From Hanleya hanleyi (lineage: Eukaryota > Mollusca > Polyplacophora > Lepidopleurida > Hanleyidae), in assembly GCA_036873755.1 (NCBI GenBank), contig JAVTVY010016068.1, forward strand, positions 1 to 64,000: a DNA stretch of 64,000 nucleotides. The letters run 5' to 3'. Of the stretch, positions 1 to 64,000 are shown piece after piece (positions within the stretch are counted from its first letter, which is position 1; each line of letters begins with the position of its first letter). The position numbers were made by a program, and so were the translations under genes. The notes beneath the pieces were generated by a model that was not told where the DNA came from, searched no databases, and saw nothing but the letters and a program-made list of their open reading frames with translations.

Positions 1-204
1 TTGATCCATAGACGTCTGGTACCGGTTCAGCGTATGATGGTAGAGTTGAATTTTCTCGTGATCGGGTAGTCGACGTTGGAGTATACTATTCATCTCTTCA
101 TCCAGAGACTGCAGTTGTTGCACTGTGGCAGGCACGGGATAGGGTGATCGCAAACTCTGTAACAGTCGAGGTTCGACCAGCATAATTTTTTTCGTATGTT
201 CCAT
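1..204 (-). CDS. Polinton conserved protein, partial (cut by window start)
   Basis: A minus-strand reading frame is open from an ATG at 204 to the window edge (68 codons seen); a second in-frame ATG lies at 183. The visible part begins MEHTKKIMLVEPRLL and continues with a helical, charged stretch (LDEEMNSILQRRLPDHEKI). I associate the 'LVxPRLL ... LDxEMxxIL' pattern with a small conserved protein found beside the pX-like gene in Polinton/adintovirus elements, but I cannot name its role. The stop codon of the upstream pX-like gene is only 4 bases from this ATG, which supports one compact viral transcription unit. The C-terminal part lies outside the window. Confidence 0.6.
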   Translation of the reverse strand, partial: MEHTKKIMLVEPRLLQSLRSPYPVPATVQQLQSLDEEMNSILQRRLPDHEKIQLYHHTLNRYQTSMDQ

Positions 205-208
205 GCCG

Positions 209-547
209 TTAGCGTCCCAAGATGGAGCCTAGTAACGGCCCCAGTACAGTAGCGGCTAAGGGTGCGAGGAGTGCGCCGAGAAATCCACCTCGCTGTAACA
301 CCTGTTTCCTTTTCTTCACACTACCCGTCTTCTTCACCAACGTTCGGAGACCCGCCTTGTGCCGTTGCAATTTCCCTTTCTGCAGAGGACTGAGTGGAAC
401 ATTGCCTTTTAACACATTATGCGCCACTTCACACAAACACCGTACCAAGTCGGGATCCGCCCCGCGCACCAGGGCCCGGCCCACCTCCGGTGGCGCGCTG
501 CGTAATACGCGGAGGGCCGGCGCGTGCTTGCGTACCCGTGCAGACAT
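209..547 (-). CDS. pX-like virion core protein of a Polinton/adintovirus
   Basis: 112 aa. The first two thirds are basic and helical; residues about 70-88 are lysine/arginine-rich (KAGLRTLVKKTGSVKKRKQ). The C-terminus is a short glycine-rich hydrophobic tail starting GGFLGALLAPLAATVLG. This small basic protein with a hydrophobic GGFL tail is a recurrent Polinton/adintovirus gene usually compared with adenovirus core protein pX; I assign it from that pattern. It lies 35 bases downstream of the packaging ATPase on the same strand, the usual neighbourhood. The likely role is DNA condensation or capsid interior binding in the virion. Family membership is fairly sure, the precise role is not. Confidence 0.65.
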   Translation of the reverse strand: MSARVRKHAPALRVLRSAPPEVGRALVRGADPDLVRCLCEVAHNVLKGNVPLSPLQKGKLQRHKAGLRTLVKKTGSVKKRKQVLQRGGFLGALLAPLAATVLGPLLGSILGR

Positions 548-582
548 GATGAGTGACGGCTAGAGTGCATTGTCTTCTTCTT

Positions 583-1197
583 TTATTTGGGTGTGTACAC
601 CGTCTGTACCTCGCCGGGAAAAATGTGGGTACGCAATCGAAGGGATGAGGGAGTATCTTGTTTCAAGTCGATGAGTAGATACCCGTGAGCTCGTTGGGTA
701 GCATCTTCAAAGGCTTCTCGTACAAAGGCCGTGTTTTTAGGGTACATCTGTTGGGCCAGGTGCGTAATTTGGGAAGCGTCTCTGGGGTTTTTGAATAACA
801 CCACATACTGAGCATTCAAACTAATATTCCTGTGCTCTTTGTTCTTACTGAAGAGATTCTGCACGATGTAGATGATGCTCAACCGACGATGATGGCTTCC
901 TTTGGTAAAGAGACGAGTGATTCGACTGTCCGTTTCCGTCATGAGATCGTCCACTACCACCAACGTGTCTTTGGGTGTATCCTCAGGGGGTAAGCCTTCC
1001 ATTAAGGTGAGTCCCGGCACACGTGCCAGTTCCTCGTACGTGGGTTGCCAAGCTCCATAACACCACAGGATGCGAGCTAGAGGAGGTGAAATGAGGGCTG
1101 ACCCGTGTTGGATGAGACGTTGAACGAAGTGTGTTTTCCCCGACCCTGTCGGTCCAGCGATGAGACACGTGAAAGGATGCTGCCATCGAGGATCCAT
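583..1197 (-). CDS. FtsK/HerA-type genome-packaging ATPase (A32-like)
   Basis: 204 aa. The Walker A motif GPTGSGKT is at residues 15-22 and the Walker B-like LVVVDDLM at about 79-86, followed by a sensor-like strand (SIIYIVQNLF, about 108-117). The N-terminal MDPRWQHPFTCLIAGPTGSGKT layout and the total length fit the short packaging ATPases of Polintons and adintoviruses, which pump genomic DNA into the capsid. Start: the ATG at 1197 follows an A-rich leader and the first residues match the family. The stop codon TAA is embedded in an AATAAA signal (582-587). The gene is intact with no missing motif. Confidence 0.9.
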   Translation of the reverse strand: MDPRWQHPFTCLIAGPTGSGKTHFVQRLIQHGSALISPPLARILWCYGAWQPTYEELARVPGLTLMEGLPPEDTPKDTLVVVDDLMTETDSRITRLFTKGSHHRRLSIIYIVQNLFSKNKEHRNISLNAQYVVLFKNPRDASQITHLAQQMYPKNTAFVREAFEDATQRAHGYLLIDLKQDTPSSLRLRTHIFPGEVQTVYTPK

Positions 1198-1199
1198 AG

Positions 1200-1223
1200 T
1201 TTTTTTTTGTTTTTTTTTTTTTT
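1200..1223 (-). other. A-rich leader between two Polinton genes
   Basis: On the minus strand the 24 bases between the end of the mucin-like gene and the ATPase ATG are nearly pure A, broken once by a C. The upstream gene's TAA stop sits inside an AATAAA-like string at the start of this tract. It may combine a polyadenylation signal with an A-rich 5' leader for the ATPase. Confidence 0.6.
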
Positions 1224-1809
1224 ATTTGGTGATTTGCGCTCGGCGTTCAGAGGCCCACCACCGTGCTCGTGGATCCCACCGGGGATCGTAGTCGAACGGG
1301 TACCGTTGCCGTGGTAAACGTGATTCGTGCACTCTAAATGTGTTTAGCGTCGTAGGAGTGGTGATGGTGGTGGTACTAGGTGGTGGTGGTGGTGGTGATG
1401 GACTGGAAGGATCGTCGCTTCTCAGGGGTAACGGAGGATCACGTGGCGTCGTAGTACGCAGCGTGGTAGTAGTAATACGGGGCGTCGTAGGCGTGAGTGG
1501 ATGGATGTGGCGGTCAGGTGATGTAGTGGATGGAGTAGACGGTGTGGTAGACGTGGGTGTCTGGGTTGATACGTGGCGGTACCTTGACGTCTTGGATGGC
1601 GTAGGCAACGTCGTAGTGGTGGTGGTGGTCGAAGTGGTGGATGACTGAGGTGGAATTGTGGGAGGCGGGGTGTTGAAACAGGATATCACGTACGCCAAAT
1701 CGAAGAACACGCCTCCAAATAACGTACCCAGAAGTACCACTACACACACTGTAGTACCCACTTGTGCTTTTCGAGTTCGTAACAGTAAGGGTAGATGTGC
1801 ACTATCCAT
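1222..1809 (-). CDS. Single-pass membrane protein with Thr/Pro-rich mucin-like domain
   Basis: 195 aa. A short cytosol-like N-terminus (LLLRTRKAQ) is followed by one hydrophobic segment at about residues 18-44. Then comes a long Thr/Ser/Pro-rich region (about 48-155) with runs of T and P, and a basic/aromatic tail. This suggests a type II-like anchored, heavily O-glycosylated surface protein. I do not recognise the family. It sits between the packaging ATPase and the integrase in the element's compact minus-strand unit, so it is probably a virus gene; an envelope, fibre or host-interaction role is conceivable but unproven. The repetitive coding DNA creates a false valine-rich ORF on the other strand. 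Confidence 0.6.
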   Translation of the reverse strand: MDSAHLPLLLRTRKAQVGTTVCVVVLLGTLFGGVFFDLAYVISCFNTPPPTIPPQSSTTSTTTTTTTLPTPSKTSRYRHVSTQTPTSTTPSTPSTTSPDRHIHPLTPTTPRITTTTLRTTTPRDPPLPLRSDDPSSPSPPPPPPSTTTITTPTTLNTFRVHESRLPRQRYPFDYDPRWDPRARWWASERRAQITK

Positions 1810-1853
1810 GGTACAATCCTACACTGAAGGATGATGGTGATAGGGGTTAGAAT

Positions 1854-2981
1854 TTATAGGCGTTTCATGTCACGGCCTGACACCCAGGAATTAAACGAAC
1901 GGGGCCACCCTTGCCATTTGACGAAATGATAGGGGATGCCACGTCGGCGTTCCGTTTTCAAAATCTTTTCCACCGTGTAGTAGTCTTTCGGTGTTTTCAC
2001 TATGGGTTGTAATTCTGCCTCGTAAAACGTGCCTTGCAGTGTTTCTCCTTGTAGATCTTCCAGTTGATAGACGTGTGGCTGTCGAGGTTTATGGCGAACG
2101 ATGACAAAGGGCTCGTCACTCCAGTTGGGCAAGTAACTTTTCTCAAATTGGCCTTTCACTTTACTGATCCGTACCACATCTCCACGTTTGTAACGGGGTG
2201 CCGTGAGTGATGGTGGACTGGGTGAGTACAGCGTACCACGCACTTGATGTTCGTTGCGTTCTGTCACATCGAGGGGAGCTCGCTGGATACTGCGATGATA
2301 GGCTCGATTGTACCCTTGCACCAGTTGAGGTAGTACATCGATGTACCGTCGGGTGTTTTGGGCAGTAAAATACTTGTACATTCGTCCTTTGAAGGTGCGA
2401 TTGAATCGTTCCACCACAGAGGCTTTGGTCTCGTTGTACGTATGGAAGAAAAATACCTTCTGTTTCTTAAGAAAGGCTTGAAAGGGTCGGTTGAGAAATT
2501 CTGTACCTTCATCCGTTTGCAAATAAAGGGGTTTGCGCCCCGTCTTGAAAATCTGCTGGAACGCCCGTATTAGATTCTCTCCTGTTTTGGTGCGAATGGG
2601 TAGTACCCAGGCATACTTGGATAAAATATCGATACAGGTCAATATGTACCGATGTCCATCATTGTGAGGTGCAAATCGACTCATATCCACTAAATCAGCT
2701 TGCCATTGCGCGTCTATGCCTCCTACGATGACTCGGTTACGGCGAAAATGTCGTCGGGCTGCTCGATGTAAACTATAAGTGTCTTGGGTTTTTAACCAGT
2801 CTCGAACTTCAGTTCGACTGATGCCTTGGGAATGGACAGCTCGAGCGAGCGCTCCCACAGCGCTATACGCGGCTGGACTGGTAGGGTTGTAATACAAATC
2901 GGTTAACACCTTGTTCACTGTAGATGCTGACCCCTTTTTTCCCTTTCGGGACCGCTTCATCACGGTCTTCTTACCCCTCAT
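1854..2981 (-). CDS. Polinton retroviral-type integrase (rve) with C-terminal chromodomain
   Basis: 375 aa. A basic N-terminus precedes an HHCC-less zinc-binding-like region and the catalytic core. The acidic triad is visible as D96 (WQADLVDM), D157 (QTDEGTEF) and E191 (VVERFNRT), spacing DD(33)E, as in Polinton integrases. Residues about 265-325 form an SH3-like segment (RYKRGDVVRISKVKG). Residues 335-375 are a chromodomain (YTVEKIL ... YHFVKWQGWP ... NSW), which could direct insertion by reading histone tails. The enzyme would integrate linear element DNA with a 6-bp target duplication. Its ATG overlaps the stop of the upstream PC4-like gene (ATGA at 2978-2981), implying co-transcription. 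All three catalytic residues are present. Confidence 0.93.
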   Translation of the reverse strand: MRGKKTVMKRSRKGKKGSASTVNKVLTDLYYNPTSPAAYSAVGALARAVHSQGISRTEVRDWLKTQDTYSLHRAARRHFRRNRVIVGGIDAQWQADLVDMSRFAPHNDGHRYILTCIDILSKYAWVLPIRTKTGENLIRAFQQIFKTGRKPLYLQTDEGTEFLNRPFQAFLKKQKVFFFHTYNETKASVVERFNRTFKGRMYKYFTAQNTRRYIDVLPQLVQGYNRAYHRSIQRAPLDVTERNEHQVRGTLYSPSPPSLTAPRYKRGDVVRISKVKGQFEKSYLPNWSDEPFVIVRHKPRQPHVYQLEDLQGETLQGTFYEAELQPIVKTPKDYYTVEKILKTERRRGIPYHFVKWQGWPRSFNSWVSGRDMKRL

Positions 2982-3535
2982 CGGGGTGCCTCTGGGTCCC
3001 CGTCATGTGTGTTCGCTTCATCAGGTGACACTGACACTCTAGCCTCTGTGCATCCTATAGATATAGTACTTTCGTCTTCCCCGGCTGTATCGGGTTCATG
3101 TTGTTTTTTTTCATGGGGTTCAGCCAGCGCGTCCTCTATAGCACGAACCCACGCCAATTCGTCTGGTGATCGTTCGTCCGGTGTAAACAGCTGGTCCACA
3201 ATAGGCACTACTTTCTCCAAGGCTGACCACAGAGAGGGGCCTAGGATGAAACTTCGCGTAGGGTCTTGGTAGCGGCCCAGGCGTACGAAGAGGGGAGGTA
3301 CGGTATATACGTAGATGGCATTGTCTATGTGGATGAGGTCTCCGTTGAACTCACCGTTCAACACCCGTTTAAATTTAGTCCAACCGTCACGCTGTAGCGT
3401 CACCGTATTCGATAGAGTCTCAGCGGGCGCCCAGCAAATAGCTCCACAGTCTTTCACCAGGATGACTTTATCTTCATAGACGTATAACCCCACCTGGGAT
3501 GTAAGGGGGAGAATGGCTCGTAGGTCGGATGACAT
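2978..3535 (-). CDS. Small protein with one pair of PC4-like units
   Basis: 185 aa from the ATG at 3535, chosen over the ATG at 3571 because the promoter initiator lies between them and a conserved LPLTSQV start follows. It contains two successive beta-rich units each ending in a helix with a Trp: about residues 14-60 (LYVYEDKVILV ... VTLQRDGWTKFKRVL) and 66-117 (IYVYTVP ... FILGPSLWSALEKVV). The strand-strand-'L..xxW..L' pattern resembles the PC4/Sub1 ssDNA-binding transcription cofactor fold, but similarity is weak. It is a clear paralogue of the second half of the neighbouring gene (3621-4316). The C-terminal 60 residues are acidic and low-complexity. Its stop overlaps the integrase start, so it is probably co-transcribed with the integrase. 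Confidence 0.65.
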   Translation of the reverse strand: MSSDLRAILPLTSQVGLYVYEDKVILVKDCGAICWAPAETLSNTVTLQRDGWTKFKRVLNGEFNGDLIHIDNAIYVYTVPPLFVRLGRYQDPTRSFILGPSLWSALEKVVPIVDQLFTPDERSPDELAWVRAIEDALAEPHEKKQHEPDTAGEDESTISIGCTEARVSVSPDEANTHDGDPEAPR

Positions 3536-3555
3536 GCTTGCTCTAAATGTCGAAC

Positions 3556-3595
3556 GGTGAATGACACACACTCTGTCTCACCCCTGGTATTTATA
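3556..3595 (-). promoter_or_regulatory. TATA box and initiator for the PC4-like/integrase unit
   Basis: On the minus strand TATAAATA (3588-3595) is followed about 30 bases later by GTCATTCACC (3556-3565), then the ATG at 3535. The same TATA-to-TCATTCAC spacing recurs at other genes of the element. Confidence 0.65.
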
Positions 3596-3620
3596 GTGTC
3601 AAGTACAGACATGAGTCGTA

Positions 3621-4316
3621 CTATTCTGTGAGAGGCTCCTGTGGAGAGAGTACTTCATCGACCACGGGCACTACTTGTTGCAAAGCCGTCCATAGATCGG
3701 GGTCCAGAGTAAAACCACCTCGCTTGAGACAGAGGAGTCGAGCAAAATAGGGACCGCGGAAAATGTAGACATCGTCACACAGGTGAATGCTATCTCCGTT
3801 GAGGTCACCGCATAACACACGTTTCAAGGTAATCCAGCCTTCCGGGGATAAAGAGACACGCGCGGGTTCCGACGTACACCAACACCGACTATCGTCATCG
3901 ATGAGCTCCACGCGTTGGGGGTATAACAATAGGGTACAGTCCGGTGTAAGAGTACGCGTAGCTACATAATTGGCCTCAGGGTAGAGTACGTCGTGGACGT
4001 CGGTGATAATAGCTTTCAGCGCCTGCCATAATGCCGGCCGGAGTAGGATAGAGGTACCACCACACTGTTCTAACCGGGGAAAAAAAGAATCATCTCTACC
4101 ACTTCGCAGGTAAACACCGACTCCCACGTGCATGAAATCCACTTCGGGCTCTTTTCTCTGTAACAACCGTGTCAATAGAGTCCAGCCTGGTAGGCTTAAA
4201 CATAACTTCACTTCTCGGGGATGTTCTTCGATGAGCTGCAGTTCATGATCATAGACGATGAGAATGACATCAGACGTGAGTTGGAAGAAAGCGAGCTCCG
4301 TTCCGTGCGCTGCCAT
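3621..4316 (-). CDS. Protein with two pairs of PC4-like units
   Basis: 231 aa from the ATG at 4316; the in-frame ATG at 4394 lies upstream of the TATA box and is unlikely. Four beta-rich units are visible: about residues 10-52 (VILIVYDHELQLI ... LSLPGWTLLTRLL), 58-112 (ILLRPALWQALKAII), 120-168 (LLLYPQRVELI ... VSLSPEGWITLKRVL) and 176-224 (FTLDPDLWTALQQVV). Each ends in the 'L..xxW..L' helix typical of a PC4-like fold. The second pair aligns with the protein at 2978-3535, so the two genes arose by duplication. Role unknown; ssDNA binding or control of transcription/replication is plausible by analogy with PC4. The domain call is a pattern judgement that structure prediction should test. Confidence 0.6.
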   Translation of the reverse strand: MAAHGTELAFFQLTSDVILIVYDHELQLIEEHPREVKLCLSLPGWTLLTRLLQRKEPEVDFMHVGVGVYLRSGRDDSFFPRLEQCGGTSILLRPALWQALKAIITDVHDVLYPEANYVATRTLTPDCTLLLYPQRVELIDDDSRCWCTSEPARVSLSPEGWITLKRVLCGDLNGDSIHLCDDVYIFRGPYFARLLCLKRGGFTLDPDLWTALQQVVPVVDEVLSPQEPLTE

Positions 4317-4319
4317 AGT

Positions 4320-4358
4320 GGTGAATGACAAAACACCGTCCAGGCAAATGTGTATATA
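4320..4358 (-). promoter_or_regulatory. TATA box and initiator of the 3621-4316 gene
   Basis: TATATA (4353-4358 on the plus strand) is followed 29 bases downstream on the minus strand by GTCATTCACC (4320-4329), only a few bases before the ATG. The initiator is identical to that at 3556-3565. Confidence 0.6.
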
Positions 4359-4394
4359 TGGATTCTTACTCGTGAGTAAAAAAAAATATTTCAT

Positions 4395-4752
4395 CGTAAT
4401 AAAATTCGTATCGTATCCTGTTCTAGAAAATAATTAAATTCAGATTACAATGCAATTTTGTAGGCGCGCGCTCCAAGATAAATATACTTCAGAACATTTT
4501 GCGACGCTACATTTGCGTGTCATTTGTGCCTGGACTGTAACAATTAAGAATTCGCGCACAGGTGGGAGAGAAGGCAACATTGAAATCGTCTCCAAAATGC
4601 TTTACCGGCCTATTGGTTATTAACAGATGACCCCTTTCAAGCCGATAGACATTCCATTCTCAGTGCCTGTGACGACCGCTAGATGGCGTGATCCACAGCG
4701 CACCAAAATGATTGGGAACTCTGCACGTTGGCCTTCTTGCACTGAAACGAAG
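4395..4752. other. Spacer, no gene seen
   Basis: AT-rich interval between the two oppositely directed promoters (genes 3621-4316 and 5212-5829). I see no open reading frame of note, no repeat copy and no RNA gene. Confidence 0.5.
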
Positions 4753-5185
4753 GCTATTTTTTCTATAGTTTTTATAGTTTTCTCTCGATAAACCAGTTAC
4801 AATTTTCAGGGTGATATTATAAGGCTGTGAGCAATATACTTGACGTATTTTTAGCCAGGAAAACCCATTTATTTGCAGTGTACCGGGTTTTCCACACTAC
4901 CGTACTATAACGTTAGGCGTGTAAAAATCGATAAGATTATGAAAAATAGCGGTTTAGTCTAGCGCTATCCTGCTAAATTTTTAAATGCTACACTATGAGT
5001 TGCCTCAGTTCAACTTGAAATAAAATTTATACGTGCACTGACATTTATTGTAAAATGACAACCGTTTAAAATTGGAAAAGAAACACAAATATTTTGTTCA
5101 GCGTAAAAATATAGACCAAACAGATAGAGCGATTTCGCTGACGTCCGCGTAATTTTTATATAAGCTAGCACCCAGCTTGATGCGG
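4753..5185 (+). promoter_or_regulatory. About 400-bp shared upstream region, copy a
   Basis: This stretch matches, in inverted orientation, 7834-8222 and, in direct orientation, about 61652-62065. Shared landmarks in order are CGATAAACCAG, TATAAGGCTGTGAG, TGACGTATTTTTA, AGGAAAACCCATTTATTT, GTACCGGGTTTTCC, TTTTTAAATGCTAC, GAAACACAAA and GATTTCGCTGACGTCCGCG. All copies lie immediately upstream of a gene start and end near a TATA box. It is probably a common viral promoter/enhancer; a replication-origin role cannot be excluded. Confidence 0.7.
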
Positions 5186-5211
5186 GCTATTCCAAAACCT
5201 TTCACTGTGAG

Positions 5212-5829
5212 ATGAACAAGAAGAAAATGAGCAGCAACAGCAGCCACGGAATAGCGACAATGTCCACCACCAACACCACGAAGGTCTCCCGCCGGCGAAA
5301 CAACAGAGCGGTATCTCGACGCCAGAAGAAAGCCATGATGGATGCCATTCAACAATTCTGGTTGTGCGAATTAACAGAATGGAGCGCCCCATTGAACAAT
5401 AACCAAGACAGTGTATCGGCCGGAGGAAACGGAACAGCGGGCAATTTAAGAAGATTAATTAATGCGTCAAGAACCGTCAGCGAGGAGGGGTGGTTAGAAT
5501 TACTACAGACCACCATGCGGAGACACATGCACCCTGCCCCTCCTCCGCTGCTGGCCCCTCGACCACCAGAAGAAGAGCCAGCAGTCCAGCCGGATGATGA
5601 TGAAAATATACCAACAGCGCCGCCCGTGGATTTTCCCCTCCAAGACCTGCCCACCAACATCATATTCGAAGAACAACAACAGGACAACCAACAACAACAA
5701 CAGACAATAGCTGCCGCCAACTTCTTAGAGGGTATGCCCATCACGCTACAAGACGAAGAAGAAGAAGAGGGTGTTCAACATAAATATACCTTGACACCTT
5801 ATTCCTATTTCTCGGTGAGCAACATGTAA
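5212..5829 (+). CDS. Orphan acidic/glutamine-rich protein with a histone-type 3' end
   Basis: 205 aa. The N-terminus (residues 1-45) is Ser/Thr-rich and basic (RRRNNRAVSRRQKKA), resembling a nuclear localisation or nucleic-acid-binding tail. Residues 45-105 may be helical. The middle is proline- and acid-rich (about 106-150), then comes a Q run (about 153-165) and an acidic stretch (DEEEEEG) near the C-terminus. I recognise no domain. The ATG at 5212 follows a TATATAA box (about 5156-5162), and the whole shared upstream region precedes it. A histone-type stem-loop lies 60 bases after the stop, as for the RING genes, so it is probably expressed with them. No copy is seen in the right element within the window. 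Confidence 0.6.
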   Translation: MNKKKMSSNSSHGIATMSTTNTTKVSRRRNNRAVSRRQKKAMMDAIQQFWLCELTEWSAPLNNNQDSVSAGGNGTAGNLRRLINASRTVSEEGWLELLQTTMRRHMHPAPPPLLAPRPPEEEPAVQPDDDENIPTAPPVDFPLQDLPTNIIFEEQQQDNQQQQQTIAAANFLEGMPITLQDEEEEEGVQHKYTLTPYSYFSVSNM

Positions 5830-5888
5830 GGGAGTAGACAAGAAAACTCCCTCCCTGAAGAAAACAGGGTGATCAAATTGAACCTAAC

Positions 5889-5904
5889 GGCCCTTATCAG
5901 GGCC
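5889..5904 (+). terminator. Histone-type 3' stem-loop of gene 5212
   Basis: A six-bp stem GGCCCT/AGGGCC encloses the loop TATC, preceded by AAC and followed by AACC and a purine-rich CGAAAGAGAG element about 13 bases downstream. This is the layout of replication-dependent histone mRNA ends (SLBP stem-loop plus U7 site). The loop differs from the usual TTTC. Confidence 0.75.
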
Positions 5905-6037
5905 AACCAATGCTATCGAAAGAGAGCTTCTAATAACTTGGCACAAATTTCAAAGCATAGGTCCCACATTACCCCTTTTTTATTCTATAATATTAGCAAA
6001 CTGCAACACCAAAAAACAATCCCTGCCCGATATTAAC

Positions 6038-6053
6038 GGTCCTTGTCAGGACC
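6038..6053 (+). terminator. Second histone-like stem-loop, no own ORF
   Basis: GGTCCT/AGGACC with loop TGTC, again preceded by AAC and followed by AAAC and CTCTC. The stem differs from the copy at 5889 by a paired C-to-T/G-to-A change, so pairing is kept. It may be a decayed second 3' end left by a local duplication. Confidence 0.5.
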
Positions 6054-6113
6054 AAACTCTCTCTTATAAACACAGGTTTTATTTTTGTTTTTTTCTCTCT
6101 CCCAGTAATTAAT

Positions 6114-6693
6114 ATTACAGCCCGAATCATAACGGACTGAAATTTATTTGAACCAGCACAGGGCCTGGAGACTAGAAAAGAGGGGAAAGGGGGAGAAGGG
6201 GGAGGGGGAGGGGGCATGTTTTTGTCGTTGGCGACCCTGTGCGACATGTTACTAATTTTACAATTTTTTTCTCTCTCAGTAATTAATATTACAGCCCGAA
6301 TCATAACGGACTGAAATTTATTTGAACCAGGGGGTGAGAGGAGAAGGGGGGAAAGGGGAGGAGGGGGACATTTGTCACTGTTGTTGTCGACCAGTAAAGG
6401 AATAAACATTACAGCCCGAATAATAACGGACTGAAATTTATTTGAACCAGCACAAAGGGGTTTGGGATTAGAAAGAAGAGTATATGTGTGTGATGCCCGA
6501 ATCATAACGGACTGAAATTTATTTGAACCAGGGGGTGAGAGGGAAAGGGGGAAAGGGGAGGAGGGGGACATTTGTCACTGTTGTTGTCGACCAGTAAAGG
6601 AATAAACATTACAGCCCGAATAATAACGGACTGAAATTTATTTGAACCAGCACAAAGGGGTTTGGGATTAGAAAGAAGAGTATATGTGTGTGT
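6114..6693. repeat. Five copies of a 38-43-bp motif in a convergent 3' region
   Basis: Copies end at 6156, 6330, 6450, 6531 and 6650 and share CCCGAATNATAACGGACTG followed by AAATTTATTTGAACCAG. A nearly exact direct duplication (about 6347-6492 and 6548-6693) carries two of them with G-rich and TG-repeat flanks. The block lies between the convergent genes 5212 (+) and RING A (-). The long ORF across it on the minus strand is only the repeat read through. Confidence 0.8.
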
Positions 6694-6765
6694 GTGTGTG
6701 GGAGTTGATGTTAATTTTTTATTTTGTGCTTTTGATAGAAATTTTCTCTTCCGGAAAGATCAGGT

Positions 6766-6781
6766 GGCTCTGAAAAGAGCC
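6766..6781 (-). terminator. Histone-type 3' stem-loop of RING A (left)
   Basis: On the minus strand GGCTCT TTTC AGAGCC is preceded by CCAAC and followed by ACC, 20 bases after the stop codon. A purine-rich GGAAGAG stretch follows about 15 bases later. This is a perfect match to the metazoan histone stem-loop consensus. Confidence 0.85.
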
Positions 6782-6800
6782 GTTGGAAATATGTAAGCGA

Positions 6801-7763
6801 TTACATCGTTGGGGGCTGTTGGAATTGTCTTCTTCTCTCAGTACACACCGGGCATGTCAAGGCTATGAATTCACACACTAGGGGTTTGTAAGCGTCCGCA
6901 CACACTGGTATTTGGGCATGTTTATGTATACAAGCCACACACAAGGCTTGATGCCCACAAGGGAAAATAGCGTATTTAGCAAACTGGTTACAGCATTGCA
7001 CGCAGTGTAAATAACAGGCTGCTTGGCGTTCTGTGTTGGATGCCAGTGTTGTTGTTGATATTGCAGAAACGTAGTGGATGACGTCTTGGTTTTGTTTTTG
7101 GCTTATTTTTCTTGTATTCTCTCTTATTCTCTTTTTTCTGGCGTCTTTTCTGTTTTTTCTCGCCTCTTGCCTATTTCTATTGCTTCTGGCGTCTTTTCTA
7201 CCGCTTCTGGCGTCTTTTTTACCGCTTCTGGCGTCTTGCCTGTTTCTTCTGGCGTCTTTCCTGTTTTTTCTGGCGTCTTTCCTCTTTTTTGTTGAGTCTT
7301 TGCTTTTTTCAAATACTGTGGTTTTGAAGTCTTTCCCCTTCTCCTCATCTTCGCTTTCTCCTTCTTCTGTGTCGGTTTGGGATTCGGATTCGGTTTCTTC
7401 TTGTCCCGTTTCTTCTTCTTGTTCCATTTCTCCTGCTTTTTCTTTAGCTGGGGAGCTTTGTTGTTCTTTCAACATAGTTTCCAACATGCGGTCTATGTCG
7501 TCAAAATGTTGGTATTCGACTGCGGTAAGATCCGAAGTCGCTGCTGGGAAGTGACTAAGATGCGGTGTGGCTGCTAGGAGGTCTCTAAGAAGCGGTGTGT
7601 CTGCTGTCGTATGGTGCCGGGGTTGAGGTGTAAATAAGTCTTCCATTATAGCATCCAACCATGGCGCGTCATCTACCACATTAATGATGTTGTCGAACAC
7701 TTGTACTTCATTATCATCATCATCATCATCATTTGTGATGAAGTCTGATATGTCAATATCCAT
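6801..7763 (-). CDS. RING-finger protein A (left copy)
   Basis: 320 aa from the ATG at 7763 (MDIDISDF). The frame is open further upstream but only from a non-ATG codon, and the right copy also has MDID near its start. The N-terminus is acidic with a D run and hydrophobic clusters (PWLDAIMEDLF) like an activation domain. The middle is acidic, then residues about 150-220 are basic repeats of about seven residues built on KDARxxR. The C-terminus (about 253-308) is a C3HC4 RING: CVQC, PCGHQALCVAC, CPVC. It is a likely E3 ubiquitin ligase or nuclear regulator. The gene is intronless, has a shared upstream region, a TATA box (7837-7844) and a histone-type 3' end. The target is unknown; the RING class is clear, the rest is inference. 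Confidence 0.8.
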   Translation of the reverse strand: MDIDISDFITNDDDDDDNEVQVFDNIINVVDDAPWLDAIMEDLFTPQPRHHTTADTPLLRDLLAATPHLSHFPAATSDLTAVEYQHFDDIDRMLETMLKEQQSSPAKEKAGEMEQEEETGQEETESESQTDTEEGESEDEEKGKDFKTTVFEKSKDSTKKRKDARKNRKDARRNRQDARSGKKDARSGRKDARSNRNRQEARKNRKDARKKRIRENTRKISQKQNQDVIHYVSAISTTTLASNTERQAACYLHCVQCCNQFAKYAIFPCGHQALCVACIHKHAQIPVCADAYKPLVCEFIALTCPVCTERRRQFQQPPTM

Positions 7764-7833
7764 GATTTCACCCAGGGGATCACTCCATCCCTGTGCACGT
7801 GTAGTAGACACTGATATAATTGTAAATACTGCG

Positions 7834-8222
7834 CGCTATTTATAGTGTAAAGCGCGGACCTCAGCGAAATAGCTCTATCTGTTTGGTCTATATTTTTACC
7901 CTGAACAAAATATTTGTGTTTCTTTTCCAATTTTAAACTTGTGTGATTTTACAATAAATGTCAGTGCACGTATAAATTCAACCGAGGCAACTCATGGGAT
8001 AGCATTTAAAAATTTAGCAGGATATCACTAGACTAAGCCGGTATTTTTAATAATTTTATCGATTTTTACATGGGTAACGTTATAGTACGGTAGTGTGAGA
8101 AACCCGGTACACTGAAAATAAATGGGTTTTCCTGGCTAAAAATACGTCAAGTATATTGCTCACAGCCTTATAATATCACCCTAAAAATTGTAACTGGTTT
8201 ATCGAAAGAAAGAAAGAAAACT
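7834..8222 (-). promoter_or_regulatory. About 400-bp shared upstream region, copy b
   Basis: Inverted relative to copy a (4753-5185) and placed upstream of RING A. It begins with TATAAATAGCGCG on the minus strand (TATA box at 7837-7844) and ends at the CGATAAACCAG-like landmark. With copy a it forms an inverted repeat around genes 5212 and RING A. Confidence 0.7.
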
Positions 8223-8317
8223 AGGAAATGTTTATGCTTGGGCAACGGTAACACAGCACTATACAGTGTGCAGGGAAAAAATGTGAGTACAGCTATGGGA
8301 TGTCAAATGGAGAAAAA

Positions 8318-8433
8318 ATTTCCTAGTTTTTTTTCTTTTCGATAAACATGCTGCAGTGAACTCACATTTATTGCAAAAAAAAATGAGACCCTGTTTTAAA
8401 GTTGGAAAAATAAAACACAAACAATTTTTAGCA
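8318..8433 (+). promoter_or_regulatory. Truncated shared upstream region, copy d
   Basis: Plus-oriented fragment upstream of RING B holding the first landmarks (TTTCCTAGTTTT, TCGATAAAC) joined to the later ones (CATTTATTGCAAAA, AAAACACAAA), with the middle missing. Confidence 0.55.
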
Positions 8434-8460
8434 GATACCACCATGTTGCACTCACTCACA

Positions 8461-8579
8461 CCGGCCGCCATCTTAAACCCACCACCCACCCATCCACCAC
8501 CATTTTGCACTCACTCACACCGGCCGCCATGTTAAACCCACCACCCACCCATCCACCACAGCCGGCTAGACTATAAATA
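8461..8579 (+). promoter_or_regulatory. YY1-like minisatellite and TATA box of RING B (left)
   Basis: Two repeat units contain GCCGCCATCTT or its variant followed by AAACCCACCACCCACCC. Then comes TATAAATA (8572-8579) and an initiator-like TCATTTATTCAC at 8595-8606, 11 bases before the ATG. Confidence 0.65.
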
Positions 8580-8616
8580 ACGCGTAGTATCTTGTCATTT
8601 ATTCACAACTACAATC

Positions 8617-9366
8617 ATGGGTACAAGACGAAGACTCTTCACCGATCCGAGAGACCCTAGACAACACAGAGAGGTGATTACGACAGGAGATGAACATAAC
8701 AATGGTGAAGTGGCAATAATTACAAGCTTTGAGCAGGTTATTGTCGACGAGACGATGATACGGCGAAGTGAAGAACAACTGCAAAAGCTGCGGAGGGAGG
8801 TAATGGAAGAAGATGCGAGATTGATAAGACAACGAAGTCAAGAACAAGACCAAGAAATCAGGAGGGTGGTGCTGGAAGAAGAAGAGGATCAGCATATATC
8901 TGATGCAGATATAAGTGATGAGGAAGAAGAACTCCCCTGGTTAAACAGTAACAGACCTCCAGCAAATACAAGGGCTACTCAGACTCCGATTATAACCACG
9001 TCGGCTTGCGAAACAACAACAACAACACTACCATCACCATGTTCTTGGGCCGAGGTAACCCGCCTGAACGAACAGATTAATAACATGAGACAACACATGG
9101 ATCAAATGGACGTTATTATTTTAAAACAAGAAGAAGCTCGACAGAAGGAACAAAGTAAATTAATCTGCAGTGTGTGTACAGCGGAAGAAAGCCTGTACGC
9201 TCTATTTCCGTGCGGGCATTTATGCCTATGTGAAAAATGCTGGGTTACGCTAACATGTATAGGGGGTGTGTGCCACTGCGCTGAAACGGACGAACAGCAT
9301 TTAAAGATCAAGTGTCCCGTGTGTAGGAAGCAGGTAGCCGGGGTAAAGAGAATTTACCGCTCCTAA
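8617..9366 (+). CDS. Coiled-coil RING-finger protein B (left copy)
   Basis: 249 aa. The N-terminal 95 residues are charged and helical (SEEQLQKLRREVMEED...). An acidic stretch EEEE and Thr-rich linker follow, then a predicted coiled coil at about 145-182 (EVTRLNEQINNMRQHMDQMD). The C-terminus is a C3HC4 RING with C184, C187, C199, H201, C205, C208, C233 and C236 (CSVC, PCGHLCLCEKC, CPVC). The RING spacing with its PCGH core resembles the IAP/MUL-type E3 RINGs at protein C-termini. No BIR domain is present. It is a likely dimeric E3 ligase. The gene is intronless with a TATA promoter and a histone-type 3' end 27 bases after the stop. It has a diverged homologue at 60668-61390. Confidence 0.85.
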   Translation: MGTRRRLFTDPRDPRQHREVITTGDEHNNGEVAIITSFEQVIVDETMIRRSEEQLQKLRREVMEEDARLIRQRSQEQDQEIRRVVLEEEEDQHISDADISDEEEELPWLNSNRPPANTRATQTPIITTSACETTTTTLPSPCSWAEVTRLNEQINNMRQHMDQMDVIILKQEEARQKEQSKLICSVCTAEESLYALFPCGHLCLCEKCWVTLTCIGGVCHCAETDEQHLKIKCPVCRKQVAGVKRIYRS

Positions 9367-9393
9367 AACAAGTGTCGTAACACTTTTACAAAA

Positions 9394-9409
9394 GGCTCTT
9401 TTCAGAGCC
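9394..9409 (+). terminator. Histone-type 3' stem-loop of RING B (left)
   Basis: GGCTCT TTTC AGAGCC, preceded by ACAAAA and followed by ACC, with the purine-rich CCGAAAGGGAAAA about 11 bases downstream. It is a perfect six-bp stem. Confidence 0.85.
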
Positions 9410-9531
9410 ACCTGATCTTTCCGAAAGGGAAAACTTCTAACTGAAAAAGCACACAAAAAATTAACACCAGCTCCCTTCACCCTTTCCTCTATGAAAAAAA
9501 TTTTTTAAAAATTTTTTAAATTTTTTTTTTA

Positions 9532-9618
9532 ACATTACAGCCCGAATAATAACGGACTGAAATTATTGAAACCAACATTACAGCCCGAATGATAACGGAC
9601 TGAAATTATTGAAACCAG
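9532..9618. repeat. Two further copies of the CCCGAAT motif
   Basis: Two adjacent copies of CCCGAATNATAACGGACTG plus AAATTATTGAAACCA lie between the convergent genes RING B and CARD-PC4, the same setting as the five copies at 6114-6650. The rest of the interval to 10007 shows no gene. Confidence 0.75.
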
Positions 9619-10007
9619 CACAGGGATTTGGGATTAGAATTAATTTTCATTATTAGGATGCGAGCAATAGTTGTAATTCTGTATTGTAAGGATACATTTG
9701 ATAAATCATTGTACAATGCAAGGGAGATAATCGTTAATTGTGCAACTCGCCTGATCTCCCTTTGACCACGACGACAGGAGATGAGCCACTGTAAGTCCAT
9801 TCTGTCGATGATTGGTTGCTTCCCCGCATGCGTTGATGTAAGCGGGACCACGAGGCCCGCACAGTTCACTTGGACGGGGAAGCCATAGCAGGAGACACGC
9901 ACACACCGGAGTAATTGCTGTTACCAGTAATTTGTATGTATTTGGTTTTAAATCCCACCCAGTTTCACAACCCATGAAAGAGGAAAAAAAATGAACACTA
10001 ACAACCA

Positions 10008-10048
10008 TTTTTTTTTTTTTTTTTTTTTTTTCTTACTATTTTTTTATT
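10008..10048 (-). terminator. AATAAA signal and genomic A-tract after CARD-PC4 (left)
   Basis: On the minus strand AATAAA (10043-10048) is followed by a 24-base A run (10008-10031). The right copy has the same arrangement, and the sequence beyond the A-tract is also shared, so it is an ancestral feature. Confidence 0.7.
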
Positions 10049-10416
10049 AACACAAATAGAATGAACGTGTTCACCAGGGTATTGAATTTTAATACAATTA
10101 TACGCTATGAAGGCGCTTCAATGCACAATCAACATAAAATGAACTAGGAATACGTGAAGAGAGAGAGAAGCCGTATTTTCAGCTTGAGCAAGACTGGCAG
10201 ATGATAATGTCTGAATGTTCCAATGCAATAAAAACTTGAAAATGCTCAATATTTATACAACAAGACAATAGAATGAACGTGTTCAACTCTGAGTATTGAA
10301 TTTTAATACAATTAACAGTTAAAAAACTGTGAATTTTTAATACAATTATACGCTCTCAAGCCACTTCAATGAACGTGTAGGAATACGGTAAATGTTTTTC
10401 AACATCACACTTGTTC
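10049..10416 (-). repeat. Repeated 3' UTR of CARD-PC4 (left)
   Basis: Diverged direct copies of a segment with GAATGAACGTGTTCA, TATTGAATTTTAATACAATT and GCGCTTCAATG. Homologous repeats follow the right gene (59936-60480). Confidence 0.6.
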
Positions 10417-11754
10417 TCAATAGTTCTGCAACAAGACTTGTTTGAACTCATCATCGTCTTTCCGCCCCTGGTGCACGTAGATGTAGGTAGTAATTTCTTC
10501 ACGTGGAATTTTGGGAGGGCAGGTAGCTTCCACTCTCAGGGCAATTTGCGACTCGGTCACGGCCTGTAGTGCCTCAGTGATCAGTGCGTATGAGGGTACA
10601 CTAGTGTCCACACACGTATGCTGGTTTATGGGACTGTTATTTTCACAGCCTGCACATGCTTGGATACGCAAGTGTCGAATTTGAGGTCTGATCAGATCCA
10701 GGACTGAGTCGATGTACTTCTTATAAATATAGTGAGACACCTGGTCAGCCAGAGCTTGACGAATTGCAGCTGTGACACTCTGCAACTTCCGCCACGCCGT
10801 TAATTTCAAGGTGACACCCTGAGGACAAGGAATACGCTCTTGCGTATCTAACCTCATTTTCCATTTACGGATATGCACCAGGAGCTGGTCGTTGAAATAG
10901 GCACAGCTGACAAAGATGTCGTCACCCACATAAAATTTCGCTTCGTCACTCCCCTGGTCGCGAATAACCGCATCGATGGCGTAATCAAGGGTCTCCAGTT
11001 TTTGCCAGGTGTCTAAGTTCATGGCAATATGCCTACCGGATCTGTCGTTAAAGCCCGCTGCGTTAAAATGCACTTCTTCGTCTTTCACACTCACAGTTAA
11101 ATAGGCTGAGAGCTCCCAAATGTCCTTGTGGGCTGCCTGGTAGGCCTGCTGAATAATGTTATTGATATCCTGCACAGACATAGGAAGTTGCACCTCTTCT
11201 TCTTTCACAGGCTCAGGCGCTTGCTGAAGCACTGACTCAGGTATTTCTAAAGGTGTTAGTCGGGGGCGTTTGGGTCGTGCAGCGCGTTTGGCAGGTACAC
11301 CAGACGCTGGGTGCGTACGTTTGCTAACTGTACGCTCTTCGGTGGTATCCATGACTAAGATATCATCATCTTGTATAACGTCGGCTTCAAGTAGATCTGC
11401 TAGTTCTTCATTTCCCGTGATCTTCAACCCCGCCACGAAGGCTAGAAATGCATAGGGGGTAGAGCGCAGTACACCATCGATGAGGGCTGTGTTTTGTGCT
11501 GAAGTGGTTTTCTCAGCCATGATATCTTCCACACGCTGTTTCAGAAGTATGTTTTCCTCCATAAGGAAATCACATAATTCACCCACATGCTGCATCTCTT
11601 CAATCAGACGAACACGGTACTTTCCAAGCCTCACTAAAAATGATGATGACGCCATGACTATGGGCTCAGGCTGATGAGCAACTGCTACGGTGTAAAAGTC
11701 TCCTGAATTTGCACTCGTAAAATTAAAAAAAGTAAAAGGTTCTACACAGCTCAT
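10417..11754 (-). CDS. CARD - basic NLS - tandem PC4-like protein (left copy)
   Basis: 445 aa, intronless. Residues about 42-125 read as a caspase recruitment domain: a helical bundle ending in ALIDGVL, STPYAFLAFVAGL and TGNEELADLLEAD, the classic CARD helix 4-6 signature. Residues about 145-167 are a bipartite basic signal (SKRTHPASGVPAKRAARPKRPR). Two PC4-like units follow: about 215-265 (YLTVSVKDEEVHF ... NLDTWQKLE) and 276-335 (GDDIFVSCAYFNDQLLVHIR, then GVTLKLTAWRKLQ). The second closely fits the PC4/Sub1 strand-helix layout. A conserved C-terminal domain contains CAGC. The start is supported by conservation of MSC.EP.TFF in the right copy. It could bind a host CARD adaptor and ssDNA or transcription complexes. 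Domain calls come from pattern; function is inferred. Confidence 0.75.
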   Translation of the reverse strand: MSCVEPFTFFNFTSANSGDFYTVAVAHQPEPIVMASSSFLVRLGKYRVRLIEEMQHVGELCDFLMEENILLKQRVEDIMAEKTTSAQNTALIDGVLRSTPYAFLAFVAGLKITGNEELADLLEADVIQDDDILVMDTTEERTVSKRTHPASGVPAKRAARPKRPRLTPLEIPESVLQQAPEPVKEEEVQLPMSVQDINNIIQQAYQAAHKDIWELSAYLTVSVKDEEVHFNAAGFNDRSGRHIAMNLDTWQKLETLDYAIDAVIRDQGSDEAKFYVGDDIFVSCAYFNDQLLVHIRKWKMRLDTQERIPCPQGVTLKLTAWRKLQSVTAAIRQALADQVSHYIYKKYIDSVLDLIRPQIRHLRIQACAGCENNSPINQHTCVDTSVPSYALITEALQAVTESQIALRVEATCPPKIPREEITTYIYVHQGRKDDDEFKQVLLQNY

Positions 11755-11760
11755 ACAAAA

Positions 11761-11860
11761 CAGGCAAACAGGCTGGCTGGGTGGCTGGCTGGGTGGCTAG
11801 AGGTGAAGCAGGCAGGCAGGCGGGCAGGCAGGCAGGCAGGTAGGCTGGTCAGGTCAGATA
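11761..11860 (-). repeat. GGCTGGCTGG-type simple repeat in the CARD-PC4 leader
   Basis: Imperfect (GGCTGGGT/GGCAGGCA) repeats lie between the inferred transcription start and the ATG. The right copy has a matching AGCC-rich leader at 58480-58618. Confidence 0.7.
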
Positions 11861-11883
11861 AGTCAGAGTGCTCCGCAGGGTAG

Positions 11884-11926
11884 TGCAATGAATACTCCTC
11901 TCCCCTAAAAATCGCCTCCTTTTATA
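11884..11926 (-). promoter_or_regulatory. TATA box and start site of CARD-PC4 (left)
   Basis: Minus strand: TATAAAAGG (11918-11926) and TATTCATTGCA (11884-11894), about 32 bases apart. Both are conserved at the right copy (58407-58415 and 58439-58449). Confidence 0.7.
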
Positions 11927-11939
11927 CGTTTTTCTACAA

Positions 11940-12275
11940 GCCGCCATCTTAAACCCACCACCCACCCATCCACCACCATCTTGCACTCACTCACACCGGC
12001 CGCCATCTTAAACCCACCATCCACCCATCCACCACAGCCGCCATCTTAAACCCACCACCCATCCACCACACTTGCACTCACTCACACCGGCCGCCATCTT
12101 AAACCCACCACCCACCCATCCACCACACTTGCACTCACTCACACCGGCCGCCATCTTAAACCCACCACCCACCCATCCACCACAGCCGCCATCTTAAACC
12201 CACCACCCACCCATCCACCACAGCACTCACTCACACCGGCCCATCTTAAACCCACCACCCACCCATCCACCACAC
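11940..12275 (-). promoter_or_regulatory. Minisatellite of YY1-type motifs upstream of CARD-PC4 (left)
   Basis: About seven units, one degenerate, carry GCCGCCATCTTAAACCC plus CACCCACCCATCCACCAC. Read toward the gene, each gives AAGATGGCGGC, the YY1 consensus. Unit length alternates because a CACTCACTCACACCGG segment is present or absent. Confidence 0.75.
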
Positions 12276-12382
12276 CCCATGTGACACAATACGCGCTTCT
12301 GATTGGCTGTCGCGTGACGTCACAGAGGACATATGCACATTTCTGAGGTCAAGGGCCATCGTTTTGCCCTTTGTATACTACT
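12276..12382 (-). repeat. Polinton terminal sequence (left element end)
   Basis: Read inward from 12382 the terminus is AGTAGTATAC, then TTGACCT starts at base 31. The same AGTAGTATA start and base-31 TTGACC/TTCACC appear at both ends of the elements at 27268-40237 and 42194-43781. Polintons characteristically begin with AG. A CRE (TGACGTCA, 12315-12322) and a CCAAT-like GATTGG lie inside. The other end is outside the window, so the 6-bp target duplication (expected TCCCTT) cannot be checked. Confidence 0.7.
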
Positions 12383-13100
12383 TCCCTTGCGTACAAATGA
12401 ACTGAAGAACGCTTCATAGCTTGTCATTCATATACCAGTGTCTTCGATCACTGATATTATAAATGCACTTAGTGTACGATGTTATCAACGAACCTATTAA
12501 AAACGTCTAACCGGTTTCTAGAGTACTTAGTATCCAGCGCTGTAATTCGGCCTGTTCACTTGAACATCATAGAGATCTCGAATAACGAGCTTTCAAACGG
12601 ATCCTATCCTGGATAGGAACAGATTACAACACAGCACATAACATAAACACCGCCGATCCTGCTCGCAACAGCTGTGCCCTGCTATCATATTGTCCTACTA
12701 GATTAAGAGAGCTACACAAATCGGTAAAATCAAATTTCCACCACTCATATTAATGTTCAGCTGAGTTTTCTAACTGTCCAGAAATGTGAATCAGTTGTTA
12801 TTTTGAAAACAAATGTCACACTCTATCTATAATATTCATTTCTTAAATACCCGCCGTGCATTTACTCTCACATGCATGTGGGCTTTCTAAATAAGTAATT
12901 ACTCCGCCCTACTGAATGAGTTCAACTAGAAGTACCAACTAAACCGATACCGTGCAAGTCTTCAGATTTTGTATCTATACACGTACGCAACAAACAAATA
13001 TTACTTCGAACGTCGTTTATAGCTGATGGTCCTTAAGGGAGTATTTAGCAGTGTAAATGTGCGTAAACTTTCAGTAATAAGTTACTAGGCTTAGATATGA
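12383..13100. other. Host flank, no gene seen
   Basis: AT-rich DNA after the element end with no supported ORF, RNA gene or recognisable repeat. Confidence 0.5.
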
Positions 13101-13139
13101 CAAATCGTGAAATAAAAAAATACAGAGATCATCATAATA

Positions 13140-14347
13140 TTTGTGGATACAATCGCCTAGTCTGTCATATAATACTCAGCCGTCGCCCATTAAATAATTT
13201 CCGCGTCCATAATCCAGACCTAAATCACAGCATTAGCATCAAATTGAAAACAAAGTAGTCATAGAATGCACATCTTCACCAGCCAAGTCAACTACATCGC
13301 GAAGCTCTCTACGCTGCCTTGACATTCTTGGCTGGTGGCAGAGGAATACTGCTCTGCGCCACCTAGTGGAAGTTTTAACGGCGAGAGACTTTTTGCGACC
13401 AGGAGTTGTTCCCCTTCAATCTCAAGTCGGCACACACGTGAGGCGATTCGTTATCGTTCGACCTTGCAGCGTGTCCCAAAATCTGATTCAATTGATCAAA
13501 AACACCGAAAGTGGCCGTGAAAGTGCTCTTCCTGTATCTTTTCGGTAGAATTTCCCGGCACACTCAACACAACTCATTCTTAGTGGGGGCAGTCATCTTG
13601 GGAAACCAACTACTACGTAACGCGCATTCTGATTGGATGCAGCACGCCGTCTCTGCATCCAATCATCAATGAGGATTAACGTTCCAACTTCACTAGAGAA
13701 GTATGCCAAGGCAATGTACAGAGCAACGTGATGTACGTCGACTTGGCTAGAGAAGATGAAGAATACATAACAATAGGCTGGTTTGCCAAAAGCGAGACGC
13801 ATTCAACAGTTTGGCGAGACATCATGATGTTCTAAAAATTTACAATCTGTATCGTTGATCAGTACTCTTAAACCACATAATTTGTCAAGTCGTTATCTAG
13901 AGATTGATGTATCTTACTCACGCTTTGGCTGTGTCTGTTCATCTGAAAAGAAAATGATCATCTTGAAGTACATAGGTTCACACGGCCCCTATACCTGGGT
14001 TAAGCTGAATTAGAAACAAGTTACGAAACGCACCGCCATAGATCTTGCACGCTACGCTCGTATCTTGCTATCAGCATGCGATATGCATCGCTAAATTTGA
14101 GAAACTTCTAGTGGATTCGCTTGATGATATAGCCTTGTTTTACAAGTTTCTGCAATAATGTTTTGTGATGTTGATTAAAATCGTAACATTTTACACAGGA
14201 TCTAGCAAATGCTACTAGGCGAGTTATGTATACGCCATATACAGATCCCTCTAGTAAATTACTGTCCAGATAGGGATAGTTCACGATGTCGAGATTGTAA
14301 TCATCTCTTTTGTCGTAAAGTCGGCACAAAGAGAAGTACTCATCCAT
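13140..14347 (-). pseudogene. Decayed reverse-transcriptase retroelement, C-terminal part
   Basis: Minus-strand residues at 14347-14108 (CRLYDKRDDYNLDIVNYPYL, then YGVYITRLVAFARSC) match the C-terminal part of a reverse transcriptase family common in molluscs, whose more upstream piece lies at 19075-19446. Coding similarity continues to about 14030 through a frame change (RMLIARYERSVQDLW). The noncoding tail runs to about 13140 and is interrupted by unrelated DNA. The same tail occurs at 14700-14960, 33802-34269 and 47640-48100. It is dead: only a fragment, with frame changes and no catalytic block. Confidence 0.7.
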
Positions 14348-14699
14348 ACCAGACAGTCGTCACTCGAGTTAGCGTATAGTAGGACCATTTAGTTACGTTC
14401 AGTTTGCACAAGCTGTTCTGCCTCAAGGCATACTTATTCTAGCTCATACGATACTGCATATACCGGTGAACCTCAACGACATAACTTTTTAGGATTAGAT
14501 GAATATTGCAGCCACTCTCTTGATATACAATGATGCAAAGGGTTACATGCAACGAGCTATGGTTTTTTAATCCTGAACTCAACTGCCTATTGTTTTCTTG
14601 AAATGCTTGTAATACTCTAGTATTACTTGAGAGGATTATAATTTGAAATCAGTTGATCACGATGATTAGTTGAAATTCCGAGTAGATATGATCAATGTA

Positions 14700-14960
14700 T
14701 GAGGTAGTCCATGACGAAAATACAAGCGTGTAGTCCCTTACTTGATATTCATCCCTCGTCGACTAAAGAATTTCCGCTTCCATAAGTCCTAGTTCATATG
14801 ACAGCATTAGCATCAAATTTAAAGGAAGACAATCAAAGTATACATTAACATAGACTAGTTTTCTCAATGAAACCAGCAAGACACAATGATGTTTCAAAAA
14901 TATCAAATATGTATCGGTGATGAATATTCTTAATTCATATGATCTTCGTGGTAAAGTCGT
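14700..14960 (-). repeat. Copy of the retroelement 3' tail
   Basis: Shares with 33802-34269 the landmarks AAGAATTTCCGCTTCCATAA, ACAGCATTAGCATCAAATT and AAAAATATCAAAT.GTATCG. It is a noncoding, 5'-truncated copy. Confidence 0.6.
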
Positions 14961-17900
14961 TATCTAGAGCTTTTGACCAAAGCCGAAAGCTCGATTGTTT
15001 TCTTCAAGAGCCCAATAAATTGAACGAAGCATGTTTACATTGAAGATTCTGGGGAGAAAATCGATTCCAAGTCTACTATTATTGCATCCAAATATCTCGA
15101 ATATTAAATATATCACGAGAACAAATAAATATTATACGAGCTGCACATTGTGATTCTGTTAAATATAAAATATTCACATGCCATTTATCTTGATGGAAAT
15201 AGTGTTTGTAAAGGCATCAGATCAAGGAGAGCCGTCGCCCACGAACGATCTCCGCCCCAGGACGACCTGTTGCGACTAAAACCGCTAATATCCAGTTTTT
15301 GTACCGCCAAGTATTAAGAATAAGAATCTTGTATTTTGGACAAGAGATGAAGGCAAAGTTTCCAAACATTTTATATTGCTTCTTTCAGAGATTATCCGCA
15401 GTTCTCATATTGATCTCAACAGTATAGTGTTTATTCGTTCCCCTCTCATAAAATAAAAGCACAGCTAAAAAAGGAAAAAGTTTTCCCTTTACCAAGTTCA
15501 ATAGTCATCATACATTGGTGCTGTTAATAAAGGCAACATTTGCTTCTTCATGTCCTTATTCATCGGTGCCGATGAACTAATTATTCGAGAAAGCAAGATT
15601 TTTTGCACAGCATTATTTGCTTACAGGTTTTCAACCGGGCAGTAATATTTCTGTCCTGAAAACTAGTCGTTCGAGGTAAAAGGGACTCGGGGGTTCTTGA
15701 TGAGAAATTAACGGAATTGTTCGCGATCATAAATGTCATAAATATTACACGAGTAAAACATAATAGCTGAAAATCTGTACAATTGGGCCATTCCAATTAT
15801 AAAATGATCCCATGGAGTGTTTTGCTACAATAAACTCCCATAATTTTTGCAGTTTATGAATTGGTCCTCTAAAATTGTATCTATATACAGTAAAACATTT
15901 TATTTCAATCATTTGTCCTTGTCTTAAACACCCTCTCCCACGAAATTATTTTAGGTAATTACGAAGTACCCCCTCCTGAATTTTAAACCATCCATAGAGG
16001 GGTGTCGTTTTTTACGTTCATAAAGTTAGACCGCGGTTCGCAGTTCGCAGTTCATTATTCGAGATCAGCAAATTTCCTCAGATATGGAAATCTGTATTTT
16101 TTTTATTACGAGTACTTTGAACTCCAAACTCTGCATAGCAAGAGAGAACGTCATGCTCTATATCTTTGCATATTCATATCCCAAATCTGACGCCAGGGGG
16201 CGCTGCTAGGGGCGCTGTTATGAGTCGCTGAATGACTGGTCCCGAATAACGAACTTTATGAACGTCGTTTTTTTTCAATTAGAATGACCCATTGTTTATG
16301 TATAAAATCATTTTCATCTGTCTTTATGATAATTCGATCGAGTTAAATGACATAGTCTGCATAGTATATTTCTGTAAATGAATATTACCACAATGGGCTC
16401 GACACAGTATCAATATACTTATACTTATATTCTGACTGTTTATCTAAAAACATCACACGAACCAAAATTGATCCATGTGATGAGCTGCATCTCAGCCACG
16501 ATTTGATTTGAGATGTTCATGTGGACATCAAGAACTGCATGATCACACGGCTCTATGATCGTCATGTTTAGTAGTATTATATATCAAGAGTAATAAATTA
16601 ATGTAATAGCCCTATGATGGAAATGCGGTGCCCGCTAGATAAAAGAAATGGCAAAAACGAGGAAAAATTTGTAAAATGTAAATTCTTATTTAGAACATAA
16701 GTCTGTGAGAACCGACGTCGAGCAAGGGCTTCATTCTCCACCATGTCAACCACAGTCACAAACTGTAACCACAGGATTTGTACAGGGGGCAAGTCTCGGG
16801 GACTAGATGTCCCCCAGCAGAATCTATTGGCGAATGACTGTCACATGCAATTATTGGTAAGTTGTCAGACTGGAAATCTGTTCGATACCCTCAGGCTGTA
16901 ACACTAATGCTCCGTACGACCCCTTCAATCAGATTGGTCACATCATTGTAGGAAAACCCATTTATGGAACCATTCTATATCCCTCGACCACTTAAGGGAG
17001 GAAACAGCAGATTAGGAAGCGAGTGAAATCTGAAATAAGATAAATCGTGATTGTAACTCTACTCGCATGGAACTTATCGCTTTCCCAGATGATTAAATAT
17101 GCTACACTTCCGTCGTCCGCGGGAGAAATTTTCTCGATATTCAATCGCAACCATGCAATTTCATTACATAGCAATAGTTAGACTGCTTCTTGTGATCAAT
17201 ATTGCCTGCCGGCGTGCAAAATACAAGACTTTGAATATGTCGCTGAACATAAAACGAAACAAACGTCTGAGAAGATCTATCCAGCTCAAGAGATCCTCAA
17301 CACAATGTGCGTTATCCAGCGCCAAAAACACGTAGTAAATTGTACTACAACATATCAGGTTAGTTAGAACTTATATGCAATTAACTTACACATCTAATTG
17401 GTTACAACACATACAACAAATGAGGTCTATATACATATAAGCGTCATCCGCCTTACACTGAGTGGAGGCTTGCTGAGTCGTTTGAACAGCTGTTTATGTC
17501 CATTTCTTTCTGGGTTCTTATAAATGAAACTATCCATGCCCACTGAGACTATCTCCTGAAGAATAATCGGTTTCCAGCACCTTGTTATTGTCTGGAAATA
17601 TCCCCAATGACGGCGAGTTAACGTCATTATCGAACATGCGAACACATTAACGTCCCACGTGCTATCTAGTTATTTTGTAGCTCGTTTATTAAATCGTGAG
17701 CTATAAACACACGAACTGGCGCATAACGGAAGTATCAATTAAGATAAGTGCCCGAGGCTCTCACATTAGGCCATGTGAGAAACCCAACTTATGTCGTCGT
17801 AAATAATAATAAAATAAACCGTAGATCCAATATTTGATAGACAGCCGCAGTTAACCACCAACATCCATCAAGAGCGCATGAAGACGTTATTACTGAAATG

Positions 17901-18097
17901 CATACTTATATACAAAGTAATTATTAAAACATTTGTTTGTGTCTTCCAAGCATCTGTTGCTTTCAAAGCTTTCAAGCTGCCATCCACATTGAATCTCGCC
18001 TCTCTGTTTTGGAGACGAACAACAGATGAAACTACATCAAATATACCTCTACAAGACTAAAAGTCACTATGCTGTGATTTTTCTATTAAAAAGTAGA
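14961..18097. other. Gene-free interval
   Basis: About 3.1 kb of AT-rich DNA. The ORFs here are short, lack domain signals and show no coding bias. No RNA gene or array was recognised. Confidence 0.5.
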
Positions 18098-18536
18098 ACT
18101 GGTTAAGGTTAAAAGGAACTAAATCATCAGCCTATCTCCTGCCATGTTAAACAGCCTGAACTTTCTACTGCAAATTGACATACCTGAACTTTAGTGAGGA
18201 GTCACTTACCAATGTGAATAACCACCAAGCGTCTGTGATCCTCCACATCATATAGAAGCATAGCCATGACCAAATGATTCTTGACAACTTCCAACATGTA
18301 CATGGGCGCCGCCATTTTGTTAACAAATCAGTCTGGCCTGCAGTCAAAACTACTTCCTGGGGCAAACTTTCTCCAGCCCAGAGACCAGACATCTGGTTTC
18401 CATAAAATTTTCGGCATTAATTAAGGACAATCTCACCTTGAAATACCTACCAACACCAAGTCTGAATTTCCACCAATCAGCAAGCCACAGTCCACTTCAT
18501 CGGGGATATTTAGTTCCTTTTTACCTTAACTGGTTA
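18098..18536. mobile_element. MITE with about 26-bp terminal inverted repeats
   Basis: The left end (18098-18124) contains GGTTAAGGTTAAAAGGAACT and the right end (18508-18536) holds its inverted complement AGTTCCTTTTTACCTTAAC. The interior is noncoding. The superfamily cannot be named from these ends. Confidence 0.6.
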
Positions 18537-19074
18537 ATAGCTAACTGGGATAAATATTCATCAGCGAATGAATATCCAGAAAAACTAACCTGTAATGCCC
18601 GAGGTCGTACGGCTTAAATTTCCCGCCAAAACAATAAACCTTCATATATATGTCGAATGGCATGTACAGAGGGCGGGCCACTAGCATAATCCTACCATAT
18701 ACAGGTAATAAATGCAAGCGATATTCAAGAGGTGAGAAGAATTGATGACGTCTGGCGGCTAAAATCAATCATATGACTACAAGAAAGCTTCCCTCGACAC
18801 CTCACATTCAGACCCGAGAATACGGTGGATTATCGGACGTATCCTTAGTATCTCAGCCGCGCTTTTATTGCGGATGTCCAATCGGTAACCGCCGGACTTG
18901 GTTCTACGACACTACTTTGAAAGATAATTTTTTTGACAGTAGAAACTGGCTTTCGCGTATTGTGTATTGTGTGCAATTCGACAGAAATGTCTGCGCTAAT
19001 AATCTCATTCTAAAACATAATTCGATTGGTGAGATCAGGTCCCTCTGGCATATTACTGTCCAGGCAGGAAAAGT

Positions 19075-19774
19075 TTACGATATCGAAATTGTAATCACTC
19101 TTTTGTCATAAAGTCGACGCGGGAGAAGGCCCGCTTCATTTTTATAGAGATAAAGGTCTAAATAAGATGTGACACTAGGACCATCTGTAGTTTCATTCAA
19201 TTCAAGCGAAGGTGGATATGTATCCTTCACTGCGTCATTCATATAGTGATTATCCACAGCAAGAATGTCGTCTACATAGTGTTTGGTGGATGAGAAAGAT
19301 TGGGCTTTGAAATGATTTGTTTTTGACAGCATCTGGATATAGTCGTATTCATAATAGACCAGATATATATCAGCCAAAAGGAGTACACAATTATCACCCA
19401 TTGGACTAAATGTATGCTGTTGATATATTGTATTGTCAAATTTCACATAGATATTATTAATATGTATGTAGTATAGCTAAAGAATGCTTTATGGCTTCTG
19501 ACGTTAATATAGTTTTCTTGAACACCGATACTATTAATGAACTAAGACGGACAATGAGGTCCTGTTGAGGGATTGTAGTATAGAGAGTCCAGTGCAGTTT
19601 CGGCATATCGGTATGAGTGGGTGGAAGACAAATACCTCTTTCCTTGAGAAACGTTTTGTGGTTGTTAAATAAATCTTCCAGAGTAAATGCTGTTTGGGAG
19701 TAAGTAGACCTGTTCGGCGATGGTGTGCTTATACTCAAGGCTATCGCCAAAATAACGGAACGTATATCTCTCAC
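19075..19774 (-). pseudogene. Reverse-transcriptase fragment (same family as 13140-14347)
   Basis: Two minus-strand pieces. 19774-19457 holds a pre-catalytic region (FLKERGICLPP ... PKLHWTLYTT). 19446-19075 holds the catalytic block: FSPMGDNCVLLLADIYLVYY and the active-site box HYVDDILAVDNH (Y-V-D-D), then YPPSLELNETTD and SYLDLYLYKNEAG. The intervening part of the domain is deleted. It is most like the reverse transcriptases of molluscan Penelope-like or related retroelements. The gene is dead because of deletion and frame changes. Confidence 0.75.
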
Positions 19775-21390
19775 TTCCTGTGAGTTCTAGGCCTTCACAG
19801 AGCTACACAGGCCATCAGAAATGTACAGGTTTGGATTCTTCGTCTATTGAATTGAATCTAGCAAACACAGGCTAAAAATGTAATGGTTTTTATTTTTCAA
19901 GGCAGCCGGGAACATGATTCGACTCCAAATACAAATCTTGAATCCAGATACAAAACTTATCGAGCGATCACCTCTTCCAGAGAGAATTAGAATAAATTAG
20001 AATATATCTATGTTGGCTAAACTGAAAACATTGTATAGCGAATGTTTCACGTTAAAGGAGAACGCTCATGTTTTCCTAGCATATTCTATGCTAAAATGAA
20101 AACGTCAATTGGTTCGCTTTGATAACCAGATTCAAAATCAATTATCCCAAGTAATCAGAACGTGAATCGAAAAAAGATATTAGTTAAAGGTCAAACACAG
20201 TATCTAACTTCCACCTGCTGTTTCTTACACAAGACGTTTGCTTACTGTTCCAAGATTCCTTGGGATGAGATTTTCGACACTTTATCAGTTTTTGCTCAAT
20301 TAAATTGCCGTAAAGAAACTGTCAAAAACGAGTTATTTATTTTCTAAAATCTATTCATTCAAAGAATGGAAATTTACCGAAAAGTGTGATTTTTTGTTCG
20401 CTACAGCTGAACTATTCAAACTTGAATGAAGCGGTTTGTGAAAATCTAGCCTTCAAATATCCTTGCTAATAACTTCCAAACTATTTATCAGAAATATTTG
20501 AACTTTCAGATATCTAGAATATACTTCTCAAATAAAATTGGCGGCATCATTTTGATTCATTTCATACTGGAAATAATTTTATGACAGCTCAATGTTTATT
20601 ATTTCGAAAATATCCGAAATGCTCGACCCCTTCACCTAAACGTATGGATCTTAGAAAAAAGTGAGACATCTTTATTCAGTTCTACATCTTCACTTCATTT
20701 TGTCCAAGTGGCATTTCGCTCAGTAGCACATAAGTTTTTGGAAGACCAATCTTAAAGTTATGGTAGAAGAATTCACGGAGAAAACAAGCACGAACTACCG
20801 AGGGGCGATTTCTTTCAAATCCTGACCGGTAGTTTCATCAGCAAAGTTAATCTTATAACCCAACTTTCTTAATTTTCAGTATTATTTGGAAAAAGTTTGA
20901 AGAAAATTAATTACTTGACAAACGGATATGTGAAATAATTACTTGACCAACGGTTATGTGTGGCTCATCTACAGTGTTTATCGACTAATCCAGTCTTTAG
21001 GTGGGCATCTAAAGTCAATTCGTTTTAAAGAGATGCTAATTTGTTTTCATATTATGAGGAAAAAAACATTTTCGAATTTTGGAAGCCTGTTACGCCCCCT
21101 GGAACCTTAAGGTAAATCACGTTATATTGAACCTCAACATTATCAACTGCATCTGTGGAAATGTAGCATTCTTCAGAAGCAGTCAACTACTCATATCTTC
21201 TTGATATATATTTCCATATTAATTAGCTCTTTCTAGTTTAGTCACAAAAACTACTTGCGATGCAAAATTGATGTATATCTCATTTGGAATGTCAAACAAT
21301 TTTGAAGAAATCAATGTTAAGTTGAAGTGCCATCACCTTCAGCATGAAGAGTAGCTTACTCTACGTGGTTGCTTGGTTTGGACAAGGGAT
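19775..21390. other. Gene-free interval
   Basis: No supported ORF, RNA gene or repeat family was recognised. Confidence 0.45.
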
Positions 21391-21872
21391 TTAACCCTAC
21401 CAGGCCTGGGGGCCGAAAATACCCCCCCCCCCCATTACCAAACTTTCTGTGCCATCTCTAGACAAAAAATTGAGAGCCGACACTCCGTGACTTCATGGTT
21501 TTTCATATTGGGGTCATTTTGAGCCTATTTGCATACCCCCCCCCCCCACCCCGAGTACAGGATCATGGGTAAATTCAAAATGGCTTTTCCGCGATGGAAA
21601 GTCGACCAAAACTATTTTATTTCACATCACAATAATATTTACTAATTTATCACGCAGGAGAAATTGGAAAAAATAAAAATTCGAACGTCATCAAAGCGGT
21701 CATCTTGGATTTTTTACATTTTCTGGTAGAGCGTGACCCAATCGTATAGTGTGGTAAGTTTCAGCTCCCTAGCTCAAGGGGCAAGAAAATAATTAGGGGG
21801 GGGGGGGCAAATTGGCCCCTCCCCAGGCCTGGACATGTCCCAAAAAGCCCAAGCCAGATTAGATAGGGTTAA
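21391..21872. mobile_element. piggyBac-type MITE, copy 1
   Basis: TTAA at both ends (21391-21394 and 21869-21872) flanks inverted termini starting CCCTA and containing GGCCTGGG/CCCAAGCC. TTAA duplications with CCC-starting ends are the piggyBac signature. The interior is noncoding and has C/G homopolymers. A second copy is at 55118-55700. Confidence 0.7.
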
Positions 21873-22689
21873 GATCGAAAAAATACATAAATCATCAGAT
21901 GAACATAGCTCAAATAGATTCACATTGATAAATTGTTCCTCATCCTCAATGAGAATATCCCGTTTTTGTTTCATCGATCATTCAAAATATAAAAAAAAAG
22001 AATAACGATCTATTACACTTAGAAACAAGTTAATTGTACGTCCTTACGTTGAGGCCGTCTCGGGGGGATGCTCATTGAACCATTGCTGTTAAACTGAAAG
22101 AATGCGATATACTTGAAGATGCATTGACTCGTACGTACAAGTCTGGATGTTTAACTTTCTTTCGTTCTGTTTCAGAGCTCTGCAGCAATTTAACTGGCGA
22201 GAATTTAATGCTTTTCATGAGTTCGACCCGTCCACAACCCCCACCTCTCCCCTAGATAGGATATTCAGTATTCAGCATACTAAATAATTTCCGCGCCAGT
22301 AATCGTAAGACATTTTATGTTCGACAGCACTAAATCCAAACATCCTCTGATTGTGATGTTCATTTGAACACTTAGGAAATGAAAATCAATTGACGTTCAA
22401 ACGGACCTGGACGAGATATGTATTCATCATCTACGTGTTTCTTTGAAATATTGCTATACAGAATTGGGTACAGTTAACTATATCGATATTGTAATCGCCC
22501 TAATTTTGTACAGTAAGTGTGAGTGTGAGTTCGGCAAAATTATGAAGCCATCTAGAAACAGTCAATGCTCGTCACTGAAGTTAACGTGATTACACTGGGG
22601 GCGAGGAGACCATCTCAGAAGCAAAAACTGTTCTTTTATTTGCTTCCAATATGTATTTAAAAAGAAAAGAAATACATAAATCTGGACAG

Positions 22690-23340
22690 GAATATAAGGA
22701 TTATTTCTGGATAGCATTTCGGGATAGCTTTATTCCATAAATACATGCATGCGGCTAATTACAATCGTGTGATCCGTCATTCATATATATTCAGCCAATT
22801 CAAAAAGAAAGAACGGCTAGTTCCCTGCTGCAAGAGAGAAGCGGTCAACAGTTTTCAATCATGCCGGCAAGACATCATGATGTCTACATATATACATATC
22901 CCGCGTGGTAGCATTTGCTAGATCTGTGGAGATTGTGACGATTTCAATCAACGCCACAGAACAGTAGTACCGAAACTAATGTCCAACGAGGCTAAACCAT
23001 TGAATGTCTTTTTTCAAAGTTTCTCAACTCATGTGATAAATATCTGACGCATCTCTGGCGTTACGTTTAATAATTGTGTATAATTCCGCTTAACCCGGAA
23101 TTTCGACCGATTGAACATCCCTTGTTCTATAATTTTCAAGATGTTCAAGTGAACAAACCACAATCAAAGTGTGGCAATCAAAAGCGTACCTGAGATACAA
23201 CACGTTAGATTCTTGGAATGTGCTTTAGAATATGTTAATCGAAAGGCCATACTGTGAAGTCATGTGGCTCTGTCAGTATGTCGGCACCTTTTCCCACTTC
23301 TCTTATATGTGTTGTACATCATACTCTTGAAAACTACTCG
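22690..23340. pseudogene. Scrambled fragments of the reverse-transcriptase element
   Basis: Contains a minus-oriented piece of the 3' tail (about 22740-22890) next to a plus-oriented coding relic (RVVAFARS at about 22908). It is followed by a segment (23150-23340) shared with the direct repeats at 35371-36212. It is heavily rearranged. Confidence 0.5.
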
Positions 23341-23898
23341 AACAATTCATTTCGATAAAGAATACTGATTAGTGTTTTATTTTTAAACGTCATGGTGTCT
23401 TGCTGTCATCATTGAAAACTGTTGACCGCTTATTTTCGTTTCATACATTGCGACAGCTGAATACTGAGTGCCGAATCTGACTCCCAAAATTAGTCCTTTG
23501 CCTCTGACGTTCATGGAGTTGCAGTTTTGATGAATACTAATTTTCAATATGAAACTTTAACATAGAAATTTCTTGGCTCTCGAAATTCAAACAGCAGGTA
23601 AACGACATTTACAAAGAAAGAGTTATACCCCCGAGGTAATTATCACGTGCGCGAGCCAGTTGCTCTCGTGTTACCAGCTGTAAGCAGCTATCCAAAACTC
23701 GGTCATAGTTTGGTTAGCATAACAGCGATTCGCATTCATCTAACATGCCACCAGCCAGAAGACAAAGGGACAATGAACCCTCAGAAGTTTCCTTGGTTCT
23801 ATCGAACTAGGACAATAGGGAGATCGCGTGCCCTTTCTATACTACTCATCGCGCACTACTCATCGCGCATGCGCAGTCGACCTATTCTACTGTAGGGT
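23341..23898. other. Gene-free interval
   Basis: The ORF at 23647-23895 has no recognisable domain and no homologue in the window; I do not support it as a gene. Confidence 0.4.
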
Positions 23899-24196
23899 GC
23901 AAGCCTGGCCCATGGAATTTCAGGTAGTGAAAACCCCAGGTCTCTCGCCCCACCCTAACCCGCGCCACACCTATGCGACCCGCTGTGCAGTGAGTAAAGC
24001 GGAGTAGGAGGAGGGGGAGTAGAAGGAGTCGGACACGCGACGGATTATTCTTGCAAGCCTGGCCCATGGAATCTCAGGTAGTGAAAACCCCAGGTCTCTC
24101 GCCCCACCCTATCCCGCGCCACACCTATGCGACCCGCTGTGCAGTGAGTAAAGCGGAGGAGGAGGAGTAGGAGGAGTCGGACACGCCGCGGATTAT
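23899..24196. repeat. Tandem duplication, period 154 bp
   Basis: Two nearly identical units begin GCAAGCCTGGCCCATGGAAT at 23899 and 24053. Each ends in a GGAG-rich stretch and GGATTAT. They differ by a few substitutions, so the duplication is recent. Confidence 0.85.
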
Positions 24197-24389
24197 ACTA
24201 GGTAGATAACAAAATACACCGCAAGATCGGATACGCTTGAATGTTTAATAAAACAATCGATAGTTTCGAGGAATGGGGATTGAGTACCATCTCATCTGCG
24301 TGGGCTGGAATTGTTGCAGAGCTAAACTATCGATACTTAAATATATATTTAAAGTATGGGTGGAACAACTTGGAACACCGAAAGACTCA

Positions 24390-24655
24390 CTAGATGATGG
24401 AGTAGAGATCTAATGCTGCCATTTTATAGTGCTGTCCCACTGAAATATCATGCCGTAGGCAGACATGACACACCACTCAGTCACATTATATTGACACGGA
24501 GCGAACCAGGTCTTGTTCTATCCTCTTAATGCTTAGCGTAAGCGAGGAAGCAAGAAGTTCCATTTTTCAAGTCTTTGGTATGACCTGGCCTGCCATTGAA
24601 CCCAAAACCTGCCGCTTACGCGACCGACGCTCTAACCATTAGGCTACCATGGAAC
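24390..24655 (-). mobile_element. tRNA-derived SINE
   Basis: On the minus strand a pol III box A (TAGCCTAATGG, 24636-24646) and box B (GGTTCAATGGC, 24592-24602) mark a tRNA-like head. A conserved body follows, with GGTCATACCAAAGACTT, AAGAGGATAGAACAAGAC and AGTGGGACAGCACTATAAA. This body is the type I associate with molluscan SINEs carrying a conserved central domain. The acceptor stem does not pair, so it is not a tRNA gene. Confidence 0.75.
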
Positions 24656-25870
24656 ACTTGTGGGAGACGGATAGTTGTGCATTCGAGTCAAGGCGTGTTT
24701 CCGTCATAACCTTGAAGCAATTGGAAGGTGCATTTCCAAAAAATGTGACAATAGGAAATTTGTTTGCAACGAAGTCTTGGGACGGGAATACCATGGCATT
24801 TTATGCCAATAAGTGACGTTCAAGATGGAATCACATAGCCGAGTCGAACCGTGAATGAATAATGCTAAATTTACATCAAGTAAAATTTTTATCAACAAGA
24901 ATACTGGATCGACAGCTGTGGCTGTCATCATGATCACCAAATCAAAATAAACACACAAAAAACCCTAGGAAAGCAACTTCATTTTTTTACCGAGACTATG
25001 TTCAGTTAGCCAACAGAGTTTCAGTTGACAGTTGAGTATACGTACACACGTACGCACACTAGATTAACCTGGTTCATATCTCAATACAACTCCAAAATTC
25101 AGATGGACCTAAACATTAGACAATGGGCATTTCCACTATAATTCAAGTCAATCCTTGGACAATGCCGTCTTGCCTCGATGACAGCGGGCGGTGCACCGAG
25201 ACGTGGCTGTTCGTTAATTGAGGCGCTTCGCTATCTCTTTCACCCACGAAATATTTTAATGGACGATTAAAAAAAACCCTGATGTTGCCAAATATATGAT
25301 GAATGTAAGCTTATTGGTCATTTCTTTCGAATGTTCGATCCATATTATCATATTTACACCAGTTATCAAGGGTTAAAATAATCCCCGCCATAGGTGAAAA
25401 AGATAGAGGCGACGTCACAATAACGAACCGAAGCTCACGCGGCAACCCACGTGCCAGTAAACCTGTCGCCACCATGGGGACGAGATAGCATTGCACAAAG
25501 ATTTGTGTGGAAAGGGCAGATTGAATTTTCTTTCTTTGTTCATTCCCGGCACCACGCGGAGACGTCTGTATTTTCCAAATCAGGTAGCCAATTAAACGCT
25601 TCAATGACAATCCAGTGTTCAATTCAATGTCAGCGTTTCACCTTTTCAATAGATTGCACACATCAATCGCTGTCAAACAGGAGCAACTTATAGTAAATGA
25701 TAACATTAATGTTAATCGGACATCTCCCCTCACTCTGTCAATGTTACAGCTTTAACTCAAACATTTGAATGGCAATTATCTAACTCCGGCTTGAGATTAT
25801 ATGTTCATGAGAAATAGCGGAGAATGCAAATTGTTATGACCGGCATGGTGATTTCCTTAAACGATGTGTT
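24656..25870. other. Gene-free interval
   Basis: No supported gene, RNA or repeat. ORFs at 24704-24958 and 25311-25622 lack any domain signal. Confidence 0.45.
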
Positions 25871-26395
25871 TTCGTACAAAAAAGTTCAAAGACCTAAAAT
25901 CACCCCCTGTGAAACTGTCCAGCTCACGACTGAGTTACACTGAACACGCCAAATATCTTGGTCATTTTATCTTCAGCGATCTCACTGGCAGTTAGATGTG
26001 TCTGTGTAATATAGAAAATTATACATTCGTGCCAACATTCTGGCTAGTTCTATATGTGTTCTCAAGATGTGAAGAAGCAGGTTTTCTCTTCATACTGTAC
26101 CAGCATTAATTGCAGCCATCTGTGATCGTTATACTCTGGAAAAGCTGCGTATCACATACAAAAACTCATTTCGTTGGCTAATGCATTGCTTACGTGATTG
26201 TAGTGCTAGTTTTATGTTTGAGATGAACTCTGTACCCAGCTTCAACGAGGTTATTCGACGCCAGATTCATTCTTTACGGAACAGACTTACGTCGTCAGGC
26301 AACATGTTGCTTACAACCTTGCGGCTTTCCAATTGTGTTGTTTTGGGTAAATACTCGAAACAATTAATTGGCAAGCAGTGTATTATTTTTTAAAT
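25870..26395 (+). pseudogene. LINE reverse-transcriptase C-terminal fragment
   Basis: Plus-strand coding relics occur in two frames: YTEHAKYLGHFIFSDL near 25925, then TLEKLRITYKNSFRWLMH and NSVPSFNEVIRRQIHSLRNR up to about 26285. This layout (YLGH ... RxxYxNxFR ... vpsF.evxRxxixSxxxRL.SSxN) is the region after the catalytic domain of jockey/CR1-like LINEs. Frame changes and missing 5' parts make it dead. Confidence 0.65.
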
Positions 26396-27261
26396 TAATT
26401 TCGTTAGCTTGAGTTATAATTCAGTTCAGTTGGTACAAGCTGAAAGGGATTTGAAGAGAAGGCCAGGGCAATAAAGTCTCCTTTCTGAAAGCATATTCTT
26501 CAGGTGTCAATTTCGGTGGGAATTCTGACTCAGCAATATATTAGGTGAGCTATAGCTCAGCTCAAATGGTACCAGCTGGAATGGTTATAAAAGAAGGCCA
26601 TGGGACTAATACAATCACATTTTGAGAAAGCAACTATTCCGACAGTTTGAGTCAGAATTTCTACAATCTAATTTTATTTATAGAGTTGGGTCTGAACATC
26701 GAAAGAAACCTCCAGCGCATGAATATGAGCTCCCTGCTTCAGACTCGGACAGCGATGACAAGATATTATACTTCCAGAAGAGGTTCGAGAAAACAAAAGG
26801 AAGATAGTTTAGAAGCCAGGCGAACCAGAAAAAAGGAAAGAGGCCAAGAAACAGAAGTTGCAACAGCAAATTCAGAAATCTGAGAATACCTTGAGGGAAA
26901 TGAAAAAACAGAAGTAACACTATGTCTGATACTCCGAGCAACCATAACCGTGAATATCAGGGGACTGCGACTAAGACGAGCGGAAGGACAAAGAATATGC
27001 CCCCCCCCCCTCCCAAGAACTAAAAAACTGTGACCGGAAGGACCTAAGATCTATGTCAGCCTTAAATGAGACATTTCCAATGACAATGACACCAGTGGTA
27101 TTAATGGTGACTTTTTGGACTCAATAGACAGTAGCCGTTCCGCCAAACGCCTAAAGAGTAAATCTGGAACTGAGGGTGGGTCTGACAAGGTCAGATTTCC
27201 CCATGACGTACGTGCATTCCATGCTGAAGTATGAATACGTGAAAATGGGTTTTCGGGATTT
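26396..27261. other. Left flank of the palindromic element, no gene seen
   Basis: The sequence includes a lysine/glutamate-rich frame (26622-26883) with no recognised domain and a C10 run near 27001. It is possibly an old retroelement ORF but not supportable. Confidence 0.4.
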
Positions 27262-27439
27262 AACGTTAGTAGTATAGAAAAGACGGAAAAGGTCGTATTC
27301 ACCTCTTTGCACTTAAACTTGAGGTGTTGGCGCTGGTGATTGGAAAGTGACCTCTGCCAGAGTTTGGCCGTCATCTTGAATTTGGTAAAAAAACTTTACC
27401 AATGTGGCAGCGGCTTATTCTCTTGAACTCTGATACAAG

Positions 27440-27560
27440 GTCACGTGACCTTTGTATTCCTCCGCGGTGATGCGGTCATGTCTGGCGGTGATGTGGTCTG
27501 CCTCCGCGGAGAAAAAGTAGTCCCCAGACTTCAAATACACTGCATGGTCCGATTGGGTCG
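27440..27560 (+). repeat. GC-rich subterminal inverted repeat segment
   Basis: Contains CCGCGGTGATGCGGTCATG and CTCCGCGGAGAAAAAGTAGTCC. The inverted copy is at about 39955-40060, and a related pair lies near each end of the 1.6-kb element (42360-42425 and 43550-43615). It is a subterminal signature of this element family, possibly an integrase-recognition or replication signal. Confidence 0.6.
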
Positions 27561-27599
27561 TCAGAGGTATCAATGTGAAGCATTCGTGAAGGGCCATCT

Positions 27600-29400
27600 G
27601 ATGGGCTGGGTGTGGGGTTGGAATATCGTCATTCTGCGCATGCGCGGTAGACCAAGGGTACGGAAATAGACGTTTTGCGATCTAGGGGCGCCCCTAATGG
27701 GCCGATGGAGTCGTATGAGGTATCAATGTGAAGCATATGTCAGGGGGCATCCGCCTGGACTGGTGTGTCGGCCGTTGTCAACATTCTGCGCATGCGCAGA
27801 TAGGGAATTGTGGGAAAAGGTATGGAAATAGACGTTTTGGGCTCTAGGGGAGCCTCTAATGGGCCGATGGAGTCGTATGAGGAATCAGTGTGAAGCATAT
27901 GTGAGGGGCATCCACCTGGACTAGTGCCTCGGCGGTTGTCAACATTCTGCGCATGCGCAGACAGGGAATTGTGGGAAAATGGCATGGAAATAGACGTTTC
28001 GCGGTCGAGGTGGGCCCCTAGTCGTCCGATGGGGTCGATTGAGGTATCGCTGTGAAGGATACGTGAGGGGACATCTGGCTGGACTAGTATGACGTGGAAC
28101 TGACGTCATTCTGCGCATGCGCAGTAGACAAAGTGTATGGAAATAGACGTTTTGGGGTCTAGGTGGACCACTAATGATCCAATGGAGTTGAGTGCGGTAT
28201 CAATGTAAAGCAGTTGCGAGGAAGCATCCGCATGGACTAGTGTGTCGTCCGTGTTCGACATTCTGCGCATGCGCAGACAGGGAATTGTGGGAAAAGGGTA
28301 TGGAAATAGACGTTTTGGGATCTAGCGGAGCTCCTAGTGCACAAATGGAGTCGAGTGAGGTATCAATGTGAAGCATATGTGAGGAGGGCATCCGACGGGG
28401 TGGGTGTGGGGTTGGAATATCGTCATTCTGCGCATGCGCGGTAGACCAAGGGTACGGAAATAGACGTTTTGCGATCTAGGGGCACCCCTAATGGGCCGAT
28501 GGAGTCGTATGAGGTACCAATGTGAAGCATATGTGAGGGGGAATCCGCCTGGACTGGTGTCTCGGCCGTTGTCAACATTCTGCGCATGCGCAGATAGGGA
28601 ATTGTGGGAAAAGGGTATGGAAATTGACGTTTTGGGCTCTAGGGGAGCCTCTAATGGGCCGATGGAGTCGTATGAGGAATCAGTGTGAAGCATATGTGAG
28701 GGGCATCCGCCTGGACTAGTGCTTCGGCCGTTGTCAACATTCTGCGCATGCGCAGACAGGGAATTGTGGGAAAAGGGCATGGAAAAAGACGTTTCGCGGT
28801 CGAGGTGGGCCCTATTCGTCCAATGGGGTCGATTGAGATATCGCTGTGAGGGATACGTGAGGGGGCATCTGCCTGGACTAGTATGACGTGGAACTGACGT
28901 CCTTCTGCGCATGCGCAGTAGACAAAGTGTATGGAAATAGACGTTTTGGGGTCTAGGTAGACCACTAATGGTCCAATGGAGTTGAGTGCGGTATCAATGT
29001 AAAGCAGTCGCGAGGAAGCATCCGCATGGACTAGTGTGTCGTCCGTGTTCGACATTCTGCGCATGCGCAGACAGGGAATTGTGGGAAAAGGGTATGGAAA
29101 TAGACGTTTTGGGGTCGACTGAGCCCTTAGTGGGCCGATGGAGTCTTATGAGGTATCGTTGTGAAGCATTCGTGAAGGAGCATCCGCCTGGACAAGGGAT
29201 ATCGTCATTCTGCGCATGCGCAGGCAGGCCGTAGTATGAAATAGACATTTTGGGACCGATATGGCTCGCTAGTGGTCCAAGTGGGTTGTGGGAGGTGTCA
29301 AAGTGAAGCCTTTGTGGGGTAGAGTCAGAATGGTGTGTTTTTTATTGCAAGTCGCGTCAATCTGCGCATGCGCAGTTGGGTGTAGTAAGTAAAGTGGCCA
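27600..29400. promoter_or_regulatory. Array of NRF1-type sites, left arm
   Basis: Tandem units of about 150-165 bp each hold one TGCGCATGCGCA (or a one-base variant), for example at 27635, 27787, 27948 and 28112; about twelve units in all. This matches the palindromic NRF1 consensus exactly. Units also share GACGTTTTG and GATGGAGTCGTATGAGGTAT. Some also carry TGACGTCA. ORFs across it are repeat read-through and have no family. Confidence 0.8.
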
Positions 29401-29519
29401 TTTTGGGGAAGTGAAGGCAGGTATTTGGTGTAGAGATGGACCACTATTGCTCCGAATGCCTCGTGTGGGGTGTCATTTTGTAGCTCTTGGGGTGTAGGCC
29501 CCGATTTGAAGGATGTCCA

Positions 29520-30025
29520 CTCCATCTGTGACGTCATCGGTGACGTCATCAGTAGGAGTAGTAGCCAAAGTGGGCATTTTGGAGGTACCACCACCAACAC
29601 CACCACCGGGCGTTGACGGGCGTCAACGCCCGGTGGTGGTGGTAGCTCCTGTGTGGCAGAGCTCTTGGATCGGAGCTCTTGAAGCTCAAAGCTTGTGGAG
29701 CTCAGAGCTCGAAAATGACGTCATCGCATGCATGCGCGCGTAGTAGTAGTCAAAGTGGACATTTTAGGGCAGTGAAGGAAGGTATTTGGGGTGGAGATGG
29801 CCCAGCCTTGGTCCGAATGCGTCGTGGGAAGTGTCATCTTGCAGTTCTCGGGGTGTAGACTCCATTTGTGGGATGTCCACAGCATCTGTGACGTCATCGG
29901 TGACGTCATCAGTACGAGTAGTAGCGAAAGAACATGTTTTATAATTGGCTCAGTGCCAATTTTTCCCCACGATTTGCGGGATGTCCACAGCATCTGTGAC
30001 GTCATTGGTGACGTCATCAGTACGA
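29520..30025. promoter_or_regulatory. Paired CRE sites and GC hairpin, left arm
   Basis: TGACGTCATCGGTGACGTCA and variants occur at about 29527, 29888 and 29998, giving CRE pairs 12 bases apart. A near-perfect hairpin (29598-29641: CCACCACCGGGCGTTGACG, two-base gap, inverted copy) and a palindrome-rich GAGCTC/AAGCTT block lie between them. The inverted counterpart is at 37365-37860. Confidence 0.75.
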
Positions 30026-30189
30026 ATAGTAGCGAAAGTGGGTATTTTGGGGCAGTGAAGGAAAGTATTTGGTGTAGAGATGGACCATCCATATCTGTCA
30101 TGCATTATACCATATAAAACCAGCTGTTCCACAGATTAGTTTAACATAAACTAAGATAAATGTAACTCCGAAGATTGAAGTCATGGTGG

Positions 30190-30246
30190 TACGTGATATG
30201 ATACTATATTTCGGCTATAATTTTTTCTGCCATCATCAGGATCGTA
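30190..30246 (-). ncRNA. Hammerhead-like ribozyme motif, minus copy
   Basis: Minus strand: CTGATGA (30233-30239), short stem II GGC/GCC, GAAA (30209-30212), then TAT...ATA and TC. Stem I is weaker than in the plus copy. Hammerhead motifs are known in Penelope-like element terminal repeats. Confidence 0.5.
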
Positions 30247-30390
30247 TGAGCACCTGTTGCATACAGAATATATATATACAGTGTGAAAATAATAGTATGA
30301 CAAACAATAGTATGACAAAAAGACAAGTATACAAATTGACCAATGAGGACACAACACAAAGAGTCAGGACTGATATGTGCTCAGGTAAGT

Positions 30391-31081
30391 TCACTTGAAG
30401 ACAATAAGGTCTTTTGAGGCTTTTAATCCGTGATTTAACTCCGGAGATCTGGTTTTTATAGCTAGGGCTTCTTTCAATAACAATTCGTCCCAATGTTTAG
30501 CAAAGGCTATTATTTTAACATCTGGTATTAAGAAATCACCTTGCTGTTTGTTTGGTAGTCTATCAGGTAGCCCCATTAGATCCCCGATATGTTGAAATTG
30601 TTTACAATTCATGACGTGATTTGATCTCACTATTCCCCTGTGCATGTTCTTCTAACCGGGTGTAAACACATCTTTCTGTTTTACCAATATACTTGACACC
30701 ATACCCAGGACAACTGTACTCATATACAAGATAACTTTTGAACTTAATTGGGATCTGATCTTTGTAAGATACAAACGTGAAAGCTTTCTTTGTATCATGA
30801 ATAACAATAAAACGTGCGACACCTGTTAATACTTTCTTGAGACATATATTCACAATTAGTTCACCTTGCCTGCCTAAATATGGAAGTCTTAAGTATATTT
30901 TACAAATGTCAGGAGAGGTTGAATCAGTGGTTTTCTTAGCATAAGGCTGTTTGAATCGGTTAATAAGCTGTGTACATAATTTAGTAGAAAAACCATTCCA
31001 AGTCATAAATTTTCGAATACACTGTAGTTCACGCGAGAATAAGGCATCTGTGCTACACAGCTTACGTGCACGTTGTATCAA
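30391..31081 (-). pseudogene. Penelope-like RT tail and GIY-YIG endonuclease, minus copy
   Basis: Minus-strand coding with a frame break near 30605-30645. It begins with the post-RT region (RARKLCSTDALFSRELQCIR, NGFSTKLCTQLI) and runs into the GIY-YIG domain (YEYSCPGYGVKYIGKTERCV, then RLEEHA), followed in the other frame by HVMNCKQFQH and KHWDELLLKEALAIK. The C-P-G-x-G-x-x-Y-I-G-K-T layout is that of Penelope-like retroelements, where the endonuclease nicks target DNA. The N-terminal RT is missing, so it is a dead, 5'-truncated copy. Confidence 0.8.
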
Positions 31082-31125
31082 TGCTCTTATCCAGGCGATC
31101 TTTCTAAACCATGGTTCAAAGCTAT

Positions 31126-31504
31126 TATAATGTACATAAGTTATGTTGTATATGAGTACAGTTGTCCTGGGTGTGGTGTCAAGTATATTGGTAAAACAGA
31201 AAGATGTGTTTGCACCCGGTTAGAAGAACATGCACAGGAGAATAGTGAGATCAAATCACATGTCATGAATTGTAAACAATTTCAACATATCGGGGATCTA
31301 ACGGGGCTACCTGATAGACTACCAAACAAACAGCAAGGTGTTTTTGAGCTTACCGCCGATTTGTTAATACCAGATGTTAAAATAATAGCCTTTGCTAAAC
31401 ATTGGGACGAATTGTTATTGAAAGAAGCCCTAGCTATAAAAACCAGATCTCCTGAGTTAAATCACGGATTAAAAGCCTCAAAAGACCTTATTGTCTTCAA
31501 GTGA
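31126..31504 (+). pseudogene. GIY-YIG endonuclease fragment, plus copy
   Basis: Plus-strand open frame with YEYSCPGCGVKYIGKTERCV, RLEEHAQ, HVMNCKQFQHIGDL and KHWDELLLKEALAIKTRSPE to the stop at 31504. It is nearly identical to the minus copy but keeps one frame through the domain and begins just upstream of the GIY motif. The apparent start at 31073 lies in the junction sequence and has no homology. It is 5'-truncated and cannot act alone. Confidence 0.8.
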
Positions 31505-31647
31505 ACTCACCTGAGCACATATCAGTCCTGACTCTTTGTGTTGTGTCCTCATTGGTCAATTTGTGTACTTGTCTTTTTGTCATACTATTGTTTGTTATAC
31601 TATTGTTTTCCCACTGTATGTATATATTCTGTATGCAACAGGTGCTC

Positions 31648-31704
31648 ATACGAACCTGATGATGGCAAAAAATTATGGTCGAAATATAGTATCATATCGC
31701 GTAT
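31648..31704 (+). ncRNA. Hammerhead ribozyme motif, plus copy
   Basis: Stem I ATACG (31648-31652) pairs with CGTAT (31700-31704), and C55 pairs with G99 around an AA bulge. The core CTGATGA is at 31656-31662. Stem II GGC/GTC has a G-T wobble. GAAA is at 31681-31684, stem III is TAT/ATA, and the predicted cleavage follows TC at 31697-31698. All core bases are present. Confidence 0.6.
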
Positions 31705-32069
31705 CACCATGACTTCAATCTTCGGAGTTACATTTATCTTAGATTATACCATATCTTTGCTGTAATATACCATATCTGTCTCGCATCATACCAAATCTGT
31801 GCTGTATTATACCACATGAATAACAACAAGTTCAGCAATGTTCATGCAGTTTATTATCCCCAATGTTACATCATACCCAGGCTGGGGGAGCCGCCCTGGG
31901 TATATTTAGTATGTTCACAGCAAAACATATCAAACACCATGTTTTATTATTTAACGCACCGTCACATTAGGTACAAGTGTTTACTGAGCTCAAGGCAACG
32001 ATCCGCATGTAGAAATATAGAGTATGTACGGCATGTTATGGTATTCATCAGTGCACGGGTGACGCGTTC

Positions 32070-32968
32070 AACCGATGGGTTGGTCGGTCAGCTTGGTCAC
32101 GAAAAACGTAACATTGGTGACCCTCTCCACTATCCACTTGGTGTTGGGGCGTTGTTATTGGGCTCATTCCAAGGGATCCGCGGTGTCCAGTTTCTCCAGC
32201 ATCGTCTCTAGCGACGCCCTATCCGTGATGGTAAACGGTTGCATGGTCAAATACCCGGATGTTACTGCTCGGGTAAAAGTATCGGACTTGATCTGTCTCC
32301 TTATGCTGCAGCACATAACCAAACGCCAGATTTAATTTGAAGGACGTAGCTTCCACGTAGCTGCGTAGACGGGCGAGGTCGGTCAGTCGGAAATTGTAGA
32401 TATCTTGAATAGGGCGATGACGGTGGAAACAGTGCCGTATCATGGTCCAGTGGCGCCGATAGATGTCACTCACTGGAGGGGCGTCCTGTAACAGATCGCT
32501 AGGAGCATCCACTGCATCTTCCAAAAAATGTTCGATGTTATCAGGCGTATGACTAGGTACAGTAATGCTAGAGACTGGCTGGATATCTAGGCTCTTCTGA
32601 ACTGTGGGTATAGGCGAGCTCTCCGTTATCGCATCACCAGTGGCATTCATCTCTCCGGGCTCATCTTCATTGGGTCTGACCTTCCGCGGCTCCTCTTTAG
32701 TGGAAAGTTGTCGCCCAAACGGGACATGAATCAAACGTTGGTGCTGTCTTAACCGACTGGGTCGTTTGAAGAGTCGATCACAAACGTTACATTGTACTGC
32801 CGCACCCTCGTGGAGTGCCCTTTCATGGTGCAGTAAATTATCCTCCCGACTGAATGACCGTGCGCAGATTATACAAGTGTACCATGCATCGTTGTGGGTG
32901 GAGGCCTCGTGACGTCGTAAACTTTTTAGACGAGTAATCTGCTTCTGGCAAGTTGTGCAAGTGAACAT
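32070..32968 (-). pseudogene. C2H2 zinc-finger protein gene, copy 1 (3' end broken)
   Basis: Minus strand from the ATG at 32968. Three C2H2 fingers occupy residues about 1-82 (CTTC...HEASTH, CIIC...HERALH, CNVC...HQRLIH). A Glu/Pro-rich linker and a conserved C-terminal region follow (VSDIYRRHWTMIRHCFHRHR, IYNFRLTDL, FKLNLAFGYVLQHKET). Compared with copy 2, a 4-base insertion near 32237 shifts the frame, so the ORF ends at 32219; a later TGG-to-TGA change is also seen. I do not know the C-terminal domain's function; I recall similar finger-plus-domain proteins linked to large DNA transposons in marine invertebrates. Promoter TATA-like TATAAAAGGG lies just upstream (about 33013). Confidence 0.65.
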
Positions 32969-33117
32969 CTTGGTGGTTGACAGAGTGTCTGATGAAACGG
33001 CCAGGCCGCTTCCCTTTTATAGCAGGCTGGCTGGTGATCTATTTTAGCACACTCAGTTAAACTACTCCAAGTCGAGGGCCGAGACTGGTGTACTGGTGTA
33101 CGACTGAGCCGCATTAC

Positions 33118-33345
33118 GCGCGCGCGCGTGTGTGTGTGTGTGTGTGTGCGTGTGTGTGTGTGGGCAGTGGATTTTACATCCGGGATCTTGTCAACATCCG
33201 GGTTTCCAAGTGGGTTTTTTCCATCGTTCCTCCGTCTTCCATCCGGTACTGTGGTTTTACAGCCGTGTCCCCATCTTACATCCGGGGTTTTCATAAGCCG
33301 CATTGCGCGCGTGTGTGTGTGTGTTTGTGTTTGTGTCCATCCGTG
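33118..33345. repeat. CG/TG microsatellites
   Basis: (CG)n(TG)n runs at about 33118-33163 and a TG-rich run at 33306-33333. Related runs occur at 35082-35108, 36393-36421 and 36565-36583. ORFs over them are spurious. Confidence 0.85.
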
Positions 33346-33499
33346 CACAATGTAGAATTACGTTCTCTTCGAAGACTTATTCTCATCACATCAATATGCT
33401 CAGACCCATTCAATATAAACGCAACCAAAAGACATCAACAACAACAGGCACATTGCGTAATACACGTTTTATTAGCCTCTCACCATCACCACCTGGCGT

Positions 33500-34937
33500 T
33501 CAGCGACGCTCAGCATGTAGACATATAGAGTATGTACGGCATGTTATGGTATTCATCAGTGCATGGGTGACGCATTCAGCCGATGGGGGTGGTCGGTCAG
33601 CTTGGTCACGAAAAACGTGACATTGGTCACCCTCTCTACGACCCATTGTGTGTTGGGGCGTTGTTGTTGGGCCCATTCCAAGGGATCCACGGTGTTCAGT
33701 TTCTCCAGTATCGCCTCTAGCGACGCCCGGTTAATGATGGTAAACGGATGGTCAAATACACGGATGTTACTGCTCGGGTAAAAATATCGGGCTTGGTCTG
33801 TTACAAGCGTCTAGTACGTCATTCAGCCGTCGTCCATTAGAGAATATCCGCGTCCATAATCCAAAGACCTATTCCATATTCCATATAACAGTATTAGCAC
33901 CAAATTCAAAAAGACAATCATAGTATACATACACATAGGCTTGTTTCCTGCAAGAGAGAAGCGGTTGACAGTTTTCAATGATGCCAGCAAGGCATCATGA
34001 TGTTCCAAAAATATCAAATCCGTATCGCTGATCAGTATTCTTAATCCATAATATTCGTTGTGAAGTCGTCATCTAAAGAATGATGTATCTCAGTCACGCT
34101 TTGATTGTGACTGTTCATATGAGTACCATGAGGATATTGAAGTTCATGGGTTCATACGGCCCCTAGCCCCGGGTTAAGCGGAATTAGACACAAGTTACGA
34201 AATGTAGCGCCATAGATCTTGCACGCTAAGTTCGTATTTTGCTATCAGCATGCGACATGTATCGCCAAATGTGTCCTTATGCTGCAGCACATAACCAAAT
34301 GCCAGATTCAGCTTGAAGGCCGTAGTTTGATCGTTGAAGATGGCTTCTACGTACCTGCGTAGGCGGCGAGGTTGGTTAGTCGGAAATTGTAGATATCTTG
34401 AATAGGGCGATGACGGTAGAAACCGTGCCGGATCATGGGCCAATGGCGCCGATAGATGTCACTCACTGGATGGTCTTCGTGTAACAGATCGGTAGGAACA
34501 TTTATGGGTTCGTCCACGAAGTGTACTTTGCCCTCCACGTCGTACAAAATCTGGCCCAAGGTCTTGTTGGAATTTGACTGTTGAATTAGGGCGACATCAT
34601 CATCAGCCCTCGTGCGATGAGTGGTAGATCCCGCTGTCTCGATACTGGTGCCTACGGGCTCTTCTACCTGCAAACGTGGCTGCGGAACAGGGTGTCGTGT
34701 GCGTTGGTGTCGCAGCAACTGACTGGTCAGTTTGAAAATCCGACCACATTCTTCGCATGGACGCTTGGGTACTTCATGGCGTGCACGTGTGTGGCGCTGT
34801 AAATGATCCGGGCGCTGAAACGACAGTGTACATATCGTACAGCTATACCGGGCGGTTCCTTCGTGCTTGGTAGCCTCATGGCGGCGCAAGTCGTGCAGAC
34901 GAGTGAATGATTTCGAGCACGTAGTACAAGTGAACAT
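33500..34937 (-). pseudogene. C2H2 zinc-finger protein gene, copy 2 (frameshift and insertion)
   Basis: Minus strand from the ATG at 34937: fingers CTTC...HEATKH, CTIC...HTRARH and CEEC...HQRTRH, a linker, then the conserved YRRHWPMIRHGFYRHRPIQD. A 1-base deletion relative to copy 1 near 34363 changes frame, and at 34269 coding is split by a 468-bp retroelement piece (33802-34269). The C-terminal end resumes at about 33800 (SSNIRVFDHPFTII) and ends near 33570 after VTNVTFFVTKLTD. It is clearly paralogous to copy 1 and lies in the centre of the palindromic element. Confidence 0.7.
33802..34269 (-). mobile_element. 5'-truncated retroelement insertion with TGT duplication
   Basis: 468 bp bounded by TGT (33799-33801 and 34270-34272), placed inside zinc-finger copy 2 where copy 1 is uninterrupted. 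The minus-strand 5' end still codes CRMLIAKYELSVQDLW and a stop, the tail of the reverse transcriptase seen at 13140-14347. The rest is its noncoding 3' tail. Confidence 0.75.
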
Positions 34938-35226
34938 CTTGGTGGTTGACAGAGTGTCTGATGAAACGGCCAGGCCGCTTCCCTTTTATAGCACGCTAGC
35001 TGGTGGTCTATTTTTAGCACACTCAGTTAAACTACCCCAAGTCGAGGACCGAGACTGGTGTACGACTGAGCCGCATTACGCACGTCTGTGTGTGTGTGTG
35101 TGTATGTGTGGGATCTGGATTTTACATCCGGGATCTTGTCAACATCCGGGTTTCCAAGTGGGTTTTTCCCGTCGTTCCTCCGTCTTCCATCCGGGTACTG
35201 TGGTTTTACATCCAGTTCTCATCTTA

Positions 35227-35325
35227 CATCCGGGTGAGCTCTTGGATCGAAACTCTTTGAGCTGAAAGCTTGTGGAGCTCAGAGCTCGGAAATGACGTCA
35301 TCGCATGTATGCGCGCGCACCTGTG
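35227..35325. repeat. Third copy of the GAGCTC/CRE block
   Basis: GTGAGCTCTTGGATCGAAAC through GAGCTCGGAAATGACGTCAT and CGCGCGC repeats the block at 29655-29735 in the same orientation. It lies just upstream of zinc-finger copy 2's promoter. Confidence 0.7.
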
Positions 35326-35370
35326 GTGCACCCGCACCCTGGTGTACCCTATTCCTACGGGCTATAGGGT

Positions 35371-36212
35371 ACAGGATGCTCACCAATCCCCAGTGTATGA
35401 GTTGTCACAGCGAAACAGCTCACCAATTACCAATATACGCGTTGTCAGAGCATTTCCATCATAGCTCTCTAGATTTGTATCTAATACTGCTTATGCCGGT
35501 GCTAGGGACCGTGTGGTCATATCATCCAAGTTGCCACATAAACAGGTACAATAAAAGCGTACCTGAGATACAAAACATATCATGAATCGTTAGATTCTTG
35601 GTATTTGCTTTAGAATAGGTTAACCGAAAGACTATACTGTGAGGTCATGTGACTCTGTCAGTATGTCGGCACCTCTTCCCACATCCCTTATATGTGTTGT
35701 AATTTTTTCCTGTATATGGTGAGATTCTGCTGGTGGACGTTTCGTCCCCGAGGCCCGCCCCCTGTACAGACCTTTTGGTCTTTGATATATGTTGGCATTT
35801 GTGGGAAGTTGATGCTGGGTCGACATCGGGCCTTACAGATTAGTCTTTCATGTTAAATGCCGTCATTTTCATCTGACGACGATACAGCTCACCAATCCCT
35901 AGTGTATGAGTTGTCACAGCGAAACAGCTCACCAATTACCAACACACGAGTTGTCAGAGCATTTCCATCATAGCTCTCTAGATTTGTATCTAATACCGCT
36001 CATGCCGGTGCCAGGGGCCGTGTGGTCATATCATCCAAGTTGCCACATGAACAGGTACAATAAAAGCGTACCTGAGATACAACACATATCATGAATCGAT
36101 AGATTCTTGGTATGTGCTTTAGAATAGGTTAACCGAAAGACTATACTGTGAGGTCATGTGACTCTGCCAGTATGTCGGCACCTCTTCTCACATCCCTTAT
36201 ATGTGTTGTAAT
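35371..36212. repeat. About 330-bp direct repeats at the palindrome centre
   Basis: 35371-35700 and 35886-36212 are nearly identical direct copies (GTATGAGTTGTCACAGCGAA ... CTTATATGTGTTGTA) separated by about 185 bp. The second half also occurs at 23150-23340. They could be the solo terminal repeats of a decayed retroelement. No coding is seen. Confidence 0.65.
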
Positions 36213-36221
36213 AAAAGGGAA

Positions 36222-37085
36222 GCGGCCTGGCCGTTTCATCAGACACTCTGTCAACCACCAAGATGTTCACTTGTACTACGTTGTTGATGTCTCTTGGTTG
36301 CGTTTATATTGAATGGGTCTGAGCATATTGATGCGATGAGAAGAAGTTTTCGGAAAGAACGTAATTCTACACTGTGCACGGATGGCCACAAACACAAACA
36401 CACACACACACACACACGCGCAATGCGGCTCATGAAAAACCCGGATGTAAGATGAGAACATGGCTGTAAAACTACAGTACCCGAATGGAAGACGGAGGAA
36501 CGATGGGAAAATCCCACTTGGAAACCCGGATGTTGACAAGATCCCGGAGGTAAAATCCACTGCACACACACACACACACTGCGCCATGAGAGGGCACTCC
36601 ACGAGGGTGCGACGGTACAATGTAACGATTGTGGTTGACTCTTCAAACGACGCAGGCGGTTAAGACAGCACCAACGTTTGATTCATGCCCCGTCTCTACG
36701 GTTTGAGCGACAACTTTCCACTAAAGAGGAGCCGCGGAAGGTCAGACCCAATGAAGATGAGCCCGGAGAGACGAATGCCACTGGTGATGCGATAACGGAG
36801 AGCTCATCTATACCCACAGTTCAGAAGAGCCTAGATATCCAGCCAGTCCCTAGCATTACTGTGCCTAGTCATACGCCATCACGGATAGGGCGTCGCTAGA
36901 GACGATACTGGAGAAACTGGACAGCGCTGACCGACCAATCCACGGTTGAACGCGTCACCCGTGCACTGATGAATACCATAACATGCCGTACATACTCTAT
37001 ATGTCTACATGCTGATCGTTGACTTGAGCTCAGTAAACACTTGGACCTAATGTGGCGGTGCGTTAAATAATAAAACATGGTGTTT
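36222..37085 (+). pseudogene. Zinc-finger gene remnants in the right arm (copy 3)
   Basis: The promoter and first six codons (ATGTTCACTTGTAC at 36262) jump directly to the 3' flank. A separate piece at 36595-36900 matches the third finger and linker of copy 1 (RQLSTKEEPRKVRPNEDEPG), then skips the central C-terminal domain and resumes at the very end. Several internal deletions make it non-functional. Confidence 0.65.
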
Positions 37086-37364
37086 GATATTTCAATTTAT
37101 TTTGCTGTGAACATACTAAACATAACCAGGGCGGCTCCCCAGCCTGTGTATGATGTAACATTGGGGATAATAAACTGTATGAACATTGCTGAACTTGTTG
37201 TTATTCATGTGGTATAATACAGCACAGATTTGGTATGATGCGAGACAGATATGGTATAATACAGCAAAGATATGGTATAATGCATGACAGATATGGATGG
37301 TCCATCTCTACACCAAATACCTTCCTTCGCTGCCCCAAAATGCCCACTTTCGCTACTACTCGTA

Positions 37365-37860
37365 CTGATGACGTCACCAATGACGTCACCGATGCTGTGG
37401 ACATCCCGCAAATCGTGGGGAAAAATTGACACTGAGCCAATTATAAAACATGTTCTTTCGCTACTACTGGTACTGATGACGTCACCGATGACGTCACAGA
37501 TGCTGTGGACATCCCTCAAATGGAGTCTACACCCTGGGAACTGCAAGATGACACTTCCCACGACGCATTCGGATGGCCCATCTCCACCCCAAATACTTTC
37601 CTTCACTGCCCCAAAATGTCCATTTTGGCTACTACTACGCGCGCATGCATGCGATGACGTCATTTCCGAGCTCTGAGCTCCACAAGCTTTGAGCTCCAAG
37701 AGCTCCGATCCAAGAGCTCTGCCACACGGGAGCTACCACCACCACCGGGCGTTGACGCCCATCAACGCCCGGTGGTGGTGGTGGTGGTGGTGGTATCTCC
37801 AAAATGTCCACTTTGGCTACTACTCCTACTGATGACGTCACCGATGACGTCACAGATGGA
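37365..37860. promoter_or_regulatory. Paired CRE sites and GC hairpin, right arm
   Basis: Inverted counterpart of 29520-30025. CRE pairs are at about 37369, 37477 and 37832. The hairpin around 37740-37785 keeps its pairing although its loop side reads GACGCCCATC here. Confidence 0.75.
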
Positions 37861-37999
37861 GAGGACATCCTTCAAATCGGGACCTACACCCCGAGGGCTA
37901 CAAAATGACACTCCACACGACGCATTCGGAGCAATAGTGGTCCATCTCTACACCAAATACCTGCCTTCACTTCCCCAAAATGGCCACTTTACTTACTAC

Positions 38000-39890
38000 A
38001 CCCAACTGCGCATGCGCAGATTGACGCGACTTGCAATAAAAAAACACGCCATTCTGGCTCTACCCAACAAAAGCTTCACTTTGACACCTCCCACAACCCA
38101 TTTGGACCACTAGCGGGCCATATCGGCCCCAAAATATCTATCTCCATACTACCGGCTGCCTGCGCATGCGCAGAATGACGATATTCCTACCCCACATCCA
38201 CCCAGTCGGATGCTCCCTCACGTGTGCTTCACATTGATACCTCACTCGACTCCAACGGATCAATAGTGGCCCACCTAAACCCCAAACCGTCTATTTCCAT
38301 TCCCTTTTCCCACAATTCCCTGTCTGCGCATGCGCAGAATTTTGAACACGAACGACACACTTGTCCAGGCGGATGCTCCTTCACGAATGCTTCACAACGA
38401 TACCTCATAAGACTCCATCGGCCCACTATTGGCTCACCTCGACCCCAAAACGTCTATTTTCATACCCTTTTCCCACAATTCCCTGTCTGCGCATGCGCAG
38501 AATGTCGAACACGGACGACACACTAGTCCAGGCGGATGCTTCCTCACGACTGCTTTACATTGACACCGCACTCAACTCCCTTGGACCATTAGTGGTCCAC
38601 CTAGACCCCAAAACCTCTATTTCCATACACTTTGTCTATTGCGCATGCGCAGAATGACGTCAGTTCCACGTCATACTAGTCCATGCAGATGCCCCCTCAC
38701 GTATCCTTCACAGCGATACCTCAATCGACCCCATCCGACGACTAGGGGCCCACCTCGACCGCGAAACGTCTATTTCCATGCCCTTTTCCCGCAATTCCCT
38801 GTCTGCGCATGTGCAGAATATTGACAACGGCCGAGGCACTAGTCCAGGCCGATGCCCCTCACATATGCTTCACATTGATACCTCATACGACTCCATCGAC
38901 CCATTAGGGGCTCCCCTAGAGCCCAAAACGTCTATTTCCATACCCTTTCCCCATAATTCCCTATCTGCGCATGCGCAGAATGTTTTGACAACGGCCGAGG
39001 CACCAGTCCAGGCGGATGCCCCCTCACATATGCTTCACATTGATACCGTCTATTTCCATGCCCTTTTCCCGCAATTCCCTGTCTGCGCATGTGCAGAATA
39101 TTGACAACGGCCGAGGCACTAGTCCAGGCCGATGCCCCTCACATATGCTTCACATTGATACCTCATACGACTCCATCGACCCATTAGGGGCTCCCCTAGA
39201 GCCCAAAACGTCTATTTCCATACCCTTTCCCCATAATTCCCTATCTGCGCATGCGCAGAATGTTTTGACAACGGCCGAGGCACCAGTCCAGGCGGATGCC
39301 CCCTCACATATGCTTCGCATTGATACCTCATACGACTTCATCGACCCATTAGGGGCTCCCCTAGATCGCAAAACGTCTATTTCCATACCCTTGGTCTACC
39401 TCACATGCGCAGAATGACGATATTCCAACCCCACACCCACCCGCCGGATGGCCCCTCACATATGCTTCAGATTGATACCTCACTCGACTCCATCGGTGCA
39501 CTGGGAGCTCGCGTAGATCCCAAAACGTCTATTTCCATACCCTTGGTCTATTGCGCATGTGCAGAATGACGTCAGTCATTTCATCCCGTCGGATGCTCCT
39601 TCACGAATGCTTTACATTGATACCTCATACCACTCCATAGGACCACTAGGGGCCCACCTGGACCCCAAAACGTCTATCTCCATACCCTTTTCCCACAATT
39701 CCCTGTCTGCGCATGCGCAGAATGTTGACAACGGCTGAGACACTAGTCCAGTCAGATGCCCCCTCACCTATGCTTCACATTGATACCTCATACAACTCCA
39801 TCGGTCTATTAGGGGCTCCCCTAGATCCCAAAACGTCTATTTCCATACCCTTTATCCACCGCGCATGCGCAGAATGATGATATCTCAACC
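38000..39890. promoter_or_regulatory. Array of NRF1-type sites, right arm
   Basis: About thirteen units with TGCGCATGCGCA or TGCGCATGTGCA, inverted relative to the left arm. A 290-bp segment (38768-39057) is duplicated almost exactly at 39058 to about 39330, so the array is still changing copy number. Confidence 0.8.
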
Positions 39891-40243
39891 CCACACCCAG
39901 CCCATCAGATGCCTCTTCACGAATGCTTCACATTGATACCTCTTACGACCCAATCGGACCATGCAGCGTATTTGAAGTCTGGGGACTACTTTTTCTCCGC
40001 GGAGGCAGACCGCATCACCACCAGACATGACCGCATCACCGCGGAGGAATACAAAGGTCACGTGATCTTGTATCAGAGTTCAAGAGAATAAGCAGCTGCC
40101 ACCTTGGTAAAGTTTTTTACCAAATTCAAGATGGCGGCCAAAGTCTGGCAGAGGTCACTTTCCAATCTCCAGCGCCAACGCCTCAAGTTTAAGTGCAAAG
40201 CGGTCAATACGACCTTTTCCGTCTTTTCTATACTACTAACGTT

Positions 40244-41504
40244 TCAAACACTAGTGTTTGTTTGTATCCAGTGGAAACACTTCGGAAATCGAAAAAAATG
40301 GTAGGCTTTCTTTTCTAAAGAAAATAGTCTATTATCAAATTATCTACGACTGGAGCGCCCCTTTAAATTGGTATGCAGCTTGGGTCCGGCAAACAGAATT
40401 CGGTCTAAAAACATGGAATGATGATCCAGCCAGATTAGAGATACCTTTGCTGGCCAAGCACATAAAAGAGGGAGAGGAGAGTTGCCACCTTCAGAAACAG
40501 GAAAACTGATACATTAGCAAAATTCAAAGGCAAAGATATGATGGCCGAGAGGGGCCATCGTCACTTCGCCATCGTACGCGATAGAGCGATAGAGCGATGG
40601 CGATAGAGCGATAGAGCGATGGCGATAGAACGATAGAGCGATGGCGATAGAGCGATAGAGCGATAGAGCTATGGCGATAGAGCGATGGCGATAGAGCGAT
40701 GGCGATAGAGCGATAGAGCGAAGTACATGACTGCGCATGTCTCATAAACATGCATATTCATACGGTGATAATCGTACCTCCAACACAAGAGAGCTCGCCG
40801 CTAAACTCTAGTTATTATCAGGCGGATTCATGAATACTATAGGGGCTAGCGGCATACCACAAAGATTACACAGATAACACAGAGAGATAGACCGATAAGT
40901 TTTATTGTATATGGGCTAAAATAATAAACATTATCGGCATAAGAATCTAATAAATAAAGCAGTGATATTCGCTGTCTGGTGAACATATACATCTGGAACA
41001 TTTGAAATCAAGTTTTGTAATTAATGCTGATCAACGCTTGTAAAAAAATCAACGTAGAATCGAAATAGAAGAGGTCACTCCCCCCCCCCTTAAAACATTG
41101 GTGATCTTATTTACCCATAGTCTCGTAATTTTTCGTCAAATTCAACTTCTAACTCCTCTTAAAGAAAAGACCAATTCGTCCGTCGATGCGTAAGTTGAAT
41201 TATTTCAAGTTGTGGGTGCCGAACGCGGCCATTTCCGCGTTTTTATCGAAAAAGAAAGGCGGATGTCATATGAAACTGATAATTCATTAAGATTGTGCTG
41301 ATCATGGCTGGGCTTAACACTAAATCGCATAGAACAAACACTGATTTTTGTTTATATCTTATTTGGTTTTGTTAGGTAATATACATTGTACATACAATAT
41401 TGTATCGTACTAAACAAAAATGGTTGTATTTGTAATTAGAAACTCATGTTATACAACAAACAGATACATCGTCATTACACCTCGATTTATCTACGCAAAC
41501 AACA
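40244..41504. repeat. Right flank with GATAGAGC microsatellite
   Basis: A (GATAGAGCGATGGC)-type array runs from about 40576 to 40720. The rest holds no supported gene; a frame at 40258-40509 contains a Trp-rich peptide with no recognised family. Confidence 0.7.
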
Positions 41505-42140
41505 TCATAAGAGTCTAAACAGTAAATGCAGCGATGACCAATACTGGTAAAACAAGCGCCATTCGCAGTTCTTATACTGGAAGTATTTATCGGTTTCGTA
41601 CGCACATTTAAAGCGTTTTGAACACTTTTCAACCAAGGGATTTTTAACTACTTTCATTTTATATATAGAAAATTTAATAATAGAAATACAGTAGTTGAGT
41701 GGCTGATTTCTGGGTTTTAAAAGACCAAGTATAACTTTTTCTGGAAAAAATATAATCGGAACACCCGCCGAAGCGAACCAATTTTCCAGTAAACTCCACC
41801 AAGGGTAGATATGTTCACATTTCCAAAAGAGATGAATAATAGTCTGTGGAACTTTGCTACAAAATGTACATAAGTTAGATATATCAGGGTAAAGTTTATG
41901 CGCAAAAATGTTAGTAGTCAATATTCGGTTAATAATTCTGTATCGAAACCATTTATATTTCACATCTCTTTGTTACATTATTATTCCATATATATACCAC
42001 TCTGAATCACTATAATTTTTTTCAAGAACTGTTTAGTACAGTAAATCTAAAGGTCAAGAGATTTCTATATAACATTTTACAGCCTTTTTTTTACACTTAT
42101 TAATAGTGAAATAGGGGACGGTATCAACGGTATCATATAT
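41505..42140 (-). pseudogene. LINE C-terminal fragment (zf-RVT-like)
   Basis: The minus frame has KWFRYRIINRILTTN, then CTFCSKVPQTIIHLFWKCEH, the zinc-ribbon-like C..C...T..H.....C segment that ends many LINE polyproteins. A further upstream frame (to about 42140) is LINE-like but broken. The end of the 1.6-kb element lies just beyond, at 42194. Confidence 0.65.
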
Positions 42141-42193
42141 TGTTTCTGTAATAGTCCAAATCTCATGTTGTTTGCTGCTTTCCGTACTGCTTG

Positions 42194-43781
42194 AGTAGTA
42201 TATAAAACTGATATTGTCGCAACTTGACCTTTGACCTAAAAAATTTGCATATTGGGGAGAAAAACTACCTCCGAACACAGAAGAGTTCCAATTTTTACAG
42301 GTCACTGCGCAGATCAAGTGGTTGACATCACTTCCGGTCACGTGACCTTTGGGGCATGTATTCCTCCGGCGGTGATGCGGTCGCGGGAAAAAGCCTCCGT
42401 GGACAGAAAAAGTAGTCCCAAATACGCGGAGAGCTGAGGGAAATTCTCCGGCAATCTTCGGGACATTTTGGGAGCGAGAGGGCCCTCTAGTGGACCGATT
42501 GGGTTGAGAGAGGTGTCAAAGTGAAGCGCTCCTCCAGGGCGATCAAGTCATTGGTGGGTGTATGTAAAATTAGGATTTGTCCCGAAAATATAAAAAGCGG
42601 AACACGGACTTTACCCCTAAAATAGGGCCTGATTCGCACATTTGCATCTATACGGGAAACTGTCTATATGGATATAGGGGTGGTCATTTTTTTGTGGATT
42701 TTACTATGGGTTGTGGGGTCTTGTTTTCTTCGACTCACCACGTAAAACACGATGGGAAGGGTCTCTGAGCTAAGCGGTGAAATTTTTCGAAAAGTTTACG
42801 GAGGTCTGGATAGGTCCATAGTTCTACTGGCTCAATGGATAGGTCCATACTGGGCAATTCGCATCTGTTCATTGCGATATGGGTTGTGGGATCTTGTTTT
42901 TCACGTCTCACCACGTAGAACACATGGGCGGGTTCCCGAGGCTAAGCGGCGAAATGTTTCGAAAAGTTCACGGAGGTATGGATAGGCCCATAGGCCTAAT
43001 GGCTCAGCGGATAGGTCCATACTTGGCAATTCACACATGTTCATTGCGATATGGGTTGTGCTGAAGTCACTGCGCGCATGCGTAGTGGGTAAATGATGCT
43101 GGGTGGTTGTTTTGGGGTCTAGGTGAGCCCCTAGTGGACCGATGGTGTCGCAAGGAGTCGTATTTTGAAGCTCTCGTGGAGGAGCATCCGACTGAACTAA
43201 TGTATCGTCCGTTTTCAATATTCTGCGCATGCGCAGTCTGGCCGTAGTATAGAAAGCAGGCATTTTGGGGGTGCGTGGGGGTGTGTTTGGGATAGAGATG
43301 GACCACTATTGGTCCAAATGGGTCGTGGGAGGTGTCAAAGTGAACTTTTCGAAAAATTTCACTTTTTGTATTTTTGGGACAAATCCTAATTTTACATACA
43401 CCTACCCACTACTTGATCGCCCTGTAGGAGCGCTTCACTTTGACACCTCACTCGACCCAATCGGTCCACTAGGGGCCCCTCTCGCCCCTAAAATGTCCCG
43501 GAGATTGCCGAAGATTGCCGGAGAATTTCCCCCAGCTCCCCGCGTATTTGAGACTATTTTTCTGTACGCGGAGGCTTTTTCCCGCGACCGCATCACCGCG
43601 GAGGAATACATGCCCCAAAGGTCACGTGACAGGAAGTGACGTCACCATGGCAACCACTTGACCTGCGCAGTGACCTGCAAAAATTGGAACTCTTCTGTGT
43701 TCGGAGGTAGTTTTTCTCCCCACTATGCAATTTTTTTATGTCAAAGGTCAAATTGCGTTAATATCAGTTTTATATACTACT
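42194..43781. mobile_element. 1.6-kb foldback element with Polinton-type ends
   Basis: Both ends read inward AGTAGTATATAAAACTGATA, with TTGACCTTTGAC at base 31. Inverted homology continues for several hundred bases (GGGGAGAAAAACTACCTCC, GCGGTGATGCGGTCGCG, AGTGGACCGATTGGGT). Adjacent hexamers are TGCTTG and TGACTG, an imperfect match to a 6-bp duplication. Interior units carry TGCGCATGCGCA and TGACGTCA like the larger element. It is a MITE-sized relative of 27268-40237 and has no genes of its own. Confidence 0.75.
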
Positions 43782-44847
43782 TGACTGACATACTGATAAT
43801 TATTCCAGAAAATTGGCGGCGCATTTTTAAATGGACTGAAAAGAGTCAAATGACAAAAAAATTCCGTTATTACCTAAAATATCATTTACAAACCGCACGC
43901 CTTTTCCATCCCAGTGACCTAAATGTAGAACTTTATTATCAATTTTAATTTTTTCATTGTACCATTTCATTCGAGAAAGTTTGACAGTCCTCTAGTTTTA
44001 TTTGAAATTCTGTCCAGGCTAGAAGCGTGTCCCTCCAAAATATGTTTTCCATCGTTGGTATAATATTAGTTCTTAAGAATGCTGAACCAACATATACATT
44101 TTCAAAATATTACCCCACTTGGAATTATCAGCTTGTAATATCCTAATCCACGATATATTTTGTGCCTGGATTACATATTAACAATAGGATTATCTAAACC
44201 GCCATGTTCAAGTGGTTTAACAGAAATTTTTCTGAAATTTTTTATCAGGTTTCGAGTTCCAAACAAATTCAAAACAGCGTTTCTGGAATTCATTTATAAG
44301 TGGTTCGGGTGGGTTTGGAAGAGAGGAAAATAGATGGTTCAGTTTCGGCAACAACAAGCTTTTTTAAAATGACATTTCCTCCTAGTGGATTCAATCCTAT
44401 TTTGGACCATATCTTCATGAGTATGACAATATTTTTTAATTTATCTTTGTAATTTTTTCAACCTTTTCGGCCAAATTGTTTGTAAACAGAAGACCTAATA
44501 GCTTAAAGTCACCTTGTGACCAGTCTAAATTCCATTTAGTACGAAACCACTGAGAAAATGTTGGTACTTGGCATAAAACTGCAATTTAAAATCAGTCACG
44601 ACAAATTTAGACCCGCGAAGGAAGAATTAAAGAGGTGGGTCGGGGTAGACCCCCATGTAATTTTAGATTTATTTCACACGCTTCTCTACTAATTTTCGGC
44701 CCATTTCAAGGCACTCCCTCGTAATTATTGAGCGTGGAGAGACGAAGTGGTCCTTGGTCTCCGCTCTTTGAGACATTCCGTTCTTTGTGCAATGCGGGGG
44801 TATAGGGGGAGAGGCATATACCCCGAGACAATATGAAAGAAAAAGAG
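43782..44847. other. Interval with a weak LINE-like frame
   Basis: A plus frame to 43948 (ENWRRIFKW ... FRYYLKYHLQTARLFHP) may be an old retroelement piece. The remainder to 44847 has no supported feature. Confidence 0.35.
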
Positions 44848-45520
44848 AGAGAATTAAGGTTTAACGTCGCGTTCAGCAATATTTCAGCTATATAGCGACG
44901 ATCAAACAAAATTCTAAGTATTCAAGTTAATAACGTAGTAATCCAACACATTAAAATTCACTTCTCTCAAATAACCTAAGATACAGTCTTCGTTCACCCG
45001 ACTAAAAAGATCTTCTAAAGTAGCTGCTCGATAAAAAGAATCTCTTACAATCCTAAAATCTATACAGTCGATACGAATATGTTTCACTGTGAGATCTTCG
45101 TGACATGGAATACACCTTGGGACTGGCTCTTTTTTTTTAAAGAAAATGTTCGTGAGTTAATCGTGTATGTCCGATTCTACATCGCCTGATCATACATGTA
45201 GCTTGATCGAAACGTTTCTGGCTGTTCAGATGAGTATAGCCTACAGTTTTTTAATTCATGGAGTTTATTATTCACAGCATCCCATAAAGATTGAAACAGC
45301 TTTCTCACAGAAGTACAGATAGAGGGTCTGAAATCGCCATAATGGATTCCAACAGGATCAACCTCATTATATGGTTGCCTTAGCCATTCTATCAGCCTCA
45401 GTATTACGTTTGATGCCAACGTGATTAGGGGGAGAGAGAATTAAGGTGTCACGTCGCGTTCAGCAATATTTCAGCTGAACAGCGACGATGAAACAAAATT
45501 CTAGTATTCAAGTTAAATCA
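44848..45520 (-). pseudogene. LINE RNase H/zinc-tail fragment between two repeat copies
   Basis: Minus-strand frames include DFRPSICTSVRKLFQSLWDA (45419-45177), then RIGHTRLTH, PVPRCIPCHEDLTVKHI and GYLREVNFNVLDYY to about 44940. This is the end of an RNase H-bearing LINE of the I/Nimb-like type. Direct copies of a gastropod-type repeat (CGTTCAGCAATATTTCAGCT) sit at 44848-44930 and 45426-45516, one on each side. Frame changes make it dead. Confidence 0.65.
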
Positions 45521-45629
45521 GCACCGCTCACTCATCTTAGTTTTGACCGAGTTCCAGGTCACTTAACTTCGGTGATCTGGCCAGAACCGGTGTACTCAAC
45601 GTGACCAGCTGATAATGCAAACATTATAG

Positions 45630-46240
45630 TATGCATATATATATATATATATACGATATTGAAGAAAATGCCTCGATTTAGTATATGAACTATATATGAA
45701 TGCAATTAAACTGTAGAAAATCTTGAGATACATGTACAAATCAACAGTGCAAAGTGATTTGAATAATCCAAAATGTGAAAATTTTGATATGTTATCTCAT
45801 TAATTGATCAAACGAAATGGTTAAAATAATAAATCTATTTCACTAGCTGCATCAATGCCGAATTGCATATTTTTCATTAATAAATTAATGAGATGATGAT
45901 TTTAATTCACTAATTGTGTAAATTTTGAATTGCATTTTCTCATCGGTAGATTAATGAAATCATGAATCTATGTAATTAATTGTGTAAACTGTCCAAACGA
46001 TGTTTGTATTAATGAAAACGATGACTCTAGTTCACTGGTTTTGTAAATATTGAATCAAATTATCTCATCGATAGATTAATAAACCAATGAAACAAATGAA
46101 TCTATTTCACTAGCTGCGCAAATGCTCAATCGTTTTACCTTAATGAAATTATTTATGTGATTTACTAGCTCCGTAAATGTTGAATCGGATTAACGAAACG
46201 ATGAATCTATTTCGATAGTTGTGCAATTGATTCACTCATA
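45630..46240. repeat. AT microsatellite and degenerate tandem repeat
   Basis: An (AT)n run is near 45636-45652. From about 45760 there are roughly six diverged units of 75-85 bp sharing GATGAATCTATTTCACTAGC, TGTAAAT.TTGAAT and TCTCATTAAT. Confidence 0.6.
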
Positions 46241-47639
46241 TACCGAGACGGCGTATAAAATATTCTTGGTGGTGTATCCGTGGTGAAGGAAGATCTAGAC
46301 CCTCGCGCCCGTGATAACCTCATTTCACCTCATCTGGGTTGAGTTAAAAGTCTTAGAGATCAAATACGAATAACATTACAAAACCTGACAAGAAGTTCAA
46401 TTAACTGAAATGAAAGTAAAAACATACTGCTAACTCCTTGTTTTCGCGAAGATTTGGATTCCTTTATTTACAAAGACATGGAGAATTATGTAAGGCATAG
46501 GATCAGAGTCCAGTGCAAGGGAATAAAAAACTTCGCACGCCCTCCAATTTCCAGTGGCTTGCGCTGACATTATTTGAATAGTCAGATTAAATGTATTGAG
46601 CCCAGTAAGCCACCGCTGTATAGCTAATTGAATCGCTGGAAACATATATCCAAGGCGCCACTACTTCAAACTACAAAAATACCAAACCAAAGGGAAATTA
46701 GCTTACATGTCTGTCCATTAATATTTCAGACAAGTAGAGTTTTACGCGTCGAATCCATTATGCAGTGGGAAGTCGGTGTCCATAAATTAGCACTATATCC
46801 CCTGCAGTAATCCAGAAACTTTTTTGTGTGACGCACGCCTTGAACCTCAAGATCCACAAGCACTCGATGTAACTTCAAGCAGACAGAAGCTTGTCATTTG
46901 CAAAAGAGAATTGATGACATCATGGTGTTCCTGTATCGTCCTGTCTATATCACAGAGTAGCTGTGTTTTTTGGTACAATTGGCAATAGTTTACTGAAGTA
47001 CAATGTATCTCAGTCAGGCTTCGATTCATTCTGTTCAAACGGATTATACGAAACGTAATTATGTCTTGCTGACATCCTCTTCTCTCCTGTAGGAAAACAT
47101 CTAGTGTTTTTATTGTTTTTATTTCATACGCATCTGGTACTCGTGCTAACTGTCATACGAACTAGATCTTTTGATTATTGACACGAAAATTATTTTATGG
47201 ACGACGGCAGCATATTGGATTTGTCATCTGACGCTTGCTATTACATCTGTTGTTATCTGGTTAGAAACGATTTATCATGCGGCACGAAACGTAGTCCCAC
47301 CGATCCTGCATGCTACCATCATCGCTAAAACCAGGGGTATATCCTAGATATCACTAGTACACTTGGGCACTGTATCGTGTTCAACGAAAACACAGCTGTA
47401 GACTTGAGGCCAATCGGCAAAAGCAACACCCTGCAAAAATTGACCAATCAGATCACTTGTTTATCGCGACCATGGCGACCGGGACAACAGATTCGAAAAC
47501 ACCATAGCTTGTGGGATACTCGGTGGCAAATGAACACGCACATTTTCACCAAACCATGAACATTACTAAATATATAAGATAGTTAAAAAAAAATATACCC
47601 ATTCACCAGGCAAATGTAGAAAACGCTGAAACTTCAAAT
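46241..47639. other. Gene-free interval
   Basis: No gene, RNA or clear repeat was recognised. Confidence 0.45.
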
Positions 47640-48100
47640 TACAAACGTCTAGTCCGTCATTCATAGTTCAGCCTTCATCCATTAAAGAATATCCGCGTCC
47701 ATAATCCAAAGACCTATTCCATATAACAGTATTAGCACCAAATTCAAAAAGACAGTCATAGTATACATAAACATAGGCTAGTTTCCTGCAGGGAAGCGGT
47801 CAACAGTTTTTAATGATGCCGACAAAACATCATGACATTCCAAAAATATAAAATCCGTATCGCCGATCAGTATTCTTAATCCATAGTAATCGTTTTAAAG
47901 TCGTCATCTAGAGAATGATGTATCTCAGTCACGCTTTGATTGCGCGTATTCATATGAGCACCATGAGGATCTTGAGGTACATGGGTTCATACGGTCCCTA
48001 GCCCGGGTTAAGCGGAATTAGACACAATTTATGAAACGTAACGCCATACATCTTGCACGCTACGCTCGTATTTTGCTATCTGCATGCGATATATTTAAAG
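47640..48100 (-). mobile_element. 5'-truncated retroelement copy
   Basis: Closely matches the insertion at 33802-34269 (GTCTAGTCCGTCATTCA, AATATCCGCGTCCATAATCC, CATCTTGCACGCTACGCTCG) over its full length in the same orientation. Confidence 0.7.
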
Positions 48101-51100
48101 GCCGTCCGCGATGTCTGTCTATTCGACCTCATCTACCCACTGGAGGACTCGGATACGAATTGGGTGAGATAGCGCACGGATTTCCATAAAAATTTCACTG
48201 ATCTATCCATTAATATTTTATTGTTATGCATGCTTGGTCTAAATATTTTACATGCGGTATCAGCTAAAAGTTTAACACCGAAAGTGAAACCCTAACGTAT
48301 TTTCCCCTTCGGCGCTTTCTAGGTGAAGATGGCAAGTTACCTGCCGTGGCATTTGCCTGTTATGATCCCCTAGAACCACACAGGTAAATCAACATAGACA
48401 CTGTCCATTTTATAGTGAAGATCGGATCAGACGCTAGTGTTATAGTTAACTTGTTATTCAAGAAAACCCCGGACAATTATGTGTAGTTAGCAGTGTAAAT
48501 TTCAAACTGTTTATTGGTGTGCATCAAACTACCCTGATAAACGTTTCCAAGAAACACAAACATTGGCACCGAATGTCCTATATTTGCGAACAGACCATTG
48601 ACTTATATGTGCACTACGCCTGGCTTTCAAAATAATTAATTTCCACATCGTGCTCTGATGCCGATACCTAGTCTTAAGAACGTATATCTGTTCACAATGA
48701 ATACGCACTGTGACCACAATACTTCAGCTTGTGAAGATCTGAAAGTACTTTTAAAGAAAGAACTAACCAGGAAGTATCAATTCATTCGTCGATCACCTGA
48801 TTGTCTTTAATGCACTTTAGATGATGGTCTTTAATGTACTTATGCAGTAAAAAGATGAGTTGCCAAAAGCTGACAAGCTTAAATCACGCGGTACTCGCGG
48901 ACTGACTGGATCGTGCCAAAGAAAATGTTATTGAAACAAGCCGCCGCCATATTGACAGAACTTAATTCCCTTCCCTAACCTGGATAACCTTACTGCGCAA
49001 AACTCCTTACAAGCCTCCGAAGTAAATTTGTTATCATTTCACTAGTACTGGTCACATGACCTGTCTGCTGCTTGTTATTCCATCCCCCATTTCCATGTAC
49101 TCAATCACGGACATTTTAATTAGAAGGCATCTATTTCTGAAAAAAATGTTGGCGAACGCTGCACTTGAAGCCACCAGGCTCACGCTGTTTCACGATATTT
49201 TTTATCGCATCTTGTATTACAAGATAGAAGAAGGATGCCTTGAAGGTGGAGGGGGGGGGGGGAGGCTCTGAAATAGTGAACAACATTTACGCAATGCTAT
49301 CATGATCAATCTATTGACACAAATATTGATATACTGAACATTGAGTCACTCAGCGAAAACTGGCAGATATACGAGTTCGATTACTATGTTCATGAATATC
49401 TGCTATTATCCATTCTCTAGCAACCGTGATGGTGCCCATATCAACTGGTAAAGAATAATAGTCAACTGTCATCAGTGATAACACCATTTCATAGCTTTTG
49501 ATGTACTGATCCTGTATTACTCAGTGAAGTTTCCCAACAATGAAAACGGTGAACAAATGCTGCAGTAGATAAGCACCCATTCTGTCGCTTGCCTTTCGAT
49601 TATATTATACAAAGTATATGTTCATTGGTGTCAGAAGCCTCATAAGATAACGGATTTGTTATCATGGATTCGGAAATCTCGAGTTTGACCACGACTGCCT
49701 AACGAACGCCGAGCAAATCAATCTTCGATTATCGATTGTGAAAGGCTTTCAGGGTCACGACATGCTAATTCATATATCGCCTTGATATATCAACTACCAG
49801 TATATGAGCACGTGTTGTCCAGGAGGTTGTTTCGCAGTTTTCACACGTTGGGACGGAAATACTGTGAGAGAAGTGGTTTGCGATCGGTCTGCGAAGGTTA
49901 GTACGAGTGTTTCAGGAACCCTACGCAAATGACCTGTTCACGCGTAAATTTGACCATACATATTTTCTGACGTTCTTCAACATGTAGTTATATATTCAGA
50001 GGCATCATATAGGTAAATCTAGCATGAATTATCCAAAATAATAATCGATATTGTCCAAAACGCGGCTCCCTGAAATTTGATCTGAAGTACGCTCTTCTGT
50101 GTTGAAGCCGCGACACTTACGTTCCGTCAGCGACAGATATATAACAACGAACGCGTTGTTGCGGGGTTTCAAACACAAATGTGTGTGCTTTCTACTGGTT
50201 ACAAATGGATAGAATATCCATCGTTGTCGACAGTAAATTATTTGTAGGTATTTGTAGTTATCGAAATTAGCATGGAAAAAACATTTGCGCAATGCTTGCG
50301 AAAGGCTCACCCCAACCGCGATCAAATGTAAGAAGATTCGCAAGAAAAATGGTTTTGTGAAACCCTCACTTTATTTGCGAATGCTCGTACGAAGGGTGTG
50401 CGGCCGAATTCCATTTTTTTTCACGAGAGCCAAAACGGCGGTGTTGCAAGCTCTCGTGAAAAACGCATGTGCGTGAACCTGCCCTTCAGTCTCATGCCTA
50501 GCGTGAATATGCGGTGATACGCGGTAGTTCTGGGATTACAGTGACGCTTATAGTGCCATTATGTGAGAAGTCGACAGCCTACAGTGATTAGGAGGGTACT
50601 CAAGTAACCCTTTTTGTATGACGGGTCACCTTCACACTAGTATAAAAAATACCGGTTGATGCTCCAACTCGTGATCTGGGAATAAAGAGAGATTTCATAC
50701 GATCGATTAGTTCGTGAGTGAATGTAGGCATAGCGTATTAAAATGATCACTAAACGTGAATTGGTTTATGATCGGCATGCGACAGACAAAATGCACATTG
50801 GACTCAGATGCAAGCAAAAATGAGAATATTCCCGACGTGAAGAAAATGTGACGATTTCAATCAACGCCACAGAATAAGAATGCAGAAACATGTCAAACAA
50901 CGCTTTCATTCTAAGGTTATCAAATTGTGTTATAAATTTTACACTTATGGTAAAATACCATCGTAGCATGCAAGATCTCCGGCTTCAAGTTTCGTAATAT
51001 GCGAATAATTTTGTTCGAACCGGGTCCGTTTGAACGGTGTCCATGGTGTTCAATGAAAGTGTGACCAAGATACATCATACTCTAGGCATCGACTTGGAAA

Positions 51101-54100
51101 TTCACTTGAACAATGCATGGTCAGTAATAAGGATTTCATGTAAAGAACATTAGTCACCCATCTTATAGTAATTAAACGGATGGTATTTGTACAGCCATTC
51201 GATCGACCGCCTTACACGGAGGCCCAGCGTATAAATATGTTGGACCGAGGATATTCAACAATGTCACTCTCTGGTATCGTGAAGATACGCTGATCCATAG
51301 GAGTACGAGGAAATAAGAAATTGCATTCTACTATTTATATTTTCTCCGTTTGTGCCGTTTTTTCTATCTAACAGTCACAAAGTTCATCACTTTCCATAGA
51401 ACTTTATATGGCTATTACACCATCGCTCTTGAATATTTTTATAAAATACCCGCCAATAAAATCGGTGCATGGGGCCGTACGGTCATACCATTCAAGATGT
51501 CAGCATGAACAGCGGCATTAAAAGCGTGACTGGGATACAATTCATCACACAGGAAATAATATAAACTGTGTCGTAAATATTTTCACTCCGGTGTTAATAT
51601 AGTTTCTGTATTCGTACAGTGTCCTTACCGTGCTGTAAATGACTCCACTGCAGTTGGAATACATGTATTTGCATGGCAGTGGAAATTAATTATACCTCGG
51701 TGAATTGTCGATGGTATTCAACGTTTTCACCCAGTTTCTTCCCAGTTTACTCGAGTCTTCGCTTTGTTTTGTTTGTTTTATCCTAGGGTAGCGGCTTTTA
51801 TCTCTGATTCATCTAACACAAGTTTAAAATATCAAACCGGGAAACATTCGGAGTTCATGAAACGCACAAACAAAACATTTTAGGAAGAACTCCAATATCG
51901 CCTAAGTGTCACCATTTGAAGAGAGGAAGTGTTCGGGGGACAGCTGCTTTCAGAACCACAACAACCATACATATTCCAATATTCATTTGTAAAGTGGAAT
52001 TATCATCATGCATTGGAGCTGTTATTGAATGTAACATTCGATTATCCACCAGCGCCTATCTCCATGCATCTGAAAAGTAAACAAATTTACGAACTTTTAG
52101 TGATACGTTTCTGTCATTACAAGCGGTCGGTGGACATCAAACGAAATCATGACTCCTTTATAAAAAAAACATGACAACACCTAAATCCTAATGTGACAAT
52201 ATTCTATTGGATTGGACCGCTGTTGGATATGATGACAGAATTATTAAATCTGATGGCTGTCAAGTTTCAGACGAGTAGAGAAATATAGCTGAAATCTTGC
52301 CTGTATAATCGCCTGAGTATGAAAGCATTCGATCTGTCGGTTTTATGATTCGATCAAATCATATCTGCTTCCATTATTGACACAACTGACTCGAGACGGC
52401 ATTAGCATCTTGGACTAAGCGTGAGCTTGAATGTACAAGATATCTGCCGACCATCTCTTGTAAGTGTTCTCATTTCATTATCGAAGTACTCAATCGAATA
52501 GACTACAGCAGATGTCATGTTCATTTATTGATAAGCTGTAAGACTTACAATTTGTTCGATATCGTAATGCTGTGATATTAATGCTCCACACGACCCTCTC
52601 AATCGCGATGGCCTCGTCAATGTTGGAAAATCCATTTCCAGAAATGCATTATATCCTCCTACGGTACCTCCTATCAAAGGAAACGGCGAATTGGGAAGTC
52701 AATGAGATATAAAGTGATTGATTTGAAGATGCCTCATTATTCCAGTACTTGCCCGTTCAAAACTGAAAAAAATTCTGGGCCACCAATGAAAGATAGATTT
52801 CTACAGTGATTAGTTCTAACGAACACATTTAATATCATTGACAAAATACAGTTTCCTCATTACGAATGGCTGCGTTAGTCTAACCGTCATGCACCGCCAG
52901 ATTAATGGCAATTGTTTTCGCAAACACGTGTATTTTGTCAGCGCGTGTACAACAAGAACGGAGATGTTAGTTATGGAATTAATTATCACAGAAAGATGGA
53001 TATGTTGATTGTCTCGCTAAGGCATCACTTCAATCCGAGCGGTAGGCCAACTTCTAATTAAGGAATTTATTTACGTGAAAATTTCAATCTCTATCATGAA
53101 CGTTCGCTTCGTTTGAATAAGATTACAAAATCAATTTCCTGGTAATTCGTCTCGACAGGGACCACATAGACGCCTCGTTTTTTATTCGAAGCTTCGAATG
53201 GATGATTTAGAAGAAAATTACTCAGTACGAAATATCGGACTCGTAACTCTATTACATAAACTTTGAACTTGCGCAACCACACATTATCCACTTATTTGTC
53301 TTGCTTATAGTTATAATTTGACGGTTTACGGGTATTTTAAAATCAAGTTTGCCTTCGAGCGTGCAAAAGGTCACTTTAAACATTCAATTTATGAAATGTA
53401 TTTACGTGATAATTTCAATCTCTATAATGAATGTTTCGCTTCGTGCCAAATGTCAATGAACTGAATCAATCGTCGAACATCGGAAGTAGGCCTACTAAAC
53501 AAACGTCTGACGAGCTCTCTCGATGACAAGAGCATCTGCTTAGTGTGCGTTATCCATTTACAGAGCTGGGGAAATAAAACACATATAACGAGTAATGTAA
53601 CTTTATATATCATTAAAACATGCGTTATGCATCAGTGGATTGCTCCATAAGGTGTATTAGCTCTCTAATATGTCAGAACTAGTCAAGTTGTCAGTGGACA
53701 GACAAATCAAAGAATGAAGACAACTTGAATATACTGCAGAAATAAAATGATGGCAATGATTTTACCAATATCAGCGAACGAATGCGCCTTGGTCACAGTG
53801 ATAAGGCAAGTGATCGGCTCTGCGCCAGTTGTATGCGCATAAGAAAAGCAAATTAAATATTTTGCAAGCAATTTAATAAATCATGCATTATGATCATTCG
53901 AATATGGACGGATGAGACAGAAACACGAAACAAAAAAACTCGGACTGACGACAATTGAAAATATAAAACACAACTTTCCCCCATCAATGCCTAATTTGAT
54001 GTCTTATTGCCAACATATCTGTATAGAATTCTGTTACTTGGCGAATAAGATTAATATAATAAAATAGATCTGCTCCTGGCCAGCGACACTTCACTACATC

Positions 54101-55117
54101 CCCGACGGAAAACAAGTATCAGTTGAACTGTCGCTTCTGGCAGTAGGACGATGTGTTTGCTGAAAAGTTGTCCACGTGTGACATGACAGGGAAGATATGA
54201 AATGCCTCTGTGTATATTGTGAAATACGACCCAAGGTGAATTATTTCATTGTTTAGAAACATCCAAGTCGCATTGTATATAGTGACTCTAAGGCATATAA
54301 TTCATAGAGAAATTCTCATCTCACTAGATGAATTTGTTATGGTATTCATGGAGAAAAGTTGATATCATCTATATACCTTATTTTCCATCAATTAGCTACG
54401 GGCGTACTTTGATATTATTCACAAAATAGTTCTTATACATTACACATGGTGATTTTGTATGGAACTGGCCTATTTTCACAAATGTATGTTTATTGCTTTT
54501 TTTCAAGAAATCGTGGAGAAACCAGTAGTGAAAATGGCATTACGTCAGGCCCTAACTGACAGCATGGAGCATTGCTTTTCTAGGTATTACCCTGGTTTGA
54601 ACATTGTAAGAAGGAAATTAACATCACAAGAAAACATTAATCCTCCCCAACTGAAGATAGTTTAAATAGCTTTACATTTATCCTGAAGTACAAAGTTTTT
54701 CAATGATCAATCATCCCAAAGTGTCCACATTTCAAATTAACGATGTATTATTTTATACTTTGAATAAACTTAATTGAACGTATTTACGCTAACACCGTCT
54801 CATGGGAATACTCGTTTAACCATCGATGAAAGCTAAAACTATCGATTTACTGTAATCTGCATCAACTTCACCATGTGTTTCATTTGAGCAATGGATTTGT
54901 GGCTTCGTTCCATTAAGAATTCGGGGCCATGGAACGACTTAACTGCAAATAATTTATTGATTTTTTCTTAAGCTGAACCAGACCCTACACCAACCAATGA
55001 GATATCTAGGTATAACCATGCTTCATCAACAAAGTTTACGTGGTAACACTTGTAATCTATATTTAGTTGATTATTTGTCTGAATGACATCCTTTGCAGAC
55101 TAAAGGATACGAGTGGA
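48101..55117. other. 7-kb gene-free interval
   Basis: No ORF here has a recognised domain, homologue in the window or coding signature. A tiny retroelement relic resembling 22908 occurs near 50840-50875, and a G11 run near 49250. No RNA gene, array or palindrome was seen. Confidence 0.45.
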
Positions 55118-55700
55118 TTAACCCTACCTGGCCTGGGGGGCCATTATGACACCCTACCAAACTTTCTGCGCTATATCCGGAACGACAAAAAATGGAGAGC
55201 TGAAACGCCGTGACTTTATAGTTTGTCATATTGGGGTCATTTTGAGCCTATTTGCATGACTCCCCGAGCAGAGGATCATGGGTAAATCCAAGATGGCGGC
55301 CACATGGGGTAGCAGAAAAGTGATATTTTTGTCATATTTCTTCAAAATTTCTGCTTTTCCGCGATGAAAAGTGGGCAAAAAATAGTTATTTCGCATCACA
55401 TTAATATTTACTAATTTGTCGTGCAGTTTTTGCGGAGAAATTGCAAAAATAAAAAATTCGGAAAATCTGACCGAAAAATCGACCAAAAAATGCCGTTTTT
55501 AAAAATGACGTCACTGTGACGTCATCAAAGCGGCCATCTTGGATTTTTCCGTTTTCTGGTAGAGCTTGACCCAAGAGTATAGTGTGATAAGTTTCAGCCC
55601 CCTAGCTCAAGGGGTAAGAAAAATAATTAGGGGGGTCCATTTCGGCCTCCCCCCCCCATGCATGGACAGGTCCTAAAAAGCCCAGGCCAGATAGGGTTAA
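55118..55700. mobile_element. piggyBac-type MITE, copy 2
   Basis: TTAA at 55118-55121 and 55697-55700 flanks CCCTACCTGGCCTGGGG and its inverted complement CCCAGGCCAGATAGGG. It is longer than copy 1 (21391-21872) because it keeps an internal segment containing AAGATGGCGGCC and TGACGTCA. Confidence 0.75.
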
Positions 55701-57060
55701 GAAACACGGAGAAAGCTCATGTTTGACTTGAATGGTCAAAACAAACCTGTTGTAATCATGATTATATCAAACGAAATTATCCACACGTGTTCGCAAAACG
55801 GAACCAGTTTCTATTAATCCCGTTCTTACAAGCTCTCCAAATTCTGGTCCTATACATTGTAGAACTGACTTTTCTCTATTTGACTTTTAAATTATTCATT
55901 CCCTTCACCATGAAGAGACGTCTGTCTTTTCTATATTGTGTTGTCAATAAAACGCTTGGCGTGCCACCAATGGCGAACTGCTTGTCGTCTCCGGTCTTCT
56001 GGAATAGATTTCACTCACCCGTCCCTGTCAGAGGATAATCTGATAGTAGGAGTGAAAGTCCAAAACATTGATGATTATCGGAGATGTCCCGTCAGCCTGT
56101 CCAGTGTTACATCTTTAACTCGTGCACTTAAATGAAAATAATCACATAGCAACCGAGTATTGGTGATAGTAATCATGATAGGAAACGGAAATTGCTACGA
56201 ACGGAAGGTAATTTAAAATGGAGAGTCAAAATGTTTTAACCGAATGTTGAACATTTCGCTTCGGGTAACCAGTGGTAACAGTGGTAACGGGATAATGTCA
56301 GAAATTTAATATCTGGGCCATCAGTTGAACAGTTCTGGCTCGAAACTTTTTTTCTCCCGATGCCTTGTATACTAGAGATATCATGGAATTTCATGGCAAG
56401 CGTCAGGTCCGACATTCAATATTCAGCCGTCATCCACAGAAGAATTTCCTCGTCAATAATCGCAAGGCCTTGGTGACAGCACCAATTCTAAATGTGTATG
56501 AAATGGAATAATAAACACACACGATGTGCTGAAATGTACAGAAGCACCAACTGTTCATCTCGCTATTCAAGATATTTTTTCAGATATTTGATCACGATGA
56601 AATCAGCAATATTCTGGTTGGGAAATATGGACCCCTGGTATAAATTTAAACTAGATGGCTTGGATATTCAGAAACTTAACATATCGGCTTGCAAGAGGTT
56701 ACATTTGAGAGCCCGAATAAGATAAATACCACTTTCTGATGAAATGTGCGGGATATGGTATACCCAGAGGTTCTCTGTTTCATAGTATATGGGAAACAAA
56801 GTGTCCCAACTTTATTACTTTGGAGGATAACTCCAAATTTGGCTGGCTGATGTATTTTTGAGACGAGTGTTCATATCGAAAGTTGTGTACATCGTAACTA
56901 TTACAAGGATCTATAGAGTACAGGACTGTATACTTCAAACTAATGCCGAACAAGGGAAGTAACCATCCAGACACACTTAGCAGTCGAGAATCCGAGTACA
57001 AAAAAGGTATGTTCTACTTCTGCTAAGGTATACTTTTCCAAAATATCGTCTGGTTACTTG
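55701..57060. other. Interval with one short retroelement relic
   Basis: About 56400-56490 resembles the 3' tail of the RT element (ATTCAGCCGTCATCCA). Otherwise no supported feature. Confidence 0.4.
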
Positions 57061-57160
57061 AAATTATATTAACCAGAATGAAAGTAACTCCGGAAAGTGA
57101 AGTCATTGTGATATTCTATAGTTCGGTAAAGGTTATACCATCGTCAGGAGTATACAGGTA
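57061..57160 (-). repeat. Penelope-like element terminal relic
   Basis: AAAGTAACTCCGGAAAGTGA through ACCATCGTCAGGAGT matches the outer end of the Penelope-like copies at 30150-30240. The hammerhead core is mutated (CTGACGA). Confidence 0.55.
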
Positions 57161-57645
57161 GCTAGACAGACAGACAGAATTTAGAATATTGGCGCCCCAT
57201 TCGATTGAATGATTTGCGCCATGTCATTGATATTGCTTCAGTAAAATAAAAAGTAATCTGTATGAATGTAAAAAAAACTCTCTCAATGAATTGAACATGC
57301 AGAAGGAATATATAGATTTAAAGTGTTATGGCTCAGGGAAAGGCAGGCGATGTTAAATGTTTGGCAGGTTATTTTCATGAAGGGGAAAAGTAAAATATAT
57401 AAAAAGCAATCAATATGTATGCCATGCAAATTTGTATAAATGGAAAAAACAGCAAAATTATCACATAATCAACACATGCATACACATGCAAAAGCAGGTT
57501 GAAAGCAGCACACAAGTTAAAAAGAATAAATATAAGTATAGGCCATGCAAAAAATAGTAATGCTACACAGATATCACAGCAAAAGCACAGATAAATCAAA
57601 TATAAAAGGAAAAAGTTAAAATTTACAATACATGGTCAGTATAAA
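57161..57645. other. AT-rich LINE 3' region
   Basis: No ORF of its own; probably the 3' untranslated part of the LINE fragment at 57646-57909 on the minus strand. Confidence 0.4.
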
Positions 57646-57909
57646 TTAAAAACGCTTACTTCGGATGATAAAATCCGCAACAGCCTGGAAAACCTTACCG
57701 TGATTTCTAGAAGGCTTAAAAACAGTCTCCATGGTTGGATGAAAAACACCTACATGAATAAGATCAGTATAAAACAAATGACGTTGATTAACATGTCTGT
57801 GACAATGAAATAAAAAATGATCTACTGAATCATCCACCAAGCAGTCGTCGCATAAACCAGTTTCATGTAAATTAAAACGAGCAAGGTAAGCAAGTATGTG
57901 TATGTGGAT
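57646..57909 (-). pseudogene. LINE zinc-tail fragment at the right element's edge
   Basis: The minus frame holds ILAYLARFNLHETGLCDDCL, then DDSVDHFLFHCHRHVNQR, the C..C...S..H.L..C tail of jockey/I-like LINEs. The frame stays open to 57945, but the likely element terminus at 57910 suggests the LINE was cut there by the insertion. Confidence 0.65.
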
Positions 57910-57987
57910 AGTAGTAGTCATTGCGTGAATTGACGCATACTTCACCCGGATGTAACTATGACGTCACAGGGGTCACTGAGGTCAAAT
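57910..57987 (+). repeat. Candidate terminus of the right Polinton copy
   Basis: AGTAGTAGTCATTGCGTG begins here, with TTCACCC at base 32, close to the family pattern (AGTAGTATA, TTGACC/TTCACC at 31). A CRE (TGACGTCA) lies inside. The distance to the CARD-PC4 ATG (720 bp) is like the left element's (628 bp). The match is imperfect. Confidence 0.4.
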
Positions 57988-58393
57988 TGGCGGCCCTGTT
58001 GTAATACAAGATGGTGGCTGGCGGCCATGTTGTAATACAAGATGGCGGCTGGCGGCCCTGTTGTAATACAAGATGGCGGCTGGCGGCCCTGTTGTAATAC
58101 AAGATGGCGGCTGTCGGCCCTGTTGTAATACAAGATGGCGGCTGTCGGCCATGTTGTAATACAAGATGGCGGCTGTCGGCCATGTTGTAATACAAGATGG
58201 CGGCTGTCGGCCCTGTTGTAATACAAGATGGCGGCTGTCGGCCATGTTGTAATACAAGATGGTGGCTGGCGGCCATGTTGTAATACAAGATGGTGGCTGG
58301 CGGCCCTGTTGTAATACAAGATGGCGGCTGGCGGCCATGTTGTAATACAAGATGGCGGCTGGCGGCCATGTTGTAATACAAGATGGCGGCGGC
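57988..58393 (+). promoter_or_regulatory. 31-bp minisatellite of YY1-type motifs upstream of CARD-PC4 (right)
   Basis: About thirteen units of 31 bp contain TGTTGTAATACAAGATGGCGG, so AAGATGGCGGC recurs in the sense direction. The unit is unrelated to the left array except for this core. Long minus-strand ORFs over it are repeat read-through. Confidence 0.8.
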
Positions 58394-58406
58394 ATGAGAA
58401 AAAACG

Positions 58407-58449
58407 TATAAAAGGAGGTGATTTTAGTGGATTGGGTGTATTCATTGCA
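58407..58449 (+). promoter_or_regulatory. TATA box and start site of CARD-PC4 (right)
   Basis: TATAAAAGG (58407-58415) and TATTCATTGCA (58439-58449), conserved with the left copy. An AGCC-rich repeat leader (58480-58618) follows. Confidence 0.7.
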
Positions 58450-58629
58450 TTACCTTGCTGAGCTCTTTGACTTACCTGACCTGCCAGCCTGCCTGACCAG
58501 CCTGTCTGCCTGCCTGACCAGCCTGCCTGCCTTCCTGCCTGCCTAACCAGCCAGCCCTGCCTGATCACCCTGCCTGCCTCACCTCTAACCAGCCAGCCAG
58601 CCAGCCAGCCAGCCTGCTTGCCTACTTGT

Positions 58630-59991
58630 ATGAGCTGTGGAGAACCTGTTACTTTTTTTCATTTTACCAGTGCCTGTTCACCAGACTATTACGCCGTAGC
58701 AGTTACGCACCAGCCTGAGCCCATAGTCATGGAGTCATCCCAGCAACAGAAGCTTCGGTACTGTCGTGTTCGCCTCATTAATGAGATGGAGCGTGTGGTC
58801 GAAATATGTAATCTGCTTATGGAGGACAGCATACTGCTGAAACAGGGTGTCGAAGATATCATGGCGCACAACACCACTTCACGACAAAACAGAGCTCTCA
58901 TCGACGATCTAGTGCGCCGTGGCCCCTATGCATTTCTAGCCTTCGTGGAGGCGCTGAAGAAGACGGGAAATGAAGAACTAGCAGATCTACTTCAAGCCGA
59001 CGTTGTACAAGATGATGATATCTTAGTCATGGACACTACCGAAGAGCGTACAGCTAGCAAACGTACCCACCCAGAGTCTGGTGTACCTGCCAAACGCGGT
59101 GCACGACCCAAACGGCCCCGACTAACACCTTTAGAAATACCTGAGCCCGTGCCCCAGCAAGTGCCTGAGTCCATGAAGGAAGAAGAAGAAGAAGAAGAAC
59201 AACAACAAGAACAGGTGCAACTTCCTATGTCTGTGCAGGAGATCAATAACATGATCCAGCAGGCCTACCAGGCAGCCCACACGGACATTTGGGAGCTCTC
59301 AGCCTATTTAACTGTGAGTGTGAAAGACGCAGAAGTGCATTTTAACGTACCGGCCTATAACGACAGACCCGCTAGGCATATTGCCTTGTCCTCGTACACC
59401 TGGCAAAAACTGGAGACCCTTGATTACGCCATCGATGCGGTTATTCGCGACCAGGGGAGTAACGAAGCGAAATTTTGTCTGGGTGACGACATTTTTGTCA
59501 GCTGTGGCTATTTCAACGACCAGCTCCTGGTGCATATCCGTAAATGGAAAATGAGGTCAGATACGCAAGAGCTTGTTCCTTGTCCTCAGGGTGTCACCTT
59601 GAAAATAACGGCGTGGCGCAAGTTGCAGAGTCTCACAGCTCCAATTCGTGAAGCTCTGGCTTACCAGGTGTCTTACACTATTTATAAGAAGTACATCGAC
59701 ACAGTCCTGGCTCTTATCAGACCTCGCATTCGACACTTGCGTATCCAAGCATGTGCAGGCTGTGTGAACAACAGTCCCATAATAATGCATACGTGTGTGG
59801 ACATTAGTGTACCCTCATACGCGCTGATCACTGAGGCATTACAGGACGTCACCGAGCAGCAAATTACCCTGGCATTGGAAGCTGCCTGCCCTCCCACAAT
59901 TCCACGTGAAGAGATTACTACCTACATCTACGTGCACCAGGGGCGGAAAGACGATGATGAGTTCAAACAAGTCTTGTTGCAGAACTATTGA
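58630..59991 (+). CDS. CARD - basic NLS - tandem PC4-like protein (right copy)
   Basis: 453 aa from the ATG at 58630; the frame upstream opens only at a non-ATG codon, and MSC.EP.TFF is the conserved start. The layout is as in the left copy. The CARD is at about 41-125 (CRVRLINEMERVVEICNLLM, then AFLAFVEALKKTGNEEL). The basic signal is at about 145-167. An acidic/Q insert (EEEEEEQQQEQ) follows, making this copy longer. PC4-like units lie at about 223-275 and 284-345 (LLVHIRKWKM, GVTLKITAWRKLQ). The C-terminal domain ends YVHQGRKDDDEFKQVLLQNY as on the left. Many substitutions but no stop or frameshift separate the two copies, which suggests selection on both. Role inferred: a death-fold adaptor mimic with a nucleic-acid or transcription module. 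Confidence 0.75.
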   Translation: MSCGEPVTFFHFTSACSPDYYAVAVTHQPEPIVMESSQQQKLRYCRVRLINEMERVVEICNLLMEDSILLKQGVEDIMAHNTTSRQNRALIDDLVRRGPYAFLAFVEALKKTGNEELADLLQADVVQDDDILVMDTTEERTASKRTHPESGVPAKRGARPKRPRLTPLEIPEPVPQQVPESMKEEEEEEEQQQEQVQLPMSVQEINNMIQQAYQAAHTDIWELSAYLTVSVKDAEVHFNVPAYNDRPARHIALSSYTWQKLETLDYAIDAVIRDQGSNEAKFCLGDDIFVSCGYFNDQLLVHIRKWKMRSDTQELVPCPQGVTLKITAWRKLQSLTAPIREALAYQVSYTIYKKYIDTVLALIRPRIRHLRIQACAGCVNNSPIIMHTCVDISVPSYALITEALQDVTEQQITLALEAACPPTIPREEITTYIYVHQGRKDDDEFKQVLLQNY

Positions 59992-60480
59992 ACATTTCAT
60001 GAAAACATTTCAGACATTTACCCTATTCCTACACGTTCATTGAAGCGCCATTGATAGCGTATAATTGTATTAAAATTCAACACCCCGAGTTTCACTGTGG
60101 TGAAGACGTTCATTCTATTGTGTTAGTCTTGTTGTATAAATATTGAACAACCAGGGCCGAAAAGACGATGATGAGTTCAAACAAGTCTTGTTGCAGAACT
60201 ATTGAACATTTCATGAAAACATTTCAGACATTTACCCTATTCCTACACGTTCATTGAAGCGCCATTGATAGCGTATAGTTGTATTAAAATTCAACACCCC
60301 GAGTTTCACTGTGGTGAAGACGTTCATTCTATTGTGTTAGTCTTGTTGTATAAATATTGAACATTTTCAAGTCTTGTTGCATTGAAAACATTCAGATATT
60401 ATCTTCTATGTGCATTCAAGCGCCTTCATAGCGTATAATTGAAAAATTCAATACCCAGTCTACTGTGGTGAACACGTTTT
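59936..60480 (+). repeat. 214-bp repeat including the gene's last codons and 3' UTR
   Basis: The segment from ACCAGGGGCGGAAAGACGAT (59936) recurs at 60150 with few changes, including the terminal codons and stop. A third shorter copy starts near 60355. The left gene has a diverged version of this 3' UTR repeat. Confidence 0.8.
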
Positions 60481-60494
60481 CATTCTATTGTGTT

Positions 60495-60536
60495 AATAAA
60501 AATAGTAGAAAAATTCCAAAAAAAAAAAAAAAAAAA
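60495..60536 (+). terminator. AATAAA signal and genomic A-tract after CARD-PC4 (right)
   Basis: AATAAA (60495-60500) is followed by a 19-base A run (60518-60536), matching the left copy. Confidence 0.7.
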
Positions 60537-60625
60537 TGAGTGTTAGTGTTCATTGAGTGTGGTGATGGGGAGCTGGTGTTATTTTTTTTTGTGCTTTGAG
60601 AAGTTCTCTTTCGAAAGAATGGGGT

Positions 60626-60641
60626 GGCCCTGAAAAGGGCC
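60626..60641 (-). terminator. Histone-type 3' stem-loop of RING B (right)
   Basis: Minus strand: GGCCCT TTTC AGGGCC preceded by CCAAC and followed by ACCCC, then CTTTCGAAAGAGAAC (60603-60617). The stem differs from the left copy by a compensated T-A to C-G pair. Confidence 0.85.
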
Positions 60642-60667
60642 GTTGGAAAGTGTTACGACACTTGTTT

Positions 60668-61390
60668 TTAGGAGCGGAAGATTCTCTTCACTCCGGCCAC
60701 CTGCCTCCTGCAGACGGGGCACTTTATTTTTAAATGCTGTTCGTTGGTTTCATTGCAGTGGCACACGTCCCCTATACACGTTAGTGTCACCCAGCATTCT
60801 TCACATATGCATAAATGCCCGCACGGAAATAGGGCGTACTGTGTTTCCTCGTCTGTACACACACTGCAGTTTGCTTTACTTTGTTCTTTATCCAGGTCTT
60901 GTTGTAGTTTAAGCTTCACTCTGTCCATTTGACCCATGTCTTCCCTCATTTCGTTAATCTGTTCGTTTGCCGAGGTCACCTGGTCGTTTAGGCGGGACAC
61001 CTGGTCGTTCAGGCGGGTTACCTCGGCCCAAGAGCATTGTTGTGCAGGTGGTTGTGGTGGTGGTGTTGTAGCTGGCGTCTCTGTTTCCGTAGCCGGTGTT
61101 GTTATAATTGGCGTTTGGGTAGCCGCTGTATTTGCTGGAGGTCTGTTACTGTTTAACCACTCTATGGTGGGCAGTTCTTCATCGTCCGTGACATCCTCAT
61201 CATTATCTTCTTCCATAGCGGCCGTCACCTCTTGGTCTTGTTGTGCACTTCGCCGTCTCAACGTATCGGCAATATGACGTTGATGCACCCGCTGTAAGCT
61301 TGTAATGATTGTCACACCGCCATCATCTTCACTGGTAATGACCTCCCTATGTTCTCTAGGGTCGTTGAATACTAGCCTTCTGGTAGTCAT
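60668..61390 (-). CDS. Coiled-coil RING-finger protein B (right copy)
   Basis: 240 aa, intact. Compared with the left copy, the N-terminal charged region is shorter. The coiled coil is extended by an internal duplication (EVTRLNDQVSRLNDQVTSAN). The C-terminal RING is well conserved (CSVC, PCGHLCICEEC, CPVC, ending VAGVKRIFRS). The stop precedes the histone-type stem-loop by 26 bases. The promoter has TATAAATA (61429-61436) and an initiator TCATTCAC (61402-61409). It is divergently paired with RING A (right). The RING and tail are more conserved than the linker, as expected for a working E3. Substrate unknown. Confidence 0.85.
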   Translation of the reverse strand: MTTRRLVFNDPREHREVITSEDDGGVTIITSLQRVHQRHIADTLRRRSAQQDQEVTAAMEEDNDEDVTDDEELPTIEWLNSNRPPANTAATQTPIITTPATETETPATTPPPQPPAQQCSWAEVTRLNDQVSRLNDQVTSANEQINEMREDMGQMDRVKLKLQQDLDKEQSKANCSVCTDEETQYALFPCGHLCICEECWVTLTCIGDVCHCNETNEQHLKIKCPVCRRQVAGVKRIFRS

Positions 61391-61441
61391 GATGTATTTT
61401 TGTGAATGAATGGTAACATACAGCGCGCTATTTATAGTCTA

Positions 61442-61640
61442 GGCGGCCATGTTGTATTACAACATGGCCGCCAATGCCGCCATGTTGTAATACAACATGG
61501 CCGCTAGCCGCCATCTTGTAATACAACATGGCTACCAATGCCGCCATCTTGTAATACAACATGGCCGCCAATGCCGCCATCTTGTACACCGCCATTTTGT
61601 ATTACAACATGGCCGCCAATGCCTTGGCGGTCATGTTGTA
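61442..61640. promoter_or_regulatory. Palindromic GGCGGCCATGTTGTA minisatellite
   Basis: Alternating GGCGGCCATGTTGTA and TACAACATGGCCGCC units with some CCGCCATCTTGTA lie between the divergent RING B and RING A genes. It is related to the 31-bp unit at 57988-58393 and includes YY1-like CCGCCATCTT cores. Confidence 0.75.
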
Positions 61641-61651
61641 GCCGTGTGATA

Positions 61652-62065
61652 GGATAAAATTTCCTAGTTTTCTTTCGATAAACCGACTGCAATTTTCAGG
61701 GAGTCATTTTAAGGCTGTGAGGGACATACCTGACGTATTTTTACCCAGGAAAACCGATTTATTTCCAGTGTACCGGGTTTTCCACACTACCCTAACCCTA
61801 ACGTTACGGGTCTAAAATGGATAAAATCATTAAAATAGCGGCTTAGTCTACTGCTAGTTTTCTTAATTTTTAAATGCTACACCCTGAGTTGCCCCAGTTC
61901 AATTTGAAATAAATTTTATACCTGACCTGGCATTTATTGCAAAATGACACCGGTTTAAAATTGTAAAAGAAACACAAAATTTCTTGCAGCTTGAGTTCAG
62001 CACAAAAGTTTGGATGCACGATTTCGCTGACGTCCGCGCGCTCTACGGTTAGACTATAAATAGCG
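61652..62065 (+). promoter_or_regulatory. About 400-bp shared upstream region, copy c, with TATA box
   Basis: Same order of landmarks as copies a and b, ending in CTATAAATAGCGGGG (TATA at 62055-62062). TCATTCAC follows at 62083, then the ATG at 62100. Confidence 0.7.
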
Positions 62066-62099
62066 GGGTGTATCTTGCCCATTCATTCACAATTACATC

Positions 62100-62829
62100 A
62101 TGGCTGAAACCATGGATATTGATGCAATGCTTAAAGAGTTCATGAGTGATAGTGACCTACAACACCCACCGATAGAGGACAAATGGCTGGATGATATATT
62201 ACAGCCCCTATTTACAGATGAACAACACCAACCGGTACTACAGCATGGTGATGCAGATGTCACCGCACTGGAAACTCCACGGTTTCACCAAATCCTCGAA
62301 GATATCTTCCAACACTATGATGAAGAAGAACCAAGCCTCCAAGCTCAACTCCTACCCGATCAGTTGGCACACCCAGAAAAAAGCAGGGGAAAAAGAAGAA
62401 CAAGAAGGAGAGGGAACATCCAAGAAAATACAGCAAGAAGGAGAGGGAACATTCAAGAAAATACAGCAAGAAGAAGAAGAAGAAGAAGAAGAGGAGAAAA
62501 ACGGAGGAAAAAAAAGAAAAAGGGGTGAACAAGAAAAAGAACAAATTGAAGACCTGCATGACTACGCTACCGCCATAAAAAGAAGACTGGCACCACCCGT
62601 AAAATGGACACCAGCCCGGTTTTTACGCTGTGTGCAATGCTCAACACGCTTTGCTAAATATGCAATATTTCCATGCGGTCATCAAGCCCTGTGTGTACGC
62701 TGTATTGACCACACACAGACCCACCGAACAGACCCTATGTTCAATGATACACCCCTAGAGTGTCATTTCATCACCATCGATTGCCCGGTGTGTACCCGGA
62801 GGCGGGTAAACTTCGCCCGAACGATGTAA
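62100..62829 (+). pseudogene. RING-finger protein A (right copy), frameshifted
   Basis: The N-terminal frame starts MAETMDIDAML, with an activation-domain-like DDILQPLF, and runs on into an arginine/lysine tail stopping at 62528. The RING half (CVQC, PCGHQALCVRC, CPVC, to the stop at 62829) is in the +1 frame, with an acidic E-run preceding it. By alignment to the left copy the frame change falls at an A6 run (62377-62382). This may be a real mutation, a sequencing error or, less likely, programmed slippage. The promoter and histone-type 3' end are intact. Confidence 0.7.
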
Positions 62830-62847
62830 TCCCTTACATCTTCCAAA

Positions 62848-62863
62848 GGCCCTTTTCAGGGCC
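62848..62863 (+). terminator. Histone-type 3' stem-loop of RING A (right)
   Basis: GGCCCT TTTC AGGGCC, preceded by CCAAA and followed by ACCCC and CTTTCGAAAGAGGAAC (62872-62887), 18 bases after the stop codon. Confidence 0.85.
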
Positions 62864-62949
62864 ACCCCATTCTTTCGAAAGAGGAACTTCTAACTCAAAG
62901 CACAAAATAACACCAACTCCTGCACATGCACATACCTAAAGGTAACAAT

Positions 62950-64000
62950 AAGTAAAATAACACATGAATTTCCATGTTAAAATCCATTCCTATGTTTATA
63001 CCATTAGGGTTGGCCCTGAAACATTTTTTTCGTATATCTATAATATTAGAGTCGATGTACACAGCGCTGATTGGTGGCCCTACAAGGTGCCTACACCGAG
63101 GTCCGCGCCACCACCCTTCCTGGGTTAATTTACAATCCTCAGATTTTGCAGCAAAATCGTCTAGGGTCAATTCCCAGGTTAAAAATCCATTCTTATGTTT
63201 ATAACATTAGGGTTGGCCCTGAAAAGAGTCGCGTGTACTGTATTGGCGCGAGTGATGCATTCTGGGTCACGCCAGAATCCCTTCATTTGGCACGAAATTC
63301 GCACTAGCAAACTCCTATGTTAAATGATTGCGTCTATTAATAGCATTAGAGTCGATATACGCGTCGCTGATTGGTGGCCTACAAGGTGTCTACACCGAGG
63401 TCCGCGCCACTACCCTTCCTGGGTTAATTTACAATCCTGAGATTTTGCACCAAATTTGTCAATTCCTAGGTTAAATGATTGCATGTATTGAAATAACATG
63501 ACGGTTGGCCCTGAAAAGAGTCGCATGTACTGTATTGACTGTGTGCCGCCAGAATCCCTTCATTTGGCACCAAATTCACACTAGCAAATTCCTATGTTAA
63601 ATGATTGCGTGTATTGAGATAACATTAGAGTCGATATACACGTCGCTGATTGGTGGTCTACAAGGTATCTACACCGAGGTCCGCGCGACCACCCTTCCTG
63701 GGTTAATTTACAATCCTGAGATTTTACACCAAATTTGTCATTTCCTATGTTAAATCATTGCACGTATTGAGATAACATTGAGGTTGGCCCTGAAAAGAGT
63801 CGCGTGTACTGTATTCACTGTGTGCCGCCAGAATCCCTTCATTTTTGCACCAAATTCACACTAGCAAATTCCCATGTTAAATGATTGCGTCTATTAATAG
63901 CATTATAGTCCATATACGCGTCGCTGATTGGTGGCCTACAAGGTGTCTACGCCGAGGTCCGCGCGACCACCCTTCCTGGGTTAATTTACAATCCGTTCAC
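62950..64000. repeat. Tandem repeat array, period about 280-300 bp
   Basis: Units start at CATTAGAGTCGAT or a variant near 63047, 63345, 63625 and 63901 and continue past the window end. Each holds GCTGATTGGTGG, CACCCTTCCTGGGTTAATTT and, in most, GGTTGGCCCTGAAAAGAGTC, which on the minus strand resembles a damaged histone stem-loop. No coding is seen. It may be the element's interior or its junction with satellite DNA. Confidence 0.75.

Follow-up and report, generated by a model that had tools for sequence, protein, structure and literature searches.

To our knowledge, animal mRNAs that lack poly(A) are almost only replication-dependent histone mRNAs, and a stretch of DNA from Hanleya hanleyi (the window, 64,000 nucleotides) raises the question of whether genes of a mobile element also end in this way. 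The initial annotation had placed five histone-type stem-loops 18–60 bases past stop codons, and all five were found there, at 5889–5904 (+), 6766–6781 (−), 9394–9409 (+), 60626–60641 (−) and 62848–62863 (+), lying 59, 19, 27, 26 and 18 nt past the respective stops. The genes that they follow are gene A (5212–5829, +; 205 aa, without a Pfam match), RING-B (6801–7763, −; 320 aa, with a RING match below the Pfam cut-off) and RING-C (8617–9366, +; 249 aa, with a C3HC4 RING above the Pfam cut-off), together with RING-C (60668–61390, −; 240 aa) and RING-B (62100–62829, +) of a second element, the N-terminal and RING parts of the latter being split over overlapping frames (62100–62528 and 62191–62829). 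Pfam analysis identified no histone domain in gene A, RING-B or RING-C. The purine-rich element that had been claimed downstream of every listed loop was also present in 5/5, reading CGAAAGAG at gene A, where the four-base loop is UAUC, CCGGAAGAG at RING-B and CCGAAAGGG at RING-C of the first element.

A covariance search had been suggested as a check, and we ran it with the Rfam histone 3′ stem-loop model (RF00032, curated cut-off 34 bits). Four of the five loops exceeded the cut-off (35.3 bits for the loop at 6766, 35.5 at 9394, 37.9 at 60626 and 38.8 at 62848), while the gene A loop fell below it (27.5 bits, E 0.0013, on 5884–5929). A sixth loop, not listed in the initial annotation, was found behind gene A at 6038–6053 (+; GGTCCT UGUC AGGACC; 19.9 bits, E 0.9) and has no purine element. 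Of the three stems that had been assigned to the five loops (GGCTCT, GGCCCT and GGTCCT), the last is in fact that of this sixth loop. Loops above the cut-off shortly 3′ of a stop are therefore those of RING-B and RING-C in both elements, and both gene A loops score below it. Short hairpins are frequent in DNA, but only 0.01–0.06 loops of this kind would be expected at random. The loop pattern with up to three mismatches had eight matches in the window, three of which are imperfect copies within a tandem repeat, against a mean of 0.01 and a largest count of 1 in 100 shuffles, and a perfect 6-bp stem with a TNTM loop and AMC flank occurred five times, whereas 100 first-order Markov simulations averaged 0.06 such matches and never gave more than 1. 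These simulations, the match to the host histone signal in loop, flank and purine element, and the presence of the loop in 40/40 sampled RING-C copies (see below) led us to reject chance palindromes or terminator-like hairpins, an origin whose probability is practically nil.

The proposed likeness to the replication-dependent histone signal was borne out by the host genome as well as by the four RF00032 matches: this loop is also found behind host H3 and H2B genes, where the purine element is nearly identical, and the signal is of histone type. The set with which element tails were compared comprised 15 host histone tails, among them H1. An exact copy of the 18-mer TCGAAAGAGAACTTCTAA occurs at host L098 and L110 as well as in three element copies (L046, L082 and L080). 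From this host 18-mer, the window tails deviate in ungapped comparison at 7 positions for first-element RING-B and at 6 each for first-element RING-C and second-element RING-B. The host genome also contains a gene with an SLBP RNA-binding domain. A host U7 gene was not found by an Rfam search that likewise gave no match in control genomes, and one pattern search returned a single match, compared with 1 and 1 in reversed controls, which was rejected because its surroundings were not U7-like by eye and fold. A further host gene family of unknown kind, ORF127, is also loop-ended and occurs in tandem arrays.

Gene A, RING-B and RING-C, the three genes with these loops, belong to a Polinton-like element. 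This element encodes an integrase (1854–2981, −) with an rve core (43 bits, cut-off 32.6) and a chromodomain (Chromo, 25.8 bits, cut-off 25.1), a probable packaging ATPase (583–1197, −) whose Pox_A32 match of 21.4 bits is just below the cut-off of 22.8, and a CARD-PC4 gene (10417–11754, −) that faces RING-C; the CARD-PC4 gene of the second element lies at 58630–59991 (+). The regions 5′ of gene A (4770–5149, +) and 5′ of RING-B (7853–8220, −) form an inverted repeat with 90–94% likeness and may represent a shared promoter region of these two genes. The existence of ORF127, as a loop-ended host family, could suggest that the window genes too are host genes, such as relatives from a histone cluster, that happen to lie beside a mobile element. 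Against this, the integrase and RING-C recur in the divergent arrangement of the window in at least 33 places in the genome, a minimum that should not be read as a frequency, since it comes from 62 RING-C rows and from 55 of the 109 rows for the integrase, a selection made partly on account of recurring contigs, and CARD-PC4 adjoins RING-C in 28 of 29 loop-selected loci. An accidental neighbourhood was rejected on the basis of the recurring arrangement and is scarcely credible.

The pairing had also been described as conserved, with matching changes on the two arms. Forty RING-C copies were sampled from the same genome by protein match alone, ignoring the loop, and every one (40/40) carries the loop directly past the stop with all six pairs formed; a purine element follows the stem at a spacing of 13 nt, again in 40/40. 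In a covariation test, both partners had changed at two of the six stem pairs; this number of double-change pairs was reached by 22 of 500 shuffles, and pair types showed no excess. Among the loop-selected loci, the median dN/dS of RING-C is 0.37, which indicates purifying selection (with a frame of at least 200 aa in only 18/29 loci and 15/190 pairs beyond the dS limits left out), and lineages separated from the window copy by a dS as high as about 0.97 still have the loop. The genome holds more than 100 variants of the signal on non-histone genes. Of the 74 rows of a separate listing, 68 were retrieved.

These data bear on whether the loops could be neutral relics of a captured host histone 3′ end, functionless and with polyadenylation further downstream. 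The element tails do resemble host histone tails, and they have spread within the element: in each element the RING-B and RING-C tails are inverted repeats of one another, which points to duplication or conversion. In addition, the entire 3′ stretch is conserved without the loop being singled out (0.93 for the loop versus 0.96 for the stop-to-loop stretch in an alignment of 50 tails). A relic is at odds with the six intact pairs in 40/40 sampled copies, two of them with paired changes, with the retention of the loop across the dS range given above, and with the distribution of poly(A) hexamers. AWTAAA occurs within 250 nt of the RING-C loop in 0/31 loci, compared with 25% of random window stretches, and elsewhere in the 161 nt of the sampled RING-C pieces in 2/40. 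For 28 of 29 RING-C loci, those with a placeable CARD-PC4 end, the CARD-PC4 strand features AWTAAA and no loop in 28/28, as do both window copies, whereas the RING-C strand of the same 28 loci has no AWTAAA within 490 nt after the loop. We therefore regard a relic as improbable.

The hexamers also qualify the original statement that accessory genes end in loops instead of poly(A) signals. Gene A, RING-B and RING-C do carry loops, and AWTAAA is mostly missing close behind RING-C, but the statement does not extend to CARD-PC4, with its AWTAAA and no loop, or to first-element RING-B, which has AWTAAA 77 nt past the stop; within 250 nt of the RING-B loop, AWTAAA was found in 1/9. ORF127 has a loop and a purine element, yet AWTAAA lies within 250 nt in 23/30, so the loop and AWTAAA are not mutually exclusive here.

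The ending of accessory genes in a histone stem-loop signal suggests that the elements borrow the host histone mRNA machinery. We consider it probable, judging from the sequence features, that the loops are working histone-type mRNA 3′-end signals, at which host SLBP and U7 would cut the mRNAs without poly(A) addition and thereby link their expression to S phase. The stem-loop would be bound by host SLBP, the host U7 snRNP would pair with the purine element starting about 10–14 nt past the stem-loop (CGAAAGAGAACUUCU being the sequence proposed for this pairing), and the RNA would be cut between the two. For gene A, RING-B and RING-C, the mRNA would then end just past the loop, without poly(A), while other genes, CARD-PC4 among them, would use ordinary poly(A). 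Because the activity of the histone 3′-end pathway peaks in S phase, these putative host-modulating genes would be expressed mainly in DNA-replicating cells; the RING proteins may be ubiquitin ligases.

Alternatively, the loops could bind SLBP as a sponge, or steer RNA stability or translation, with the 3′ end formed otherwise. The gene A regions would fit such a role, as they feature two or three tandem loops, not all of which have a purine element, and imperfect loops occur in the repeats that follow; only 5 of 20 gene A loops have an AAAGRG core. A sponge would not need a purine element, however, and one is present at host histone spacing in 31/31 RING-C and 8/9 RING-B loops of the loop-selected set and in all of the sampled RING-C copies, which makes this alternative unlikely. 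As an extension of 3′-end processing by SLBP and U7, we tentatively raise the possibility that a lineage of integrating DNA viruses exploits the histone 3′-end pathway as a cell-cycle gate. Stable and translated mRNA would be obtained from the RING genes and gene A only where SLBP is abundant, the activity of integrated copies would be confined to replicating cells, and the loops in tandem behind gene A might also draw SLBP off host histone mRNAs during viral DNA synthesis.

Literature searches found no viral precedent for histone-type mRNA 3′ ends. In protein database searches, neither RING-C (308 candidates) nor the CARD-PC4 pair (7007 candidates) had a match at E 1e-3, and tblastn of RING-C, integrase, CARD-PC4 and ATPase against IMG/VR found no relative. 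The exact loop pattern had only one match in IMG/VR, a GC-rich phage-like stretch without a purine element that was judged to be due to chance, and among 24 IMG/VR stretches with a loop and purine element, the three tested stem pairs were all formed in 0/24.

If SLBP and U7 do process these transcripts, this route is open to parasites, and the many variants in one genome constitute a natural set of non-histone substrates with which to probe the requirements of the pathway. It would also suggest a simple way in which an element, once integrated, could sense DNA replication in its cell. Poly(A)-selected RNA-seq would miss such transcripts, and the genes could seem silent in standard data.

The signal shares with histone mRNA 3′ ends a six-bp stem, a four-base loop whose first and third bases are U, an ACC-like flank, a purine element 10–14 nt past the stem, and a position close behind the stop of an uninterrupted frame. 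It differs in that the products here are RING proteins and a domain-less protein of a mobile element, and in that processing is predicted. The element resembles Polintons and adintoviruses in its integrase with rve core and chromodomain, a chromodomain integrase being described as an adintovirus trait (PMC11071296), its probable packaging ATPase and its many copies; protein-primed PolB, capsid proteins, protease and terminal inverted repeats would lie left of position 1. Histone-type 3′ ends are not among the traits reported for these elements in the relevant parts of that article (PMC11071296). Hairpins also set the 3′ ends of Mimivirus mRNAs, but their sequence is described as unconserved, viral cytoplasmic enzymes act on them and poly(A) is added (PMC4402537), whereas the host histone signal sequence is used here. 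The Histoid genes of adomaviruses and their relatives likewise link animal DNA viruses to histones, one Histoid gene coming from a clam dataset in which the virion proteins are adintovirus-like (PMC11071296). Those genes encode histone-like proteins, whereas here it is the 3′-end signal that is held in common with histones and the proteins are of other kinds.

The initial annotation had described five histone-type 3' stem-loops closing accessory genes of a Polinton-like element, and all five were found, 18-59 nt past a stop codon. Covariance searching with the Rfam histone 3' UTR stem-loop model (RF00032, curated cut-off 34 bits) recovered four of them above the cut-off, at 62843-62889 (+, 38.8 bits), 60601-60646 (-, 37.9 bits), 9389-9435 (+, 35.5 bits) and 6740-6786 (-, 35.3 bits), whereas the match at 5884-5929 (+) remained below it at 27.5 bits. 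The GGTCCT stem listed for these loops does exist, but belongs to a sixth loop at 6038 (match 6033-6078, +, 19.9 bits, E 0.9, under the cut-off) that has no purine element. In total, the window holds eight loop matches against a shuffle mean of 0.01, three of the eight being imperfect copies within a tandem repeat, and five perfect loops against 0.06 in simulations. Imperfect loops whose second pair is broken lie at 63212-63230, 63504-63522 and 63783-63801 (-).

Three kinds of gene with uninterrupted frames are closed by the loops. Gene A (5212-5829) has no Pfam match, and RING-C (8617-9366 and 60668-61390) encodes a C3HC4 RING that passes Pfam's cut-off. RING-B (6801-7763) has a RING match under that cut-off, and in its second-element copy (62100-62829) the N-terminal and RING parts are split over two frames. 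RING-C is faced by a gene for a CARD-PC4 protein (10417-11754 and 58630-59991; CARD over the cut-off, PC4 slightly under), and the window also encodes an integrase with an rve core and chromodomain (1854-2981) and a probable packaging ATPase (583-1197; its match is under the cut-off). The module is reversed in the second element relative to the first, and identity between the two is 80% for CARD-PC4, 69% for RING-C and 44% for RING-B, the last measured on one frame of the second copy. The ~375 bp preceding the starts of gene A and RING-B in the first element form an inverted repeat, which suggests joint control. Within each element, the RING-B and RING-C tails are also inverted repeats (81%; 6700-6789 with 9386-9475, and 60569-60653 with 62836-62920) and have the same stem type, as if homogenised within that element.

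The loop-ended genes belong to a mobile element. The 2.48 Gb host genome contains 109 integrase matches (96-100% identity) and at least 162 RING-C matches, with the best 150 of 7452 candidates scored. Comparing 55 of the 109 integrase rows with 62 RING-C rows, chosen partly because contigs recur, gave at least 33 integrase/RING-C pairs in the divergent arrangement of the window, at distances of 4.2-9.6 kb (median 5.6 kb); a further two combinations each lie on a shared contig and lack this arrangement. A set selected by loop (68 loci fetched out of 74 rows) comprised 29 RING-C, seven RING-B, 30 ORF127, one linker histone and one DDE transposase locus, and CARD-PC4 lay within the same fetched piece in 28 of the 29 RING-C loci. 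ORF127 is a family of small genes with no Pfam match, some in tandem arrays, that end in a loop and purine element (L026, L040, L045, L072, L073 and 25 others). At L076, a DDE_Tnp_4 transposase gene is followed by a loop of the same kind for which there is no AAAGRG core within 30 nt. In other copies, the gene A region carries two or three tandem loops (L029, L080, L087-L090, L092), followed by ~280-290 bp repeats with imperfect loops, again broken at the second pair.

Conservation of the pairing, as originally proposed, was borne out in 40 RING-C 3' ends taken at about every fourth row of the match list regardless of loop presence; rows already fetched were skipped, and partial rows close to the bottom of the list were added. 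In all 40, the best loop past the stop forms six of six pairs (one copy including a G-U) and has U as its first and third base, and a purine element lies 13 nt past the stem. The loop starts 26-29 nt past the expected stop, both cases at 29 reflecting a match that ended one residue early. The 40 copies yield 13 distinct tails of 45 nt; pairing holds in 78 of 78 cells, and two of the six stem pairs show two-sided changes (U-A to C-G; C-G to G-C). The covariation score, a kind of score that relatedness can inflate according to the tool's own warning, was reached by none of 500 shuffles and the number of doubly changed pairs by 22 of 500, and pair types showed no excess. In a 50-tail alignment, conservation is high along the entire 3' stretch (0.93 in the loop vs 0.96 before it); in ten divergent copies, conservation is 0.97 in the loop vs 0.71 at the far end. 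Purifying selection acts on RING-C: median dN/dS is 0.37 (175 of 190 pairs) and 0.21 in the RING part (164 pairs), for 18 of the 29 loop-found loci with a frame of at least 200 aa plus the two window copies. A second short hairpin (AAGTGT..ACACTT) lies between stop and loop of RING-C at 9367-9393 and 60642-60667 (-).

The placing of poly(A) signals differs between RING-C and its neighbour CARD-PC4. Between RING-C and CARD-PC4, the CARD-PC4 strand carries AWTAAA and no loop in 28 of 28 loci, while the RING-C strand carries AWTAAA in nine of 28, the nearest 490 nt after the loop. Within 250 nt of the loop, AWTAAA occurs in 0/31 RING-C, 1/9 RING-B, 0/20 gene A and 23/30 ORF127 cases, against a background of 25% across all the window's 250-nt stretches; in first-element RING-B it lies 77 nt past the stop. 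For both CARD-PC4 genes, the last AATAAA past the gene is followed by a run of A on the CARD-PC4 strand (60519-60538 and about 10010-10032).

Host histone genes were found with PF00125 and the 3' ends of 20 were fetched. A scripted pattern identified the loop in 14 (one, L094, mismatched at pair 2) and inspection by eye added four (L096 and L113 fully paired; L104 and L105 with one mismatch each), while neither approach found one in L103 or L111. In tails of the genes that we take, from their last residues, to be H3 and H2B, GGCCCTTTTCAGGGCC is mostly followed by AACCA, a short spacer, CGAAAGAGAACTTCTA and GCACAA; element tails are alike, with ACCCA or ACCCCA as their most frequent flank. When 28 host and element tails were compared ungapped with the 18-mer TCGAAAGAGAACTTCTAA, five matched exactly (host L098 and L110; element L046, L082 and L080), four had one mismatch (window gene A, second-element RING-C, host L097 and L112) and the others had 2-7 differences, including first-element RING-B (7), first-element RING-C (6) and second-element RING-B (6). 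The tail of a host linker histone H1 (PF00538; L027) is similar. In the loop-selected set, the RAAAGRG core starts 12-14 nt past the stem in 31/31 RING-C loops and at 13 nt in 8/9 RING-B loops. The host genome also encodes an SLBP RNA-binding domain, as two pieces on one contig. A short hairpin ahead of the loop is also seen in host H2B (TAAGCG..CGCTTA; L108-L110) and H1 (L027) tails, but was not observed in the H3 tails examined. Divergent histone-fold genes ending in ..MQQVAMEE or ..MQQVLEE (L106, L107, L113), possibly mobile or viral histones, have a tail of the same kind.

Canonical histone genes have the loop together with a purine-rich element but no poly(A) signal (PMC5011920). Histone pre-mRNA is cleaved by CPSF73 between the loop, to which SLBP is bound, and the downstream element, with which U7 snRNP is paired (PMC7026596). 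The readable features of the element's tails fit this scheme. The observation in the initial annotation is confirmed, and its interpretation fits the signal, with the expression side standing as a prediction from sequence: by analogy, the element's loops would bind SLBP and pair with U7, and mRNAs of gene A, RING-B and RING-C would lack poly(A) and be favoured in S phase. Full-text searches of the openly accessible literature brought up no recognisable precedent for viral or Polinton genes with histone-type 3' ends, and two pattern scans of IMG/VR gave no convincing viral case. Such a mobile, virus-like element would be putting the known histone 3'-end system to a new use.
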